This document shows positions 1 through 64,000 of a stretch of 64,000 nucleotides of DNA, one piece after another. This stretch comes from Bacteroidia bacterium (lineage in GTDB: Bacteria; Bacteroidota; Bacteroidia; J057). The notes under the pieces were generated by a model that saw only the letters and a program-made list of their open reading frames with translations, did not search any database and was not told the origin of the DNA. A program made the translations under genes and the position numbers. Within the stretch, counting starts at the first letter, position 1; every line of letters begins with the position of its first letter. The stretch spans positions 6,200,001-6,264,000 of the forward strand of contig JAWPMV010000001.1 in assembly GCA_033391075.1 (NCBI GenBank), in the 5' to 3' direction.

Positions 1-22
1 TGTAATACAGGCTCGCAATGAC
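1..22. repeat. Truncated right end of palindromic repeat (family A)
   Basis: Bases 11-22 read GCTCGCAATGAC, preceded by CAG. This is the same right terminus as the complete family A element at 43356-43456. The rest of the element would lie left of the window edge. Confidence 0.55.
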
Positions 23-336
23 AGCTATACTGAGCATCTCAATAAATCCTTCCGCTCATGCCCTTTTCCTTTTTTTGTAAAAAAGAGAAACAACTCACCA
101 GCCCATGGAAAAAAGGCCTAAGCGCATTTCCATTAATCGAGCATTAAGGAAAAAGGGGCTCGCGCGAAAAGGTTAAAGTGGAAATGAGTAAAATTACGAT
201 CTCCCTTCTCCATTCCTGATTCCCTGTTCTGCCTTTATTCCTTCGAGATTCAAAAAATTCTTGAGCTTTTCGTATTTTTCCATTCAAAGGCCTCAACAAG
301 AAGAAGCCTTTTCGGCAAATACAAGAAAGCACACAA
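23..336. other. Intergenic region, no gene seen
   Basis: This AT-rich leader lies before the first gene. I see no convincing protein, RNA gene or complete Bacteroidota promoter. A minus-strand reading frame here runs into the start of the next gene, has basic low-quality composition, and was not accepted. Confidence 0.5.
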
Positions 337-1074
337 ATGAAATCACTAAGCCTAAGCTTTTTCCTCCTGCTCTTCCTCAATATCAATTTTGCTCAAGTCC
401 GAGAACTTGAACCTCAAATTCAAGAAGGCTTCAACATTAGCCCTGCTGGCATTGCCCAGTTCGAAAAAGACAAGGCCACCTATCAAAAACTACTTAAGTC
501 CGATATTCCCTTTGCAAATAGGAGTGAAGAGGAACAAAACATTCTCATGGATGAACTCAAATTTGAAGCTGGTCCCTTCTACTCAGGAGTTTTGGGCTGT
601 AGTTGGTATTGCGCTACCGGACCCTCTGCTTATAAAGCCAGCTCAGAACTCACCGCTAGTAGAGTGTCGACCTATGCTGCCGCCAACATTCATGACTTCG
701 ATCTCCAAACGGCCTGGGTAGAGGGCAAAAAAGACTATGGAATCGGAGAAGAAATCGACATCCGTTTTGATCACTTAGGAGACCGATTGAAAGTTACCCA
801 TCTTGAGATTCACAATGGCTATTGCAAAAGCGAAAAAGCCTGGAAAGAAAATTCCCGGGTCAAACAGATGGCTTTTTATGTTAATGGGGAATTGTTTGGC
901 AAACTCAATTTGGCAGACACCTACCAGAAACAGATTTTTGAGATCGGAAAGCTGGGCGGAAAAAGCGAAGAAAAACTGACCTTAACATTTCGTATTCTCG
1001 AAGTCTATCCCGGAGCCAAATACAAAGACACAGCCATTTCAGAAATCAATTTTGATGGCGAAGGCGATCATTAG
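337..1074 (+). CDS. Secreted protein with NADase-type glycan-binding domain
   Basis: The 245-residue product starts with a clear signal peptide (Met-Lys, then a Leu/Phe-rich core, with probable cleavage near residue 20 after NINFAQ). The C-terminal half, from about residue 95, has the discoidin-like pattern of the NADase-type glycan-binding domain: SSELTASRVSTYAA, then DLQTAWVEGKKDYGIGEEI, then NGYCKSEKAWKENSRVKQM. In that family the module is thought to bind carbohydrate outside the cytoplasm. The region before it is unassigned and carries a CSWYC cysteine pair near residue 88. It is followed 24 bases later by a SUKH gene on the same strand. The precise ligand is unknown. Confidence 0.7.
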   Translation: MKSLSLSFFLLLFLNINFAQVRELEPQIQEGFNISPAGIAQFEKDKATYQKLLKSDIPFANRSEEEQNILMDELKFEAGPFYSGVLGCSWYCATGPSAYKASSELTASRVSTYAAANIHDFDLQTAWVEGKKDYGIGEEIDIRFDHLGDRLKVTHLEIHNGYCKSEKAWKENSRVKQMAFYVNGELFGKLNLADTYQKQIFEIGKLGGKSEEKLTLTFRILEVYPGAKYKDTAISEINFDGEGDH

Positions 1075-1098
1075 TATACAAGATCTATTTTCTCAATC

Positions 1099-1545
1099 AT
1101 GAATTTTCTATCTGAAGCCGATTTTCAGCAAGTCGAACATACACTCGGCATCCAATTACCTGCTCACTACAAAGCCTTTCACCTCCAACACAAAGCACTC
1201 ATCCAGGAATTAAAGGAACTTGTAAATGAAGTAGACCAAAGCATCAGCCTTGCGACAGATGTTGAGTCTATCCTCATGATCAATCAATTCCTGGAAGTCC
1301 CCAAAACAGAAGGACCTTTTCGTTTCAAATTTTCCATCGGTCAGGATGGTTGTGGGAACTTTGCCCTAATTGATCTAAAGAATACAGATAATACGAAAGT
1401 GTATTATTCTGACCACGATGAATACGGTTTTGAGGAAATTTTCGACCAAAGCATCAATGATTTCAAATGGGACAATTTTGAAGGCTTGTCTAGAGGAGAA
1501 AGTGTAGAGGAATATGTACGAGGAGAGATAGCTTGGAGGAAGTAG
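1099..1545 (+). CDS. SMI1/KNR4 (SUKH) family protein
   Basis: This 148-residue cytoplasmic protein matches the SUKH fold: an N-terminal helix (DFQQVEHTLGIQLPAHYKAF) in the family's 'LG..LP..Y..F' pattern, then FSIGQDGCGNFALIDL and YYSDHDEYGFEEIF. SUKH proteins commonly act as immunity proteins that bind and block polymorphic toxins, though single-copy members have other roles. No toxin gene lies beside it, so immunity is inference. A second SUKH gene is found at 8578. Confidence 0.75.
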   Translation: MNFLSEADFQQVEHTLGIQLPAHYKAFHLQHKALIQELKELVNEVDQSISLATDVESILMINQFLEVPKTEGPFRFKFSIGQDGCGNFALIDLKNTDNTKVYYSDHDEYGFEEIFDQSINDFKWDNFEGLSRGESVEEYVRGEIAWRK

Positions 1546-1589
1546 ACTTGGGTTTATGAAAAAACAGCTAATGCTGTCTCTTTAGATTA

Positions 1590-2099
1590 ATGAGCAAGCT
1601 ACACGAATTCTACAAGAAGCATATCGATTTTCTCATTGGAAGGAATACAATCCTCTTCTTCGCAATTATCGCCCATGTGATTCTGTTGAGGTCTTTCTTA
1701 GTACCTGATCCTTTTCACCTAAAACTCTCCCTCTTCTGTTTCCATGAAGATTCTCATGAGACGCCCATTCCCATGCATTTTCAGGTCAGCTCTACTATCT
1801 GGAAATCAGAACTGATCGTTTTTGAGGAAAGTCCCTTTCCACGAGATAAGCTCAGAAGAAAAATTCGTTCAAAAAAATACCCTTTATCCCTCTATAAAGC
1901 CACCCAAATCTATCACTTAACTCAGCAGAGATTTCCTATAAAGCCCGGATTTGAAGAATGTGAAAGATCCGAATGGATAGAAGTAGAATTTCGATATGGC
2001 ACAGCCGAAGGCATTCATGAGATCATTTCGATTGGCTGTGGAAAGGAAGGCTGGAAATATATAAACGCTCTGGCTGATTGGATTAAGATTGATTCTTGA
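1590..2099 (+). CDS. Hypothetical membrane-anchored protein
   Basis: Not recognised. The 169-residue product has one likely membrane segment near residues 16-35 (FLIGRNTILFFAIIAHVILL), then a soluble part with many Phe, Glu and Lys and a few Cys. It lies 44 bases after the SUKH gene on the same strand and may be co-transcribed. The start is the first ATG after the previous stop. No homologous family could be named from the sequence. Confidence 0.55.
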   Translation: MSKLHEFYKKHIDFLIGRNTILFFAIIAHVILLRSFLVPDPFHLKLSLFCFHEDSHETPIPMHFQVSSTIWKSELIVFEESPFPRDKLRRKIRSKKYPLSLYKATQIYHLTQQRFPIKPGFEECERSEWIEVEFRYGTAEGIHEIISIGCGKEGWKYINALADWIKIDS

Positions 2100-2147
2100 T
2101 TTTCTGTAACTTGAGTTCTGAAAACACAAAAGAAAACACTTCTGTTA

Positions 2148-2750
2148 ATGGTCATTTTTGGTATCCACAGGCATCCCTATCGCTCCATTCTTCCTCCTGA
2201 GTTTAGCTGTCCTAATTGCAGAGAAAAAGGCCAAACTGTATTTAACCAAATCTCTCGGGTCTTTCACATCTTTTATTTACCTGTCCTGGCTTTTGGCCAT
2301 GGACATGAAAGCCTATGCAATTACTGTAAGCTTAACCTGAAAAGTTCCGAAATGGACCGGGAATTCAAAACAAACAATCGAGCCTATTTAAAAAGCAATA
2401 TTCCTCCTATTTGGCATTTCTCGGGCTTGCTTTTTATGGCCCTTTTTATCCTCTCTGCAAAACTCTACGGCATGAAAAAACAAAACGACATCCGAGAAAG
2501 GATTGTCCACCTGGAAGAAGGGCGGATTTTTGATTATAAAACAAAGCTTGCTAGTTATTCTACCTTCAAGGTCGCGAAAATCGAAGGGGACTCCGTTGAA
2601 CTGATTTACAACTTATATGATGCGGGTAGGAAAGCTGACCTTCATTTGGTAAAAGTAGATAAGAATTATGCAGGCGAAAGACGAAAAGTACATCGAGATC
2701 AATTGCTTCAATGGTTTGACAAAGGAACTGTATTTCATGTACATTGGTAA
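2148..2750 (+). CDS. Zinc-ribbon membrane protein
   Basis: The first 65 residues resemble the zinc_ribbon_15 family: an MVIFG opening, CPNC at about residues 21-24, RVFHIFYLPVLAFG, then CNYC at about 57-60. The four Cys could hold one zinc. A single membrane helix follows near residues 88-105 (WHFSGLLFMALFILSA), and then a 90-residue basic/acidic tail of unknown fold. The family usually has only the ribbon plus a short tail, so the long C-terminal part is extra. Function is unknown. Confidence 0.6.
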   Translation: MVIFGIHRHPYRSILPPEFSCPNCREKGQTVFNQISRVFHIFYLPVLAFGHGHESLCNYCKLNLKSSEMDREFKTNNRAYLKSNIPPIWHFSGLLFMALFILSAKLYGMKKQNDIRERIVHLEEGRIFDYKTKLASYSTFKVAKIEGDSVELIYNLYDAGRKADLHLVKVDKNYAGERRKVHRDQLLQWFDKGTVFHVHW

Positions 2751-2774
2751 GGCTAAAGATTTTTTCTTTTGGAT

Positions 2775-3713
2775 ATGATAACGATTCGTAGGCATCCCCT
2801 TAAATTCTACTTCACCCTTGCCTTTTCCTCTTTATTCTTTTTTGGAATACCGATTCTACTTTTTTTTCTAGCTTCTAACTTTGGTGAGGAAGAAGATGGA
2901 ACAGCCATTATTGTGTTGCTATTAATTGCATTGTTGTTGGTTATGCTAGGCATTTATATGCTGAATATATACCTAAAAAATGCACCGAGCATACAGATTG
3001 GAAATGGACATATCAGCTTTGGAAAGGAGAGTTATCCTCTGGAGGATATCACAGAAGTAAAACTGGAAGGCAAAGCAGCTTTCCCATTCTTTATCCACTA
3101 TCCCATGGAGGCAGCGAGTCTGACATTTAAGGACAGCTCGGTCAAACATATATTTGTAGACCTTTATTCCAATGCCTGGGAGTTAAAATCATATCTGGAG
3201 GCAGTAGTTATAAATAAAGGGAGCTACCAGCCTGCTATAAAGAGTGGGACCAAACAAGAGGTGAATATTCAAGGAGTCGTACAGGCTTACAAAAAGCCTC
3301 AACTCCTCAGCATGCGAGGGCTCTCAGTTTGGGGATTGGGAGTCTATCTGGTTTTTCGGATGGGACTTCTTGAAAATCCTTCAACCACAGCAATAACTAT
3401 AGCAGCTGTCGTATTTTTACTATGGTTTACTATTGGTTCCTGGCTCATGCATTTCCCCAGTCTTTCTTCAAACTACCTTATCATCAAAAACCAAAATTTC
3501 TTTTGGGTAAAGGATGCCTACAAGCTTGATCATATCCGGGAAGTTGTCTTCGAAACCCAAAGTCGCATGCCCAATTGTATCCGGGTGATAAGCACCGACC
3601 ATAGAAATAAATTATATCCGGCAGCTACTCTTTGGGATAAAAATTGGTGGGAGTTTGAAGAAGCACTTGAAAAGAAAGGAATAAAGGTCCGCAATGAATG
3701 TGTCCCACACTAA
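2775..3713 (+). CDS. Hypothetical multi-pass membrane protein
   Basis: Not recognised. The 312-residue protein has two hydrophobic helices near the N-terminus (FTLAFSSLFFFGIPILLFFL and IIVLLLIALLLVMLGIYML). A soluble stretch follows, then a second hydrophobic pair near residues 195-235, then a C-terminal soluble part. A duplicated layout (two membrane hairpins, each followed by a beta-rich segment) is suggested by eye. A TTG two codons upstream is in frame, but ATG at 2775 is the better start. It lies 24 bases after the zinc-ribbon gene. Confidence 0.6.
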   Translation: MITIRRHPLKFYFTLAFSSLFFFGIPILLFFLASNFGEEEDGTAIIVLLLIALLLVMLGIYMLNIYLKNAPSIQIGNGHISFGKESYPLEDITEVKLEGKAAFPFFIHYPMEAASLTFKDSSVKHIFVDLYSNAWELKSYLEAVVINKGSYQPAIKSGTKQEVNIQGVVQAYKKPQLLSMRGLSVWGLGVYLVFRMGLLENPSTTAITIAAVVFLLWFTIGSWLMHFPSLSSNYLIIKNQNFFWVKDAYKLDHIREVVFETQSRMPNCIRVISTDHRNKLYPAATLWDKNWWEFEEALEKKGIKVRNECVPH

Positions 3714-3794
3714 ATATTTTCGAGCGATTTAGAAAGCAGGGAGGAAATTGGCGAAATTGTAATAGTAATAACCTAAACACAAAAAACTCAAACC

Positions 3795-4334
3795 ATGAAA
3801 GAATTCCTCCGAGACAAACGATTTCAGTATGTAATTGCCATCTACTGTTTATTGGCACTCGCATTTTCGGTTTACACCTCCAATCGTGTATATGAGCTGC
3901 AAGAACAGGTCATTCCTTTGCTGAATGATAAAGAATATGAACAAGCAGAGGAAGTACTCTCCGAACTGGAGGGCATCATTGACAATTACATCTACCAGCC
4001 AAAGTTTTTTCCTGATAAAAGCTTGATGAGCGTCGCCAAACATAAGCTACACACAGGGAAAGGCAGATTAGCCTTGAAAGCAAAGCAGCTGGAAGAAGCA
4101 AAAGAACATTTACTCAATTCGGCCAAAATTTCGGGGGCTCCTACCCTTAACTCTTTTGGTCCCAATATGTCTTTGGCCCAAAAACTTATCGAAGAAGGAG
4201 AAAGCGAAGTTGTCCTAACTTATTTCGAGCTTTGCGGAGAGTTTTGGAAGAATAAGTTTGATAAAACGGATCTCTGGAAGGAAGCGATTGAAAATGGGGA
4301 AATGCCTGATTTCGGTTCCAATTTGATTTACTGA
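3795..4334 (+). CDS. Hypothetical protein, N-terminal anchor and TPR-like helices
   Basis: The 179-residue product has a membrane anchor at about residues 10-28 (FQYVIAIYCLLALAFSVYT). Helical hairpins with TPR-like spacing follow (DKEYEQAEEVLSELEGI; GRLALKAKQLEEAKEHL). The C-terminal part has a distinctive FGPNMSLAQKLIEEGESEVV stretch, then FELCGEFWK and MPDFGSNLIY. I have the impression of having seen this C-terminal pattern in uncharacterised bacterial proteins, but no function is attached. The rest of the island gives no clue. Confidence 0.6.
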   Translation: MKEFLRDKRFQYVIAIYCLLALAFSVYTSNRVYELQEQVIPLLNDKEYEQAEEVLSELEGIIDNYIYQPKFFPDKSLMSVAKHKLHTGKGRLALKAKQLEEAKEHLLNSAKISGAPTLNSFGPNMSLAQKLIEEGESEVVLTYFELCGEFWKNKFDKTDLWKEAIENGEMPDFGSNLIY

Positions 4335-4427
4335 TTTTCCCCTTTAGAAAGCTATGTAAATACCAGGGATGGTGCTGCATGAGAATGCTTGGGAACCTTC
4401 TACTATTCATACCAAAGAAAGCTTGAT

Positions 4428-4760
4428 ATGAATCTCGACACATGCTTAAAATTTGCCGTCATTCTATTGAAGTCCCTCATTGGGCTTAACATTTTGTGTA
4501 TCGTGATTTTGATAATCAATCTAAACGAGAACTATGAAATGGATTCCAATACCCTATCCTTATACTCTCGGTATACCCCTGCATATAGTATCATTCCCTT
4601 TTTTCTATCTGGCACAATTCTGTTTATTTGGCTTGGCCTGAAGCATCAAAAACTAGGACCCGAAACTAAAAATGCCGCAAAAAACTGGGGGAAAACCAAT
4701 GTTTATTATTTGCTCAGTTTATTTTGCTTTATTCTCATTACTAATTTTATGATTAGGTGA
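4428..4760 (+). CDS. Hypothetical small membrane protein
   Basis: This 110-residue protein has three predicted membrane helices: around residues 10-30, 52-70 and 90-108. The ATG at 4428 was chosen because the only upstream in-frame alternative is a TTG at 4389 that would add a non-hydrophobic stub. No family is recognised. The gene precedes the AraC-type regulator by 54 bases and may or may not share its transcript. Confidence 0.5.
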   Translation: MNLDTCLKFAVILLKSLIGLNILCIVILIINLNENYEMDSNTLSLYSRYTPAYSIIPFFLSGTILFIWLGLKHQKLGPETKNAAKNWGKTNVYYLLSLFCFILITNFMIR

Positions 4761-4814
4761 ATATTATGCTTTTGCATGCAACGATTAACAGGATAAAATT
4801 GTATTTCGTGCATC

Positions 4815-5909
4815 ATGCCTAGCTTTCAATTCTCCATAGCGGATCTCATCGGATGGATCATCATTTATCAAAGTCTTTTCTTTACCCTAACCCTCTACCT
4901 TCAACATAAAAAGCAGACCTCTTTCAATCGCATTCTGTCCGCCTTTACAGCTTTATTCGCCCTCAACTTTCTCAACATTCTCCTCATCAACCAAGGCGTT
5001 TTAAATCAGGACCAGAATTTTGGTCTGGTCTATGGCTTGTTATATGGTCCGGTTTTCTATTTCTACACCCTATTTTTGACGGATAAGGGTCAGAATTTCC
5101 AACAAAAAGATGGGCTGCATTTTCTGCCCGCAGCATTCATCCTAATTCTAATCCTGGTCGCCGGAAATCTGATCCAATCAGAAAATAGCCTCTTCCTGCT
5201 AACCCTCATGGTTTTAGGTCATATTTTCTACTACCTAGGGAAGGCCTTTCTCACTATCCGAAACTTCCAGGATTTACTCAAAGACAATTTCTCCGAAATA
5301 GAAAGTCGCCGACTTTCCTGGCTCAGAAGTCTGATCCTTTCGGTCTCCTTCATCCTCCTTTTTGCCGGCCTCGAAGCCTTCCTCCCCATTTCTTATGCCA
5401 GGCTGTATGGAGATATTTATTTCATCCTGATTTCTCTTTTCAGCCTCATGATCATCAATTTCATGTTCTACAAAGGCTTAGAATACCCGGAAATCCTGAA
5501 AGATCAGCTTATTCCCCCAAGCAAAGAAAAATACAAGGGCTCCAATCTGGATAAAAAAAGGACAAAGGAAATTCTCCGAAAGCTCGATATATGCATGGAA
5601 ACGGAAAAACCCTATTTGAATGAGGAATTAAGCATAGGTGAATTGGCGCAAATGCTGGAGATTTCCAGCAAAAATCTCAGCCGGGTAATCAATGAACAAA
5701 AAGGGATGAATTTTTTTGACTTCATCAATCAATATCGGATCGAAGAAGCCTGCGAATTGCTTCAAAATAGAAGTCGCTCTGAATTGCGCATCAATGAAAT
5801 CATGTACCAGGTAGGTTTCCGTTCCAAATCAACCTTCAATCAAGTCTTCAAACATAAATTGGGCATGACTCCCAATGCCTATCGTTCCAGGCACCGAGAA
5901 AAATCCTGA
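4815..5909 (+). CDS. Membrane-bound AraC-family transcriptional regulator
   Basis: The 364-residue product has a six- or seven-helix membrane domain in the first ~220 residues and a C-terminal AraC-type DNA-binding domain (about 250-364). The first helix-turn-helix includes LSIGELAQMLEISSKNLSRV. The second includes INEIMYQVGFRSKSTFNQVF followed by GMTPNAYR, the family signature. This arrangement is common in Bacteroidota, where the membrane part probably senses a ligand. The S41 peptidase gene begins 75 bases downstream, and a repeated motif between them (5901-5936) may be its binding site. Its signal is unknown. Confidence 0.85.
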   Translation: MPSFQFSIADLIGWIIIYQSLFFTLTLYLQHKKQTSFNRILSAFTALFALNFLNILLINQGVLNQDQNFGLVYGLLYGPVFYFYTLFLTDKGQNFQQKDGLHFLPAAFILILILVAGNLIQSENSLFLLTLMVLGHIFYYLGKAFLTIRNFQDLLKDNFSEIESRRLSWLRSLILSVSFILLFAGLEAFLPISYARLYGDIYFILISLFSLMIINFMFYKGLEYPEILKDQLIPPSKEKYKGSNLDKKRTKEILRKLDICMETEKPYLNEELSIGELAQMLEISSKNLSRVINEQKGMNFFDFINQYRIEEACELLQNRSRSELRINEIMYQVGFRSKSTFNQVFKHKLGMTPNAYRSRHREKS

Positions 5910-5936
5910 ATTTTGGTCCGAAATCCTGAATTCGGA
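5901..5936. promoter_or_regulatory. Candidate AraC-type operator (direct repeat plus palindrome)
   Basis: The 12-mer AAATCCTGAATT occurs at 5901-5912 and again at 5921-5932, exactly 20 bases apart (two helical turns). The second copy is flanked by TCCGAA (5917-5922) and TTCGGA (5931-5936), an inverted pair. AraC-family proteins typically bind direct repeats spaced by about two turns. The first copy overlaps the stop codon of the regulator gene. The site lies just upstream of the S41 peptidase gene. Binding is inferred. Confidence 0.35.
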
Positions 5937-5984
5937 CTTCTGGACTTTTTTGATCGCTTCCTTTGTTCAAAAACAGCAATCAAA

Positions 5985-7295
5985 ATGTCTAAAACTTTTG
6001 TTACACTCATCCTGATCCTCTTTTTCCTTAATAACAGTCTGTTAGCACAAAAAATATTAACTCCCTCAGATCAGTTGGAAGATTTGACCTATCTGGTCGA
6101 ACGCCTGGAGGAGATTCATCCCAATCCCTATGATTCTTTATCGAAAGAGGATTTTTATGGGAAAATTGAGCTGCTTAAAAAAGAGTTTTCTGTAGAAAGG
6201 AAGTCTTCTGATTTCGCCAAACTTCTCATGCCTCTTCTTTCAGCTTTGGGCGATGCACATACAGAAATGGAAGTCCCTCAAAAAGAATTTCGAACTTTTC
6301 AGGAAGCGGGAGGAAGTTTATTCTCCTTTTTAGTCGACATCCGGGAACAAGAAGTATATGTCAAAGATCATCCTGACTATGAGGGCGCAAAAATCACCCA
6401 AATCAACGGCATTCCGCTCACTCAAATTCTTCCTGCCATTCGATCTTATGTGAGTGCAGAACGAGAAGCCTTTCGGGAAGCAGTCATTGAAAAAAGCTGG
6501 CAGGCTTATTCATGGTTTGAGTTGGGCGAAATTCATACCATCAGTATAGAATGGAAGGGGAAGAAAATAGAGGTAAAAAACGGGGAAGAAACATTAGGAG
6601 CTCAAAAAACTAAAGCATATGAATGGGAGATAGTTGGCAAGAAAGCCTGGATTAGATTTAATAGAATGGCTAATCTGAGCGCATTCAAGAAGTTCTTGAA
6701 AGAAAGCTTCCGAGAAATCGCCTCAAAAGAGGTTGATACTTTATTGATAGACCTTCGCAAAAATGGAGGAGGGGATTCCAGGTTGGGAGATCTACTGATT
6801 TCCTATCTCTATGAAGGAAGGTATCGACAAGTAAGCGCTTTACAAGTAAAAGCAAGCAGCAGTCAAAAAGCCTATTTCCATAAAACCTATATCCCGTTTT
6901 TCCTCAAACCTTTCCTTCCTCTCTTCAAACTGAATCCCGTTCTTCGCGCTACCTTCGGAAAATCAGGAAAAACCTATGAGATCAAATTCAAAGAGAAGCA
7001 AGCGAAAAAGAGAAAAAACAGCTTTCGGGGGAAAGTTTATGCCTTAATTGGGCCCTCCACTTTTTCCAGCGCAGCCATCCTCGCCAATGCCTTGAAAGAA
7101 TATGAAATAGCTGAAATGCTGGGAGAAGAGACCGGAGGAATCGGGATTTTTTATGGAGATAATATCTATATCGAATTACCACATTCGGGCCTTCGTTCGA
7201 CCATCAGTTTCAAGAAATTTGTATTGCCAGGTGCCAAAGCGGATGGAAGAGGAGTTGTTCCTGATAGGCCATTGCCCTTTAGGGATATAAACTAA
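5985..7295 (+). CDS. Secreted S41 family peptidase
   Basis: The 436-residue product starts with a signal peptide (MSKTFVTLILILFFLNNSLL, then AQ). ATG at 5985 was chosen over upstream in-frame codons because it places this signal at the very N-terminus. The mature protein has the C-terminal-processing-peptidase (S41) layout. It has an early helical part, a LLIDLRKNGGGDSRLG strand-turn, the nucleophile region ALIGPSTFSSAAILANALK with the likely catalytic Ser, and LGEETGGIGIFYGD. It is probably periplasmic or exported and degrades unfolded or specific peptides. Substrate is unknown. It may be controlled by the adjacent AraC regulator. Confidence 0.82.
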   Translation: MSKTFVTLILILFFLNNSLLAQKILTPSDQLEDLTYLVERLEEIHPNPYDSLSKEDFYGKIELLKKEFSVERKSSDFAKLLMPLLSALGDAHTEMEVPQKEFRTFQEAGGSLFSFLVDIREQEVYVKDHPDYEGAKITQINGIPLTQILPAIRSYVSAEREAFREAVIEKSWQAYSWFELGEIHTISIEWKGKKIEVKNGEETLGAQKTKAYEWEIVGKKAWIRFNRMANLSAFKKFLKESFREIASKEVDTLLIDLRKNGGGDSRLGDLLISYLYEGRYRQVSALQVKASSSQKAYFHKTYIPFFLKPFLPLFKLNPVLRATFGKSGKTYEIKFKEKQAKKRKNSFRGKVYALIGPSTFSSAAILANALKEYEIAEMLGEETGGIGIFYGDNIYIELPHSGLRSTISFKKFVLPGAKADGRGVVPDRPLPFRDIN

Positions 7296-7303
7296 TGACC
7301 GAT

Positions 7304-7421
7304 GTCATCTCGAAGCTTGGCTGAGCGATGGCAAGAGCGCTGAGTGATCATGTATTCATTTCACCTCAAAAACAAGATTCCTCGGCACCCAGATCCATGC
7401 AATACCCAGCCTCGGAATGAC
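7304..7421. repeat. Palindromic intergenic repeat, family B copy 1
   Basis: The element opens with GTCATCTCGAAGCTTGG and closes with CAGCCTCGGAATGAC, an imperfect inverted pair. An inner imperfect pair is formed by GCTGAGTGATCATGTATT and CAAGATTCCTCGGC. Copies occur at 7432 (left half) and at 9186-9305. Confidence 0.6.
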
Positions 7422-7431
7422 ATTTGCCCCC

Positions 7432-7488
7432 ATCATCTCGAAGCTTGGCGGCGCGATGGCAAGAGGGCTGAGAAATCGTGTATTTATT
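7432..7488. repeat. Palindromic intergenic repeat, family B, left half only
   Basis: TCATCTCGAAGCTTGG at 7433 is followed by CGATGGCAAGAG and GCTGAGAAATCGTGTATTT, matching the left half of copies 1 and 3. The right half is missing and unrelated AT-rich sequence follows up to the acetyltransferase gene. The 283-base gap 7296-7578 holds only these repeats. Confidence 0.55.
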
Positions 7489-7578
7489 TTATCCATTATC
7501 ATTCCCAAATGAAAACATGCTTTATCGCAGAACCCTTCTTCCAAAAATTTCGTTCAGAATTACTTCAAGTATAAAACC

Positions 7579-8139
7579 ATGAAAATCTTTCCTGAGCTCC
7601 AATCCGAGCGACTGATTCTGGGTGAAATCCTCCCACGGCATGTTCCCGAAATAGCCGAATTGGTCAACAATCCCAAAATTGCCCAAATGACCTTGCACAT
7701 CCCTCATCCCTACGAAAGGAAGGATGCGGAAGATTGGATCATCAAAGTCAGGCAAAATTTTGAAAACGAAGGTCGATACAGTTTTGGAATCCGACTCAAA
7801 TCTACTGATGCATTTATCGGAGCGATGGGCATTCACCCCAACAAAGAATACTTCAAAGCCGAACTAGGCTACTGGATCGGTGAACCCTATTGGAATCAGG
7901 GTTACGCAAGTGAAGCCCTAGGGGCTATTCTCAAATTTGGCTTTGAGGAACTCGGAATGAACAAACTTTTCGCCCAACATTTGATCGATAATCCTGCCTC
8001 TGGAAAAGTCATGATCAAAAATGGCATGATTAAAGAAGGAGTCTTAATAGATCACATCAAAAAAGGAGATGAGTTTCAAAGCCTCCTGCAGTATCGATTG
8101 ACTTTGGCTGAGTATAAGTCATTAAATTCACAAGCATGA
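7579..8139 (+). CDS. GNAT family N-acetyltransferase (RimJ/RimL-like)
   Basis: The 186-residue product fits the RimJ/RimL group of GNAT acetyltransferases, which move an acetyl group from acetyl-CoA to an amino group. It shows LQSERLILGEILPRHVPEIA at the start, AELGYWIGEPYWNQGYASEA (the acetyl-CoA loop region) near residues 94-113, and a Leu-Phe-Ala-Gln-His strand followed by NPASGKVMIKNGM. The substrate may be a ribosomal protein N-terminus or a small amine and cannot be told. The gene overlaps the next one by four bases (ATGA), so the two are translationally coupled. Confidence 0.85.
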   Translation: MKIFPELQSERLILGEILPRHVPEIAELVNNPKIAQMTLHIPHPYERKDAEDWIIKVRQNFENEGRYSFGIRLKSTDAFIGAMGIHPNKEYFKAELGYWIGEPYWNQGYASEALGAILKFGFEELGMNKLFAQHLIDNPASGKVMIKNGMIKEGVLIDHIKKGDEFQSLLQYRLTLAEYKSLNSQA

Positions 8140-8534
8140 AGCTCAACACACTCGAACTGGACATAGAAGCAAGTCAGGGCGTATATAAGATCGAGCATCA
8201 TTTGATCATAGAGGTCGATGGAGCATACCTCCTTGATGCCATTGATTCTATGAGCCTGGCATATTATCCCGAATTGATAAAAAGCGTCCATGGATCAGGC
8301 GACTTCCTGATTTTTACTTGTGCATGCGGGGTAGCGGATTGTGCGGGTTGGGAGAAAGTGCGTGTGACCCACGAAGAGGAAATTGTAGCCTGGGATTTTG
8401 ACTTTAATGAAATTACTTATGCCTTTCGCTTTGATAAGAACTTCTACATAGGCGAAATACAACGATTGGTATTTGAAGTAGAGCTCCATAAATATGAAAT
8501 TGAGCCTAAGCATGTCATAGAACCTATGGGTTGA
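8136..8534 (+). CDS. Hypothetical protein with Cys cluster
   Basis: Not recognised. The 132-residue soluble protein has a central FLIFTCACGVADCAGWE stretch (about residues 60-76) with three closely spaced Cys and an Asp, which could bind a metal. Strand-rich sequence follows (VRVTHEEEIVAWDFDF). Its ATG overlaps the stop of the acetyltransferase gene, implying coupled translation and possibly a joint role. No named family can be given. Confidence 0.65.
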   Translation: MKLNTLELDIEASQGVYKIEHHLIIEVDGAYLLDAIDSMSLAYYPELIKSVHGSGDFLIFTCACGVADCAGWEKVRVTHEEEIVAWDFDFNEITYAFRFDKNFYIGEIQRLVFEVELHKYEIEPKHVIEPMG

Positions 8535-8577
8535 ATCCTTTACCTAATGTTGCATACAGGATTCAAAATCAGATAAA

Positions 8578-9168
8578 ATGAACTGGAAAGTATTCCTACA
8601 AAATGTAAGCAAAGGCATCATAGAGGAGGATGTTTTGGAAGAAAAGTTTCGGAAGGATACTTCCGCCTATTTGGGTTTTCCGGGAGCTACAGCAGAAGCA
8701 ATTTCGCAAGCAGAAAAAAGACTGGGATGTAGTCTGCCACCTTCCTATAAAGACTTCCTACTAAGCAGCAACGGACTCAGGCAGCTCAATCATTTTGTCT
8801 GGGATATTTATCCTGTGCAAAAAATAGACTGGTTGGGCAATCTTGATCCTGGTTTTGTTAAGACCACTCTGAAAGACCCCATAAAGGTTAAGGATGAAAA
8901 TTACTTTGTTTATGGGAAGGAACAAGATCCGATATATATACGATATGAGTATTGTCAACACTGCCTGGCAGTCTCAGGCTGGGGAGATGCAGCCATAGTC
9001 CTGCTAAATCCGGAAGTCCGCTTTCAGGAAGAATGGGAAGCATGGATGTATGCCAGCTGGATTCCCGGTGCCAATCGCTACCGCTCTTTCGAAGAATTGA
9101 TGATCGAGGAGTATCAAAGCTTCTGGCAGATCATCAATTACGAAGAAGAAGATTTTCTGGAGCTGTAG
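8578..9168 (+). CDS. SMI1/KNR4 (SUKH) family protein
   Basis: The 196-residue product has the SUKH signature: ISQAEKRLGCSLPPSYKDFL at about residues 42-61, followed by LSSNGLRQLNHFVWDIYPV. A later GWGDAAIVLLNPE and WMYASWIPGANRYRSFEEL match the SMI1_KNR4 pattern. Members often neutralise toxins, but no toxin is present nearby. It differs in length and sequence from the SUKH gene at 1099, so the two are not a recent duplication. It sits 43 bases after the Cys-cluster gene on the same strand. Confidence 0.8.
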   Translation: MNWKVFLQNVSKGIIEEDVLEEKFRKDTSAYLGFPGATAEAISQAEKRLGCSLPPSYKDFLLSSNGLRQLNHFVWDIYPVQKIDWLGNLDPGFVKTTLKDPIKVKDENYFVYGKEQDPIYIRYEYCQHCLAVSGWGDAAIVLLNPEVRFQEEWEAWMYASWIPGANRYRSFEELMIEEYQSFWQIINYEEEDFLEL

Positions 9169-9185
9169 GTCAATAGGCCCAAAAG

Positions 9186-9305
9186 GTCATCTCGAAGTTT
9201 AGCTGTACGAAGGCAGGCGCGCTGAGAAATCCTGTATGTATCTCAAGCTAAATACAAGATTCCGCGGCGCACAGAAGCCCTTCCTCAAGCCAGCCTCGGA
9301 ATGAG
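9186..9305. repeat. Palindromic intergenic repeat, family B copy 3
   Basis: It opens with GTCATCTCGAAGTTTAGC and ends with CAGCCTCGGAATGAG. The inner pair GCTGAGAAATCCTGTAT and ATACAAGATTCCGCGGC is better preserved than in copy 1. It lies in the 332-base gap 9169-9500, which otherwise contains only a partial repeat of another type and a short AT-rich leader before the next gene. Confidence 0.6.
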
Positions 9306-9318
9306 GCAAACCGCCTGT

Positions 9319-9345
9319 GTCATTTTGAGCGAAGTGAAAGGTCTC
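9319..9345. repeat. Half copy of a third GTCAT-type repeat
   Basis: GTCATTTTGAGCGAAGTGAA followed by AGGTCTC has the look of the left arm of another widespread GTCAT...GAGCGAAG palindromic repeat. No matching right arm is seen nearby, so it is probably a remnant. Confidence 0.35.
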
Positions 9346-9500
9346 ATTCTTCCAGCAACTTCTTTTCTTATACCAACATTGAGCTTGGGAAAGAAGGAGG
9401 GAAATGTCTTAGGCCCTTAGTAAACTCAGGCTGAAACTATCTTTCTTCCTTCTTCTTCAATTATTCTCGCCCTTCTCGTATATTTAAAAAATCCCCGGAT

Positions 9501-10274
9501 ATGCCGACGACCATTTCAGAAATAGCAGCATTAATCTTCACCGCTAATCTCCTTCGCTACCTCATCATCGTCATTCCTTTCTTTCTGATCTTCTACGTCT
9601 TCTATCGGCAAAAATGGAACTTCCGGAAGATTCAGGACAAATTTCCCAAAGGAAAAGACATCCGAAGAGAAGCACTCTATTCTTTAGCCACCATTGCAAT
9701 TTTCACCCTCATAGGCCTTCTGGTTTTTGCTACGCCTATACGTGAGTATACCCTTCGCTATGACAATATCTCTGATTATGGTTGGGCTTATTGGGTCCTG
9801 AGTATTGTCCTGATGATTTTTCTCCACGATACCTATTTCTACTGGGCACATAGGGCCATGCATTATCCTCCTTTATTCAAATATTTTCACCTCGTCCACC
9901 ACAAATCCACCAATCCTTCTCCCTGGGCCGCCTATGCATTTCATCCACTGGAAGGGATAGTAGAAGCGTCCATCATTTTCCCGATCGTATTTCTCATTCC
10001 TTTTCATCCCTCAGCTATAGCCATCTTTCTCTTTTTCATGATGATTTATAATGTCTATGGCCATCTGGGTTATGAACTCTACCCTAAAGGATTTAACAAG
10101 CATCCTATCGGGAAATGGCTCAATACTTCCGTCAATCACAACCAACACCATAAATTCTTCACTGGAAATTTTGGACTGTATTTCCTCTTTTGGGACAGAT
10201 GGATGGGAACTATCAGAGAGGATTATGACCAAGGATTTTTAGCAGTAGACCAAAAAAGAAGAAAAACCCCATGA
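9501..10274 (+). CDS. Sterol desaturase / fatty acid hydroxylase family protein
   Basis: The 257-residue integral membrane protein has the histidine-box pattern of the fatty acid hydroxylase superfamily. The boxes are HDTYFYWAHRAMH (about residues 110-122), FHLVHHKSTNPSPW, an isolated FHPLEG, and NHNQHHKFF (about 211-219). The His residues bind a di-iron centre that uses oxygen to hydroxylate or desaturate a lipid. Four membrane helices surround the boxes. The actual lipid substrate cannot be told from sequence. It overlaps the next gene by four bases. Confidence 0.87.
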   Translation: MPTTISEIAALIFTANLLRYLIIVIPFFLIFYVFYRQKWNFRKIQDKFPKGKDIRREALYSLATIAIFTLIGLLVFATPIREYTLRYDNISDYGWAYWVLSIVLMIFLHDTYFYWAHRAMHYPPLFKYFHLVHHKSTNPSPWAAYAFHPLEGIVEASIIFPIVFLIPFHPSAIAIFLFFMMIYNVYGHLGYELYPKGFNKHPIGKWLNTSVNHNQHHKFFTGNFGLYFLFWDRWMGTIREDYDQGFLAVDQKRRKTP

Positions 10275-10657
10275 ACATAGCCTTACTCATCGCCAACCTT
10301 CTTTGTCTCCTGGCTTTTGGAGCTCATACCTTTATGGGAGATAAAGAAATTCGTAGCCTGGAACCGGAAGAAGTCGAAGGGAATAAACGTCAAAACTGGA
10401 CACAAGCCCGAGCTGGATGGCACATGGTTTCTTTTGATTTGCTTTTTGCCAGCCTGGCATTAGCTCTGATCAATTTTAGCGATTGGATCAAAGACGAAAC
10501 TTTCCTCCTGCAAATCCTCATGGTTTATTTTATTGGCTATGGAGTTTTTTGGTTAATGGGACTTCTTATTTCAAAGTCATTTCCCAAAAATTACCTCAAA
10601 TTGGGTCAATGGGTGCTTCTTTGGGGCATTGCGGCTTTGGTATGGTGGGGAATTTGA
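10271..10657 (+). CDS. Hypothetical four-helix membrane protein
   Basis: The 128-residue protein has four predicted membrane helices, the first at the very N-terminus (IALLIANLLCLLAFGAHTF), with a short polar loop containing DKEIRSLEPEE. Translational overlap with the sterol desaturase-like gene (10271-10274) suggests a partner role in the same lipid modification. It could be an accessory or electron-supplying subunit, but no cofactor motif is visible. Confidence 0.65.
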   Translation: MNIALLIANLLCLLAFGAHTFMGDKEIRSLEPEEVEGNKRQNWTQARAGWHMVSFDLLFASLALALINFSDWIKDETFLLQILMVYFIGYGVFWLMGLLISKSFPKNYLKLGQWVLLWGIAALVWWGI

Positions 10658-10691
10658 GCCCGCAAACCCCTTGGTATACCTGACCTAATCC

Positions 10692-11981
10692 TTATTGTGC
10701 CAACATTTTGTCGAGCAGCTTATGGTAGACATCCCGCTTCACATAATGGGTGTGTCGCTGGCTCTTTACATACTGCATCTTTCCCCTGAGATTGGGGTAT
10801 TCGGTATTTTTCTTCTGAGTAAAGCGGGCATATCTCTGCGGGTCTTTCTCTTTGCAATCCAGATATTGAGCGATGAGGTCTGCCTGCTTGCCAAACATCT
10901 CATAGGCCGCTCCATCTGTTTCTATGCCTCCCAGAAAAAAGAGATTATTATACTTCCGGTCAAAGATCTCCATATAGAGATCAAGAACCCCTTCTTTTTG
11001 ATGCTGGTATTTCTTGTCGATGAAAGGATAAGCACGCTTATATCCCGTAGCCAAGACTACTACATCAACCTCCACAGAAGTCCCATCCTCAAATTCGACT
11101 TCCTTCCCTTTGAATTTGCTCACATTTCTTTTCGCAGCGATATCTCCGTGTCCCAAATGATAGAGGATACGGGTATTCATGATGGGATGAGAGCTTAGGA
11201 TAGGATGATCCGGTTTCTGCAAACCGTATTTCTCCAAATCTCCAACCAATACCTTATTGATCAAAAATTCATTGATCCTCCTGTCCAGCCATAGGGGTAA
11301 ACTCGGGCTTTCATGGGCAAATACATCGCAAGGTTTCCCAAAGACATATTTCGGCAGGAAATAATAGCCCCTACGCATACTGATGTAGGCCTCTTTAGCC
11401 ACTTTTGCAGCATCACAGGCGATATCACAGCCAGAATTCCCAGCCCCGATAATCAGAACCTTTTTGCCACGAAATTGTGCCATGCTCAGGTACTCCTGGC
11501 TATGGTACATCTCTCCGATAAATTGCCCCGGGATTTGAGGGAAATTGGGATACCAGGTAAGACCGGTAGCACAGATAACCCCCGCATATTCACGGCTTTC
11601 GCCATTGCTCAACTTCACCTGCCACAATTCGCCCGCTTCCAAAGGATTGATCTCCTCTACTTCCAGCTCAAATTGAATGTGTTTTTCTAATTCATGCTTG
11701 CTCGCATAAGCCTGTATGTAAGACAAGATTTTATCATGACGGGGATAATCAGGATAGTCCTCAGGCATAGGAAAATCTCGAAAACCGGATAAGGTCCGGG
11801 AAGAAATAAAATGTGCAGACTCATACATCGCTGAGTCTTTCCGCTCAATATCCCAAATTCCCCCTACTAGCTTTCCTTTATCAATAATATCGAAGCCCAG
11901 CCCACAGGCTTTCAAAGCCACAGCTGCACACAAACCCGCAGGTCCGGCTCCAATGATGCAGTACTTTGAAGTAGTTTCCAT
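10692..11981 (-). CDS. Flavin-containing monooxygenase family protein
   Basis: The 429-residue product has an FAD-binding Rossmann motif near the N-terminus (GAGPAGLCAA, residues 8-17), a second NADPH-binding Rossmann motif (GAGNSGCDIA), and between them FIGEMYHSQEY, which matches the FMO fingerprint FxGxxxHxxxY. It uses NADPH and oxygen to oxygenate a nitrogen, sulfur or ketone-containing substrate, which is unknown here. It lies six bases after the S37 peptidase gene, and the two are likely co-transcribed. Confidence 0.87.
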   Translation of the reverse strand: METTSKYCIIGAGPAGLCAAVALKACGLGFDIIDKGKLVGGIWDIERKDSAMYESAHFISSRTLSGFRDFPMPEDYPDYPRHDKILSYIQAYASKHELEKHIQFELEVEEINPLEAGELWQVKLSNGESREYAGVICATGLTWYPNFPQIPGQFIGEMYHSQEYLSMAQFRGKKVLIIGAGNSGCDIACDAAKVAKEAYISMRRGYYFLPKYVFGKPCDVFAHESPSLPLWLDRRINEFLINKVLVGDLEKYGLQKPDHPILSSHPIMNTRILYHLGHGDIAAKRNVSKFKGKEVEFEDGTSVEVDVVVLATGYKRAYPFIDKKYQHQKEGVLDLYMEIFDRKYNNLFFLGGIETDGAAYEMFGKQADLIAQYLDCKEKDPQRYARFTQKKNTEYPNLRGKMQYVKSQRHTHYVKRDVYHKLLDKMLAQ

Positions 11982-11987
11982 TGTCCC

Positions 11988-13274
11988 TTACTCAATTTCC
12001 ATCTCTAGCCATTTCTCCAGGGCTTCCACCATTCTTCCTCTTTCCTGGGGACTCATATTTCGTATACGCGCCTGTCCATGATCTTTGCCCTCAAGGAAAA
12101 ACCAAAGCGAATTGGTTTCTTTAGAAGGAAGGGTCGCTGTAGCCGACCAGGTATCATTGGCTCCATTGATATAGATGAAATTATTGCCTTCTTCTCTGAT
12201 CCACTTATCTACTTTCGGCAAAAGAGAACCATCAAATTCGACTTTCATTTTATTGGGGGTAAAGGCAGCATGGGGATGTGGCTGCATAGGCAAAGCTTTC
12301 AGCAAACCTTCAAATTCCTCCGTTTCATATCCATAATATCCCATTTGAGCCGCTGCCTGATAATAGTGCGAACTATAGGCTTCAATTTCCCCATCCGCAA
12401 AAAAGGAAAGACTGGAAACCGACAAAAGGTGATCCAATACTTCTTCTAAAGGAGCAGTTTCTGAAGGGATATCCTCACATTTTGCTCCCCATTGCCAGAA
12501 AGAAAAAGGATATTCGAGTACTGTATATTCAAAGGCCTCTTCAAAACCCAGGTAATTGAAATTCAGCTTGGCACCTTTGCTATACCATTTCAACATCCGC
12601 AAGACTTCATTTCTATAGGTCAACAAACGCTTCTGTACAGTATAAATCTTCTGGCGGCACTCCTCTGTTCCAATCTTGTCCAAAAACTCATAGATTCTTT
12701 CCTCCTCATATTCAAGATTCAAAGGAGCTACATAAGGAATACTAACGGTAACATCATCCGGATAGAAATAACGATAGAAAATCGTTGTCTGGCCACCTTT
12801 GCTGATCCCACTACTCACCCAGTCATCCTGGTAAATCTGACCTAAGATCTCTCTTACTTTGTGTAAATCTGCAGTTGCCTGTTCGAGGTTCAGGTATTGA
12901 TAATCCAATTCATCGGGCATGCTTTCCCCGAAATACCTATGCTCTACATCAATCTGATTGGCATCCAGCAAATAGGAAATCTCATACAGTCGATTGCTGT
13001 TTCGATTATAGCCTTCTGTAATAAGGACATTGGGCCGATCATAGCCTTTGTGAGAGAGGTATACTTTCTGATAAAAATGTCCCTTCTCCGGAGCGGTATG
13101 ATCCAAAGGTTGCTTTACTTTGAGTTGATAAGCAGCCCCATAACCCGTAGGCGTTTCTATTCGACTAAAACTCACATCCGGCAATTCGAAAAGTTTTTGT
13201 TCCAGTTCCGGATACTGTGCCCATACAGGAAGGGAAAGAATAATTGATAGTGCAATGAGGATGAACTTTCTCAT
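11988..13274 (-). CDS. Secreted S37 family (PS-10) serine peptidase
   Basis: The 428-residue product has a signal peptide (ILIALSIILSLPVWAQ) and an alpha/beta-hydrolase pattern of the S37 tripeptidyl aminopeptidase type. It shows NVLITEGYNRNSNRLYEISY, VEHRYFGES, and the nucleophile elbow SSGISKGGQTTIFYRYFYPD with Ser in GISKGG. The C-terminal part carries FIYINGANDTWSA and GKDHGQARI, consistent with the acid and His positions. It probably removes short peptides from the N-terminus of exported substrates in the periplasm or medium. Confidence 0.82.
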   Translation of the reverse strand: MRKFILIALSIILSLPVWAQYPELEQKLFELPDVSFSRIETPTGYGAAYQLKVKQPLDHTAPEKGHFYQKVYLSHKGYDRPNVLITEGYNRNSNRLYEISYLLDANQIDVEHRYFGESMPDELDYQYLNLEQATADLHKVREILGQIYQDDWVSSGISKGGQTTIFYRYFYPDDVTVSIPYVAPLNLEYEEERIYEFLDKIGTEECRQKIYTVQKRLLTYRNEVLRMLKWYSKGAKLNFNYLGFEEAFEYTVLEYPFSFWQWGAKCEDIPSETAPLEEVLDHLLSVSSLSFFADGEIEAYSSHYYQAAAQMGYYGYETEEFEGLLKALPMQPHPHAAFTPNKMKVEFDGSLLPKVDKWIREEGNNFIYINGANDTWSATATLPSKETNSLWFFLEGKDHGQARIRNMSPQERGRMVEALEKWLEMEIE

Positions 13275-13318
13275 GATTTGATTGGGTTGAAAATCTGGCT
13301 TTCTATAACAATGTTAAT

Positions 13319-14236
13319 TTACTCATTTTCAAATCGTTGCATGATATAGTCATGAACCTTACTGAGCCGCATATTGAGGGTAGAAGGTCCGACCCGAACA
13401 TAGAAATGATCCTTATCTCCATCTTTGATATACACAGCTTGGGTAGCCGGTTCACAATCTACCCGAAGGATATTGTGGCCCTTATACCGAATCACCTCAT
13501 AGTTGATAAAATCAGAGTGCTCGCTGCCCATTCGATTTTTGATCATATTGGTCAGATGGAGCATATATTTGTCTTCATTGGGAAAACCGTCTTTTTCAAT
13601 ACCGATGGGATTGCCCTCATCATCTACCCCTACAAATAAGGTCCCACCCCGGCTATTTAAAAAGGCAGCCATACTTTTGAGCACCGCCATCTCCATAGCC
13701 TTGTCTTTTTGTCCACTTTTCAGGTTAAACCGCATCGTAGATTTGAATTCTACAAAATCCTTTTCCCCTTCTTCTATGAGTTCGGCAGAAGAAACCTGCT
13801 CTCGTGTACGCAGGTAATCGGTGATCCTTTTCGCCAGCAAACGCGTGACTTTAAGGGCAAGTTCCGTAGAGATCTGGGAGGCATCGTAGAGGGATTCTCC
13901 ACTCAACTGAACTACAGAAGCTTCCTCAATCGCCCTCACCGATCCCGATCTTACAGAATTATTGATGATCCCAATTTCTCCGAAAAGTTCTCCGGGCATC
14001 ATAACCTTATAGTCCTGATTATGGCTATTTAGCTGAAAGTTGCCTTCAGCCACAACAAAAAGGTAGTGCGCGGGTTGATCCTCTGAAAAGACCAGTTCAT
14101 TTTGTGAATAGGTTTTAAGCCGGGAAATAAAGCAGAGTTCTTTTAACTCTTCTTCCGACAATTGTTGGAAGATGGGATTCTTCTTAAGAAAGCTGATCAA
14201 GTCGCTGTCTTTGGATGCACGTATTTCTCCTGGCAT
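13319..14236 (-). CDS. cNMP-binding / AlbA_2 (Schlafen-type) fusion protein
   Basis: The 305-residue cytoplasmic protein joins two domains. Residues ~15-130 form a cyclic-nucleotide-binding (Crp-like) beta barrel (FQQLSEEELKELCFISRL; MMPGELFGEIGIINNSVRSG). Residues ~165-290 match the AlbA_2 putative nucleic-acid or nucleotide-binding domain (DFVEFKSTMRF; FLNSRGGTLFVGVDDEGNPI). There is no HTH of the Crp type, so it is unlikely to be a classical Crp regulator. A cyclic nucleotide may gate the AlbA_2 activity. It lies 44 bases upstream of the S37 gene on the same strand. Confidence 0.8.
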   Translation of the reverse strand: MPGEIRASKDSDLISFLKKNPIFQQLSEEELKELCFISRLKTYSQNELVFSEDQPAHYLFVVAEGNFQLNSHNQDYKVMMPGELFGEIGIINNSVRSGSVRAIEEASVVQLSGESLYDASQISTELALKVTRLLAKRITDYLRTREQVSSAELIEEGEKDFVEFKSTMRFNLKSGQKDKAMEMAVLKSMAAFLNSRGGTLFVGVDDEGNPIGIEKDGFPNEDKYMLHLTNMIKNRMGSEHSDFINYEVIRYKGHNILRVDCEPATQAVYIKDGDKDHFYVRVGPSTLNMRLSKVHDYIMQRFENE

Positions 14237-14369
14237 TTCAAAAATTCCTAAGGGAGAACGAAAGAGAGTCCCCCTGGTTTCATCTCATCTCTGAAATTAG
14301 GAAAATAGAATTTAGTATGAAAAACGAGATGAAAATACTAGCTTCGATTGTCAAAAAAGAGCATTTAAC

Positions 14370-14945
14370 ATGGAAGATCGTTTAGCAGAATGGGTAAGTG
14401 GCGTAAGAGAAAACAGCCGGCTTTTTGAGGAAAGGTTCAAAGGACTGGACAAGGACAGGCTTAACTGGAAGCCCAATCCTGATAAATGGAGCGTAGGTCA
14501 AAATATAGATCACCTGATTCAGATCAGTCGAAGTTTCTATCCGCATATTGAAAAGGTAAACAGGGGCGAATACAAAAAACCTTTTATGGGCAGATTTAAA
14601 TTTCTGGTCAATTTCTTTGAACGGGTAATCCTGAATGCCATCGAACCGGACAATCCCAGAAAAACCAAAACCTTTCCGGTTTGGGAACCGGATCTGAGTA
14701 ATGTAGAGGAAAATATTTTAGATCAATTTCTGGAGGAACAGGAAGCCCTGGTTTCCATGTTTGAAAGCAGTAAGAATCAGTTGGGGAAAGGAATTGTTAT
14801 TTATTCTCCAGCCAGTAAGAAACTGGTTTATTCTCTTGAAGGAGTCTTTGATATCCTGGTGAAACATCAACTCAGGCATTTGCGTCAGGCAGAAAAAGTT
14901 CTGGATGCGCGCAGAGCCTTTCCTGATAAAATGAATGGAATTTAG
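14370..14945 (+). CDS. DinB family protein
   Basis: The 191-residue product has the DinB four-helix layout with probable metal-binding His residues: one in WSVGQNIDHLIQ (about residue 50), one in the helix ending SFYPHIEKV, and one in the C-terminal VKHQLRHLRQAEKVL. Family members include thiol transferases that use bacillithiol or mycothiol. The presence of a YpdA-like gene at the right edge makes a bacillithiol link possible but unproven. Its last 11 bases overlap the start of nuoJ. Confidence 0.8.
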   Translation: MEDRLAEWVSGVRENSRLFEERFKGLDKDRLNWKPNPDKWSVGQNIDHLIQISRSFYPHIEKVNRGEYKKPFMGRFKFLVNFFERVILNAIEPDNPRKTKTFPVWEPDLSNVEENILDQFLEEQEALVSMFESSKNQLGKGIVIYSPASKKLVYSLEGVFDILVKHQLRHLRQAEKVLDARRAFPDKMNGI

Positions 14946-15456
14946 TGGCCTTCATATCAGTTTCGCAGCATTTGCACTCATTTCTCTGGGAGCAGCTCTG
15001 GGCCTTGCCCTGAGTAAACGCTTTATCTATGCCGCTTTTCTTTTATTTGCCCTGCTTTTTGGAGTGGCTGCGATATTCATTTTTGCAGGAGCCGAATTAC
15101 TGGCCGTTGCCCAACTCATTGTTTATGTAGGGGGAATCCTCATCCTTCTGGTCTTTGGAATCATGCTCACCCGAAAGCGAATCTCGGGATTTGCTGAAAC
15201 TGCCTTGCACCAGAGTATTCCTTCAGCATTGCTTGGCATAGGGACGGCAGCAGTACTCTTATTTGTCTTTCTTCAGGTGGATTGGGAAAATCTGGACTGG
15301 ATACAAAATAGTGGTCCAGTAGAAAGTGGATTAGATAATCCACAAATGATTGGAAAACAATTGCTGAGTAGTTACCTGCTTCCTTTTGAACTAATGGGAA
15401 TTTTGCTTTTGCTGGCACTAATCGGAGCCGCTTATATCGCTAAAGAAAAAGCCTAG
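14935..15456 (+). CDS. nuoJ: NADH-quinone oxidoreductase subunit J (solitary)
   Basis: The 173-residue protein has five hydrophobic helices and the conserved NuoJ segment GAELLAVAQLIVYVGGILIL in the third. In complex I, NuoJ is a membrane-arm subunit. No other nuo gene is present: the upstream gene is DinB and the downstream one is ftcD on the opposite strand, with a four-base 3' overlap. The start overlaps the DinB gene by 11 bases. This could be a displaced nuoJ, a second copy, or a subunit of another antiporter-like complex. Confidence 0.8.
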   Translation: MEFSGLHISFAAFALISLGAALGLALSKRFIYAAFLLFALLFGVAAIFIFAGAELLAVAQLIVYVGGILILLVFGIMLTRKRISGFAETALHQSIPSALLGIGTAAVLLFVFLQVDWENLDWIQNSGPVESGLDNPQMIGKQLLSSYLLPFELMGILLLLALIGAAYIAKEKA

Positions 15457-16487
15457 CTTTTTTCCCATACATACTCCAGCACTCTTTCCTCTATGTTAAA
15501 AGGGCCAAGGTCGTCCAATCCCAATTGTTTAACCGCATATAATAGAAACTCTCTTTCTTCGGTCATATGCTTTCCCAGCTTTTCTGCATAAAATTTACCG
15601 GCAGTTAAAAGAGCCTCTTTAGGAATCAGCCCAATGAGTTCTGAACCCCTTATTTTTATTTTTCTTTTTTCGGCGGAAAGTTTAGCAGCCTCATAAGCCT
15701 CGTGAATGGCACATTGGGAAAGGTCTGTCAGATTGGTGGAAACCTGTGCAAATTTATATTCTTCGATAAACCAACCAATCGCCTTAAGGGATTTACACAT
15801 GCCCGGAATTCTGAGGGCCTTGCCTTCCTCATCTCTCTGGATTTTTCCTTTCACTTTTTTCACTCGGCCAATCTCCCGAATATCAAAAGCAATAGCATTG
15901 GCTTTTTTGACCGATTTAGTTTTCAGGTTTATGTTATAAGCCACCAGAAATTTACGGACGCCCAAGACGGTTTGGCCTGATTTTGCATTGAACTGAGCCG
16001 GCCCAAAATCAGGCTCCCATCCGGGTAGCTTAATTTTGTCTCGAAATCCTTCATATTCTCCAGCACGGATTCTTGCAAGATTTTTTCGATCCTCATCTCG
16101 GGCATTCTCTTCATACAGATATATAGGGATACCAAGTTCCTCTGCAATTCTCTTAGCTAAAGTTTCGGCATAGGGGATAAGTTCTTCTGTACTGATTCCG
16201 CTTATAGGTACCAAAGGACAGACATCAACCGCTCCCATTCTAGGGTGAGTCCCTGTATGTTTTCGCATATCGATCAGGCTGCTCGCTGTTTTTACAGCCT
16301 GATAGGCGGCCTCCACTACCGGCTCAACTTCCCCTGCAAAGGTCATAACCGTACGATTTGCAGAATGTCCGGGATCTATGTGCAGGAGTTTTACGCCTTC
16401 GACAGAACGAATACTTGCTGCAATAGCCTCAATAACTTCTGCATTTTGGCCCTCACTGAAATTGGGAATACATTCGATCAGTGCCAT
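15453..16487 (-). CDS. ftcD: Glutamate formimidoyltransferase
   Basis: The 344-residue product transfers the formimino group from N-formimino-glutamate to tetrahydrofolate, the last step of one histidine degradation route. It shows the N-terminal ECIPNFSEGQN and the active-site MRKHTGTHPRMGAVDVCP, both typical. The length fits the transferase, including a C-terminal subdomain but no fused cyclodeaminase. No other hut gene is in the window. It follows a small uncharacterised gene by 11 bases. Confidence 0.92.
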   Translation of the reverse strand: MALIECIPNFSEGQNAEVIEAIAASIRSVEGVKLLHIDPGHSANRTVMTFAGEVEPVVEAAYQAVKTASSLIDMRKHTGTHPRMGAVDVCPLVPISGISTEELIPYAETLAKRIAEELGIPIYLYEENARDEDRKNLARIRAGEYEGFRDKIKLPGWEPDFGPAQFNAKSGQTVLGVRKFLVAYNINLKTKSVKKANAIAFDIREIGRVKKVKGKIQRDEEGKALRIPGMCKSLKAIGWFIEEYKFAQVSTNLTDLSQCAIHEAYEAAKLSAEKRKIKIRGSELIGLIPKEALLTAGKFYAEKLGKHMTEEREFLLYAVKQLGLDDLGPFNIEERVLEYVWEKS

Positions 16488-16498
16488 GCGAGATGTAA

Positions 16499-16984
16499 TT
16501 AGCTTAGCGACAAACTATCCAGGGCAATCTTTCCAAAGCTTTGCATAATCAGGGCATTTTTTGCGCGTAAACCATAGCCCTCTTCCTCTTCCAGGGTTTC
16601 CAGTAAAAAGCCTAAAAGTTCGGGTTGAGGATAGTCCTCTATCGCATTTTGCCACACTCGATCAAAATCTTTGCCCTGCGCACTTTCCGCAGCTTCTAGC
16701 AAAGCAATATTATCTTCACGCAGTGCCTCCAATTGTTCTTCCGAAACAAGAGGGATTTCATATCCCGCTTCCTGATAAGTCTTATAGAAAAAAGTCCCAA
16801 GAAAGAGGAGTAATTCCTGTTCATCTTCATTGAGATCCCCTTCCCCCATACTCATGAGGTAGGCAAGCAATAAAGGCTGCTCGTCTCCAAACTTATCAAT
16901 CAATCCTTCCATTTCGGATTCTGCCTCTGGAGATTCCAACCATTCTATCGTTTTGTCGACAATTTCTGCGCTTATCACTTTCAT
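16499..16984 (-). CDS. Hypothetical acidic protein
   Basis: Not recognised. The 161-residue soluble, strongly acidic, all-helical-looking protein has runs such as GEGDLNEDEQELLLFLGTFF. It is directly upstream of ftcD (11-base gap) and probably co-transcribed. There are no Cys or metal motifs. It could be a small regulatory or structural protein. Confidence 0.6.
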   Translation of the reverse strand: MKVISAEIVDKTIEWLESPEAESEMEGLIDKFGDEQPLLLAYLMSMGEGDLNEDEQELLLFLGTFFYKTYQEAGYEIPLVSEEQLEALREDNIALLEAAESAQGKDFDRVWQNAIEDYPQPELLGFLLETLEEEEGYGLRAKNALIMQSFGKIALDSLSLS

Positions 16985-17080
16985 ATCTTGCTACAAGATT
17001 TTTCTGTTTCAAATCCCGGGCAAAATAGCAAAACTCTTCGCTATATGATAACTTGCCCGCAGCTTATATACTTTTGAACT

Positions 17081-18730
17081 ATGCTAAATGAAATCAACCC
17101 AGGCTCAACCCGTAGTTGGGAAAAATTATCCCAGCACTTTGAGCAAATGAAAGCGACTCATATGCGAGATCTTTTCAACTCAAATGCAAAAAGATTTGAG
17201 AAGTTCTCCCTCCAATTTGAAGATATACTCCTCGATTATTCGAAAAATATAATTACAGCCGAGACCCTCGCGCTTTTGCTTTCTCTGGCAGATGAATGTG
17301 AGCTTGCCGACAGCATCATCGCCATGTTTGCCGGAGGTATAATCAACCAAACGGAAAAACGTGCGGTACTTCATACTGCTCTTAGAAACAGAAGCAATCG
17401 CCCCATCCATGTGAATGGAAAAAACATCATGGAAGAGGTCAATTCAGTCCTGGACCGCATGGAAGCTTTTAGCAATCGCCTCCATAGTGGAGAAATGAAG
17501 GGCTTCACAGGAAAACCCATCACTTCCCTTGTAAATATCGGAATTGGGGGATCAGATCTGGGTCCCGTGATGGTAACTGAAGCTTTGAAGCCTTATTGGA
17601 AAGAGGGAATAGAGGTACACTATGTGTCCAATGTCGATGGCACGCATATCAGTGAGATTTTGAAAAAGGTAGATCCGGAAACTACTCTTTTCATGATTGC
17701 TTCAAAGACCTTCACCACCCAGGAAACCATGACCAATGCAAGGTCTGCTCGCGAATGGTTCCTGCAAACTGCCAGCGATTCTTCTTTCATCAAAGATCAT
17801 TTCATTGCGCTTTCTACCAATCAGGAAAAAGTAGAAGAATTTGGGATCGATCCCGCCAATATGTTTGGTTTCTGGGATTGGGTAGGGGGAAGGTATTCCC
17901 TTTGGTCCGCCATCGGTATGTCCATTTCCTGTACCATTGGATTTGACAATTTCAAGCAATTGCTGGAAGGGGCACATGCTATGGACGAGCACTTCAGAAA
18001 TACACCTTTCGAAGAAAACCTTCCGGTCATCCTCGCCCTGATTGGCATTTGGTACAATAATTTTTACGGAGCAGAAACAGAAGCTATCCTTCCTTACGAT
18101 CAATACATGCATCGATTCCCGGCCTATTTCCAGCAAGGAAATATGGAGAGTAATGGGAAGTATGTCGGCAGAGATGGCAAGTCTGTTTCTTATCAGACCG
18201 GACCGATCATTTGGGGAGAACCAGGTACCAATGGACAGCATGCTTTTTATCAGTTGATTCATCAGGGTACAAAAATGATTCCTGCTGACTTTCTAGCTCC
18301 TGCCGTTTCCCACAATCCTATCGGTGATCACCATCCAAAATTGATGGCTAATTTCTTTGCACAGACAGAGGCCTTGATGAAAGGGAAAACCGAAGCAGAA
18401 GTTGTGGGAGAATTGAAGGAAGCGGGCAAAAGTGAAAAAGAAATAGAATTTCTGACTCCTTTCAAGGTATTCGAGGGAAATAAGCCGACCAACTCCATAC
18501 TTTTCAAAGAACTTAATCCCCGTACGCTGGGAAGTCTTATTGCTATGTATGAACATAAGATTTTCGTACAGGGCGCCATCTGGAATATCTTCAGTTTTGA
18601 CCAGTGGGGAGTTGAGCTGGGAAAACAATTGGCCAAAAAGATCCTGCCGGAACTGGAAGACGGTATCGCGGTCAATACCCATGACGTTTCGACCAATGGG
18701 CTGATCAATGCGTACAAAAAAATGCGCTAG
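17081..18730 (+). CDS. pgi: Glucose-6-phosphate isomerase
   Basis: The 549-residue enzyme interconverts glucose-6-phosphate and fructose-6-phosphate in glycolysis. Family signatures are clear: [14 protein letters not shown], the [17 protein letters not shown] block with the catalytic Glu, [20 protein letters not shown], and a C-terminal [14 protein letters not shown] with the catalytic Lys. Length matches the long bacterial type. A TACTTTTG box ends five bases before the ATG. Confidence 0.96.
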
Positions 18731-18792
18731 CTCTGACCCCCATATACAACCTTTTGAGTTTAGCATATACTTTTAGGATAGGCATATACATC

Positions 18793-19959
18793 ATGAAAAA
18801 GTTTAGCATACTACTCCTTTTTTTACCGATGCTTCTGGCAGCTCGGCCCCTATCCAATCAAGCCAGGATTAGCCTCATTACCTGTGCACCGGGAAATGAA
18901 ATTTACTCGGCTTTTGGGCATAGTGCCATTCGTGTCTATGATCCTCTCAATCGAATAGATATGGTGTATGGATATGGGACCTTCGATTTCTCGGATCCCA
19001 TGTTTCTCCCCAAATTTATTCAACGGGATCTGATGTATTTTCTGGATGTGGATCAGTATCCGCAATTCAAGTATGCTTACGAATATTTTCAGCGGTCCTT
19101 TGATGAGCAGATTTTCGATTTGGATTCAGCTCAAAATCAGCGGATTTATGATTTTCTGGAAAACAATATGCGACCGGAGAATCGCTTTTATCTCTATGAT
19201 TTTTTCTTTGACAATTGTGCCACACGTATCAGAGATGTAGTCTACAATGAATTGGAGGGAGAATTGATAATCCCCAATAAAGACGAACCCTCAGAATTTA
19301 CTTTTCGGAATATTCTCGATCAGTATTTGATGGAAAGTCCCTGGATGGATTTTGGGATTGACCTTGCATTGGGGGCGGTAGTGGATGTGAAAGCTACTCC
19401 CTGGGAGCAGACCTTTCATCCGGATTATCTTTCCTCTGTGATTGGTGGAGCCAGCTTAAAGAATGGGAAAGCTCTGGTAGCCAATAAACAGAATCTGTAT
19501 AACGCACCTTCTCCCCTCACCAAAGGAAATCCTTTTACGGCCCCGCTTACCATAAGTATTATTGCTTTGCTGGCTGTGGGATTTTTTAGTTGGAAAAATC
19601 GGGAACTAGCCAAAAAGAGATTTATCGGTGATGGGATTTTCTTTACTGTGCTGGGGCTCGGAGGTTTGCTATTGTTCTTTTTATGGTTCGGTACAGACCA
19701 TATTGCCACTAAACAAAATTGGAATTTACTATGGTTTCTTCCTACTCATCTGGTGGCTGGAATTCTTCTGTTTAGAAAAAATAAAGCTCCCTGGTTAAAG
19801 ACCTATTTCATAATTAGTGGGGGAATGGCCGTATTGGTACTGCTAGGCTGGTATGTGATTCCTCAGGCTTTTCACATAGCCTTTATCCCTCTTTTGCTCA
19901 TCATCGCTTTGAGAGCCTGGATATTGTTCAAAAAACTGCCAGCAGAAGTGAAGACGTGA
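18793..19959 (+). CDS. DUF4105 (Lnb N-terminal periplasmic) domain membrane protein
   Basis: The 388-residue product starts with a signal peptide (MKKFSILLLFLPMLLAARP). A periplasmic DUF4105 domain follows, with ISLITCAPGNEIYSAFGHSA and a later FDNCATRIRDV, a Cys/His papain-like pattern. Four membrane helices lie in the last 140 residues. The ATG at 18793 is chosen because it gives the signal peptide at the N-terminus. Related proteins occur widely in Bacteroidota and the function is unknown. A strong hairpin follows the stop. Confidence 0.8.
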   Translation: MKKFSILLLFLPMLLAARPLSNQARISLITCAPGNEIYSAFGHSAIRVYDPLNRIDMVYGYGTFDFSDPMFLPKFIQRDLMYFLDVDQYPQFKYAYEYFQRSFDEQIFDLDSAQNQRIYDFLENNMRPENRFYLYDFFFDNCATRIRDVVYNELEGELIIPNKDEPSEFTFRNILDQYLMESPWMDFGIDLALGAVVDVKATPWEQTFHPDYLSSVIGGASLKNGKALVANKQNLYNAPSPLTKGNPFTAPLTISIIALLAVGFFSWKNRELAKKRFIGDGIFFTVLGLGGLLLFFLWFGTDHIATKQNWNLLWFLPTHLVAGILLFRKNKAPWLKTYFIISGGMAVLVLLGWYVIPQAFHIAFIPLLLIIALRAWILFKKLPAEVKT

Positions 19960-20003
19960 AAAGGATTCGATTCTGTTTTTCCAGATTGAGTTTATTATAA
20001 AAT

Positions 20004-20034
20004 ACAAAAAGGCGCCTCAGGGGCGCCTTTTTGT
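20004..20034. terminator. Bidirectional rho-independent terminator
   Basis: ACAAAAAGGCGCC, loop TCAGG, then GGCGCCTTTTTGT form a perfect 13-base stem with T tracts on both strands. It serves the DUF4105 gene from the left and the DUF2911 gene from the right. Confidence 0.88.
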
Positions 20035-20054
20035 ATAATTGATCGGCGAAATGA

Positions 20055-20615
20055 TCAGGAATTTCTTACAATCGGCACAGGCACTTTGGTTTTGTCCCAC
20101 ATCAGATTCATGTGAACCGTATTAGCGTCTACTTCTTCAAATTCGATGGTAAACTGCTCAAATTCTGAACTGGCAGTTCCGGAAGAAACTTCCACTTGCA
20201 TGACATCCAACTCATGGTCAACCTCAAAGGCTCCCCATCTTCCCAATTCAGTATTGAGACCGATGGTCCAATTGGATTCTCCAGGAATAGCATAAACTAC
20301 ATATTCTCCAGCCCCTAATTCCTGTCCCCCAAAGTTTACTGTCTGATTGATTTTTATCTGAGTGGCTTCATTGGCCCCCATTCTCCAATACTCTCCATAA
20401 GGCTGAAGAGCACCATCAGCAGAAGAACCAAAGATCAATCTGCCTTTTTTAAAGGGACGGCAATATACCACAGACATTTCCAGTCCTTCTTTAGAATACT
20501 CTGCAGTAGATTTAGGACTATGATTTCTTGTAGTAGCTAATGTGTAGGCAATATAGCCTCCAAAGGCGAGGACGATGCCCAGGATAAGGAGTAAAATAAT
20601 ACGTCGCGTACTCAT
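20055..20615 (-). CDS. DUF2911 domain protein
   Basis: The 186-residue protein has an N-terminal membrane anchor or signal (IILLLILGIVLAFGGYIAYTL) and a DUF2911 domain: VVYCRPFKKGRLIFG, YGEYWRMGANEATQI, GEYVVYAIPGESNWTIGL. The family is common in Bacteroidota, usually exported, and of unknown function. It is probably anchored to the inner membrane and faces the periplasm. Confidence 0.85.
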   Translation of the reverse strand: MSTRRIILLLILGIVLAFGGYIAYTLATTRNHSPKSTAEYSKEGLEMSVVYCRPFKKGRLIFGSSADGALQPYGEYWRMGANEATQIKINQTVNFGGQELGAGEYVVYAIPGESNWTIGLNTELGRWGAFEVDHELDVMQVEVSSGTASSEFEQFTIEFEEVDANTVHMNLMWDKTKVPVPIVRNS

Positions 20616-20708
20616 ATCGGAAATTAGAATTGTTTGCGTTTAGTTTAGCTTTTCGGATAGTTTTAATCCATCGCAATATACATCACATTTTTGAAAGAAT
20701 CGGGAAGT

Positions 20709-21344
20709 CTATTTGAACATAGTTCTTCTCCCAATGACACTACAGATCGGACATTCTGTAGGTTTATGGCCACGTGCAGGACAATATTCTCTTCCAAAAA
20801 AGATGATCTGCAAATGAAGTTTGTTCCATTTTTCTTCGGGAAAAAGTCGCTTGGCATCTTTCTCTGTTTGCACGACGTTTTTCCCTGTGCTCAAGGTCCA
20901 GCGATCCATCAAACGATGAATGTGAGTATCAACCGGAAATGCCGGAACCCCAAATGCCTGAGACATCACGACCGAAGCTGTTTTATGTCCTACCCCGGGC
21001 AATTCTTCCAAATCCTCAAAACTTTGCGGAACGATTCCCTTATGTTTATCTAACAGGATATGGGATAGCTCTGAGATAGCTTTTGATTTCCTGGGCGAAA
21101 GGCCACAAGGTCTGATGATTTGTCTGATTTCATCTACCTCCAGTCCGATCATGGCCTGAGGAGTGTCTGCTCTTTCAAATAAAAGAGGCGTGATCTGATT
21201 TACACGGATGTCTGTACACTGAGCCGAGAGGAGAACTGCTATCAATAAAGTGTAGGGATCCTGATGGTCGAGTGGGACTGGAGTTTCAGGATAAAGTGCT
21301 TCGAGTTTCTCTATAACAAAATGTGCTTTTTCCTTTTTATTCAT
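20709..21344 (-). CDS. nth: Endonuclease III
   Basis: The 211-residue DNA glycosylase/AP lyase removes oxidised pyrimidines. It has the helix-hairpin-helix LEELPGVGHKTASVVM with the catalytic Lys, and AFPVDTHIHRLMDRW with the catalytic Asp. The C-terminal iron-sulfur loop reads YCPARGHKPTECPICSVIGR and shows three Cys where the Escherichia coli enzyme has four. The start overlaps the stop of the upstream membrane protein gene by four bases. Confidence 0.92.
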   Translation of the reverse strand: MNKKEKAHFVIEKLEALYPETPVPLDHQDPYTLLIAVLLSAQCTDIRVNQITPLLFERADTPQAMIGLEVDEIRQIIRPCGLSPRKSKAISELSHILLDKHKGIVPQSFEDLEELPGVGHKTASVVMSQAFGVPAFPVDTHIHRLMDRWTLSTGKNVVQTEKDAKRLFPEEKWNKLHLQIIFFGREYCPARGHKPTECPICSVIGRRTMFK

Positions 21345-21679
21345 GCTTTATTTTCTGTTGAACCAATCTCCTCTATCATTTCCTCCAATCCATCTTCCCC
21401 TCTGTTTTCCAAATTTCTTTTCAAAAAATAAAAGAGAACACGTGCTACAAGTATTCCCAAAATCACCCCTGCAACGATGCTCAGGTTATAGCCAAAATTG
21501 AGGTACCAAACATAAAGTACCGCCAATTCAACTCCCACCCACAAAACAACCGTATAAATACTCCAAATGAGGGGTTCTTCTCCCTTTTCCAGCGCTAACT
21601 TTCGCATATCCCTGGACAATAAAAATATCCGAAGGATCTCGAGTACACATGCTGCAGCTATGAACCATTGGAGAATCAT
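21341..21679 (-). CDS. Hypothetical three-helix membrane protein
   Basis: The 112-residue protein has predicted membrane helices near residues 3-18, 38-60 and 65-88, and an acidic C-terminal tail (RGEDGLEEMIEEIGSTENKA). It overlaps nth by four bases (ATGA), so the two are translated as a unit. No family is recognised. Confidence 0.6.
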   Translation of the reverse strand: MILQWFIAAACVLEILRIFLLSRDMRKLALEKGEEPLIWSIYTVVLWVGVELAVLYVWYLNFGYNLSIVAGVILGILVARVLFYFLKRNLENRGEDGLEEMIEEIGSTENKA

Positions 21680-21770
21680 AGCCCTAAGTTACATATTGAC
21701 CTCAATAAATTCAGAAATTAGATTAAACCTTTCTAAACTCTCATAGTCTATCCACTACACACGTCAAGGT

Positions 21771-23171
21771 ATGATAGCTAAACAACAACAAATACAGCAC
21801 CTCTATCAGCGTGCAGGCTTTGGGCTAAGACCCGATGAACTGGCAAAGAAAGAGGGCAGTAGCATCCCCAAACTGGTAGAGGAACTATTCAGAGATTCTG
21901 AAAAGGTTTCGCAGCTAGGTTTCATCTCAGATCCCCTTAAAGGTCGTTCCGATAAAGAAGTCAAGGACCTCAAGCTCGCAGTCCTTTTCGTCAAATCTTT
22001 CCAGCAACTCCAGAAACTCAATTTACACTGGATGGATAAGATGGCGACTGATCCCGGACAGCTTCGGGAGCGCATGACTTTCTTTTGGCACAATCACTTT
22101 GCCACCCATGTCAAGATCTCCTGGCTGATGCAGGTCCAGAACAATACCCTCCGCAAACATGCACTGGGCAACTTCCGGAAAATGTTGCATGCCATCGCCA
22201 AGGATCCAGCCATGCTCATTTACCTCAACAACCAACAGAATACCAAAAAAGCTCCCAATGAAAATTTCGCTCGCGAAGTTATGGAGCTATTCACTTTGGG
22301 AGAAGGGAAATATACAGAGCAGGACATCAAGGAGTCAGCACGGGCATTTACCGGTTGGAAAACCAATCGGAGGGGGCAGTATGAATTTAACAGGAAGCAG
22401 CATGATTTCGGAGAAAAGACCTTCATGGGAAAGAAAGGCAATTTTAGCGGAGAAGAAATCATCGATATGATTCTGGACAAACCGGAGTGCGCGGAGTTCA
22501 TCACCCGAAAAGTCTATCAGTATTTCGTGAATCCCATTGTGGATGAGAAAATCGTAAAAAAACTCGCCAAAGAGTTTTACAAGAGCGACTATGATATTAG
22601 CACCCTCTTACTTAATATCTTTCTTTCGGACTGGTTTTATGAAGAAAAGAATCGGGGATGTCTGATCAAATCGCCAGTCGAACTGATTGTCAGTTATAAG
22701 CGTTTGCTCGACATTGAAATGAGAAACGAACGCTTTCTCCTTCAAAATCAGCGCCTTTTGGGTCAAATGCTTTTCAATCCGCCCAATGTAGCCGGATGGC
22801 CCCACGCAACAGAATGGATCGATAGTAGCTCGCTCATGATCCGCATGCGTCTGCCGGGCATCATATTTGGCATGGATGAATTTGACATTGAAGTGGATCC
22901 GGAATATGAAAGCATGGGAGTTGAGGATAATAAAGTCTGGGTACCCAAACGACAAAAAGCACATGCAAATTGGAGACCCATCCTGAAACATTTTCGCAAT
23001 GTTCCGACAAAAGACTTGGCAGAAGCTATCGTCAACAGCCTCATTCTTTCGCCCAAAGATAGAATTGACCTAAAAGCCATGAGAGACTTTGCAGATAATA
23101 ATGACAGGGAAAGTTTGATCAAGACCCTCTTCATTCGATGCATGGCTTTGCCCGAATTTCAGAGCTGCTAA
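21771..23171 (+). CDS. DUF1800 domain protein
   Basis: The 466-residue product matches the DUF1800 family. It has HLYQRAGFGLRPDEL at the start, ERMTFFWHNHFATH, LRKHALGNFRKMLHAIAKDP, NENFAREVMELFTLGEG, and FNPPNVAGWPHATEWID near the C-terminus. These proteins are normally encoded next to a DUF1501 protein, as here 30 bases downstream. The function of the pair is not established; an exported role is likely from the partner's signal. No signal peptide is visible in this one. Confidence 0.9.
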   Translation: MIAKQQQIQHLYQRAGFGLRPDELAKKEGSSIPKLVEELFRDSEKVSQLGFISDPLKGRSDKEVKDLKLAVLFVKSFQQLQKLNLHWMDKMATDPGQLRERMTFFWHNHFATHVKISWLMQVQNNTLRKHALGNFRKMLHAIAKDPAMLIYLNNQQNTKKAPNENFAREVMELFTLGEGKYTEQDIKESARAFTGWKTNRRGQYEFNRKQHDFGEKTFMGKKGNFSGEEIIDMILDKPECAEFITRKVYQYFVNPIVDEKIVKKLAKEFYKSDYDISTLLLNIFLSDWFYEEKNRGCLIKSPVELIVSYKRLLDIEMRNERFLLQNQRLLGQMLFNPPNVAGWPHATEWIDSSSLMIRMRLPGIIFGMDEFDIEVDPEYESMGVEDNKVWVPKRQKAHANWRPILKHFRNVPTKDLAEAIVNSLILSPKDRIDLKAMRDFADNNDRESLIKTLFIRCMALPEFQSC

Positions 23172-23201
23172 CTCCTTCTTTACAACACAGAAAAAATAGA
23201 C

Positions 23202-24407
23202 ATGTCAAATCGCAGAGATTTTTTAAAAATAAGTTCCCTGGCTTCGGCCTCAGTTCTCTTACCCAATTTCCTAAAAAGCACCGGAAAGGCTGATTTTGCT
23301 TCTTCTACCAAAGGCAAGGTCTTAGTCGTAATCCAACTTTCAGGAGGCAATGATGGATTGAATACGGTGGTTCCTTTCAGAAATGATATTTACTATGAAA
23401 ATCGACCCAAACTAGGATTGGCTAAAGAAGAAGTTTTGCAGATGAATGATGAGCTAGGACTCCACCCTTCCCTGGAAGGAATGATGAATCTATATGATGA
23501 AGGGGAAGTCAGTGTCATCAATAGCGTGGGCTATCCCAATCCCAATCGCTCGCATTTCCGATCCATGGACATTTGGCACAGCGCCAGTCGTTCCGATCAG
23601 TATTTGCAAAGTGGATGGATCGGCCGATTTCTCGACTCAGCCTGTGATAAGGGGAACATTAGCCCTCACTCGGCCATAGAACTTTCAGACAGCCTTAGTC
23701 TTGCCTTAAAAGGAAAGCAAATCAAAGGCCTGGCTACGAATAATCCCAAAACTCTGTTTCAGGCTACGCGCGATCCCTTTATCCAGGTATTGGCCAAACA
23801 GCCACAGCAAAAGCATGAAGATCATCCCAATATCGATTACCTCCACAAAACCCTGATTGAGGCTAGTTCTTCCGCAAAATATCTGCACGAAAAATCCAAG
23901 ATTTATAAATCCTGGGCTTCTTATCCGGCCAATAAGTTTGGGAAGCGACTCAAAACCATTTCCGAACTCATCATTTCCGGCAGCAATACCCGGGTCTACT
24001 ATGTTTCCCATTCCGGTTTTGATACCCATGTAAATCAAAAAGGACAGCATGCCAGACTCCTTGAGCAATATGACAAAGGTATTTCAGCTTTTGTCGAAGA
24101 TTTGAAGAAGAATGATCGATTCAAGGATGTTATGATCATGACTTTCTCTGAATTTGGCAGAAGGGTAAAGCAAAATGCTGGCGGAGGAACAGATCACGGA
24201 ACGGCCAACAATCTCTTTCTGATGGGTGGGGATCTGAAAAAGGCTGGGGTTTATAACAAAGCTCCCAATCTTAAAGAACTCGATAAAGGAGACTTGAAAT
24301 TTGAGATTGATTTTCGAAGAGTATATGCCTCTTTATTAGACAATTGGTTGGAGGTAGATTCGGAGGGGATTTTAGGGGAAAGTTTTAAGAAACTTAAAGT
24401 CGTTTAG
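23202..24407 (+). CDS. DUF1501 domain protein with twin-arginine signal
   Basis: The 401-residue protein begins with a twin-arginine type signal (SNRRDFLKISSLASASVLLP), implying export in folded form. The body carries VVIQLSGGNDGLNTVVPF, NPNRSHFRSMDIWHSAS, HSGFDTHVNQKGQHARLL and FSEFGRRVKQNAGGGTDHG. These put it in the alkaline phosphatase/sulfatase-like DUF1501 family, with Asp/His residues that could bind metals. It is co-transcribed with the DUF1800 gene. The substrate is unknown. Confidence 0.9.
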   Translation: MSNRRDFLKISSLASASVLLPNFLKSTGKADFASSTKGKVLVVIQLSGGNDGLNTVVPFRNDIYYENRPKLGLAKEEVLQMNDELGLHPSLEGMMNLYDEGEVSVINSVGYPNPNRSHFRSMDIWHSASRSDQYLQSGWIGRFLDSACDKGNISPHSAIELSDSLSLALKGKQIKGLATNNPKTLFQATRDPFIQVLAKQPQQKHEDHPNIDYLHKTLIEASSSAKYLHEKSKIYKSWASYPANKFGKRLKTISELIISGSNTRVYYVSHSGFDTHVNQKGQHARLLEQYDKGISAFVEDLKKNDRFKDVMIMTFSEFGRRVKQNAGGGTDHGTANNLFLMGGDLKKAGVYNKAPNLKELDKGDLKFEIDFRRVYASLLDNWLEVDSEGILGESFKKLKVV

Positions 24408-24418
24408 CTCCTAATAAT

Positions 24419-24452
24419 AAAAGGCCCGATCTCTTCTGAGATCGGGCCTTTT
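24419..24452. terminator. Bidirectional rho-independent terminator
   Basis: AAAAGGCCCGATCTC, loop TTCT, GAGATCGGGCCTTTT is a perfect 15-base stem with T runs on both strands. It separates the DUF1501 gene from the convergent giant PKD gene. Confidence 0.9.
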
Positions 24453-24466
24453 GGTATATATCATTT

Positions 24467-27400
24467 CTATTTTGTGATCGTAATTGTTCGACTTTGATCG
24501 ATCTTTACTCCTTCAAAATCAAGGGCTCTCATCACATACACATACACACCTTCCTGAGCCATTTTACCATCCAGGGTTCTTCCATCCCATTCAAAATCAG
24601 GATTTTCTGTTTCATAAACCATCTGTCCCCAACGATTGAAGACCTGGAAATTGAATTGACTCAATTTATAATGCCCAATCTTGTAGAAATCGTTGAATCC
24701 ATCTCCATTTGGCGAGAATGCACTCGGCATGGAGATATTCACAACTTTGATCACCTCGATCACCTTAGTTATTGTCAACTCACAGCCATTGATATCTACA
24801 GTTTTAAGGGTAACCAAGAATTTACCCGGATACTTATATTCATGAGAAGGAGCCGTTTCATTGGACGTATTTCCATCTCCGAAATCCCAGGACCAGGAAT
24901 CAATACCGATGGTAGAGTTAGCCTGGAAGTTGATTAAGGCAAGCGGAAGCTCGACTACATCTTCATTTGTTACAATACTCAATTCCTCATCATTGTAGAC
25001 ATAGCCATTGATGGGCTGTCTTTGGCTGAGGCATCCTTGCTCGGATTCAGCAGCTACATAATAGGTAGTCTGGAAAGGCAAAGGAGGAGTCACATAGGCA
25101 TTTCCTCTATGGAAAGGTTCCGTATCCGATTGGTTGAAATACCAATTGATGATAACTCCGGGTTCTGCTGTTACACGCAAATTGGCAGGATCACCAAAAC
25201 AAACCGTTTCTTCGATTACTTCAAGAATACGAGGAAGCTCAAACACAATGGCATCTCCAAAGGCACTGGCAACACAGCCCAAATCTGAAGTTAATTCCAT
25301 TTGGACCCTATAGGTTCCGGGTGCTGTATAGGTGAAACTTGGGTTTGGATCAGTAGAGCTGGAAGTAGCAGGATCGCCAAAGCTCCAGTTATAAGAAGCG
25401 ATACTACCAGAAACGATACTGGATGCATCCGAATTGAACATCGCCACTTCCTCCAGACAAACAGCATCTGAAACAAAACGAGGCTCAGGAGCAGGATCAA
25501 TCGTAATGGCTTTGGTAACCGTATCTACACAACCAGCCGAAGAGCGAACTGCGAGGGTTACATCATAAATTCCAGGCCCCAGATCAACATAATTGGTAGT
25601 CCCGTTTTCGCTTATATCTGTTTGACCATTTCCAAAATCCCACCAGGTATATTCGATGGGAGTATTTGAACCAATGGCTGTTTGATTCTGATAAACAACG
25701 GCAAGATTTTCACAGGTTTGATCCGGTACGAAATCAGCTACAGGCTCATCAAACACTTCGATTTGACGTTGAATCGTATTGATACATCCATTTCCGGTAG
25801 TTACCGTAAGAGTTATGGTATAAAATCCAGCAGCGCTGTATATGTGTACAGGATTAACCTCAGTGCTGGTATTATTAGCTCCACTTGCTGGATCTCCGAA
25901 ATCCCATTCATGCGTAGCGATAAAGTCCAATTGTCCAGCTACGGTTGAGGAAGTAGATACAAGGACAATACTATCGATACAGGCACTCACTACATCGAAG
26001 CTGGCTACCGGTATTGGACTTACAAATACGGTCTGGGTAAAGGCACTGACACAGCCCTGATCAGAGGTTGCGGTCAGCGTTGCATTATAAAAACCAAAGT
26101 CATTATACTCATGCAATACATTGGCTCCGATCTGAGAAGGAGTTCCATCTCCGAAATTCCAGGTATAGTTAGCGATACTTCCTGAGCTAATCGTACTTAC
26201 ATCCAAAAAGAGATTAGGATTATCCTCACATACATTGGTAAAGGTGAAATCAACCTGAGGAGAGGGATTTACTGTTACCTGATTGGATATGGTACTCTGA
26301 CATCCTCTGTCAGAAGTCACCTCCAGATTCACCTGATAATTACCAGGACTGGTGTAAACATGATTGGGGTTCTGATTGATATCCATGGGACTTCCATCTC
26401 CAAAATCCCAGGACCAGGAAACCAGGTTCCCATTAGCCAAAGTTGTATTATCTGTAAAGATGGTTTGTCCTCCTTCACAGACGATATTTGTCGTATAATC
26501 AGCTACAGGCTCCGGCAATACATTGACAGTACCAAAGACCGTATCTCCCGGACAACCAATATCATCATATCCGATCACATAGATACTAGAGTCCTGAGAA
26601 ATTCCTGCGAGGGTAATCGAAGGACTGGTAAATCCTCCAGCGCTCCAGGTATAACTATCCGCACCAGATGCTGTAAGGGTAGTGGAAGAACCCGGACAGA
26701 TTCCAAAGTCTCCACCAATCACAGCTGTCGGTCCCTCTTGCACCTCAACATTCACGAAGACGGGCGTACTTGCACATCCACTATTAAAAGATACAACTGA
26801 ATAAGTAGTATTGATATCCGGACCAACTCTGATCGTTGCAGAAGTATCTCCTGTGTTCCAAAGGAAGGTATTACCTGATCCCAGGTTATTGGATGCCACC
26901 AAATCTATACTATCTCCTTTACATATCTTGGGAACTGTAGGGCTGATGGCTGTGCTCAGAGAAGGATTAACATTTACGGTTACATAATCAAAGGTATTAC
27001 ACGTTCCGTCTGTTACTTCAACTGTATAATCCGTGCTGGTTTGGCCACTTCCATTATTAGGAAAACTAAAGGTAGGTTGAGCAATAGTAGGATTATCGAT
27101 AGAAGCATTAGGAGTCCAGGCATAGCTTTGTCCCGGTATGGCAGGTGTTCCTAACTGAGTTGTAAAGTTGGAACAAAGGGTAAGGTCGGGTCCAGCATCA
27201 GCTGTTACTCCTGTTGTCAGATTTGCTACTCCACTGATAGAACTTGTACAACCCAGGGTATCCTGAATCAATACATTGGTAAAGTAACTACCAGGAGCAG
27301 GATATAAGTGTGTAAAGGTCTCTTGATTGACATTGGGATTCCGGTTCAGGTTTCCATTTCCAGACCAGGTAGTTGTAGTAAATATATTGGCATAAGGACT

Positions 27401-28819
27401 TGGAAGCGATGAACGAGGAGTTACACTCAATTCCATTTCATTACAACCTAGGGGAGTAATCAATGCATCAGACAATTCATGCACATCCTCCACATAGACA
27501 ATGATCGTGAACTGGTTGAATCCGGGAATGGGACAGGCATCATCTTTTACAGAAACTACAAAGAAGAAGGCTCCTTCAGTACCCACGGGAGGGGTCCAGC
27601 AAAAGCGTCCTACCGGATTGGCACCACTTATAATATTTTGAACAGCAGGATTACTGGCATCCGAAAAACTAGCTCCGGGAATCCCCTGGTTCCATCTGAT
27701 TTCATAGGTAAAGCTTGGATCCTGGCTAATTACAGGAATATCAAAACAAGTCTCTGCACCGGCACAGGTTCGAACCTCATTAAAGGATAATGGATTGGCT
27801 GGAACCGTAGATGGACCAACTCCCATATTCTGCACTCCACCTGTAATCGGGTTTGCCTGTTGACAGTTTGGGATAACAGTAATCTGCATATCCCGGGTAA
27901 TTTCATTGATCAAATTTCCATTCCTCCATTCTTTCACCACCACACAAATAACCACAGTAACCTGGATACCAGAAGGATTTGGCAACATGGAAACATCCCC
28001 GGTCAGCGGGTTAATATTTACATCCCAGGTAGTACCCAGAGGTTGTTGAGAAGTATAGCCTCCACCGTATCCAACAGGAACGAAGGTATTATCCAGACAA
28101 TCTCCTAATTCATAGGAAAGAGAATCACCATCTGGATCTATAGCTCCCTGGTTGAAAGTAAAATCCTGTCCTTCACAGATATAGGGTACTGGTTTATTAC
28201 TAAAAGTAGGAGAACTGTTACAAGTGGCCAAAGAAGGATTGATGATCGTAGAGTTTGATGCAATACCACTACCAGAGGGATTTGTCAGAGAAGTAATCAC
28301 TGCATTACGGCAGCAAACATCCCAGCTAATGGTATAATTGTCGCAGGTGCCTGGCACATTACAGAAGTTGTAATCCCTAAACATTACAAGCTCAGCAACT
28401 CCATTGATCGTAGGATTAGGATTTGTCCCATCACAACCGGTAACTGAAGGTACTCCGGGCATGGGTACCAAAACATCCGGACAAAGAGGAGTTACCTCTG
28501 AAAGGCTTTCCAAATTCCAACCGGCACCCAGAGCCGTAGGAGCAGGACATCCTGCATTTCCTGTTATCGTCAATCCCGCAAGAGCGGCCAGACCTGATGC
28601 ACCTGCAGAGGTTGGCTGATTGGTAGGGATAACAGGTAAAAAGCTGGAGAAAGCTCCACCCGTACAATCATAATAGCTTTTGTGAATGATTCTATAAGTA
28701 CATGGGCCTATACATTCATAGGTGATATCCACCCCCATCAGGTGAGTTGCATTCGCCTGATTCAGAAGGCCCAAAAAACTGATAAAGAATAGAAAAGTAG
28801 CGTAAAAATTCTTTCGCAT
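24467..28819 (-). CDS. Giant PKD-repeat surface protein with T9SS type B sorting domain
   Basis: The 1450-residue protein has a signal peptide (ATFLFFISFLGLLNQANA) and then an N-terminal domain of about 300 residues starting ATHLMGVDITYECIGPCTYR. Ig-like segments follow. Roughly from residue 780 come six PKD domains with WSWDFGDGS, WNFGDGTP or similar cores and HVY / GCV spacing. The last ~90 residues (MPSAFSPNGDGFNDFYKIG ... FNRWGQMVYE) are the gliding-motility-associated C-terminal (type B) domain that directs export by the type IX system. It is probably a surface-attached or released adhesin. The N-terminal domain is shared with the divergent neighbour at 29495. Confidence 0.92.
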   Translation of the reverse strand: MRKNFYATFLFFISFLGLLNQANATHLMGVDITYECIGPCTYRIIHKSYYDCTGGAFSSFLPVIPTNQPTSAGASGLAALAGLTITGNAGCPAPTALGAGWNLESLSEVTPLCPDVLVPMPGVPSVTGCDGTNPNPTINGVAELVMFRDYNFCNVPGTCDNYTISWDVCCRNAVITSLTNPSGSGIASNSTIINPSLATCNSSPTFSNKPVPYICEGQDFTFNQGAIDPDGDSLSYELGDCLDNTFVPVGYGGGYTSQQPLGTTWDVNINPLTGDVSMLPNPSGIQVTVVICVVVKEWRNGNLINEITRDMQITVIPNCQQANPITGGVQNMGVGPSTVPANPLSFNEVRTCAGAETCFDIPVISQDPSFTYEIRWNQGIPGASFSDASNPAVQNIISGANPVGRFCWTPPVGTEGAFFFVVSVKDDACPIPGFNQFTIIVYVEDVHELSDALITPLGCNEMELSVTPRSSLPSPYANIFTTTTWSGNGNLNRNPNVNQETFTHLYPAPGSYFTNVLIQDTLGCTSSISGVANLTTGVTADAGPDLTLCSNFTTQLGTPAIPGQSYAWTPNASIDNPTIAQPTFSFPNNGSGQTSTDYTVEVTDGTCNTFDYVTVNVNPSLSTAISPTVPKICKGDSIDLVASNNLGSGNTFLWNTGDTSATIRVGPDINTTYSVVSFNSGCASTPVFVNVEVQEGPTAVIGGDFGICPGSSTTLTASGADSYTWSAGGFTSPSITLAGISQDSSIYVIGYDDIGCPGDTVFGTVNVLPEPVADYTTNIVCEGGQTIFTDNTTLANGNLVSWSWDFGDGSPMDINQNPNHVYTSPGNYQVNLEVTSDRGCQSTISNQVTVNPSPQVDFTFTNVCEDNPNLFLDVSTISSGSIANYTWNFGDGTPSQIGANVLHEYNDFGFYNATLTATSDQGCVSAFTQTVFVSPIPVASFDVVSACIDSIVLVSTSSTVAGQLDFIATHEWDFGDPASGANNTSTEVNPVHIYSAAGFYTITLTVTTGNGCINTIQRQIEVFDEPVADFVPDQTCENLAVVYQNQTAIGSNTPIEYTWWDFGNGQTDISENGTTNYVDLGPGIYDVTLAVRSSAGCVDTVTKAITIDPAPEPRFVSDAVCLEEVAMFNSDASSIVSGSIASYNWSFGDPATSSSTDPNPSFTYTAPGTYRVQMELTSDLGCVASAFGDAIVFELPRILEVIEETVCFGDPANLRVTAEPGVIINWYFNQSDTEPFHRGNAYVTPPLPFQTTYYVAAESEQGCLSQRQPINGYVYNDEELSIVTNEDVVELPLALINFQANSTIGIDSWSWDFGDGNTSNETAPSHEYKYPGKFLVTLKTVDINGCELTITKVIEVIKVVNISMPSAFSPNGDGFNDFYKIGHYKLSQFNFQVFNRWGQMVYETENPDFEWDGRTLDGKMAQEGVYVYVMRALDFEGVKIDQSRTITITK

Positions 28820-29494
28820 TTGTGTATGGGTTTACTAAGGCTCTTATCTTCTTATGTCTTATTCTAATACAAACCCCATTAAGGACAGGCAAAATGCTCA
28901 GCCATTTGAGATTCTAAGATTTCAAATTATTAGGGTCTAAATCGGGTGTGAAGTATGCTCGAAGCTTTCCTCATAAGCTCATAAAATCCTACCATCGAGC
29001 ATGTAATGAATGTGCTAAAATAGTAAAAAAAATGGACCTAATCCATTGATTTTTACCCAAATTATCAACTGCCATTTTCATCCCAACCTAAAGTAATTAC
29101 GTTTCTTTGAAGTTTATCGTAGCATATTTATTTTTTCGCTTACAAAAGCTGTAAAATTGGAAGACCACTTCAGGCAAAACTCTACTCAAGGCATCCCCAG
29201 ACAGACGAACCAAAACAAGCACTTCCCCTATCTAGCCTATAAGTATCTAAAAATCAATTATTTACATCAGAATGAAAGATTGATTTTTACAATAAAGGAA
29301 TATTCCTTATTTTCGTTATATTATCCTCACTCGCAAGCTCGCATACCCATTTTAGTCCGGATATTTGTTTTAAATTTTCGCTCAAGTAGCTCCAACTAAA
29401 GGCGGGGATTGGTTTTTATTGACCATATAAATCCCTATTTTTGTTTAATATGCTAACCGCTGCTTATATATGAGCTAACATTTACGAAAAAAAC
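28820..29494. other. Divergent promoter region between giant surface genes
   Basis: 675 bases of AT-rich sequence separate the two start codons. A TATTTTTG box at 29436-29443 faces the plus-strand gene. I found no equally good box for the minus-strand gene. A short plus-strand reading frame near 29157 would need a TTG start and has no supporting features. No RNA gene was recognised. Confidence 0.5.
29409..29443 (+). promoter_or_regulatory. Candidate Bacteroidota promoter for the plus-strand giant gene
   Basis: The -7 box TATTTTTG (29436-29443) matches TAnnTTTG. A TTG at 29409-29411 lies 24 bases upstream, slightly wider than the usual 17-23. The start codon is 51 bases downstream of the box. 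Confidence 0.4.
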
Positions 29495-32400
29495 ATGAGA
29501 TTCTCTACTGCTTTTCGGAGCTGCATCCTAACCGTATTCATTTTATTTCAATGTATTGACCTCAGCGCGACGCACTTCATGGGAGTTGACATTTCCTATG
29601 AATGTATGGGGACCTGTACATATAGAATATATCATAGTACCTACTATGATTGTTCCGGTGCGTTGACGGGTGCATATACTCCTATCTCGGCAGGAACCGC
29701 TCCACCGGCTCCTTCTGATTTTGATTTTGGATTTACAGGCATTCCGACTCCTGCCAACCCTTTTTGTAATGCTCCCGCTCCGATTGGGAACTGGGTATTG
29801 GTTGACTGGGTTGAGGTAACTCCGGTTTGTCCCACTGTCCAAACGCAGTGTGAAGATAATTTTGCAGTTCTCCCAGGTGTTGGAGAGGCTCGCTATTATA
29901 GAGACTATGACTTTTGTAACACCAACTGTGATGAATACACTATTCAGTGGTCCGGTTGCTGTAGAAATAATGCGATTACCAATGTTACCAATCCTGGTGG
30001 TCAGGAAATCTTTACAGGAAGCACTACTATCAATACAGCAATTGTTCCTTGTAACAATTCGCCAAGCTTCGCTGTACCGCCTGTACCATACCTTTGTGTA
30101 GGTCAAGCTTTCACCTTTAATCAGGAAGCAACGGATATAGATGGAGACTCGCTAGCGTATGAATTAACTTCTTGCCTAGATGACAACAACATCCCCGTAA
30201 ACTATGCACCTGGATATAATCCTCAGCAACCTCTGGGAGCAAGTTGGAATATTTCACTTGATCCTGTAACGGGAGACCTTACCGTAACTCCTAACCCAGG
30301 ATCTATAGAAGTAGCGGTACTTTGTGTACTTGTTAAGGAATATAGAAACGGACAATTGATTGGTCAGGTAACCAGAGACTTCCAGTTTACAGTAATTAAC
30401 TGTAACAACACTTCCAATGTAAACCCGGTAGTTGATTCTCTGACAAATCTTAGCAGCAATATTACAGTCAATGGATTTGACGTCCAGGCTACTGCTTGTA
30501 ATCTGGTAAGATTTGATATGCCACTGACCGATCCAGATCCAAACCAAAACTGGATCCTGGCATGGAACGGAAACATTGCAGATGCAGTATTTGCCGATGC
30601 AACCAATCCAACAGTAGGTGTTGACACCATTTCTTCCAGCACTCCTCCTACTGCAAGATTTACCTGGGTACCCACTACTCCCGGTCGATATACCTTCCTG
30701 CTTACTGCGCAGGATGATGGTTGTCCGATTTTCGGTATCAACCAGTACACTATAGTAATAGACGTTGCTCCAAACCCGGCAGGGGTTACACCTACTGTTG
30801 ATACGCGCTTGAGCAACTGTTTCGATATGGAATTTGAAGCCATTCCTTGTGGGGGTGTTCCTCCTTTCACTTATCAATGGTCTGGTTCCAATGGTTTGAG
30901 TGGTACAGATAAGATTATCAACTTCTCTTATCCTGGACCTGGAACTTATACCTATCAGATTACCGTTACCGATTCTTTTGGAATTGTTAGTAGCACGGTA
31001 GGCACCTTGAACCTGACCAATACAGCAATTGCTGATGGAGGGCCTGATTTTGCCCTTTGTCCGGGTGAAGTAGGCACCATAGGCACTCCCTTTATCAATG
31101 GACAGACATACCAGTGGAGTTCATTTGGAGGCATCGGCTTTGATGGCCCTTCTAATCCCAATACTCCTCAAACAGGTGTTTCTTTTAATAATGGTACAAA
31201 CGCTCCTATTCCTTTGGATTACTTCCTGGAGGTCTCTGATTTGAATGGCTGTGTTTCCAATGATACGGTTACGGTTACTTACACTCCTACTCCTGATGCT
31301 GATATTGTAGCTGACGGAAGCGCCTGTATCAACGATCAGGTGAGTGTCAACTTTAATCTACCTCAAGTTCCCGGCGCAACTTATACCTGGGTGTATAGTG
31401 GCGGCGGTCAGGGAATCACCACTGGTCCAGGACCTCACAATGTAAGCTGGGGAACTCCTGGAGTCAAAGAAATTAAATTGGTGGTAAATGTAAATGGATG
31501 TGAATCTGATACAGCCAGAGAGTTTGTAACGATTTTCGATATCCCTACCTCTACCTTTACCGCCACTCCACAGGTTTGTGCAAATCAGCAAGCCTTCCTG
31601 ACTTATACAGGAACTGCAAACCCAGCCAATACCAACTTCATCTGGGATCTGGATGGAGGACAAGGTACAGGAAATGCAGGGCCGTTTGGAGTTACCTGGT
31701 CTACGCCTGGTACCAAAACTATTACCCTGGTAGTTGAACAAAATGGATGTACAAGTGCATCCTTTAGCCAGCAGGTAGAAGTATTTGAAGTTCCAAGTTC
31801 TGCCTTTGATTTGGCTACAGATATGTGTGTAGATGGAATTGTTCAGGCAGTTTATACTGGCGGAGCAAGCCCTGGAGCCTCTTATGCATGGAACTTCGCA
31901 GGAGGTACCGTTATCAGCGGTACAGGTTCAGGTCCATATACCCTGACCTGGTCAACTCCCGGTCAGAGAACCTTGAGTCTACAGGTTCAGGAAAATGGCT
32001 GTGTATCGACTGTAACTACTAGAGATATCAATGTAAATGCTGATCCGGTAGCGAGTATCTCTGCTGTACCGAATCAATGTTTCTCCGGAAACAGCTTTAC
32101 TTTCCAATATACAGGAGATCCAAATGTAGATACCTACAACTGGTTCTTCGGAACAGATGCTTCTATCCCCGTAAGCACAGATGCTCAACCTCCTGCGATT
32201 ACTTATTCTCAGGTTGGACCAAAGAGAGTTACCCTGGTTGTAACCCGGGCAGGTTGTGTGGGAGATACGGCTGAAGTACTTTTCGAAGTAGTTCCTGAAC
32301 CATCTGCAGACTTTACGACCAGTAGCACTGGCATCTGTAGTGATGACTGTGTAACCTTCAATTACTCTGGAGTGCCTATTGGTCCAAACCAATCTTATTC

Positions 32401-34873
32401 CTGGGACTTCGGACCAGGCGCGATTCCTCCGGGATCACCTCTGCCAAATCCTGGATGTATCGAGTACATTACGCCAGGCACCAAGGATGTAACTCTTTTG
32501 GTAAGCTATAGAGGCTGTACCACTTCCAGTACACAATCCATTGCTATCAATCCTACTCCGGTAGTAAGTGTAGCGGGTGATGTTGAGTTCTGTGAAGGAG
32601 ATGGTGGAGCACAAATTCAGGCTACTGCAAGTGGAGGAACAGCTCCTCTCTTCTACAGCTGGACTTGTGATGATCCGCTTAATTGTGGATTGAGCTCTAC
32701 CAGTGTAGAAGATCCATTTGCCAATCCAGATGTAGATTTGACAGGTAAAGATGCTGACTCTGTTCGCTACTGCCTGACCGTTACAGATGTAAATGGATGT
32801 GCAAGTGATGAAGTTTGTATTTGGGTAATTGTAAAAGCCAAGCCTAAAATGGATGCTGGTCCTGATGTATTTATTTGTACTGATGGTCCCGGTGAATTCA
32901 TACTAGGAGGCCTGGCTGCTGACAATAGCGCTCCGGAGCCTGTCATGTATCAGTGGTCGCCAGCTACAGGGCTGAACAATCCTAACCTGGCCAATCCATT
33001 TGCCCGACCAACAGAAACGACAATTTATACCCTCGTTGGTACCTCCGCCAATGGATGTACTTCTGAAGTAAATACCCTGGATACCTTAAGTACAGTTACT
33101 GTAAACGTAGTTCCAAAACCCGTAGCTGCTGCAGGAATTGATACTGCCATTTGTTTAGGTGGTTCAGTACAATTGCAAGGCTTTGCAAGTGGTGGTGGTC
33201 CTGACTATACGTACAGCTGGACACCAGCAACTGCCGGAACCATCGATGATCCGACTTCGCCGACTCCTACCGTAACACCAGGATTCACTACCGTGTATTC
33301 TTTGGTAGTTACTTCGAATGGTTGTGATTCGGATGCCGATCAGGTAGAAGTAGTAGTAGGAACTCAACCAACTATCAATCCAGGTGCAAACGAAACCATC
33401 TGTCTTGGCTCAGAAGTCCAACTGGATGCAAGAGCGGCAGGTGATCCAAATGCTTCAACTTATATCTATAGCTGGAGTCCAGCGATTGGGCTGAGTGATC
33501 CGGATATTCCGAATCCTATTGCGAGTCCGGATGTAACAACTACTTATACAGTATCTGCCAGCTCCAATTTTGGATGTGGATCAGATGATGCTACAATTAC
33601 TGTTACTGTTGAACCAACTCCTGAAGTGGAAGCCCTTTCACAGGATACAGTTATTTGTGCTGGTGATACCATCGCATTGATGGCTACCCATAGCTTCACT
33701 ACTCCAACAGGATCACCCGTAGTTTATGACTGGTTGCCAAGTACAGGAATCATCGGTTCTCCAACAGAACCTAATATCCTGATTGCGCCTACGCAAACAA
33801 CCCGATATACAGTAAGAGCCAGTATCGCTGGAGATTGTCCTACAGAGGATGAAGTACTCGTTACAGTAAGTCCAAAGGTAGAAGCGAAAGTGAGCGCTGA
33901 TACGACTCAATTCTGTGCAGGAGATGTGATTCAGTTATTTGCTGAAGGAGGTCTCGGAAATGCCAACTTTAGTTGGAGTCCCGCAGTAGATCTCGACGAT
34001 CCTACTAGCCAGAATCCATTTGCAAGTCCATCAGCGGACATTACCTATACAGTTACTGTAAGTGAAGGTGCTTGTTCTGATGAAGCTTCCATAGACCTGA
34101 TAGTAAATCCAACTCCACAAGCCGACTATTTTGCAACACAAACCAGTGGTTGCGAAGGCCTGACGGTAAGTTTCGTTGAGAATTCTGAAAATGCTGTAAG
34201 CTTTATCTGGGACTTCGGAGATGGTTCTGCCTCGAGCAATGAATCCAATCCGACTCATACCTATAATACAGCAGGTCAATATACGGTTAGCCTAACCACA
34301 GTAGGTGTAGGAGGCTGTGAAACGACTACAAGTCAAACAACGGTTGATGTCTCCGCCAGTGGATTTGCTAACTTTAGCTCTGATCCTGCTCCGGGAACTT
34401 CGATAAGCCTCCCAGATGCAGCAGTAAGCTTTACTGATCTTTCACAAAATGCCATCAACTGGCTGTGGGACTTCGGTGATGGAAGTATCTCTACAGATGC
34501 TAATCCGGTTCACGTTTATCAGAAAGACGGAACCTATGTTGTAAGCCTGACTGTTACAGATCAGAATGGTTGTGTTAGTACTGTTACACTGGGTGATTAT
34601 GATATCTTCGCTCCGGACCTTCTGATCCCGAATGTATTCTCTCCAAATGGTGATGGAGTAAATGATGGATTTACCGTTCGCTATACCGGAAAAGAATTAT
34701 TCAGAATGGAAGTATTTGACCGTTGGGGAAGACTTCTTTATGAAGCAGATGCGCAGGATAAGCCCTGGATGGGAACTGATTCCGGTGGAAATGTGGTAAA
34801 CGATGGTGTTTATTACTATTCCGTTCAAATTGGTGATCAAACCTACACAGGAAATATTACCCTGATGCGCTAA
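29495..34873 (+). CDS. Giant Ig/PKD-repeat surface protein with T9SS type B sorting domain
   Basis: The 1792-residue protein has a signal peptide ending near residue 25. Its N-terminal domain of about 300 residues starts ATHFMGVDISYECMGTCTYR and is paralogous to the minus-strand neighbour. It then shows about five PKD-like units with a ...YTWVYSGG.., ..WSTPGTKTITLVV.. pattern and about six Ig-like units with YQWSPATGLNNPNLANP-type cores. Two classical PKD domains follow (FIWDFGDGSASS; WLWDFGDGSIST). The last ~90 residues (IPNVFSPNGDGVNDGF ... VFDRWGRLLYE) form the type B type IX sorting domain. It is likely a long surface fibre or adhesin. Confidence 0.92.
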   Translation: MRFSTAFRSCILTVFILFQCIDLSATHFMGVDISYECMGTCTYRIYHSTYYDCSGALTGAYTPISAGTAPPAPSDFDFGFTGIPTPANPFCNAPAPIGNWVLVDWVEVTPVCPTVQTQCEDNFAVLPGVGEARYYRDYDFCNTNCDEYTIQWSGCCRNNAITNVTNPGGQEIFTGSTTINTAIVPCNNSPSFAVPPVPYLCVGQAFTFNQEATDIDGDSLAYELTSCLDDNNIPVNYAPGYNPQQPLGASWNISLDPVTGDLTVTPNPGSIEVAVLCVLVKEYRNGQLIGQVTRDFQFTVINCNNTSNVNPVVDSLTNLSSNITVNGFDVQATACNLVRFDMPLTDPDPNQNWILAWNGNIADAVFADATNPTVGVDTISSSTPPTARFTWVPTTPGRYTFLLTAQDDGCPIFGINQYTIVIDVAPNPAGVTPTVDTRLSNCFDMEFEAIPCGGVPPFTYQWSGSNGLSGTDKIINFSYPGPGTYTYQITVTDSFGIVSSTVGTLNLTNTAIADGGPDFALCPGEVGTIGTPFINGQTYQWSSFGGIGFDGPSNPNTPQTGVSFNNGTNAPIPLDYFLEVSDLNGCVSNDTVTVTYTPTPDADIVADGSACINDQVSVNFNLPQVPGATYTWVYSGGGQGITTGPGPHNVSWGTPGVKEIKLVVNVNGCESDTAREFVTIFDIPTSTFTATPQVCANQQAFLTYTGTANPANTNFIWDLDGGQGTGNAGPFGVTWSTPGTKTITLVVEQNGCTSASFSQQVEVFEVPSSAFDLATDMCVDGIVQAVYTGGASPGASYAWNFAGGTVISGTGSGPYTLTWSTPGQRTLSLQVQENGCVSTVTTRDINVNADPVASISAVPNQCFSGNSFTFQYTGDPNVDTYNWFFGTDASIPVSTDAQPPAITYSQVGPKRVTLVVTRAGCVGDTAEVLFEVVPEPSADFTTSSTGICSDDCVTFNYSGVPIGPNQSYSWDFGPGAIPPGSPLPNPGCIEYITPGTKDVTLLVSYRGCTTSSTQSIAINPTPVVSVAGDVEFCEGDGGAQIQATASGGTAPLFYSWTCDDPLNCGLSSTSVEDPFANPDVDLTGKDADSVRYCLTVTDVNGCASDEVCIWVIVKAKPKMDAGPDVFICTDGPGEFILGGLAADNSAPEPVMYQWSPATGLNNPNLANPFARPTETTIYTLVGTSANGCTSEVNTLDTLSTVTVNVVPKPVAAAGIDTAICLGGSVQLQGFASGGGPDYTYSWTPATAGTIDDPTSPTPTVTPGFTTVYSLVVTSNGCDSDADQVEVVVGTQPTINPGANETICLGSEVQLDARAAGDPNASTYIYSWSPAIGLSDPDIPNPIASPDVTTTYTVSASSNFGCGSDDATITVTVEPTPEVEALSQDTVICAGDTIALMATHSFTTPTGSPVVYDWLPSTGIIGSPTEPNILIAPTQTTRYTVRASIAGDCPTEDEVLVTVSPKVEAKVSADTTQFCAGDVIQLFAEGGLGNANFSWSPAVDLDDPTSQNPFASPSADITYTVTVSEGACSDEASIDLIVNPTPQADYFATQTSGCEGLTVSFVENSENAVSFIWDFGDGSASSNESNPTHTYNTAGQYTVSLTTVGVGGCETTTSQTTVDVSASGFANFSSDPAPGTSISLPDAAVSFTDLSQNAINWLWDFGDGSISTDANPVHVYQKDGTYVVSLTVTDQNGCVSTVTLGDYDIFAPDLLIPNVFSPNGDGVNDGFTVRYTGKELFRMEVFDRWGRLLYEADAQDKPWMGTDSGGNVVNDGVYYYSVQIGDQTYTGNITLMR

Positions 34874-34900
34874 GAAATATATATACACATTAACGAAGTT

Positions 34901-34935
34901 GCCCGTAAGTGATTCACTTGCGGGCTTTTTCTTTT
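34901..34935 (+). terminator. Rho-independent terminator of the giant plus-strand gene
   Basis: GCCCGTAAGTG, loop ATT, CACTTGCGGGC forms an 11-base stem with one G-T pair, followed by TTTTTCTTTTA. It lies 27 bases after the stop codon. Confidence 0.88.
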
Positions 34936-34981
34936 ATTACTTTAATAAATCATGATGCTTCTAACATGTTAGTGATTAATG

Positions 34982-35012
34982 TTTTGACTTTTGTCTGCTA
35001 GTTGTATCTTTG
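34982..35012 (+). promoter_or_regulatory. Bacteroidota-type promoter of sucD
   Basis: TTTTG at 34982-34986, 18 bases, then TATCTTTG at 35005-35012 matches the primary-sigma consensus TTTG-N17-23-TAnnTTTG. The sucD ATG is 39 bases further on, giving a leader of about 30 bases. Confidence 0.7.
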
Positions 35013-35050
35013 CCGCATATTCGATTTCCTAAAAAATTTAAGCAGATTAC

Positions 35051-35923
35051 ATGAGTATTCTCGTCAATAAAGACAGTAAAGTCATCGTCCAGGGGTTCAC
35101 TGGAAAAGAAGGATCTTTCCATGCTCAACAAATGATAGAATACGGTACCCAGGTTGTAGGAGGAGTTACCCCTAATAAAGGAGGAACCAATCACCTGGAA
35201 CGCCCCGTTTTTAATACAGTCGCTGATGCCGTTAAAGAAACCGGTGCGGATGTATCCATTATTTTTGTTCCCCCTGCCTTTGCCGCGGATGCTATTATGG
35301 AAGCTGCTGATGGGGGAGTAGATTTGATTGTAACAATCACAGAAGGAATTCCTGTGAAAGATATGATCTACGCTAAAAAATATATTGAAGACAGAGGAGT
35401 CAGAATGATAGGTCCTAACTGCCCCGGAGTTATTACCCCCGGAGAATGTAAGTTGGGTATCATGCCTGGTTTCATCCACAATCCTGGAAAAATCGGCATC
35501 ATCAGTCGTTCTGGAACCTTGACTTACGAAGCTGTAGATCAGGTTACCAAGCAAGGTCTTGGTCAGTCTACCTGTGTAGGTATTGGAGGAGACCCTATCA
35601 TTGGTTCTACGCATGTAGATATCATGAAACTCTTTAATGAGGATCCCGATACAGAAGGAATCATCATGATTGGAGAGATTGGTGGACAGAATGAGGAAAT
35701 CTGCGCTGAGTGGGTGAGAGATAATGTTAATAAGCCTGTAGTAGGATTTATTGCTGGACAGACAGCCCCTCCCGGGCGCCGTATGGGACATGCTGGTGCG
35801 ATTGTTTCCGGTGGTCAGGGAACTGCTCAAGCAAAAATGGATGTGATGGCTGCTTGTGGAATTCACGTAGTAGAAACTCCTGCAGACATCGGAATCACCA
35901 TGGTCAATGCATTGAAAGGATAA
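35051..35923 (+). CDS. sucD: Succinate-CoA ligase, alpha subunit
   Basis: The 290-residue subunit carries the CoA-binding N-terminal domain ([19 protein letters not shown]) and the phosphohistidine loop [20 protein letters not shown], where His is phosphorylated during the TCA-cycle reaction succinyl-CoA + NDP + Pi to succinate + NTP. The beta subunit gene (sucC) is not adjacent. It has its own promoter and terminator, so it is a single-gene transcription unit. A long open frame on the opposite strand is only a shadow of this gene. Confidence 0.96.
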
Positions 35924-35940
35924 TTTCCTCGAACATATAA

Positions 35941-35984
35941 TATTGAAAAAGGGCCTCAACATCTGTTGAGGCCCTTTTTCAATA
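35941..35984 (+). terminator. Rho-independent terminator of sucD
   Basis: A perfect 21-base inverted repeat begins TATTGAAAAAGGGCC and ends GGCCCTTTTTCAATA, with a two-base loop TC at 35962-35963. The A and T tracts allow termination from both sides. Confidence 0.9.
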
Positions 35985-36120
35985 AATAATTTCTCTTGAT
36001 GTTGACATCTCCTCTTTATGTGGTGTCCTATATAATGAAGACAGACCATTAACAGTCTGCCTACATAATTTTTCTTCTTTAATTTTTAACTGATCTAATT
36101 GATCGGGAACAAGTGCATGT

Positions 36121-36144
36121 AAGGCCTGCTTTATAGCAGGCCTT
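36121..36144. terminator. Hairpin downstream of phoH
   Basis: AAGGCCTGCT, loop TTAT, AGCAGGCCTT is a perfect 10-base stem located nine bases after the phoH stop on the minus strand. A strong T tail is missing on that strand, so termination is probable but weaker. Between this and the sucD terminator I see only a small CAGAC/GTCTG hairpin near 36050. Confidence 0.55.
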
Positions 36145-36152
36145 CATTTATG

Positions 36153-37118
36153 TTATTCTTTCTTTTTCCCACTTACTTTATCATAAGCAGCGAGAATCCT
36201 TTTCACCAGTTTATGGCGAACAACATCGGTGGCACTCAGCTTGACAAAGGCAATACCTTTGATTCCTTTCAGTACCTGCTGAACCTGAACCAGACCCGAA
36301 CGCTGGCGCGGAGGCAAGTCAATCTGCGTAACATCCCCTGTAACGATTACTCGAGAATGCTCTCCCATACGAGTGAGAAACATTTTGATTTGCATTTCGG
36401 TAGCATTCTGAGCCTCATCCATGATGACAAAAGCATTGCTAAGGGTACGCCCCCGCATATAAGCGAGAGGGACAATCTCAATGATATTATTTGCGAGATA
36501 ATATTTGAGTTTTTCAGAATGGATCATGTCGCCCAGGGCATCGTACAAAGGACGTAGATAGGGATCTACCTTTTCCTTCATATCTCCTGGCAAGAAACCC
36601 AGACTTTCCCCTGCATCAACAGCCGGACGACAAAGAATAATCCGTCTTACCTGCTTTTCTTTAAGCGCCTTCACTGCCAAAGCAACTGCAATATAGGTTT
36701 TACCCGTACCTGCAGGCCCAATGGCAAAAATGATATCATTCTTTTCGTATGCCCCAACGATTTGCTGCTGGCCTCGGTTTTTCGGCTTGATAATCAAGCC
36801 GCCACTTCCGTGGACCAATACAGTATCATCAGGCGCAAGTTTGATATCGTTGCGCTCAACTCCTTCGCTCGGCAAGAGCATTTCGTTAAATTTATTCTCG
36901 GAAATTCGCCCCTTTCTTCGGATCTCTTCAAAAATTGATCCCAGGATAGCCTTGAGCTTGTCTACTTTCTCTTCCTCTCCTTTGATCTTTAGTTCTTCGC
37001 CTCTAGCAATAACCTTAATTTCAGGAAAGCCTTCTTCTATCAGTTGGAGACGTAGGTTGTTGACACCATACACCTCTAGTGGACTGATATCTTCTAATAA
37101 AAATGTGTGTTCAGTCAA
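36153..37118 (-). CDS. PhoH-like ATPase
   Basis: The 321-residue cytoplasmic protein has an N-terminal KH-like RNA-binding segment followed by an ATPase domain with Walker A AIGPAGTGKTYIAVALAVKA, Walker B AFVIMDEAQNAT, and SRVIVTGDVTQIDLP (sensor-type motif). PhoH proteins are linked to RNA metabolism and stress. Length is normal for the PhoH/YbeZ group. The usual partner YbeY is not adjacent. Confidence 0.92.
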   Translation of the reverse strand: MTEHTFLLEDISPLEVYGVNNLRLQLIEEGFPEIKVIARGEELKIKGEEEKVDKLKAILGSIFEEIRRKGRISENKFNEMLLPSEGVERNDIKLAPDDTVLVHGSGGLIIKPKNRGQQQIVGAYEKNDIIFAIGPAGTGKTYIAVALAVKALKEKQVRRIILCRPAVDAGESLGFLPGDMKEKVDPYLRPLYDALGDMIHSEKLKYYLANNIIEIVPLAYMRGRTLSNAFVIMDEAQNATEMQIKMFLTRMGEHSRVIVTGDVTQIDLPPRQRSGLVQVQQVLKGIKGIAFVKLSATDVVRHKLVKRILAAYDKVSGKKKE

Positions 37119-37411
37119 ATGGTCTAATTTTACTATTTACATTTATCCTTTGCCTGTATGAATTTTTCTTTGAGGCCTAAACCAAAATACAGAAATTCTG
37201 ATTTGCTCCCAAAGTTGGCGAATATTCTTTTCCCAAACGATTCTACAGGGCTAAAGGAAATAATCAATGCGAGAGGTATGCCAATTCATACGAAAAGAGA
37301 AGAAAAATGATACAATAAGTGGAAAAAATTAACCGTAAGAATTACAAGTATTGATTTGAACGAGGATATCTTGTAATATGGCAGGATAGCCAAATAAGCA
37401 CGCAGCAATTT
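37119..37411. other. Intergenic region, nothing recognised
   Basis: 293 bases between the divergent phoH and SAM hydrolase-family genes. No full Bacteroidota promoter, RNA or repeat was recognised; both promoters must lie here. Confidence 0.45.
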
Positions 37412-38209
37412 ATGTCCATTATCACCCTTACTTCTGACCTTGGGAACGATAGCCATTACGCAGCCATCGTAAAGGGGGTGATCCTTTCGCTCTATCCATC
37501 AGCAAAATTGTTAGACATTACCCACAATGTCGGCAGCTTTGACACCATGCATGCGGCCTATGTTGTCAAGCATAGTTTCTCCGCCTTTCCAGATGGGAGT
37601 ATTCATATTGTAGCTGTTGATCCGGAGAAAGGAAACTCAGATATGGGTATGGTTATGTCCTATGATAATCACTATTTCGTAGGACCTGATAATGGAGTGA
37701 TGAGTTTGATCTCAGACGCCCATGAAGTTGTTTGCCATAGGATCGAAAATGAAGGCTTGCTAAATCTCAAGTATCCCAGTTCCTTTCGTGCTGCTCGTTC
37801 CTTTGCTCCAGCTGCTGCCTTTTTAGCAAGCGGAGGTACCTTGCAAGAGATTGGAGAACCCTTTGAAATGCAGACTTTGCATTGGGGAGCTCCTTCTTAT
37901 TCAGATAATTGCCTGAGAGGAAAGGTGATCCATATCGATAAATTTGGGAATGCCGTCACCAATATCGATAAACAAGGCTTTCTAAAACTGAAGGAAGACA
38001 AACGTTTTGAAATCTTTATCCGCAATGTACGTCTGAAGAGAATCGTAAATACCTATGCAGATGTAGGCAAAGCGGATGCACTCGCCATTTTCGGAGAAAA
38101 TCAATACCTCGAAATAGCCCTACGAGAAGCCTCAGCTGCTCAACTACTGGGACTCAAGGTTCACGACATGATTACGATTGAATTTCGGAGCGAAAACGGA
38201 AGTTATTGA
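37412..38209 (+). CDS. SAM hydroxide adenosyltransferase (DUF62) family protein
   Basis: The 265-residue product belongs to the fluorinase/chlorinase/SAM hydrolase family. It shows ITLTSDLGNDSHYAAIVKGV at the N-terminus, LLDITHNVGSFDTMHAAYV, VAVDPEKG, and FVGPDNGVMSLI. C-terminal residues HIDKFGNAVTNID match the second domain. Non-halogenating members split SAM into adenosine and methionine using water; I infer that activity because the halide-specific loop is not apparent. The 3' end overlaps the convergent gene by seven bases. Confidence 0.88.
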   Translation: MSIITLTSDLGNDSHYAAIVKGVILSLYPSAKLLDITHNVGSFDTMHAAYVVKHSFSAFPDGSIHIVAVDPEKGNSDMGMVMSYDNHYFVGPDNGVMSLISDAHEVVCHRIENEGLLNLKYPSSFRAARSFAPAAAFLASGGTLQEIGEPFEMQTLHWGAPSYSDNCLRGKVIHIDKFGNAVTNIDKQGFLKLKEDKRFEIFIRNVRLKRIVNTYADVGKADALAIFGENQYLEIALREASAAQLLGLKVHDMITIEFRSENGSY

Positions 38210-38889
38210 TTTCCCTTCCCTCCTTTTTTCTCGCCTTTCTTTTCCGACTTCTCAGTCTTTTCCTCCTCCTCTTCTACTTCTTCTTCATCGGGTAAAACGC
38301 GCGCTTCGGCAGCTTTCAATTCCTCTTCTTCCAATTCTTCTTCCCAATCTTCATTCATCAACAGATCCAAAACGCTATCATCTACTTTCTTTTCGACGAT
38401 AGGATCACTGGCATTGATCTTATGGTTTTTCGGCAAATCATAAGCATCCACGCCAAAGTGCTTTTGCTTCAGATTCCCTAAATAACTGACCAAAGTTTCT
38501 GTGAGTTGAAGGTCATTTTCCAAACGCTTATTAGAAGGAGTATAAGGAAGAGAATTGTGATACTTGATCACTTTGCTGCAATAGAGGCTGATGATATAGG
38601 TATGGGTTTCGTAAATCAGTTTTAAATCCGGAACAAAACAATCCGGTCCCTCCAAAGCATCTTCCTCATAGACAAATTCGCGGACAATGTCGAGACTATC
38701 CTCAAAGGCATACTCAATACCCGTTTTCATAAAATCATGTTCCTGGGTATAGCATCTTGCAATATCCGCCGGTTTCTCGATTTTCAGGAGTACCAGAAAC
38801 ATCTTGAGATCAGATTTCGTTTTCATCTGCGCAAAGCTGCTCAGATAAGTTGTACACAAAATCAAAGCGGAAAGTATGATCCGTTTCAT
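38203..38889 (-). CDS. Secreted hypothetical protein with charged C-terminal tail
   Basis: Not recognised. The 228-residue product has a signal peptide (IILSALILCTTYLSSFAQ), a middle region of about 130 residues with three Cys (RCYTQEHDF, GPDCFVP, SLYCSKV), and a low-complexity tail of Glu and Lys runs from about residue 175. The tail overlaps the end of the opposite gene by seven bases. Confidence 0.6.
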   Translation of the reverse strand: MKRIILSALILCTTYLSSFAQMKTKSDLKMFLVLLKIEKPADIARCYTQEHDFMKTGIEYAFEDSLDIVREFVYEEDALEGPDCFVPDLKLIYETHTYIISLYCSKVIKYHNSLPYTPSNKRLENDLQLTETLVSYLGNLKQKHFGVDAYDLPKNHKINASDPIVEKKVDDSVLDLLMNEDWEEELEEEELKAAEARVLPDEEEVEEEEEKTEKSEKKGEKKGGKGNQ

Positions 38890-39033
38890 GGGATTTCTAT
38901 TAAGTTAAAAGTCGGATTTACCTCTATTCTCTAAAATATACTACGAAAGATTAACAGCTTTGGTATTCTTTTCCCATATAGCCAAATTTTATGTATGGGT
39001 GGTAGGAGAAATTTTACAGGGAATCAATTGCTA

Positions 39034-39064
39034 TTTGTTTCGCGAGATGTGCTCCTTACTTTAG
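39034..39064 (+). promoter_or_regulatory. Candidate promoter of LEA14-like gene
   Basis: TTTG at 39034-39037, a 19-base spacer, then TACTTTAG at 39057-39064 (one mismatch to TAnnTTTG). The ATG at 39069 is only five bases after the box, so the mRNA could start at or very near the start codon. Confidence 0.5.
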
Positions 39065-39068
39065 TAAG

Positions 39069-39545
39069 ATGAAAGTCTATAGCCAAATTCTTATCTTCTT
39101 CTTTCTAATCCTCTCCGCCTGCAATTTTCAATACCCGGAAGTCAGACAGCTCAGGGAGATAAAATTAAAGGGATACAATCCCCTCACTCAAGAATTGAAA
39201 TTGAGCTATACGCCTAAAGTTCATAATCCCAATTCCTTTGACATTTGGGTAGATGCCATAGATACAGAAATCATTTTTGACGGAATTTCTCTGGGAAGTA
39301 CGCATAGTGAAAAGCGTATTGATTTGCCTGCAGGACAAGCCACCGAATTTAGCCTGGATCAAAAAATCAAAGTCCAAAATTTCATCCAACAACTGAAAGG
39401 GATCATGAAGAAGGACAGCATCAAAATTGAGCTGGATGGGAAATACAGCTTCAAGGCTTCTGATTATGAGGTAAAGGTCCCATATATTTATGAAACCTAC
39501 CTTTCTCCGAAAAAAGATTTAGCAAAACTACTTTTAGGATTGTAG
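39069..39545 (+). CDS. LEA type 2 (LEA14-like) lipoprotein
   Basis: The 158-residue product has a lipoprotein signal ending LILSAC, with Cys 18 as the acylation site. A beta-sandwich of the LEA_2 type follows: VHNPNSFDIWVDAIDTEIIF, then GISLGSTHSEKRIDLPAGQA. The domain resembles the water-stress protein LEA14 and is often found in exported bacterial proteins of unknown role. It is probably anchored in the outer membrane. Confidence 0.78.
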   Translation: MKVYSQILIFFFLILSACNFQYPEVRQLREIKLKGYNPLTQELKLSYTPKVHNPNSFDIWVDAIDTEIIFDGISLGSTHSEKRIDLPAGQATEFSLDQKIKVQNFIQQLKGIMKKDSIKIELDGKYSFKASDYEVKVPYIYETYLSPKKDLAKLLLGL

Positions 39546-39610
39546 GTCAAGAGCAAATTCCCAGGAAGGCATATGGCTCTTACCCGTGAATTCGCCCTTG
39601 AAGTATCTTC

Positions 39611-41461
39611 TTATTTCTTCCTCAGCAAAATCACCCAGTCCTGCTCAGGAGTATTAGGAGCTTCACCCAGATCCTGACTTACATTCCCTTCAACTTCAGC
39701 TATACTCCCTTTTTGCAATTCCCCTCCCTTTCGGGGATTATACCAATCAATCGTATAACTCCCCTCGGCTCCACTTAGGTCAATATTCGTGTTTCCTTTA
39801 GCAGGCTGATATATCGCATAAATTTCACCCGCTTTCGCCAATACAAAATCATTTTCAGAGGCCGTCAATTCATCCTTATTCTCCATTTCAGCATAAGGAA
39901 GATAATTGTTGAAAAAGTCCATGGCATATCGAGTTTGATCCCAGAGGATATCCCGACTTCTCCAATCTTCACAATTCAGGTCATTGTTGGGATGCTGATA
40001 TCCAAAATACCATTCTACTCCATCAGCCCCTGCCATATAAGCTCCCCATAGAACATCTTGCCGTATGGTGTCATGGCCTGGATCTTGTGCATCTGGTAAA
40101 GCTCCTTTATAATGTGGCCCCAATTCATCCATATTGATGAGCCAGGGATGGCCGGCCTCTGCAGATTTTTTGAATATTTCTTTCGCGACTTCATGTACCT
40201 TAGCAGGATTCCCTTGTTGGAGAGAAATACCATCCAGGTCCTTAAAGGCTAGTAAAGAATCCAAAATGGGATCGCGATCATGGGGGGATGCATGGGTATG
40301 AATAACCAAAAGATTATTCATGGGATCATGGCTATTGATGTAGCGAGCCATCGCTTTTCTCTGAGCATCAGTTTGAGCTTCAGGCGTCCAGTCAGCCGGC
40401 CCGTTCTCCTCACCCAGATTCCAGGTAATTCCCAGGTGATGGCCAAAGCGAGCAATCAATTCCCGATAATATAGCTTTCTCAAAGGGCCGGTATTTCCCC
40501 CATCAAGAAGCTTTTCATTTTCCGTTTCCTGAGTGATAAAATGAAGGAGAATCCCTTTATCCTGGGCATGCTGAAAAACAATCTCCCACTGATCCAACTT
40601 GCTGCAATCAAATCTTTCAAAGTCATCAGGAGCGGTATATGGCCAAACATCTCTTCCATCTCCTTCTATATTCATGGTCAACATATAGATGACATTCATC
40701 CCTTTTGAGGCGATATAATTGATGGCCCCAATGATGCCTTTTCCTTTGCCTTCCTGCCAGACAGGATCTCCACTATTCCAATCTGCTTTATGTGCGTCCC
40801 AGGTCTTGGTAAAGTCCTTGCTGGTAGCATTGGCATAAGCCTCTCCTGCATCCGGATCATTCTCTTTATCCTTCCAATTGGAAAAGGTATCATCAAATTC
40901 CTGATAAGCAAGAAAGTTTTCAGGACTATCTGGTCCCCCTTTCAAAAAATACTTCCCACTGCCCTCATGTCTGAGATAGCGTTTTCCATCATACTGTAAA
41001 CGTCCGTCCATTCTGAAGCCTTCAGCAGCAGTTGAGGGGATGACTTTAAATGATCCTTTTTGTCCGTCAAAGGCCAAGCCTTCTCCCGCATTGGGGGCAT
41101 CGCTGATAGCCAGGCCTTCTCCTTTGCCGAAGGAAACCTCATAGTTCCAGACACCTGTAGCATTAGGTCGGAATTTTGCTCGCCAGATTTTGCCTGAAGA
41201 TGCACTGGATTCCGCAGCATTTCCATCAGCAGCAAAATAACCGGGGATGACATATTCCTTTTCCCCTGATCGAAAAGTAACCCAAAGTCGATAATTCGTA
41301 AAAGGATTCTCTTCATCTGCCTCTGAGAGCTCCGTTTCCATAGGTAAATCCAGGCTAAAGAGATCCCATTGTTCCACTTCTTCCAATTCAGGTTCAGGGG
41401 TACAGGCTGAAATGAAATAGAAAAGAAATAAAGTCGATAAAATTAGGCTGTAGTTTTTCAT
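39611..41461 (-). CDS. DUF5060 glycoside hydrolase-like lipoprotein
   Basis: The 616-residue lipoprotein has a lipobox ISAC (Cys 20). An N-terminal DUF5060 beta domain includes FTNYRLWVTFRSGEKEYVIP. A TIM-barrel-like catalytic region of the DUF4038/apiosidase type contains GITWNLGEENGPADW and NMDELGPHYKG. The C-terminal domain (WYNPRKGGELQKGSI) matches the collagen-binding-like module seen in this family. It probably cleaves a plant or algal glycan at the cell surface; the substrate is unknown. No SusC/SusD pair is nearby. Confidence 0.8.
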   Translation of the reverse strand: MKNYSLILSTLFLFYFISACTPEPELEEVEQWDLFSLDLPMETELSEADEENPFTNYRLWVTFRSGEKEYVIPGYFAADGNAAESSASSGKIWRAKFRPNATGVWNYEVSFGKGEGLAISDAPNAGEGLAFDGQKGSFKVIPSTAAEGFRMDGRLQYDGKRYLRHEGSGKYFLKGGPDSPENFLAYQEFDDTFSNWKDKENDPDAGEAYANATSKDFTKTWDAHKADWNSGDPVWQEGKGKGIIGAINYIASKGMNVIYMLTMNIEGDGRDVWPYTAPDDFERFDCSKLDQWEIVFQHAQDKGILLHFITQETENEKLLDGGNTGPLRKLYYRELIARFGHHLGITWNLGEENGPADWTPEAQTDAQRKAMARYINSHDPMNNLLVIHTHASPHDRDPILDSLLAFKDLDGISLQQGNPAKVHEVAKEIFKKSAEAGHPWLINMDELGPHYKGALPDAQDPGHDTIRQDVLWGAYMAGADGVEWYFGYQHPNNDLNCEDWRSRDILWDQTRYAMDFFNNYLPYAEMENKDELTASENDFVLAKAGEIYAIYQPAKGNTNIDLSGAEGSYTIDWYNPRKGGELQKGSIAEVEGNVSQDLGEAPNTPEQDWVILLRKK

Positions 41462-41611
41462 TTGTTAGTAATAGTTTTTTGAGGAACTACAAGATAATTC
41501 TCTCCCTCTATCCTCCCAAACATAGATTATTTTTAGCAAGAGGCAGACGAAATCCCCTATAAGTACAACTATTCATTTCTTCTTGCCGTCTATCTAAGAA
41601 ATACCACACCT

Positions 41612-43270
41612 ATGCGAACTATTACCTTACTCATTATCAGTAGCTTAATCTTCCTTTCCAGTCAGGCCCAAATCGGACTTAGTAGTGCACAATGGCAGGA
41701 AGACCTCCGATTTTTACAAAGCACGATACATAAAGATTATCCCTTTCTGTTAAAGAAGATCAGCAAGGAAGATTTTGATGCTTCTGTCGAAAAACTCCAT
41801 GGCGAAATTCCCTCTCTAGAAGAACATGAAATCATTGTTGGTCTAGGCAGAATTGTATCCTCTATCAAATATGGGCATACAGCCATTTCTCTTTCCAGTT
41901 GGAATAGCAGCGGTCCGGTGAAATTTCATCGCATACCCGTCAACTTCTACTGGTACAATGATGGCATGCATCTACAGGGAGTTCATAAGAAATATGAAAA
42001 CACCCTGGGAGCGAAGGTTCTGGAGGTTGAGGGAATACCAATAGAAAAGGCTTTGAAGATGATTTACCCGGTAGTTCCTGCTGAAAATGACCAATACTTC
42101 AAGGCATTTGGGATATCAAACCTCGGCATACCCGAAGTTTTGCATGCTCAGAAAATCAGCAATACCCTTAAGCCCAGTATTAGCCTAAAACTAGAAAAAG
42201 AGGGTAAAACCTGGGTGCAGGAATTTGAAGCTGCAAAAACCTATGACTATCCGGGTAGCTATAGTCATTTTCAGGAAAAGGGAGATTGGTTGGATGCAAG
42301 GGATAATAGTACAGATCCTCTTTACTTAAAGAATCTGGATAAAATCTATTACTATGAATACCTCCCTAAAGATAAAGCTGTTTATGTAAGACAAAGTCAG
42401 GTACAGGATGATCCTTCTGCTGATATTCCCACTTTCTATGCGGAGGTGTTTGACTTCATAGAAAAAAATGAGGTAGAGAAATTGATTATTGATGTTCGCT
42501 TAAATGGTGGGGGAAATAATTATAAGAATAAGCCGGTAGTGACCGGGATTGTCGAAACAGAAAAGATCAATCAAGTCGGTAAGCTCTTTGTGATCGTCGG
42601 CAGACGTACTTTTTCTGCCTGCCAAAACCTGATCAACGAGCTTGATAATTATACCAATGCAATCTTTATCGGAGAGCCCAGCGCTGAGAATATCAATTTT
42701 TACGGAGATATCCGACGAATCCTCCTGCCCAATAGTCAAATCCCGGCTCGCCTTTCCTTCGCCTGGTGGCAGGACAAACCCCAATGGGAAAATGGAGACT
42801 GGACAGCTCCTCATATTGCGGTTGATATGAGCTATGAAGAGTATGTTTCCAATCAGGATCCGGTTCTCCAGACAGCTTTGGATTTTTCTGATGATAACTT
42901 CATCCTTGATCCTATGGATTACCTGACCAAATTGTATGAACAAGGCAAGTTGCAAGAATTAGGAGCCGAAGCAGCCAAATTTGTAGCTGATCCTCGCTAT
43001 AAGTTTTTCGACTTTGAAGATAAATTCAACCAGGTGGGATACAATCTCTTAGGCGGTCGTCAATTTGAACCTGCTATCATGGTCTTCCAGCTCAATACGC
43101 AACTCTTTCCTAAATCCGCTAATGCCTGGGACAGTTTGGGAGAAGCTTATTGGAAAACTGATAATAAAGAGAAGGCAATTGAGTACTATGAAAAAGCTAT
43201 TAGCCTGGATCCCAAGGGATCAATTGGAGATAATTCCCGAAAGATGTTGAAGGAGATAAGAGGGAAGTAA
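41612..43270 (+). CDS. Secreted S41 family peptidase with C-terminal TPR
   Basis: The 552-residue product has a signal peptide (TITLLIISSLIFLSSQAQ) and an S41-type fold: LIIDVRLNGGGNNYKNKPV, then the likely nucleophile region GRRTFSACQNLINELDNY, then FIGEPSAENINFYGD. The last 100 residues carry a TPR-like helix pair (AWDSLGEAYWKTDNKEKAIE). It differs clearly from the S41 peptidase at 5985. It is probably periplasmic; the role is unknown. Confidence 0.8.
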   Translation: MRTITLLIISSLIFLSSQAQIGLSSAQWQEDLRFLQSTIHKDYPFLLKKISKEDFDASVEKLHGEIPSLEEHEIIVGLGRIVSSIKYGHTAISLSSWNSSGPVKFHRIPVNFYWYNDGMHLQGVHKKYENTLGAKVLEVEGIPIEKALKMIYPVVPAENDQYFKAFGISNLGIPEVLHAQKISNTLKPSISLKLEKEGKTWVQEFEAAKTYDYPGSYSHFQEKGDWLDARDNSTDPLYLKNLDKIYYYEYLPKDKAVYVRQSQVQDDPSADIPTFYAEVFDFIEKNEVEKLIIDVRLNGGGNNYKNKPVVTGIVETEKINQVGKLFVIVGRRTFSACQNLINELDNYTNAIFIGEPSAENINFYGDIRRILLPNSQIPARLSFAWWQDKPQWENGDWTAPHIAVDMSYEEYVSNQDPVLQTALDFSDDNFILDPMDYLTKLYEQGKLQELGAEAAKFVADPRYKFFDFEDKFNQVGYNLLGGRQFEPAIMVFQLNTQLFPKSANAWDSLGEAYWKTDNKEKAIEYYEKAISLDPKGSIGDNSRKMLKEIRGK

Positions 43271-43355
43271 GAATAGAATACCGAACAAGGAACAAGGATT
43301 GGAGAAATGAGAAGGGAATGCTTTAATATGACAAAGTCATTCCTACTGTACGCAT

Positions 43356-43456
43356 GTCATTGCGAGCTCGAAAATCGAGCGAAGCAATCTCCTTAATTCA
43401 AAATAGCATTCAGAGTCAAAGAGATTGCTTCGCCTGAAGTTCAGGCTCGCAATGAC
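43356..43456. repeat. Cloverleaf-forming palindromic repeat, family A
   Basis: The outer stem is GTCATTGCGAGC (43356-43367) and GCTCGCAATGAC (43445-43456), 12 perfect pairs. The inner stem is GCGAAGCAATCTC (43379-43391) and GAGATTGCTTCGC (43421-43433), 13 perfect pairs around a 29-base loop. Two side hairpins, GCTCG-aaaat-CGAGC (43366-43380) and GCCTGAA-g-TTCAGGC (43432-43446), fill the junctions. A partial copy lies at 1-22. The remaining bases of the gap 43271-43556 hold no gene. Confidence 0.8.
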
Positions 43457-43529
43457 ACTCTTGGTGTTTATTATAGTTTTGATCCCTCTTCAATCGTACA
43501 CGACCTATTCTTTATTCCTTGAAAAAGCG

Positions 43530-43537
43530 TATTTTTG
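43530..43537 (+). promoter_or_regulatory. Candidate -7 box of mtaB
   Basis: TATTTTTG matches TAnnTTTG and lies 19 bases before the mtaB ATG. No well-spaced upstream TTG was found, so support is partial. Confidence 0.35.
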
Positions 43538-43556
43538 CAAAAATCTTTTTGCGGAT

Positions 43557-44864
43557 ATGCGTACAGTAGCCTTTCATACTTTGGGTTGCAAGCTCAACTT
43601 CTCTGAAACTTCGGCCATCAGTCGGCAGTTTTATGATGCAGGTTTTAGCAAAAGCTCCTTTTCACAGGCAGCTGACGTATATGTGGTGAATACCTGTTCG
43701 GTAACCGAAAACGCCAATAAAAAATGCCGCAAAATCATCAAACAAGCACTCAAGCATAATCCTCATGCCTATGTCATTGTAGTAGGTTGTTATGCACAGC
43801 TGAAACCCAAAGAGATTTCTGAAATTCCAGGAGTTGATTTGGTATTGGGTGCAGGAGATAAGTTTCGGATTTTTGAGCTGGTTGATGAGTTTTCCAAGGA
43901 AGAAAACCCCTGCGTCTACAATAGCCAGATTACAGAAGTAGATAGCTTTGTTGATGCCTATTCACACGGAGATCGCACACGCTCTTTCCTGAAGATTCAG
44001 GATGGATGTGATTATAAATGTAGCTTTTGTACCATTCCTTTGGCACGTGGAAGAAGCAGAAGTGATACCATTGAGAATATCCTGGCCAATGCACGTAAAT
44101 TGGCTGCTCAGGGAGTTCAGGAGATCGTATTGACAGGGGTAAATATTGGTGATTATGGAAAGGGCCTTGAAAGCAAGGATTCTTTTCTGGATGTGGTCAA
44201 AGCTTTGGATGAAATTGAAGAAGTCTCTCGTTTTCGCATATCCTCTATAGAGCCCAATCTCCTTTCGAATGAGATCATTCAATTCGTAGCCCAGTCCAAA
44301 AGATTTATGCCTCACTTTCATATTCCCCTTCAAAGTGGGAACAATGAATTGCTGGGGAAAATGAGGAGACGCTATCGCAGAGAACTTTATGTAGATAGGG
44401 TAAGCGAAATTAAGCGGCTGATGCCCCATGCCTGTATTGGAGTAGATGTGATTGTTGGTTTCCCAGGCGAAACAGATGACCACTTTGAGGACAGCTATAT
44501 CTTCCTCAATGAGCTTGATATTTCTTATTTACACGTCTTTACCTATTCAGAGCGGGAAAATACATTAGCAGCAGGAATGGAGGGCGTAGTGCCAGTTTCT
44601 GTTCGCCATGAGCGTAGCAAAAGACTGCGCATGCTATCTGATAAGAAAAAGAGATTTTTCTATGAGCAGTATGTAGGGGAGGAGAGACCTATTCTCTTTG
44701 AAGGAGCAGAGGATAAAGGCGCTATGTTTGGATTCACAGACAACTACATCAAGGTCAAAACAGACTTTGATCCTGAAAAGATCAATCAGATCCAGATTTT
44801 TGGAATGGAAGAAGTTAATGCAGAAGGTCTGATGGAGATCAGGAAGCCTGTTGTGCCAGCTTAG
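43557..44864 (+). CDS. mtaB: tRNA t6A37 methylthiotransferase MtaB
   Basis: The 435-residue enzyme adds a methylthio group to t6A at position 37 of tRNAs. Its N-terminal UPF0004 domain begins RTVAFHTLGCKLNFSETSA and carries VVNTCSVT and VVGCYAQ cysteines. The radical-SAM domain has IQDGCDYKCSFCTIP (CxxxCxxC) and a C-terminal TRAM-like segment. The start at 43557 was chosen because the sequence before it comes from the repeat element. Its 3' end overlaps the convergent small gene by 26 bases. Confidence 0.93.
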   Translation: MRTVAFHTLGCKLNFSETSAISRQFYDAGFSKSSFSQAADVYVVNTCSVTENANKKCRKIIKQALKHNPHAYVIVVGCYAQLKPKEISEIPGVDLVLGAGDKFRIFELVDEFSKEENPCVYNSQITEVDSFVDAYSHGDRTRSFLKIQDGCDYKCSFCTIPLARGRSRSDTIENILANARKLAAQGVQEIVLTGVNIGDYGKGLESKDSFLDVVKALDEIEEVSRFRISSIEPNLLSNEIIQFVAQSKRFMPHFHIPLQSGNNELLGKMRRRYRRELYVDRVSEIKRLMPHACIGVDVIVGFPGETDDHFEDSYIFLNELDISYLHVFTYSERENTLAAGMEGVVPVSVRHERSKRLRMLSDKKKRFFYEQYVGEERPILFEGAEDKGAMFGFTDNYIKVKTDFDPEKINQIQIFGMEEVNAEGLMEIRKPVVPA

Positions 44865-45087
44865 CCTGACGAGTTTTATAAAACCAGACTCCCCCTAAAA
44901 CTGCTGCAAATACAAAAGGCATAGCCAGGAGATAGAGAATCCCAAAATTCAAGCCCGTCCCAACGACCAGATTCCCATTTTCATCTGTAGCTGCTGCTGC
45001 TTGCTTACACTGAGAACATTGAGCAAATAGTTCCGCCCCTCTGAAGAGGAGAAGCAGGAGAAGGCTCAAAAAATACTTGATTCTCAT
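44839..45087 (-). CDS. Small exported CxxC membrane protein
   Basis: The 82-residue product (ATG at 45087; an upstream in-frame TTG would add five residues) has a signal peptide (FLSLLLLLLFRGAELFAQ), an immediate CSQCKQAAAATDENGN segment with a CxxC pair, one membrane helix, and a short basic tail. It is the last gene of the respiratory cluster, 24 bases after the DUF420 gene. The position suggests an oxidase assembly or thiol role, but this is inference. Confidence 0.6.
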   Translation of the reverse strand: MRIKYFLSLLLLLLFRGAELFAQCSQCKQAAAATDENGNLVVGTGLNFGILYLLAMPFVFAAVLGGVWFYKTRQAKLAQQAS

Positions 45088-45111
45088 ATCACAAAGGTAC
45101 AAGCTATTCTC

Positions 45112-45663
45112 TTAAAATGGACAAGGGGAGATGAAAAAGTACACCAATACCCCACTTACAGATACATACAACCAAAGCGGAAAGGTAATTCTCGCCAATT
45201 TTCTATGTCTGTCATAGGTTTCACTCAAAGCCCTGAATATAGAAAAGGAGGCAAGTGGAATGATAAATACAGACAATCCAATGTGGGAGATAAGGGTGAA
45301 ATAGTATAAGGCCTTTGGGACTAATCCTTCTGCACAATACACCCTATGCCCTACAGCCAGGTGGTACATAATATAAAAGACAAGAAACAAGGCTGATAGA
45401 CCAAAGGCTGTCAACATAGCGGTTTTATGCGCCTTGATGTTTCTTTGTTTGATAAAGTAAAATCCTGCAAGTAGCAAAACAGATACTGCCGAATTGATAA
45501 TGGCTATGATATCTGAAAGGATGCTGGCATCGAAGCCCATATCCAGTTTTATTCCCAGTCTGGGATTCAAGAGGATGCCTACAATCAGTGGTACTGCGAT
45601 AGAAAGTGTCCAGATGAGTGGGACGTAAACTTTGGGATTATATTTTACTGAGGGAGATTGCAT
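45112..45663 (-). CDS. DUF420 family membrane protein
   Basis: The 183-residue protein has five membrane helices and the DUF420 pattern: GFYFIKQRNIKAHKTAMLTA in the central part and ISHIGLSVFIIPLA. Homologs sit beside cytochrome oxidase genes in Firmicutes and Bacteroidota and are thought to help oxidase assembly (CtaM/YozB group). It lies in the oxidase cluster, 103 bases after the Sco-like gene. Confidence 0.82.
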   Translation of the reverse strand: MQSPSVKYNPKVYVPLIWTLSIAVPLIVGILLNPRLGIKLDMGFDASILSDIIAIINSAVSVLLLAGFYFIKQRNIKAHKTAMLTAFGLSALFLVFYIMYHLAVGHRVYCAEGLVPKALYYFTLISHIGLSVFIIPLASFSIFRALSETYDRHRKLARITFPLWLYVSVSGVLVYFFISPCPF

Positions 45664-45766
45664 AGGATAGCGTATTCTTAAAACTGGGAGTATTTTAGTT
45701 TTCTAGTGTTATAGTTAGCTCAAGTGATAAAACCGCACTAAAACACAACAACACTACAACAACTGT

Positions 45767-46429
45767 TTATCTTTTCAATTCCTCCGGATACTCCATCCGA
45801 ATCAGGGCAATGATATCTTCTTGCATCTTGCGTTCGTGGGCGAGATCCGTTCCGATATAGAATTTTCTGAGGCGGCCTTCTTTGTCGAAAAGTCCCACAT
45901 ACTGAGAGGTCTTTTGATAGGCTCCATCTGGTTCATTTCTAAACTTTGGCAGGTCCAAAGCTTTTCCTGCAAAATCATAGATCACAGAATCAGCACCTCG
46001 GAGGGTTAGCCAAAATCGCGAATCCAGATTTTCCAGTTTGTCTCGATACGCTTGGACTGAAGCCAGGCTATCCCCTGTGTTTATATTCACAAAACGGACA
46101 GCGGGCTCTCTTTCCCAATCGAGGTTTTTATAGGTTCTCTGAAGATTTCCGTGAAGCACCCGTGAAAGTGTATCTTCTTCTAAACTGAAGAAGGATACAA
46201 AACAAATCTTGCCGAGGAGATCATCATGTGTGATACTCTCCCCGGCAAGATTTTCAAGGGTAAACTCCGGAAGGCTTCTTATCGTACTATCGCCATTCTC
46301 AACCTGATAAACAAAAGGAACACTCTCTCTCACCGGATGCGAGAAATTGTACAAATACAGGTAGATCAGGATTGGTACAATAAATACAGCGATGATAACC
46401 GTTTTCGCTGCTCCCGGACTTATAGTCAT
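45767..46429 (-). CDS. Sco-like protein lacking copper ligands
   Basis: The 220-residue protein has one N-terminal membrane helix (VIIAVFIVPILIYLYLY) and a thioredoxin-like SCO1/SenC domain. Normal Sco proteins use a CxxxC and a distal His to carry copper to the CuA site. Here the stretch after GKICFVSFF reads SLEEDTLSRVL, with neither Cys at the motif, and the His position reads YQKTSQYVGLFDKEG. All three ligands therefore appear lost. It starts one base after the subunit IV gene ends, so it is clearly part of the oxidase operon. Confidence 0.75.
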   Translation of the reverse strand: MTISPGAAKTVIIAVFIVPILIYLYLYNFSHPVRESVPFVYQVENGDSTIRSLPEFTLENLAGESITHDDLLGKICFVSFFSLEEDTLSRVLHGNLQRTYKNLDWEREPAVRFVNINTGDSLASVQAYRDKLENLDSRFWLTLRGADSVIYDFAGKALDLPKFRNEPDGAYQKTSQYVGLFDKEGRLRKFYIGTDLAHERKMQEDIIALIRMEYPEELKR

Positions 46430-46430
46430 A

Positions 46431-46841
46431 TTAAATTTTTATCTCTTCTGCAGGATCTGTTTCCAGCACTACAGAATGATAACTAATTGCTTCACTAGAT
46501 TGTTCGCCCCAATACGTTCCTTCCCAAACAAGACCGATAATCAACCAAAGGATAAATACAAATGGAATCATAATGGTCCAGGCCAGTCTTTTTACCTCAT
46601 GACCCAGGTGCATAAACTCTGCAACGATCAGGAAGGCTTTGAAGATGGTCAGGATAAAGAAGGTAGCATTCTTGATAGCGATACCGGTTTCAACTCCGAA
46701 ACCCAGCGTATCTACCAGGAACCATTCCCAGGTGAATGCAATTAAAAACTCAAATGCAGTAAGTGCTGTCAGCTGTAATGCTGTTTTTATTATCGATTTA
46801 CGAGCGGATGCTCCTCCATCATTTGCGCTTGCGGATGCCAT
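46431..46841 (-). CDS. Cytochrome c oxidase subunit IV-like protein
   Basis: The 136-residue protein has three predicted helices (residues ~17-38, 53-77, 85-108) and the prokaryotic COX4 pattern (AIKNATFFILTIFKAFLIVA, EFMHLGHEVKRLAWTIMIP). It is an accessory membrane subunit of heme-copper oxidases. It lies 21 bases after the second subunit III gene. Confidence 0.82.
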   Translation of the reverse strand: MASASANDGGASARKSIIKTALQLTALTAFEFLIAFTWEWFLVDTLGFGVETGIAIKNATFFILTIFKAFLIVAEFMHLGHEVKRLAWTIMIPFVFILWLIIGLVWEGTYWGEQSSEAISYHSVVLETDPAEEIKI

Positions 46842-46862
46842 AATTAAGCGATTTGTGCGTGA

Positions 46863-47969
46863 TTAGACCAAATAGAAAACTGTAAATACGAATACCCAAA
46901 CCAGGTCTACAAAGTGCCAGTAGAGTCCGATTTTCTCTGTCATCTCATAATGACCTCTACGCTCATAGGTTCCTTTGTTCACATTGATCAATAGGATGAT
47001 GAGCAGAACAACTCCACTAAATACATGGGTTCCGTGGAAGCCTGTAACAAAGAAGAAAAGGTCAGCAAATGCAGGAGGTCCGTATTGATTGGCTTTGAGA
47101 TTTGCTCCTCCATCAGTCATCATCAGTTCATCTCCTTTAAAAGGAGCAAGCATCACATCGACGTTTTTACCGTCCTGCTTAATCTCATATCCATTATTTA
47201 AGCGAAGGCCTGCAATTCCTCCTTCTGTATTCTTTACTGAATAAACCCTTACTCCCAATTTATCATCAAGATTTGGGATGAAGTTTTCCAGCTCTCTGGC
47301 TTCTTTTCCGCTGAGGGCATAAGTCCCTGCATGTGTGTGATGAGCATTTTTAAGAATTGCTTTCACAGCAGCTTCATCATCAATGCTTTTTCCATCAATA
47401 AATGAGAGAGAACTTACACTGGATGCAGAATGATCATCGCCTTCTCCATGAGGGATCAATTCAACATAACTCAATTCTTTGAGGTCCGGTGTATTTTCAC
47501 TGAAGCGCTCGACAGGAACGATGGTAGAACCTGTGGGAGTACCAGAAATGAAGTGATACCACTCATAGGCCTGGCAAGAAAGGAAAGCGGTTCCTCCAAT
47601 GATGGTCCAAAAGACCCATTTGGAAACTTCTTTCTTTGATTTTCTATGTCCCGCTTCCACTGCCAATACCATGGTCACACTACTGATGATCAGGATAAAG
47701 GTCATAAGTCCCACGAATACAAGAGGTGCATCCATATGGAAGAACTCATACAGTATCGGAAAGTGGGTAAAGACGGCTTCCGGATTGGCCCAGGCTAATC
47801 CTTCGGAAGTAGCGCTCAAACGAATAGCGCCGTATGCAATCAAGAGACCGGAAAATGTAAAGGCATCAGAAACGAGGAAAAACCACATCATGAGCTTTCC
47901 GTAGCTCGTGTTGTACATCGGTCGTTCGCCTTCTATCAGTGCCTTTTTATCTACAGTAACGTTTGCCAT
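46863..47969 (-). CDS. Cytochrome c oxidase subunit III with long soluble insertion
   Basis: The 368-residue subunit III shows the usual helices: GKLMMWFFLVSDAFTFSG, DAPLVFVGLMTFILIISSVT, VFWTIIGGTAFLSCQAYEWY, and FVTGFHGTHVFSGVVLLII near the end. Between the third and the FHGTHV helix lies a soluble insertion at about residues 143-300 (roughly 155 residues), rich in Asp, Glu and His. Ordinary subunit III loops here are much shorter. It probably projects to the periplasm. Another subunit III gene precedes it. Confidence 0.85.
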   Translation of the reverse strand: MANVTVDKKALIEGERPMYNTSYGKLMMWFFLVSDAFTFSGLLIAYGAIRLSATSEGLAWANPEAVFTHFPILYEFFHMDAPLVFVGLMTFILIISSVTMVLAVEAGHRKSKKEVSKWVFWTIIGGTAFLSCQAYEWYHFISGTPTGSTIVPVERFSENTPDLKELSYVELIPHGEGDDHSASSVSSLSFIDGKSIDDEAAVKAILKNAHHTHAGTYALSGKEARELENFIPNLDDKLGVRVYSVKNTEGGIAGLRLNNGYEIKQDGKNVDVMLAPFKGDELMMTDGGANLKANQYGPPAFADLFFFVTGFHGTHVFSGVVLLIILLINVNKGTYERRGHYEMTEKIGLYWHFVDLVWVFVFTVFYLV

Positions 47970-48067
47970 GAAGCTAAAATATGCTTTTGAAAATGTGGGT
48001 GCAATTTAATATAAATGCTCAGAATTTCTAGCCTAAGTCACTACAAATAAGCCTTTTGTCTAAGCTT

Positions 48068-48952
48068 TTAAGCTGGATTCTGAGTAATCAATAGAAATAA
48101 GAACAAGTATATCCAGAGTAAGTCAAGAAAGTGCCAGAAAATTGAGGTCATTTGATAGTCCAAAACCTTCGCTTCCAAAGACTTATAGGGTTTAACAAAA
48201 AATTTGGCTGTAAGAAATAAAAAGTATGCAGCCAGCGGCCCTGCAAGTAGCCAGAGTATCCTGACTCCCCATCCCATTCCCGTTGCTTCTTCTGCTCCTT
48301 TTGTTACAGCGACTTCCGATCCTTCGACCAGCCACATTTGGTTGGCCCATTCAGCAACATCAAACTCAAAAATCTGACTGACGATATAGTATTCCGTTGC
48401 CAGAAAAGCTACTAATATAAAGGCTAATCTTGCCTTTTTCGACAAAGTGAATTGCAGCTTATCCCAATGAGGAGTAATCAAGGTTCTGAACATAATCACA
48501 AATAATGCGACTAATCCAGCGATGATATGTGCCCCATGTAGACCTGTGAAAATATAGAAAAAGGACACAGAATTGTCCTGTCTTTCTTTATCCACGAAAT
48601 ACAGGCCACTATCCACCATTTCTTCCCAGGCTCCCCATTGTCCGATTAAGAAGAAAATGCCCAAAACCAGGGTCATTCCCAAGCCTACTAATGCCTGGGT
48701 TTCATTCCTTTTCAGGGACCAAACTGCAAACTGCATGGTCACGCTGCTAAAGAGGATTAAACCCAAATTGGTCCATAAGCTGGGAGGCAGGTCAAAAATA
48801 ATGGGATCAGCAATGAAGGATCGCTGCACCGAGTACGCACTGGTCAGTCCTCCGAAGATCATGATCAATGAGATGATCGACAACCAGAGGGCAAACTTCT
48901 GTGGGTGTATGATGTAGCGTTTTTGATCCATTTCAAGGCCCAATGAACTCAT
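48068..48952 (-). CDS. Cytochrome c oxidase subunit III-like protein
   Basis: The 294-residue membrane protein has the subunit III pattern: FALWLSIISLIMIFGGLTSA, IFTGLHGAHIIAGLVALFV and SIFWHFLDLLWIYLFLF at the end. It lies 47 bases after cyoE and 98 before the second subunit III gene. Two subunit III-like proteins in tandem are usual in Bacteroidota oxidase clusters as I recall them; how they divide the work is not known. Confidence 0.85.
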   Translation of the reverse strand: MSSLGLEMDQKRYIIHPQKFALWLSIISLIMIFGGLTSAYSVQRSFIADPIIFDLPPSLWTNLGLILFSSVTMQFAVWSLKRNETQALVGLGMTLVLGIFFLIGQWGAWEEMVDSGLYFVDKERQDNSVSFFYIFTGLHGAHIIAGLVALFVIMFRTLITPHWDKLQFTLSKKARLAFILVAFLATEYYIVSQIFEFDVAEWANQMWLVEGSEVAVTKGAEEATGMGWGVRILWLLAGPLAAYFLFLTAKFFVKPYKSLEAKVLDYQMTSIFWHFLDLLWIYLFLFLLITQNPA

Positions 48953-48999
48953 TCTTATATAATCTATTTCTTGACTTAAAAAATTAAACGATGGTTTTA

Positions 49000-49893
49000 C
49001 TAACCAAATAAAAATGCCAGCTGCGAAAGCGGCAGGTACAAAAAGGAAGCAAACATCAATGCTTTCGCATGCTTGTCTTCCAGGGTTCTATATAGTCTAA
49101 AAGCCGGTATGCAAAAGATAATTCCCAATACGACCAATGCGCTCAATCCCCAGGTCCCTGCCAGGCCAGATGACCAGGCAAAAAACACCAATGGAACCAT
49201 GGTAATGGTATACATCAAAATCAGTGTTGCACTGAATTTTGATTTACCACTAGCAGAAGGAAGCATCTTGAAACCTGCTTTCTTATAATCTTCATCCAAT
49301 AACCAGGCAATGGCCCAGAAGTGAGGGAATTGCCAGAAGAATTGAAATACAAATAGTATCCATCCTCCCATTCCTATTTCTCCTGTCCATGCTACCCAAC
49401 CAATCAGCGGGGGAAGTCCTCCGGGAATTGCTCCAATAAAGACCGCAATAGGGGAGACCCTTTTCATGGGCGTATAAACGAATGCATAGGAAAGTAATCC
49501 GATAATTCCCAACAGAGCTGCCGGAAGATTAAAGAAGGCTCCAATTAATATGATGCCAATCGCGCCAATAATTATGGAGAAGGTAATGGCTTCTGTATCG
49601 TTCAGCCTTTCGGTGGGAAGAGGTCTATCCTGGGTACGCTTCATTTTTGCGTCCAGATCTTTTTCAAATACCTGGTTCAATCCATTTGAAGCACCTGTGA
49701 TCAATAATCCTCCTAGTCCAATCATAAACAATTGAAGTCCACTTGCAGTTCCTTCAGCTGCAATGGCCAGTCCAAATACTGCAGAAATCGCCACCAAAAA
49801 TGATAGGCGGAATTTCAGCAATTCCTGATAGCCCTTGACCTTATCTCTAAGGCCATTAGTGGCTAAGGACTTCTTTGTTTCTTTGATTATCAT
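49000..49893 (-). CDS. cyoE: Protoheme IX farnesyltransferase
   Basis: The 297-residue UbiA-type prenyltransferase attaches a farnesyl group to heme B to form heme O, the precursor of heme A. It shows NGLNQVFEKDLDAKMKRTQD with Asp residues for Mg-diphosphate binding, RPLPTERL, a second Asp region WLLDEDYKKAGFKMLP, and eight or nine helices. The gene overlaps the end of ctaA by 38 bases. Confidence 0.93.
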   Translation of the reverse strand: MIIKETKKSLATNGLRDKVKGYQELLKFRLSFLVAISAVFGLAIAAEGTASGLQLFMIGLGGLLITGASNGLNQVFEKDLDAKMKRTQDRPLPTERLNDTEAITFSIIIGAIGIILIGAFFNLPAALLGIIGLLSYAFVYTPMKRVSPIAVFIGAIPGGLPPLIGWVAWTGEIGMGGWILFVFQFFWQFPHFWAIAWLLDEDYKKAGFKMLPSASGKSKFSATLILMYTITMVPLVFFAWSSGLAGTWGLSALVVLGIIFCIPAFRLYRTLEDKHAKALMFASFLYLPLSQLAFLFG

Positions 49894-50896
49894 ATGCTAA
49901 TTCCTCTGATCCACTTTCTTCCGAAAGCGTCATCATAATTCTCATTAGTAAAAATTCGGCTCCAAATAATAAGGAAGCCAAAAGAAGATGCGAAGGCTGC
50001 ATAAATGCCGGTATGCCTAAATGGTGCATCCCCAGTCCCAGAGCTGCTTCCAGGAAAATGAAGCTTCCAATCGCAATGAAGAGATTCTTCAAAATCGCAT
50101 GGCTTTGGTAAAAGTCTTTCATCTGTATGGCTAGCCACACAAAGACTCCCAAAATTGAATAGTGCCCCAGACTATGCCAGTCATATCCCGTTCCCAACTG
50201 AGAGATCCAATTCGCTCTCTCTCCTTCTCCCAATTGCTCTGCCAATAAATCGATCGCTTCTCTCACCTGTGTACCCATGACGATTTGAACCGTAGTTATC
50301 ACCAAAAGCATAAGTGCTGCCCACTTCAATTTAGCTGGAATATTTCTGCTATATCTTTCCTTCAATTCTCCTTCTCTTGCTTTTAAAATGGCGCTAAGGT
50401 AGACTGCGAATATTGCCAAAGCGACAACCATATGCAGGGTAACCATACCCGCCTGCAAGTGTGTTCTGACTACATAAGCTCCAATTCCTCCTTCAACAAT
50501 CACAAGGAATAAGCCTGCCAGACTCAGGAAAAAAACCGAAGGAACGATTTTTCTCATTCTAAATGAAAGAACTGCTGTGATGATGGAAAAGAATCCCACC
50601 AGAACTCCCAGCAAACGATTGATATATTCTACCCAGGTCTTAAAAGCCTCAAAATCAGCTACCTCTCTTCCTGCTACTACAAATTGTGTCTTATAGTCTG
50701 TGGGTAGTTGGGAAATATCAGTTGGCGGTACCCATTGCCCAAAACATTTGGGCCAGTCCGGGCATCCCATTCCCGATCCTGTCATTCTCACAATTCCTCC
50801 CGCCAGTATGAGCAAAACAATAGCACCTATCGTGATGCTGGCCCAAGTCCGGTATCGCTTCACAATAGGTGCCGTATTGTTATTTGCTTTTTGCAA
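49856..50896 (-). CDS. ctaA: Heme A synthase
   Basis: The 346-residue membrane enzyme oxidises the methyl group of heme O to give heme A. Features are an N-terminal helix (WASITIGAIVLLILAGGIV), the extracytoplasmic Cys pair GMGCPDWPKCFGQW, and His ligands in EYINRLLGVLVGFFS, THLQAGMVTLHMVVAL and GLGMHHLGIPAF. The start is TTG at 50896, two bases after the coxA stop. No ATG is available before residue 36, which lies in the first helix. Overlap with cyoE suggests coupled translation. Confidence 0.9.
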   Translation of the reverse strand: MQKANNNTAPIVKRYRTWASITIGAIVLLILAGGIVRMTGSGMGCPDWPKCFGQWVPPTDISQLPTDYKTQFVVAGREVADFEAFKTWVEYINRLLGVLVGFFSIITAVLSFRMRKIVPSVFFLSLAGLFLVIVEGGIGAYVVRTHLQAGMVTLHMVVALAIFAVYLSAILKAREGELKERYSRNIPAKLKWAALMLLVITTVQIVMGTQVREAIDLLAEQLGEGERANWISQLGTGYDWHSLGHYSILGVFVWLAIQMKDFYQSHAILKNLFIAIGSFIFLEAALGLGMHHLGIPAFMQPSHLLLASLLFGAEFLLMRIMMTLSEESGSEELAYDNQRNKEVLSH

Positions 50897-50898
50897 AC

Positions 50899-52776
50899 CT
50901 ATTCGTCTTTCTGTTCTACCTCATCAAGGTTTTCAATCGGAACAGAAGGTGTATCTCTTTTTGGAACGGATGGAGCAGGGAAACCTTCTTCGTATTCCAC
51001 TTCCTCATCAGGAATATGCTGAGGGAGATAGTCTTCTTTGATACCAGGCTTGCTGTATTCGTAAGGTCCACGGTAAACATGTGGGATTTCTCCAGGCCAG
51101 TTTCCGTGTCCAGGATTTCTTGGTGTAGTCCACTCCAATGTATTTGCTTTCCATGGATTCAGTGGCGCTTCCTTACCCCAGAAGATACTGGTAACGAAGT
51201 TGTAAAGGAAGATGAATTGTGAGAATGCACCGATAATCGCAGCAATTGTGATAAACAAACTTAGATCACCGAAGCCTCCCATGAAATCGAAAGCAGTGTA
51301 CTTGTAATAGTGGCGTGCTACTCCTCCCAAGCCCATATAGTGCATAGGGAAGAAGACCATATACAAGGAGATAAATGTCAACCAGAAGTGAATATATCCC
51401 AAACGTTTGTTCATCATACGACCAAACATTTTCGGGAACCACTGATAGATACCGGCAAAGAATCCGAAGGCAGATGCACTACCCATCACAAGGTGGAAGT
51501 GAGCCGTTACGAAATAGGTATCGTGAAGCGGTATATCCAATGCAGCATTACCCAACCAGATACCGGTGATACCTCCCGTGATAAAGAAGGATACCAAACC
51601 AATCGCAAAGAGCATCGGCGGGTTAAACTGTATGTTACCTTTCCACAAGGTCGTTATATAGTTAAAGGCCTTGATCGCCGAGGGCACCGCTATCACCAGC
51701 GTAAAGAGCATGAATATCGTCCCCAGGAAGGGATTCATACCGGTTACGAACATGTGGTGGGCCCATACAATAAAGGACAGTACTGCAATTGCAAGCATGG
51801 AGAGTACCATCGCGCGATATCCGAAGATAGGTTTACGCGAGTGTACAGATATAATTTCAGAAGAAATACCCAGGGCAGGGAGAAGTACAATGTATACCTC
51901 GGGGTGGCCCAGGAACCAGAACAAATGCTGGTATAGAATAGGGCTACCTCCCTGATAGTGGAGCAATTCACCTCCTATAAATATGTCAGATAGATAAAAA
52001 CTGGTACCTGCCAGTCGGTCAAACATCAACAGCAAAGCTGCAGAGAAAAGAACCGGGAAAGAAAGTACTCCCAAAATCGCTGTCAGGAAGAATGCCCATA
52101 CAGTCAGAGGAAGTTTGTACATATCCATCCCCTGGGTACGCAGGTTCAATACAGTTGTGATATAGTTGATACCTCCTGTCAGAGAAGACACAATGAAAAG
52201 TGTCATAGAGATCAACCAGAGTGTCATCCCTGTACCTGAACCGGACATGGCCTGAGGCAATGCACTCAAGGGAGGATAAATCGTCCATCCTCCAGATGCA
52301 GGACCGGTTTCAATAAAGAGAGAGCCCAGCATGATCACAGAAGAGGCAAAGAAGAACCAGTAAGAAAGCATATTGATAAAGCCGGAAGCCATATCTCTTG
52401 CTCCAATCTGAAGTGGAATCAGATAGTTACTAAAGGTTCCACTCAAACCAGCCGTCAATACAAAGAATACCATGAAGGTACCATGCATAGTAACCAGTGC
52501 GAGGTAGAATTCAGGATTGATCTGACCTCCTTCACCCCATTTTCCAAGAAGGGTTTCCAGGAAAGGGAAAGAAGTCTCAGGAAAAGCCAACTGCAGACGG
52601 AATAGCGTTGACATGAAAATCCCGAAGATTGCCATGATGATCCCCGTGATCAGGAACTGCTTCGCAATTGTCTTATGGTCCGTACTGAACACATAAGTTG
52701 TCAGGAAGCTTCCATGATGATGATCATGGTGATCGTGATGATCATCTGTGTGCGTATCGTGTGCAACTGCAGACAT
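50899..52776 (-). CDS. Cytochrome c oxidase subunit I
   Basis: The 625-residue catalytic subunit reduces oxygen and pumps protons. It contains LVTMHGTFMVFFVLTAGLSG (low-spin heme region), FWFLGHPEVYIVLLPALGIS with the CuB His, the cross-linking Tyr and the proton-channel Glu of the A1 type, VWAHHMFVTGMNPF (CuB His pair), and DTYFVTAHFHLVMGSASAFG (heme ligands). A His/Asp-rich stretch follows the start (DTHTDDHHDHHDHHHG). It lies 59 bases after the subunit II gene. It is an aa3-type oxidase, given ctaA nearby. Confidence 0.96.
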   Translation of the reverse strand: MSAVAHDTHTDDHHDHHDHHHGSFLTTYVFSTDHKTIAKQFLITGIIMAIFGIFMSTLFRLQLAFPETSFPFLETLLGKWGEGGQINPEFYLALVTMHGTFMVFFVLTAGLSGTFSNYLIPLQIGARDMASGFINMLSYWFFFASSVIMLGSLFIETGPASGGWTIYPPLSALPQAMSGSGTGMTLWLISMTLFIVSSLTGGINYITTVLNLRTQGMDMYKLPLTVWAFFLTAILGVLSFPVLFSAALLLMFDRLAGTSFYLSDIFIGGELLHYQGGSPILYQHLFWFLGHPEVYIVLLPALGISSEIISVHSRKPIFGYRAMVLSMLAIAVLSFIVWAHHMFVTGMNPFLGTIFMLFTLVIAVPSAIKAFNYITTLWKGNIQFNPPMLFAIGLVSFFITGGITGIWLGNAALDIPLHDTYFVTAHFHLVMGSASAFGFFAGIYQWFPKMFGRMMNKRLGYIHFWLTFISLYMVFFPMHYMGLGGVARHYYKYTAFDFMGGFGDLSLFITIAAIIGAFSQFIFLYNFVTSIFWGKEAPLNPWKANTLEWTTPRNPGHGNWPGEIPHVYRGPYEYSKPGIKEDYLPQHIPDEEVEYEEGFPAPSVPKRDTPSVPIENLDEVEQKDE

Positions 52777-52835
52777 ATATCTATTTATTTATCTTTTAAT
52801 CTATTTAAGGCTGAAGGAAAATGATCTCTCAGCAA

Positions 52836-53912
52836 TTATTGATTCATACTTAGGGTTTCAGCTTCTTCAGCGAAGGCAGCAGCTACGTCTTCAAAATCCT
52901 TGTCTGTCAGTCCAAGCGCCATTGCATTTTGCTTAAAGTAAGAAGTCTTACTGGCCAACCAGGAATTGAACTCTTCTTTACTTACCACTTTGATTACTCT
53001 TCTCATATTCCAGTGTCCTCCCCCGCAAATCTGCTGGCAAGACATTTCATAATTGAAGTCAGGATTGTTGGTACGCTTACGCATCTCAGTGGTAGTGAGG
53101 GTAGGCGTAAAACGGAAGCTCGTAGGCATACCCGGAACAGCATCCATTTTCACCCGAAAGTGAGCAAGGGTAGCACTATGGAGTACATCTCTTGCGCGGA
53201 TTTGAAGGTCTATGCTATTGTTTACGGGGAAATAAACCGTATCTGAACCTGCAAGTACAACATCATCAAAAGCATATTTGTCATTGACGTTGAATCCAAC
53301 CTCATTGGTACCCGGTTTGATGAAACCAACTTTAGTTTCTCCAAACTGACCATCAGGACCTGGATATCTGTACGTCCAATCAAACTGCTTTCCTACTACT
53401 TCTATAGAAATTTCACCGGGCTTTGGATCGCCCATGGTGATGTCATTCCACACGATGATTCCCTTCCCTACCAACAAAGTCATAACAATTGCAGGTACAC
53501 CTGTCCAGAGGTACTCCAATTTGTTGTTGTGTGGGTAGTACAGGCCTTTGCGCCCTTCAACTCCTCTGTATTTCCAGGAAAACCAGAAAAGGAGGCTATT
53601 GGTAACGAGCACAACCAGGAAAGTAACCCAGATGGTGTTCCACATCATGCTATCCAACGCAACTCCATGCTCGGAAGCAGGATTGTGAAGCAGGATCATT
53701 TTGGGATACCATTTCACCATGGAAACTGTTGCCAGAGCCACTCCGCCAATTAAGAAAACCATGAAAAGGCCTCCATTTAGCAGGTTACGGTTCCAGGTTT
53801 TGAATGGGTCGATGTCTTTGAGCCTTACCACGAGGTAGAGGTTGACAAAAACCAACAAGACCACAAACACCAACAGGCCCTGAATTATACTTATGATACT
53901 TTGCGAATCCAT
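52836..53912 (-). CDS. Cytochrome c oxidase subunit II
   Basis: The 358-residue subunit has two long N-terminal membrane helices plus a third hydrophobic stretch, then the periplasmic CuA cupredoxin domain. It shows RDVLHSATLAHFRVKMDAVP with one CuA His, and MSCQQICGGGHWNMRR with the two Cys, His and Met. No fused cytochrome c domain is present. The electron donor is probably the ActA or ActE heme domain of alternative complex III, or a separate cytochrome. It begins 65 bases after actF. Confidence 0.93.
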   Translation of the reverse strand: MDSQSIISIIQGLLVFVVLLVFVNLYLVVRLKDIDPFKTWNRNLLNGGLFMVFLIGGVALATVSMVKWYPKMILLHNPASEHGVALDSMMWNTIWVTFLVVLVTNSLLFWFSWKYRGVEGRKGLYYPHNNKLEYLWTGVPAIVMTLLVGKGIIVWNDITMGDPKPGEISIEVVGKQFDWTYRYPGPDGQFGETKVGFIKPGTNEVGFNVNDKYAFDDVVLAGSDTVYFPVNNSIDLQIRARDVLHSATLAHFRVKMDAVPGMPTSFRFTPTLTTTEMRKRTNNPDFNYEMSCQQICGGGHWNMRRVIKVVSKEEFNSWLASKTSYFKQNAMALGLTDKDFEDVAAAFAEEAETLSMNQ

Positions 53913-53977
53913 AAAAACTTAACTCCTAAGTGGAATATATTGTTGACTAAATATATGCTTTTTTATATATCCTTTCC

Positions 53978-55333
53978 TTATACTGGTCCGGTCGTATGGT
54001 GCAAGCTTTCTTCCAGGTATGGATGATTGATTGGCGCCAAATTAGCCTTGGTCAGAGAAGAGAATACAACATACAGGAAAATACCAGCGAAAGTCAGGAA
54101 GAAACCGATTTCCATCAGTCCCATATCCCAGTAGCTTTCCATTGCTCCAGGCATAATGATCACAAAAAGATCCAACCAGTGGCCGATCAATGCGATGATT
54201 GCGATAGGAACGAAATACTTGGGAATTCTTTTCGCATTTCTACTCATTAAGCCAAAGAAAGGAATAACGAAGCAGAGCAAAATGTTCAAGAAGAACAATA
54301 CGTTGAAATTACCTCCTACATAAATCGGTGAGTCAGTAATGTAACGCTTGATATAGTAAACACCTTCTTCCGGAATATTTGAGTACCAGATCAGAATCAA
54401 CTGAGCTACAAAAATGTATCCCCAGAATACGGTGAATCCAAATGCATACTTAAAGATGTCGTGGAAATGAGAATCATTGGTAAACTGCATATATCCCTGA
54501 CGCTTCAGGAACAAGAGCAAAAGACCCAGGGTAAACATAGAAGCTTTGAAAGAAGCTCCAAAGATATAAACCCCATAGATTGTACTGAACCAGTGAGGCT
54601 CAAGAGACATCAACCAATCTACTGCCCAAAGACAGTAAGAGAAGGCAAAGAAGAATACGAAAGCAGCTGAGATCTGAGTAGTTCTCTTGAAGTGAGAGAT
54701 GTTTTCAGCGCTACCTTCAGAATCCTGGGCAATAGAAAGTCTTCTCAGATAAATAGCTGCTCCAATCCAAACAACAAAGTAAACGATGTTGCGGGTGATG
54801 AAGCTGCCTTTATTCAAAAAGCCTTCTTTAGCCTTGAGAATTTCGTCTCCTTCTGGTATATGTGTCCATTCATACAGTCCGTCCAGGAAGAAGAACAAGA
54901 CAACCAGGGTAAGTGCTCCTATGGGCACATACATAGTCATGGCTTCTGATATTCTTCTTACAGCTGTGTGCCAGCCTCCGTTTCCTACCTGGTGAACGGC
55001 GAGAAAGAACATAGCTCCCATAGCGAGAGTCATGAAATATACACTACAAAGCAGGAAGTTTGCCAACAGGCGAGTGCCAGTGGTTTTGACATGATGTCCT
55101 CCGTGCCCTGCATCATCGGCAGTATCTGCAACCGGTTGAATAGTACTTGCGATATGCTCAAGTTCAACATGAGCATCCGGACCTGCCTTACTGGTGGCCT
55201 CACCAGCGACAAAGTATCCGGCAAATAACAAGAGAAGTCCAACACCGATCAGACCATAAACGATGTTCCTAACGCGAGTTGAAAATTCAAAGCGCTGGGT
55301 TAACTGTTCTGGAGTATAGTGTACGTGTGCCAA
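53978..55333 (-). CDS. actF: Alternative complex III subunit ActF
   Basis: The 451-residue membrane protein has about ten helices and the ActF/ActC-type pattern (TRNIVYFVVWIGAAIYLRRL; CLWAVDWLMSLEPHWFSTIY). ActF is one of two similar membrane subunits; ActC (its paralog in this cluster) carries the quinol site. Translation begins at a TTG (55333-55331): the in-frame codons upstream reach a stop without an ATG, and the first internal Met is far downstream. Confidence 0.88.
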   Translation of the reverse strand: MAHVHYTPEQLTQRFEFSTRVRNIVYGLIGVGLLLLFAGYFVAGEATSKAGPDAHVELEHIASTIQPVADTADDAGHGGHHVKTTGTRLLANFLLCSVYFMTLAMGAMFFLAVHQVGNGGWHTAVRRISEAMTMYVPIGALTLVVLFFFLDGLYEWTHIPEGDEILKAKEGFLNKGSFITRNIVYFVVWIGAAIYLRRLSIAQDSEGSAENISHFKRTTQISAAFVFFFAFSYCLWAVDWLMSLEPHWFSTIYGVYIFGASFKASMFTLGLLLLFLKRQGYMQFTNDSHFHDIFKYAFGFTVFWGYIFVAQLILIWYSNIPEEGVYYIKRYITDSPIYVGGNFNVLFFLNILLCFVIPFFGLMSRNAKRIPKYFVPIAIIALIGHWLDLFVIIMPGAMESYWDMGLMEIGFFLTFAGIFLYVVFSSLTKANLAPINHPYLEESLHHTTGPV

Positions 55334-55393
55334 GATTTCTAATTTTTTAAGCGAATATTCTATTTAAAGAGTGTTTGATCTTCTCACACTCAC

Positions 55394-56089
55394 TTATTCT
55401 TGTTCCTGAAATTTCTGGATGTAGCAGATCACTTCCCAGCGCTGCTGCGGGCTCAATTGAGATGCATAAGATCCCATATTGTTCTTTCCATAAGTAAGGG
55501 TGTGGAACATCTTACCGGCAGGAAGTTCTTTGAGAGCTGCACTATTATATGCAGGAGGAGGCGCATAGGCTCCTTTTGTTACCAGGCTTCCCTGTCCTTT
55601 TCCATTGGGACCATGACAAACGATACACATGATCTCATAGGTTTCTTTTCCTCTTTGGAAAGTAGCCTCTGTACAGTTAAGCCCATCATCATTGATCGCA
55701 GGATCAGAAAGGGGACTTGTTACTTCAGCAGATGCCTCATAGCCTTCAAAGGTATTTTCAAGATGGTAAGGCTTGAAATTCTCTCCTCTATACCAGGACT
55801 CTCCTCTTGGAACCGTACCAGCAGGAGCGGTTTGCGCAGCAGTTTTGCTATCGAAGCCATTTCCTGTAAAGTATTTTACTGTATCCAATCCTTCTGGAAG
55901 CGCGCTATAGTTCCCACCTGTATTCGTAGAATAAACAGTTTGAGAATAAGGCTCCAGCGGGAGAGAGTTGTACATGTTGGGTGAGTACTCAATGTTTCTC
56001 ACAGATTTATCATTATAACAACCTGTAAGTCCCAGTCCTACAAGGACGAGGGCGAGTACGAGTGTGTATGTATATCTGAAGGCTTTCAT
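55394..56089 (-). CDS. actE: Alternative complex III monoheme cytochrome c subunit ActE
   Basis: The 231-residue lipoprotein has a lipobox LTGC near residue 24 and one c-type heme motif, MCIVCHGPNGKG, around residue 155. A C-terminal NMGSYASQLSPQQRWEVICY supplies the Met ligand. It accepts electrons from ActA within the complex. Its ATG overlaps the actD end by four bases... the order is actD then actE, with a shared ATGA. Confidence 0.88.
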   Translation of the reverse strand: MKAFRYTYTLVLALVLVGLGLTGCYNDKSVRNIEYSPNMYNSLPLEPYSQTVYSTNTGGNYSALPEGLDTVKYFTGNGFDSKTAAQTAPAGTVPRGESWYRGENFKPYHLENTFEGYEASAEVTSPLSDPAINDDGLNCTEATFQRGKETYEIMCIVCHGPNGKGQGSLVTKGAYAPPPAYNSAALKELPAGKMFHTLTYGKNNMGSYASQLSPQQRWEVICYIQKFQEQE

Positions 56090-56610
56090 ATTTTGTCTAC
56101 TTCTTTTTCTGTGATCTCATAAGCACCAGTGTCAGCAAAAATCTGACGAACCGCTGCTTCATCATCCAGCTTTTTCTTATCAATCGCAACTACGAAAACA
56201 TCATCTGTTTGACGGTCATCCATCAAAACAGCCTTTTTACCCGGCCAATAACGACCTACTATAAAGAAGGTCAATACCATACCATGAGCTGCGAAAAGTA
56301 CAGTCAACTCAAAGGTAATGGGCACTGCATCCGGATAGGCGAGAGAGGGCTTACCACCGATATTCATCGGCCAGAGAACTCCGTAAATAAGTCCCATCAT
56401 GGTAAGAGCTGTCATCGCTCCCATACATCCATAAATGAATGAAGCAACTGAGAGACGGGTACGCTTGATTCCCAGATATGGCTCAATACCATGAACCGGG
56501 AAAGGAGTGTACACATCATATATCAACTGTCCCTTTTTCTGAAGAGCTGCGAGGCCTTCAAGAAGTGCGTCAGGGTTCCAGTATTTTCCAAGCAAAAAAT
56601 CCTTTTTCAT
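56086..56610 (-). CDS. actD: Alternative complex III subunit ActD (DUF3341)
   Basis: The 174-residue protein has the DUF3341 pattern: KKGQLIYDVYTPFPVHGIEP, then two membrane helices and RYWPGKKAVLMDDRQTDDVF. ActD is a small structural membrane subunit without cofactors. It overlaps actE by four bases and follows actC by 47. Confidence 0.9.
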   Translation of the reverse strand: MKKDFLLGKYWNPDALLEGLAALQKKGQLIYDVYTPFPVHGIEPYLGIKRTRLSVASFIYGCMGAMTALTMMGLIYGVLWPMNIGGKPSLAYPDAVPITFELTVLFAAHGMVLTFFIVGRYWPGKKAVLMDDRQTDDVFVVAIDKKKLDDEAAVRQIFADTGAYEITEKEVDKI

Positions 56611-56657
56611 CTATCTTCTTTTTGCGATGTTTCTTAATGATTAGTCAAAAAGCTTCT

Positions 56658-58052
56658 TTATGATTTCACTGTAACTTCCAGATCAACCGGCTTCTTAGGA
56701 TTCCGTACCAGCGTTTTCACCTCGAAGATGTTTACAACCGGAAGGAATTTTGAGAAGAGTAGATACAGGGTAAAGAATACTCCAAAGAATCCGATGAGGA
56801 TTCCATACTCGGTAATGGTTGGTGTGTACATTGTCCAGCTGGAAGGCAGGAAGTCCTGATGCAGCGAGGTTACAATGATCACGAATCGTTCGAACCACAT
56901 CCCAATGTTCACGAAGATGGACATGATGAATGTTACCGTCATATTGGTTCTGATCTTCTTGAACCAGAAAAGCTGAGGAACAATCATGTTACAGGAGAAC
57001 ATTATCCAGTATGCCCAGGCATAAGGCCCAAATGCACGGTTGATGAAGATGTAGCGTTCCCACATCACACCTGAGTACCATGCAGTAAAGAACTCAGTCA
57101 TATAGGCGAAACCAACCAGGGTACCTGTAGCCAATACGATTTTCGCAATTGACTCCATGTGGTCCATGGTGATGTAATTTTCTAGCTTGTAAACTTTGCG
57201 GGTGATGATCATCAGGGTTTGTACCATACCAAATCCTGAGAAGATCGCTCCTGCCACGAAGTAAGGAGGGAAGATGGTGGTGTGCCATCCGGGGATCACC
57301 GAGGTAGCAAAGTCCATACTTACGATGGAGTGTACAGAAAGTACCAGAGGAGTTGCAAGACCAGAAAGGATCAGAGAAACAATCTCAAAGCGAGACCAGT
57401 TTCTGGAAGAACCTTCCCATCCAAAACTAAGTGCTCCATAAACAGCAGCTCCTATCTTTTTACCTTTCTTAGCCAGTCTATCTCTTAGGGTTGCAAAATC
57501 AGGAATCATACCTAGATACCAGAAGACCAATGAAACGGTCAGATAGGTAGAAATAGCAAAAACGTCCCAGAGAAGCGGAGAATTGAAGTTTACCCAGAGA
57601 GATCCACGTGTATTGGGCAGAGGTCCGAACCAACCGGCCAACCAGGGACGCCCCATGTGAATAATTGGGAAAGCACCCGCACAGATTACAGCGAAAATAG
57701 TCATCGCCTCAGATGCACGGTTGATGGAGTTTCTCCATTGCTGTCTGAAAAGTAACAATACCGCAGAAATCAGGGTTCCTGCGTGACCAATACCTACCCA
57801 AAATACGAAGTTGGTAATGTCAAATGCCCAACCTACGGTAGGATTGAGGCCCCAGGATCCGATACCTTCCCAGACGGTCCAACCAATGAAGGCAAAACCC
57901 ATGGTCATTACGGCAGCAGAGAAGAGTGTTCCCAGCAACCACCATTTGTTGGGTTTGGCTTCGATGGGAGCAAAAACATCATCGGAAACCTGCTTATAAT
58001 AGTCTGTATTTGTGACCCATTTCTGTCTAATGGGTGATTCAACGTGGCTCAT
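56658..58052 (-). CDS. actC: Alternative complex III membrane subunit ActC (NrfD/PsrC-like)
   Basis: The 464-residue integral membrane protein belongs to the NrfD/PsrC family with ten helices: VFWVGIGHAGTLISAVLLLF, FPIIHMGRPWLAGWFGPLP, TAWYSGVMWERYIFINRAFG, WFERFVIIVTSLHQDFLP. In alternative complex III the subunit holds the menaquinol-oxidising site near ActB. It lies 22 bases after actB. Confidence 0.92.
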   Translation of the reverse strand: MSHVESPIRQKWVTNTDYYKQVSDDVFAPIEAKPNKWWLLGTLFSAAVMTMGFAFIGWTVWEGIGSWGLNPTVGWAFDITNFVFWVGIGHAGTLISAVLLLFRQQWRNSINRASEAMTIFAVICAGAFPIIHMGRPWLAGWFGPLPNTRGSLWVNFNSPLLWDVFAISTYLTVSLVFWYLGMIPDFATLRDRLAKKGKKIGAAVYGALSFGWEGSSRNWSRFEIVSLILSGLATPLVLSVHSIVSMDFATSVIPGWHTTIFPPYFVAGAIFSGFGMVQTLMIITRKVYKLENYITMDHMESIAKIVLATGTLVGFAYMTEFFTAWYSGVMWERYIFINRAFGPYAWAYWIMFSCNMIVPQLFWFKKIRTNMTVTFIMSIFVNIGMWFERFVIIVTSLHQDFLPSSWTMYTPTITEYGILIGFFGVFFTLYLLFSKFLPVVNIFEVKTLVRNPKKPVDLEVTVKS

Positions 58053-58074
58053 ATCAGCTTAGTTATGGATAGCT

Positions 58075-61000
58075 TTATGAATATATTTCGTTATGTTTTT
58101 CTTCTTTGATCTCTTCATACTCAGCTTCGGTTCTGTTACGAACTTTGGTGAGGTATGCAACTGAAGAGAGAGTCTTCACTTCTTCCAGTGCGAGGTACTT
58201 ACGCTCATTATCTTCGCTCCAGAGTTTAGAGATTTCGCTTTCGGGATCATTTCTGTCTCCGAATACGATAGCTCCAGTTGGGCAAGACTGCTGACAAGCG
58301 GTGTATCCGCGGAAGTTAGGCTCGGGTTTAACCAGAGATGAACCCTGATTAACCTTGGCGCGAAGTTTAGCCTCCTGCAAACGTTGTACACAGAAAGAGC
58401 ATTTTTCCATTACTCCTCTAAAGCGTACTGTTACATCTGGATTCAGAACCAAACGACCGAGATCATTGTGGGCTGGGTTGATGTCTGTAAACTGCTCACC
58501 ATTGGTATAGTTGAACCAGTTGAAGCGACGAACTTTGTATGGGCAGTTGTTGGCACAGTAACGTGTACCTACACAGCGGTTGTAAGCCATTTGGTTCAGG
58601 CCTTCATCACTGTGGATGGTAGCCAATACCGGACAAACTGTCTCACAAGGAGCATTATCACAGTGCTGACACATCATCGGCTGGAATACAGTATCCGGAT
58701 TTTCAGGATTTCCGCTGTAGTAACGGTCGATTCGCATCCAGTGCATGGCACGACGATCCATTACTTCTTGCTTACCTACAACCGGTACGTTGTTTTCAGC
58801 CTGGCAACTTACTACACATGCACCACAACCTGTACATTTGTTGAGGTCGATGGCCATGGCCCAGTGAATCCTCCGCATAGTAGCAGGATCATCAAAGTGA
58901 GACTCCCAGAGAGAAAGCAGGTGCTTTTTCTTGTCTTTGTATTTACTTTGAGATTCTCTGTAGTCGTTTTCTGCGTCAGGAGCACTTTTATAAAGCGGAA
59001 GAACGGTTTCTTTGATGATCTCCTCTGTTCTGTCTGCATCTTCTTCCATTCCAAAGCTCTTCATGACTCCTACGAGGCTTTTGTCATAGGTATAATCATG
59101 TTCCTGAGCGAGTGCAAGTGGATATTTTCCACCTGTTTTGCTGATAGAAACTTTGGCTCCGTTGTTCAGGGTGTAAGCATTTACTCCACCTACTTTCGCA
59201 GCTACTTTACCAGCAGCTTCTCCATCTCTTCCATATCCCAGAGCGATACCAATGGTACCGGCAGCCTGACCTGTCTGAACATAAGCAGGAAGCGTGATAT
59301 CTTCTGCTCCGGCTCCACTGATTGATATTTTATCTCCATGCTTGATGCCATTTGCTTCGGCATAAGCGAAAGGAATTGTTACATAGTCATCCCAGGTAAC
59401 GCGGCTGATTGGATCAGGCATTTCCTGCAACCATGGATTGTTTGCATATGTTCCATCACCGATACCTACTTTAGCATAAGTGATCAACTCGAACTGATCT
59501 TCAGAACCTCCACCGGATTGAGCAGCGCTGGCAGCAGCAGGAATTCCTTCTGCATTGAAAACCGCCACTTCTGTAGATGCAGGCATAGAATAAAGACCTT
59601 TACGCAGGGTTTCATCCCAATCTTCCTCCAAAGGACTGATGATCAGACCTTCCCATTGCCCTCTCATATAGCCATAAAAATCCTGATCAGATCCCATCCA
59701 TTTCAGAACAGAATCCTGAGCCTGGCGAGTATCAAAAATCGGGTGGATAGTTGGCTGAACAAGACTAAAGTTAGTCGCTGTTTGCTGAGCATCGCCCCAT
59801 GATTCCAAATAGTGATGATCCGGAGTATGGTACTTACATGCTTTTGAAGTTTCATCATCTGTATTCGAGAAGGAAACAGATACGGCTACATTTTTCAAAG
59901 CGGCAGCCAGATCAGCACCCATGGCGTGATCGTATACCGGGTTACAGTTGTAGATAAATACTGCATCTACGCCTCCTCCTTTGATTTCCTGTACAAGGGC
60001 AGCCATTGCCTCGTCATCTCCCTGCTTCATGTGGCTGGGATTTGCGATGTCAAGGGTAGAACCGTAGTTGCCGAGCATCTCATTGATACCCGCTACCAGC
60101 ATTTGGTGGTTGGCATCATTGCTTCCGCAAACAACTAGAGATTCTCCACGAGCAGCTGCTAATTCGTCAGCAATTTTGTCAAGGAGGTTTCCACCTACGT
60201 TGAAACTGCTTCCACCGGGAAGTTCTCCTTTTCCGGTTTTGCGAGCTACCTTATTATATAGAGAGGTCAAGGCTTTCCCCATATTGCTTGGCTGGATGGT
60301 CGCACGCATATCCGCGTTTGCACCTGTCAAACTCAACAGAGACTCTACCTGGAAATGACGAGACATCCAGGCTCCGTCAGGATTACGGCCTTTGGTATAT
60401 TGAGAAGAAAATTCTACCGGTGAAACCCAGGTTCCCAGGAAATCACAGGCAAAACTTGCTATAACTTTCGCTTTGTCGAATTGGTAGGAAGGAATAGCTC
60501 TTGTACCAAATCCACTTTCATGTGCCTTAGCCAAAGCAGAAGCAGACAGGGCATCGTAAGTTACGTGCTGTCCATCTTCAAATTCTCCCAGGAATTCTCC
60601 GAAAAGGGCTTTCGTACTAGGACTAAGAATTGTACCAGATAAAACTCTGACTTTTCCTCCATTGGCTTTGATATCTGCCATAGCTTTTGCCATGTCTGTA
60701 TCAATCGCTCCCCAGTCCGTCAAACTTCCGCCTGACTTGGGAGCTTTTGCACGAGCCTGATCGTAGAGACTCAATACAGTAGCCTGACCAATGGCATCTA
60801 AGCCTCCGTTGGTAAGACGGGAATCAGGATTACCTTCCAGTTTGATCGGACGACCTTCGCGGGTCTTAACCATAACCGGAATTCCACCTGGTGTAGTAGA
60901 AGAATACCAGTTAGCAACACCGGGAATGATGTCCTGAGGTTTCTCTACATAAGGAATGGCTTTTTTTACCGGCCCTTCTACACATGCAGAAAGGGTTGCG

Positions 61001-61191
61001 GCAGTAATACCAAACCCTAACATTTTCATGAAATCCCTACGGTTCGCGCTAAGGTTCAGGTCTTCATCCTTAACATTTTCCAATGTCTGAGACATTGGGA
61101 TATCGGTAGGAAACTCCTTCCTCGCCTCTTCCAGATATTCAGGAGTTTGTTTTAGCTCATCTATACTTTTCCAGTACTTGGGCTTGTTCAT
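58075..61191 (-). CDS. actB: Alternative complex III iron-sulfur subunit ActB
   Basis: The 1038-residue subunit fuses a molybdopterin-oxidoreductase-like domain (about residues 80-750, believed to lack the Mo cofactor in this family) to a ferredoxin-type domain. The Cys clusters include [63 protein letters not shown] and CQQSCPTGA, fitting three 4Fe-4S and one 3Fe-4S centres. A Tat-like signal ([20 protein letters not shown]) sits about 50 residues in, the 'TAT-variant' arrangement of the family. It carries electrons from quinol to hemes. Confidence 0.94.
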
Positions 61192-61254
61192 CTAATATCA
61201 GTTTTTATATCGAAGTATTGCCCGAATAACATCCGGGCAATAATCATTTTATTA

Positions 61255-62520
61255 TTAATAATGACATCTCGCACAATCCAGTCCTCCCATGTCAGCTACG
61301 GTATAGTCAGTAGGTTCTCCCAGGACTTTGACTTTTTCATTTCTGTGGCAGTTGATACACCAACCCATACCGAGGTCTGAGTATTGATAAACAACTTCCA
61401 TTTCCTCAACCGGTCCGTGGCAGGTCTGGCATTCCAGATTACCCACAACTACGTGTTGGGCATGGTTGAAATAAGCATGATCGGGGATGTTGTGAATACG
61501 AATCCATTCGATAGGCTGCTGTTCGTATCCCTCTATATAGGCTACTTCTTCCGGATCCCAACCTACAGCTTTGTAGATTTTTGCGATTTCCGGTGAGATA
61601 TCATTATCTCCCATGGCATCAGGATGACGCTCTGTAGGCTCATGACGATTGTAGATAGCCTTGTGGCAATTCATACAGACATTGACTGAAGGAATCCACG
61701 CACTCTTACTCTTGGTAGTACCTGTGTGGCAATACTTACAGTCAATTTCATACTCTCCTGCATGAATTTTGTGGCTGAAGTTGATCGGCTGCTCAGGCAT
61801 GTATCCCTGGTGCAGGCCGACTGTTCTTGCTTCCATGATGGTTTTGGCTAAACCTCCTACCAAAACAAAGACCGTAATCAGGGTGATCACGAATTTGTTT
61901 TGCAGCATGGCTTTGCTGGTTTCCATCACATTGGCAAACTCGAAAGGCTCTTTGCCTTCTTTCGACCGAACTGAAGTAACCAAAATCGCAGCGATTACTA
62001 CGAGGAGTAAGGCAACGATGAACAAAGCTGCGATCAGCGTAAGCAATCCATAGTAGATCGTAGGATCTGCAAACGGATCAGTAGGCTGTCCAGCTACATT
62101 ATTAACTGTATTTACAGGAGCTTTTGGCTCAGACTCCACCTTGATGTAGGCAAGAAGGTTTGAGATATCCTGATCCGTAAAAGTAGGAAAGGCATTCATG
62201 GCAGCTTTATTATTAGCTTCCCATAATGCGATCGCCTTGGCGTCTTTGTCAACAAAGATCATCTTGGGCGAATTACGAATCCAGCTTCCCAACCATTCCT
62301 CATCACCCGCATACTTGGTATGAATGTCTTTCAACATCGGTCCAGTGCCCTTACGGGTCACGGCGGGGTGGCAGGTCGTACAGTTAGCTTTGAAAAGGGT
62401 CTCTCCTTGAGTAGCATCTCCACTAGCGACTGAGATTTGAGCTGAAATCGGTGTCGCAGTAGCGAGAAGAAAGAAGAGGGTCAAACTTGTGAGTATGTTA
62501 ACCCAGGGTTTGCATCTCAT
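61255..62520 (-). CDS. actA: Alternative complex III multiheme cytochrome ActA
   Basis: The 421-residue protein has a signal peptide ending near residue 28, a small cytochrome c-type domain with ANCTTCHPAV (about 47-51), and two membrane helices near residues 155-183 and 213-234. A multiheme part follows with DCKYCHTG, VCMNCHKA, CQTCHGPV, WCINCHRN and DCARCHY. That gives six CxxCH motifs. The reference ActA of Rhodothermus marinus has five, so the N-terminal domain is extra. It is the first gene of the respiratory cluster. Confidence 0.92.
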   Translation of the reverse strand: MRCKPWVNILTSLTLFFLLATATPISAQISVASGDATQGETLFKANCTTCHPAVTRKGTGPMLKDIHTKYAGDEEWLGSWIRNSPKMIFVDKDAKAIALWEANNKAAMNAFPTFTDQDISNLLAYIKVESEPKAPVNTVNNVAGQPTDPFADPTIYYGLLTLIAALFIVALLLVVIAAILVTSVRSKEGKEPFEFANVMETSKAMLQNKFVITLITVFVLVGGLAKTIMEARTVGLHQGYMPEQPINFSHKIHAGEYEIDCKYCHTGTTKSKSAWIPSVNVCMNCHKAIYNRHEPTERHPDAMGDNDISPEIAKIYKAVGWDPEEVAYIEGYEQQPIEWIRIHNIPDHAYFNHAQHVVVGNLECQTCHGPVEEMEVVYQYSDLGMGWCINCHRNEKVKVLGEPTDYTVADMGGLDCARCHY

Positions 62521-62667
62521 AGGTATGTCGTGTTAATGACGCTCGTGTGTGAGTTAAATCCACAATTTGAATGACGTAATGGGTCAATTCAAATTTCGGC
62601 TCGCAAGTTAATACAGCTATTATTTAGGTCAAAGTTGTTTAGAGGAAAGAAATCGTGTTTTTCCTAC

Positions 62668-62686
62668 ATTTAGAACCGTTCTAAAT
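62668..62686. promoter_or_regulatory. Perfect palindrome, candidate operator
   Basis: ATTTAGAAC-C-GTTCTAAAT has nine-base arms around one base. Its core TTAGAAC-C-GTTCTAA has the 7-1-7 form used by Fur/PerR-type regulators. It lies about 150 bases upstream of actA and about 370 upstream of the ypdA-like gene. Confidence 0.4.
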
Positions 62687-63011
62687 AACATTTTCTGATT
62701 TTCTACGTTTAGGGCCTTCTTTTCAATGAAAGCAAGTCTCTCTTTTTTGAGGAAATATCCGTCACAAGGGCATTTTTCCTGTACAGTTCGGGCCTTTTGT
62801 TCTATGCCAAATCTTCGGTGTTTCAACAACAATTTCAGGCAATGATTTTTATCATTTATCTCCAAAAACATCCATTTATTATAAGGGTTTAAGAAAAATA
62901 TATCGTATGAATAAGTTGAAAGGATTTTCAATCAAAAAAGGAAGAAAGAAGAATTCTGGCATGGGAAGGATCAGGAATTTCATCAAATACACTCATCGCT
63001 GATTTTTTAGC

Positions 63012-63019
63012 TAATTTTG
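63012..63019 (+). promoter_or_regulatory. Candidate -7 box of the ypdA-like gene
   Basis: TAATTTTG matches TAnnTTTG and lies 38 bases before the ATG at 63058. No well-placed upstream TTG is seen. Confidence 0.35.
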
Positions 63020-63057
63020 CAGCAGATACAAGACAGAGCCAGTTTTTAACAATTGCT

Positions 63058-64000
63058 ATGAATACAGAAATGCTGGATGTATTGATTGTAGGCGGAGGCC
63101 CAATCGGGCTTGCCTGTGGAATAGAAGCCCAGAGAAGAAAACTATCTTATCTGATCATTGAAAAGGGTTGCCTGGTAAATTCGATTTATCATTACCCTAC
63201 CAATATGACCTTTTTTTCTACCTCCCAGAAAATCGAGATCGGAGGGGTACCTTTTGTTTCTCATCAAGACAAACCCAATCGGAGAGAAGCCTTGGAATAT
63301 TACCGCAGAGTTTATGATACCTATGAACTAGATATTCATACTTATGAACGGGTATTAAATGTGGAACAGGAAGGGGAGCATTATAAAGTAGAAAGTACAA
63401 AGGGGATCTATCGAAGTAAAAGTATTGTCATAGCGACCGGTTTTTTTGATCATCCCAATTTGATGGATGTTCCGGGGGAGGATTTGCCGAAAGTAAAGCA
63501 TTATTTTGACGATCCTCACCCTTATATAGGACATAAGGTCCTCGTAGTCGGAGGTGCAAATTCAGCCATAGATGTGGCTCTAGAATGCTGGCGAAAAGGG
63601 GCAGAGGTTAGCTTGGTTCATAGAGGAGAAGGAGTCGGTAGGCGGGTGAAATACTGGGTAAAACCGGATATAGAAAACAGAATCAAAGAGGGTTCTATCA
63701 AGGCCTATTTTGAAAGTACAGTAAAAGAGGTTTCTGAAGATCATGTCACTCTCAATACCCCTGAAGGGGAAGTCGAAGTAGAAAATGACTTTGTACTGGC
63801 TATGACAGGATTTAAACCGGACTATAGTTTTCTAGGAAAGATTGGTCTGGAGTTTAGTTCGGATGACCTAAAGATGCCTGTAAGAGACGAAGAGACCTTT
63901 GAGAGCAATCTTCCCAATGTATTTCTGGCCGGAACGGTCTGCGGAGGCATGCAAACCAATAAGTGGTTTATTGAGAATTCGATTGAGCATGCGAGTACCG
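63058..64000 (+). CDS. YpdA-family putative bacillithiol disulfide reductase, 3' end outside window
   Basis: The visible 314 codons start at ATG 63058 and stay open to the edge. The product has an FAD Rossmann motif LIVGGGPIGLACGIEAQ at the N-terminus, YHYPTNMTFFSTSQKIEIGG (a YpdA hallmark), a second nucleotide-binding motif VLVVGGANSAIDVALE near residue 170, and NVFLAGTVCGGMQTNKWFIE near the edge. YpdA reduces bacillithiol disulfide with NADPH. Bacillithiol use fits Bacteroidota, and a DinB-family protein at 14370 could be related. The gene is divergent from the respiratory cluster. Confidence 0.88.
   Translation, partial: MNTEMLDVLIVGGGPIGLACGIEAQRRKLSYLIIEKGCLVNSIYHYPTNMTFFSTSQKIEIGGVPFVSHQDKPNRREALEYYRRVYDTYELDIHTYERVLNVEQEGEHYKVESTKGIYRSKSIVIATGFFDHPNLMDVPGEDLPKVKHYFDDPHPYIGHKVLVVGGANSAIDVALECWRKGAEVSLVHRGEGVGRRVKYWVKPDIENRIKEGSIKAYFESTVKEVSEDHVTLNTPEGEVEVENDFVLAMTGFKPDYSFLGKIGLEFSSDDLKMPVRDEETFESNLPNVFLAGTVCGGMQTNKWFIENSIEHAST

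Follow-up and report, generated by a model that had tools for sequence, protein, structure and literature searches.

We find that the gene lying directly behind cox4 in the cytochrome oxidase operon of the window (the whole stretch of DNA analysed here, 64,000 nucleotides in length) encodes a protein that, to judge from its sequence, descends from Sco but has given up all three copper ligands. The initial annotation had treated this loss as local; our census of the same operon slot finds it recurring across the class Bacteroidia. Our best guess is that a ligandless Sco would act as a structural chaperone, with the copper chemistry left to intact Sco proteins encoded elsewhere.

A Sco-type protein and its missing ligands

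The features concerned, in window coordinates and with their evidence in brackets, are these.

45767..46429, minus strand: ligandless Sco paralogue, 220 aa (sequence, Pfam, profile and model)
46340..46417, minus strand: predicted N-terminal anchor helix, residues 5-30 (AlphaFold2 helix, presumed to insert into the membrane)
46163..46177, minus strand: codons 85-89, E85 to S89, where CxxxC would be expected (alignment with intact Sco)
45908..45910, minus strand: Thr codon 174, where the copper-binding His would be expected (alignment; 8 of 11 family copies covering this position have Thr)
46431..46841, minus strand: cox4, cytochrome oxidase subunit IV, one base upstream of the ligandless Sco gene (PF03626, 38.1 bits)
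45112..45663, minus strand: DUF420/CtaM-like membrane protein, next downstream of the ligandless Sco gene (PF04238, 140.7 bits)
44839..45102, minus strand: small QCxxC protein (QC..CK in 11 of 11 family members aligned)
52836..53912, minus strand: COX2, CuA motif CQQICGGGHWNM intact as read by eye (sole PF00116 match in the genome)
50899..52776, minus strand: COX1 (PF00115, 459 bits)
46863..48952, minus strand: two subunit III genes, 46863-47969 and 48068-48952 (PF00510)

The same-strand run comprises ACIII genes, cox2, cox1, two heme a genes, two subunit III genes and cox4, and continues through the ligandless Sco, whose ORF starts one base past the cox4 stop codon, to DUF420 and then the small QCxxC protein. 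The names ctaA, ctaB and those of the remaining act genes are putative and given from sequence; the large ACIII subunit was identified by its match to 6btm chain B.

The initial annotation had placed the loss of the copper-binding residues at FSLEED (46172-46189, minus strand; residues 81-86) and the replacement of the distal His in the stretch YQKTSQYVG. Both readings are borne out by alignment with intact Sco proteins, which puts the two Cys positions at E85 and S89, and the His position at T174, which falls inside that stretch, eight residues ahead of the conserved D182. The only cysteine of the window protein is C76, which is not conserved across the family, and its histidines are at 31, 68, 93 and 198. 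A replacement copper site was sought in the family alignment and no family-wide one was found: no column holds Cys or His in at least 5 of the 12 members, bar one that has H in 7/12 and R in the window protein. We therefore regard it as very unlikely that copper is held by other residues, or that the protein serves a redox or stress-defence function of the kind proposed for plant HCC2, even though HCC2 is reported (PMC6307045) to rescue a sco2 sod1 double mutant of yeast from its oxidative-stress phenotype.

Single-sequence searches do not settle the protein's origin. SCO1-SenC scores 12.2 bits (cut-off 22.8) and AhpC-TSA 17.8 bits (cut-off 26), both falling short; over 12 family members, at E up to 0.01, AhpC-TSA matches five and SCO1-SenC three; and neither phmmer of the window protein against the PDB nor a scan of genome contigs with this one protein gave a useful match. 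Taken at face value, the better AhpC-TSA figures would favour some other thioredoxin-like family (ResA/CcmG or a peroxiredoxin) that was never a Sco, a reading we find scarcely credible in the light of profile, model and neighbourhood. Aligned by hhalign with 13 intact Bacteroidota Sco proteins, the 12-member family profile gives a probability of 99.9% and an E-value of 8.5e-38 over 214 columns, and in the sister families an intact Sco stands behind cox4 in 8/9 genomes.

The AlphaFold2 model (mean pLDDT 81.2, pTM 0.74) predicts a helix over residues 5-30 followed by a thioredoxin-like domain, in keeping with the suggestion that fold and anchor, like the operon position, have been retained. The structural comparison with Sco1 that the initial annotation had proposed returns Sco chains at ranks 1-6 and 9-12, led by 4hde (Z 18.6, rmsd 2.9, 164 residues aligned) and 1xzo (Z 18.1, rmsd 2.5, 159 aligned), with yeast Sco1 at Z 17.6, human SCO1 at 17.1 and ResA from 15.6. 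The alignment behind this model contained intact Sco proteins, which favours a Sco-like result; fold and sequence are therefore not two independent lines of evidence.

ResA/CcmG proteins share the thioredoxin-like fold, are the next best structural match after Sco and use CxxC, a motif that is absent from the window protein with its one Cys; as for an AhpC/TSA peroxiredoxin, neither a score over the Pfam cut-off nor a conserved peroxidatic Cys is found. By descent and predicted fold, then, the window protein is a Sco paralogue.

Ligand loss in the family and across Bacteroidia

The protein is encoded in all 13 genomes examined from the window's family, and the loss is conserved among them: CxxxC is absent from 12/12 full-length copies and from the 13th, an N-terminal fragment read for CxxxC only. 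With 12 of 12 full-length members lacking CxxxC, the loss is not due to chance or error. The replacements vary, with E, D, Q, P, V or T aligned at the first Cys position, S, D, K, N, L, T or V at the second, and E, R or A at the His position where it is not Thr. In the sister families of the order, a Sco with both motifs is found in 9/9 genomes, behind cox4 in eight and with DUF420 after it in six. Since these sister-family genomes keep an intact Sco throughout, ligand loss on the branch that gave rise to the window's family is the simplest reading.

Within the family the ligandless gene lies directly behind cox4 in 10/13 genomes, and in eight, the window's included, it is the only copy found there. 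Genome G002 carries a tandem pair: behind cox4 come the ligandless Sco and an intact one, and after these DUF420 and the small protein. G001 has such a pair too, but CxxxC and His are missing from its second copy (L047:1178-1864) as well, leaving both operon copies ligandless. In genus g9 (G008, G011 and G012) an intact Sco adjoins DUF420 and the ligandless gene is away from both cox4 and DUF420, for example at L050:8116-8886 and L051:4317-5036; with three of 13 genomes arranged in this way, linkage to the operon is not obligatory.

Of 139 genomes spread over the class, 127 have a match to DUF420 (PF04238), and 119 regions upstream of it were taken from 118 of those 127. Four genomes of the window's family, three of a family we label f47 and two with cut matches are outside this set; as the three f47 genomes are all deficient, the census undercounts deficiency. 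No cox4 lies within the stretch in 31 of the 119 regions, which gives 88 genomes with a readable slot between cox4 and DUF420 (CtaM). Scored strictly (CxxxC within the span where it belongs; His with Asp or Asn eight residues further on, a spacing rule that makes the His calls rougher than the CxxxC calls), these 88 comprise 48 with a single intact Sco, 22 with a single deficient copy, 16 with a deficient-plus-intact pair and 2 with no Sco. A deficient copy thus occupies the slot in 38 of the 88 sampled genomes. CxxxC is missing from 16 of the 22 single deficient copies and from the first copy in 14 of the 16 pairs; the remainder (6 and 2, respectively) keep CxxxC and lack the His, the class into which the slots of G106 and G085 fall. 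The notion of a family-only oddity, suggested by 30 loci that were biased towards intact Sco, is ruled out by this slot census.

A second set consists of 75 named loci (80, less five without a readable cox4), rich in Flavobacteriaceae since they were fetched by DUF420 similarity. Two copies are present in 61, a single deficient copy in 10 (G010 and G007 of the window's family among them) and a single intact copy in 4; a deficient-plus-intact pair is seen in 60/75, 49 of these titled Flavobacteriaceae, and every readable locus so titled (50/50) has two Sco copies. Over all loci there are 79 two-copy slots, of which 77 have a deficient copy followed by an intact one; the other two are L143, with a truncated second ORF, and G001, with both copies deficient. 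Three MAG contigs labelled Bifidobacterium breve, Rhodobacter and Lentimicrobium (L108, L125 and L154) also carry the Flavobacteriaceae-type two-copy slot and are likely to be mis-binned or mislabelled; the slot-1 protein of L154 shares 96% identity with its equivalent in a Flavobacterium MAG. In four Cytophagales-type operons (L116, L128, L151 and L169) a shortened ligandless Sco-like ORF of 151-181 aa sits between cox4 and DUF420.

By profile and predicted structure the flavobacterial slot-1 protein is a Sco, although family libraries overlook it: with E up to 0.01 allowed, the Sco models of Pfam and NCBIfam recognise not one of 33 aligned ligandless copies. Their profile nonetheless aligns with intact Sco at a probability of 98.9% and with the window's family at 98.6%, and a model of the Flavobacterium limi protein built from an alignment of ligandless copies only (pLDDT 87.6) finds Sco as its best structural matches (4hde, Z 15.6; 1xzo, Z 14.8), with Sco, peroxiredoxins and others tied at 12.7 and below.

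Family f47, which by sequence includes Pedobacter (97% identity to a Pedobacter terrae copy), offers a graded series, with one genus intact (1/1) and two in which no ligand is left (5/5 and 2/2); an intact Sco is found elsewhere in 14/14 of its genomes. In a further genus, g97 (L211, L212, L214-L217), CxxxC is kept and Tyr takes the place of the copper His in 6/6, an apparent intermediate.

A quick maximum-likelihood tree of 129 proteins requires at least six changes between intact and deficient states, although its strongly supported branches alone force far fewer (two for the intact group). In it, 12 copies of the window's family form one group (support 99), the f47 copies another (99) in which intact members stand with His-less and fully ligandless ones, and six further deficient copies are nested as a third set in a group of intact copies (95); deep placements are unsure because of long branches. 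The direction of change was not taken from the tree, and for the window's family is suggested by the contrast with its sister families.

Purifying selection acts on ligandless copies in relatives of the window protein, nearly as strongly as on intact Sco. Over 62 close pairs of ligandless copies from named loci, mostly Flavobacteriaceae with four from Pedobacter, dN/dS has a median of 0.102 and a maximum of 0.244, against a median of 0.119 over 98 pairs of intact copies; in 41 matched pairs the values are 0.102 (deficient) and 0.075 (intact), so that deficient copies are slightly less constrained. Pairs were kept at more than 55% identity and a dS of 0.1-2.0 after a shared-word filter, and are not independent since they share species. 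The one pair tried from the window's own family was saturated at synonymous sites, and so gives no ratio.

This selection, together with ORFs that are intact in 12/12 full-length family members, rules out a sequencing error or pseudogene. It also makes it extremely unlikely that the ligandless Sco is a non-functional remnant on its way out, as its divergent sequence and sub-threshold SCO1-SenC score might otherwise suggest.

Copper supply and the proposed role of a ligandless Sco

The search for a second, canonical Sco that the initial annotation had recommended turned up four intact Sco genes in the window genome, all outside the oxidase slot. Three of them (L056, L057 and L059) stand beside a YHYH protein and a protein matching MORN_2, and the fourth (L058) beside a cytochrome c; possibly these are Sco modules for other cuproproteins. 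The same genome has a single COX2 match, with its CuA motif intact, and no match to PCuAC; given these and the four intact Sco genes, it is most likely the dispersed intact Sco proteins that deliver copper. An intact Sco with both motifs seen, next door or elsewhere, is present in 11/13 family genomes; in G005 it appears only as a contig-edge fragment carrying the His part, and none was found in G004, a 91% complete MAG of 1670 contigs.

Beyond the family, all 22 census genomes with only a deficient copy in the slot have a Sco with CxxxC and His elsewhere. Among 28 intact-slot controls (30 of 50 genomes scored as single intact, less two moved to the deficient class), a second Sco match lies elsewhere in 17 and is lacking in 11, second copies here being counted by eye as matches in the search listing, with motifs not read. 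With kinship ignored, 22/22 versus 17/28 gives a Fisher p of 0.001; three genomes (G135, G150 and G083) that have no cox4 within the stretch and a Sco-like ORF without CxxxC were left out of this comparison.

The initial annotation had also suggested that copper delivery might have shifted to the small CxxC protein at 44839. This protein (QCxxCK) is conserved in the window's family and the sister families and has no Pfam match over cut-off. It is ruled out as a substitute copper donor, since it occurs alongside intact Sco, in G002, G008, G011, G012 and other families of the order, which makes it a standing companion.

Synthesising these findings, we propose, at about even odds, that a Sco paralogue without copper or thiol chemistry serves as a membrane-anchored, copper-independent assembly factor for the oxidase of its own operon. 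On the simplest account, a duplication would have been followed by a division of labour, in which one Sco keeps the copper and thiol chemistry and the cox4-adjacent copy keeps another job, for which anchor and domain are required and the ligands are dispensable. We suggest that, during construction of the CuA domain, the ligandless Sco would most likely dock on COX2, on the CtaM-like DUF420 protein or on both, these being put forward as partners because they are operon neighbours, and that an intact Sco would carry out the metal and disulfide chemistry, its gene lying elsewhere in the genome or, in other lineages, next in the operon. That a second, copper-free Sco job may exist at all is hinted at by the recurrence of ligand loss, usually with an intact Sco remaining; the docking partner, the copper-independent action, the division of labour and the choice of factor over subunit are inferred.

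A broader version, in which the cox4-adjacent Sco repeatedly became a copper-free structural component of the oxidase across Bacteroidia, present at 50/50 readable Flavobacteriaceae loci and possibly a subunit of an ACIII-oxidase supercomplex, we hold only tentatively. In its strict form, that the ligandless Sco is no transient assembly factor but a lasting accessory subunit, belonging to the oxidase or to the ACIII-oxidase supercomplex and anchored on the periplasmic side close to the CuA domain, we consider it unlikely. Its position directly after cox4 with ACIII genes upstream would suit a subunit, and the shrinkage of the four Cytophagales-type ORFs is easier to reconcile with a structural piece than with a chaperone; yet the gene is away from cox4 in genus g9, and a phmmer search of the PDB with a Flavobacterium relative found no relevant chain, the oxidase half of the F. 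johnsoniae complex perhaps not being deposited as chains.

It is distinctly unlikely, in our judgement, that the ligandless Sco is instead the dead partner of an intact Sco, acting on it as an adaptor or regulator by positioning or inhibiting it, in the manner of many pseudo-enzymes. Deficient-plus-intact pairs are common (16/88 in the census, 60/75 named loci), and human SCO2 is cited in PMC3971200 as a thiol-disulfide oxidoreductase acting on SCO1; but with the intact Sco outside the slot in the window genome and 22 census genomes, a fixed co-encoded pair is not conserved. Returning to the copper-independent assembly factor, Flavobacterium johnsoniae is genetically tractable and its ACIII has been isolated in complex with cytochrome aa3 (PMC8552683), such that this role is directly testable there.

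Relation to known Sco and copper-handling proteins

It is a long-running question whether Sco delivers copper, reduces the COX2 thiols or does something else. Bacteroidia present several parallel cases in which selection retains the gene in the oxidase operon after its chemistry has gone; if the broader version above is true, such lineages would be natural ‘separation-of-function’ experiments for a second, ligand-independent Sco job. There is also a warning for annotation, in that the Sco-type gene in these operons is often without a copper site, and that the flavobacterial copy is missed by Pfam and NCBIfam. Our literature search, with most subscription journals outside its scope, found no report of a ligandless Sco in bacteria.

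With the copper-binding Sco1/SenC proteins (BsSco, yeast Sco1 and human SCO1) the window protein shares fold, anchor, operon link to the oxidase and, by profile, descent; it differs in lacking CxxxC and the distal His, and in falling below the single-sequence Pfam cut-off. CtaM, a DUF420 protein, is proposed in Bacillus subtilis to export copper that is then bound by Sco (PMC13344008 for both points). Its counterpart is the direct neighbour of the window gene but a different protein, whose copper a ligandless Sco could not accept via the known site. Across 13 family members this DUF420 protein has invariant His 79, 101, 127 and 153 and invariant Cys 110 and 181, which are candidate metal ligands for the copper role proposed for CtaM.

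The closest known case, by analogy, is plant HCC2. Arabidopsis HCC2 and its higher-plant counterparts are Sco paralogues that lack the two Cys and the His (PMC3971200), and the same organism retains HCC1, a Sco with its ligands intact (PMC3971200 and PMC6696091). A 2019 review cites the yeast rescue as complementation, calls the activity of a ligand-free HCC2 very surprising and asks what the other role might be; the same review describes HCC2 as non-essential for oxidase activity (PMC6696091). The precedent therefore supports a ligand-free function and not oxidase assembly as such, the rescue being one of oxidative stress. HCC2 differs from the window protein in being mitochondrial, in lying outside an oxidase operon and in having five other cysteines after the signal peptide against one, and an independent origin is assumed. 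In what defines the plant case, a Sco fold (here predicted), none of the three ligands and an intact Sco elsewhere in the genome, the two are alike.
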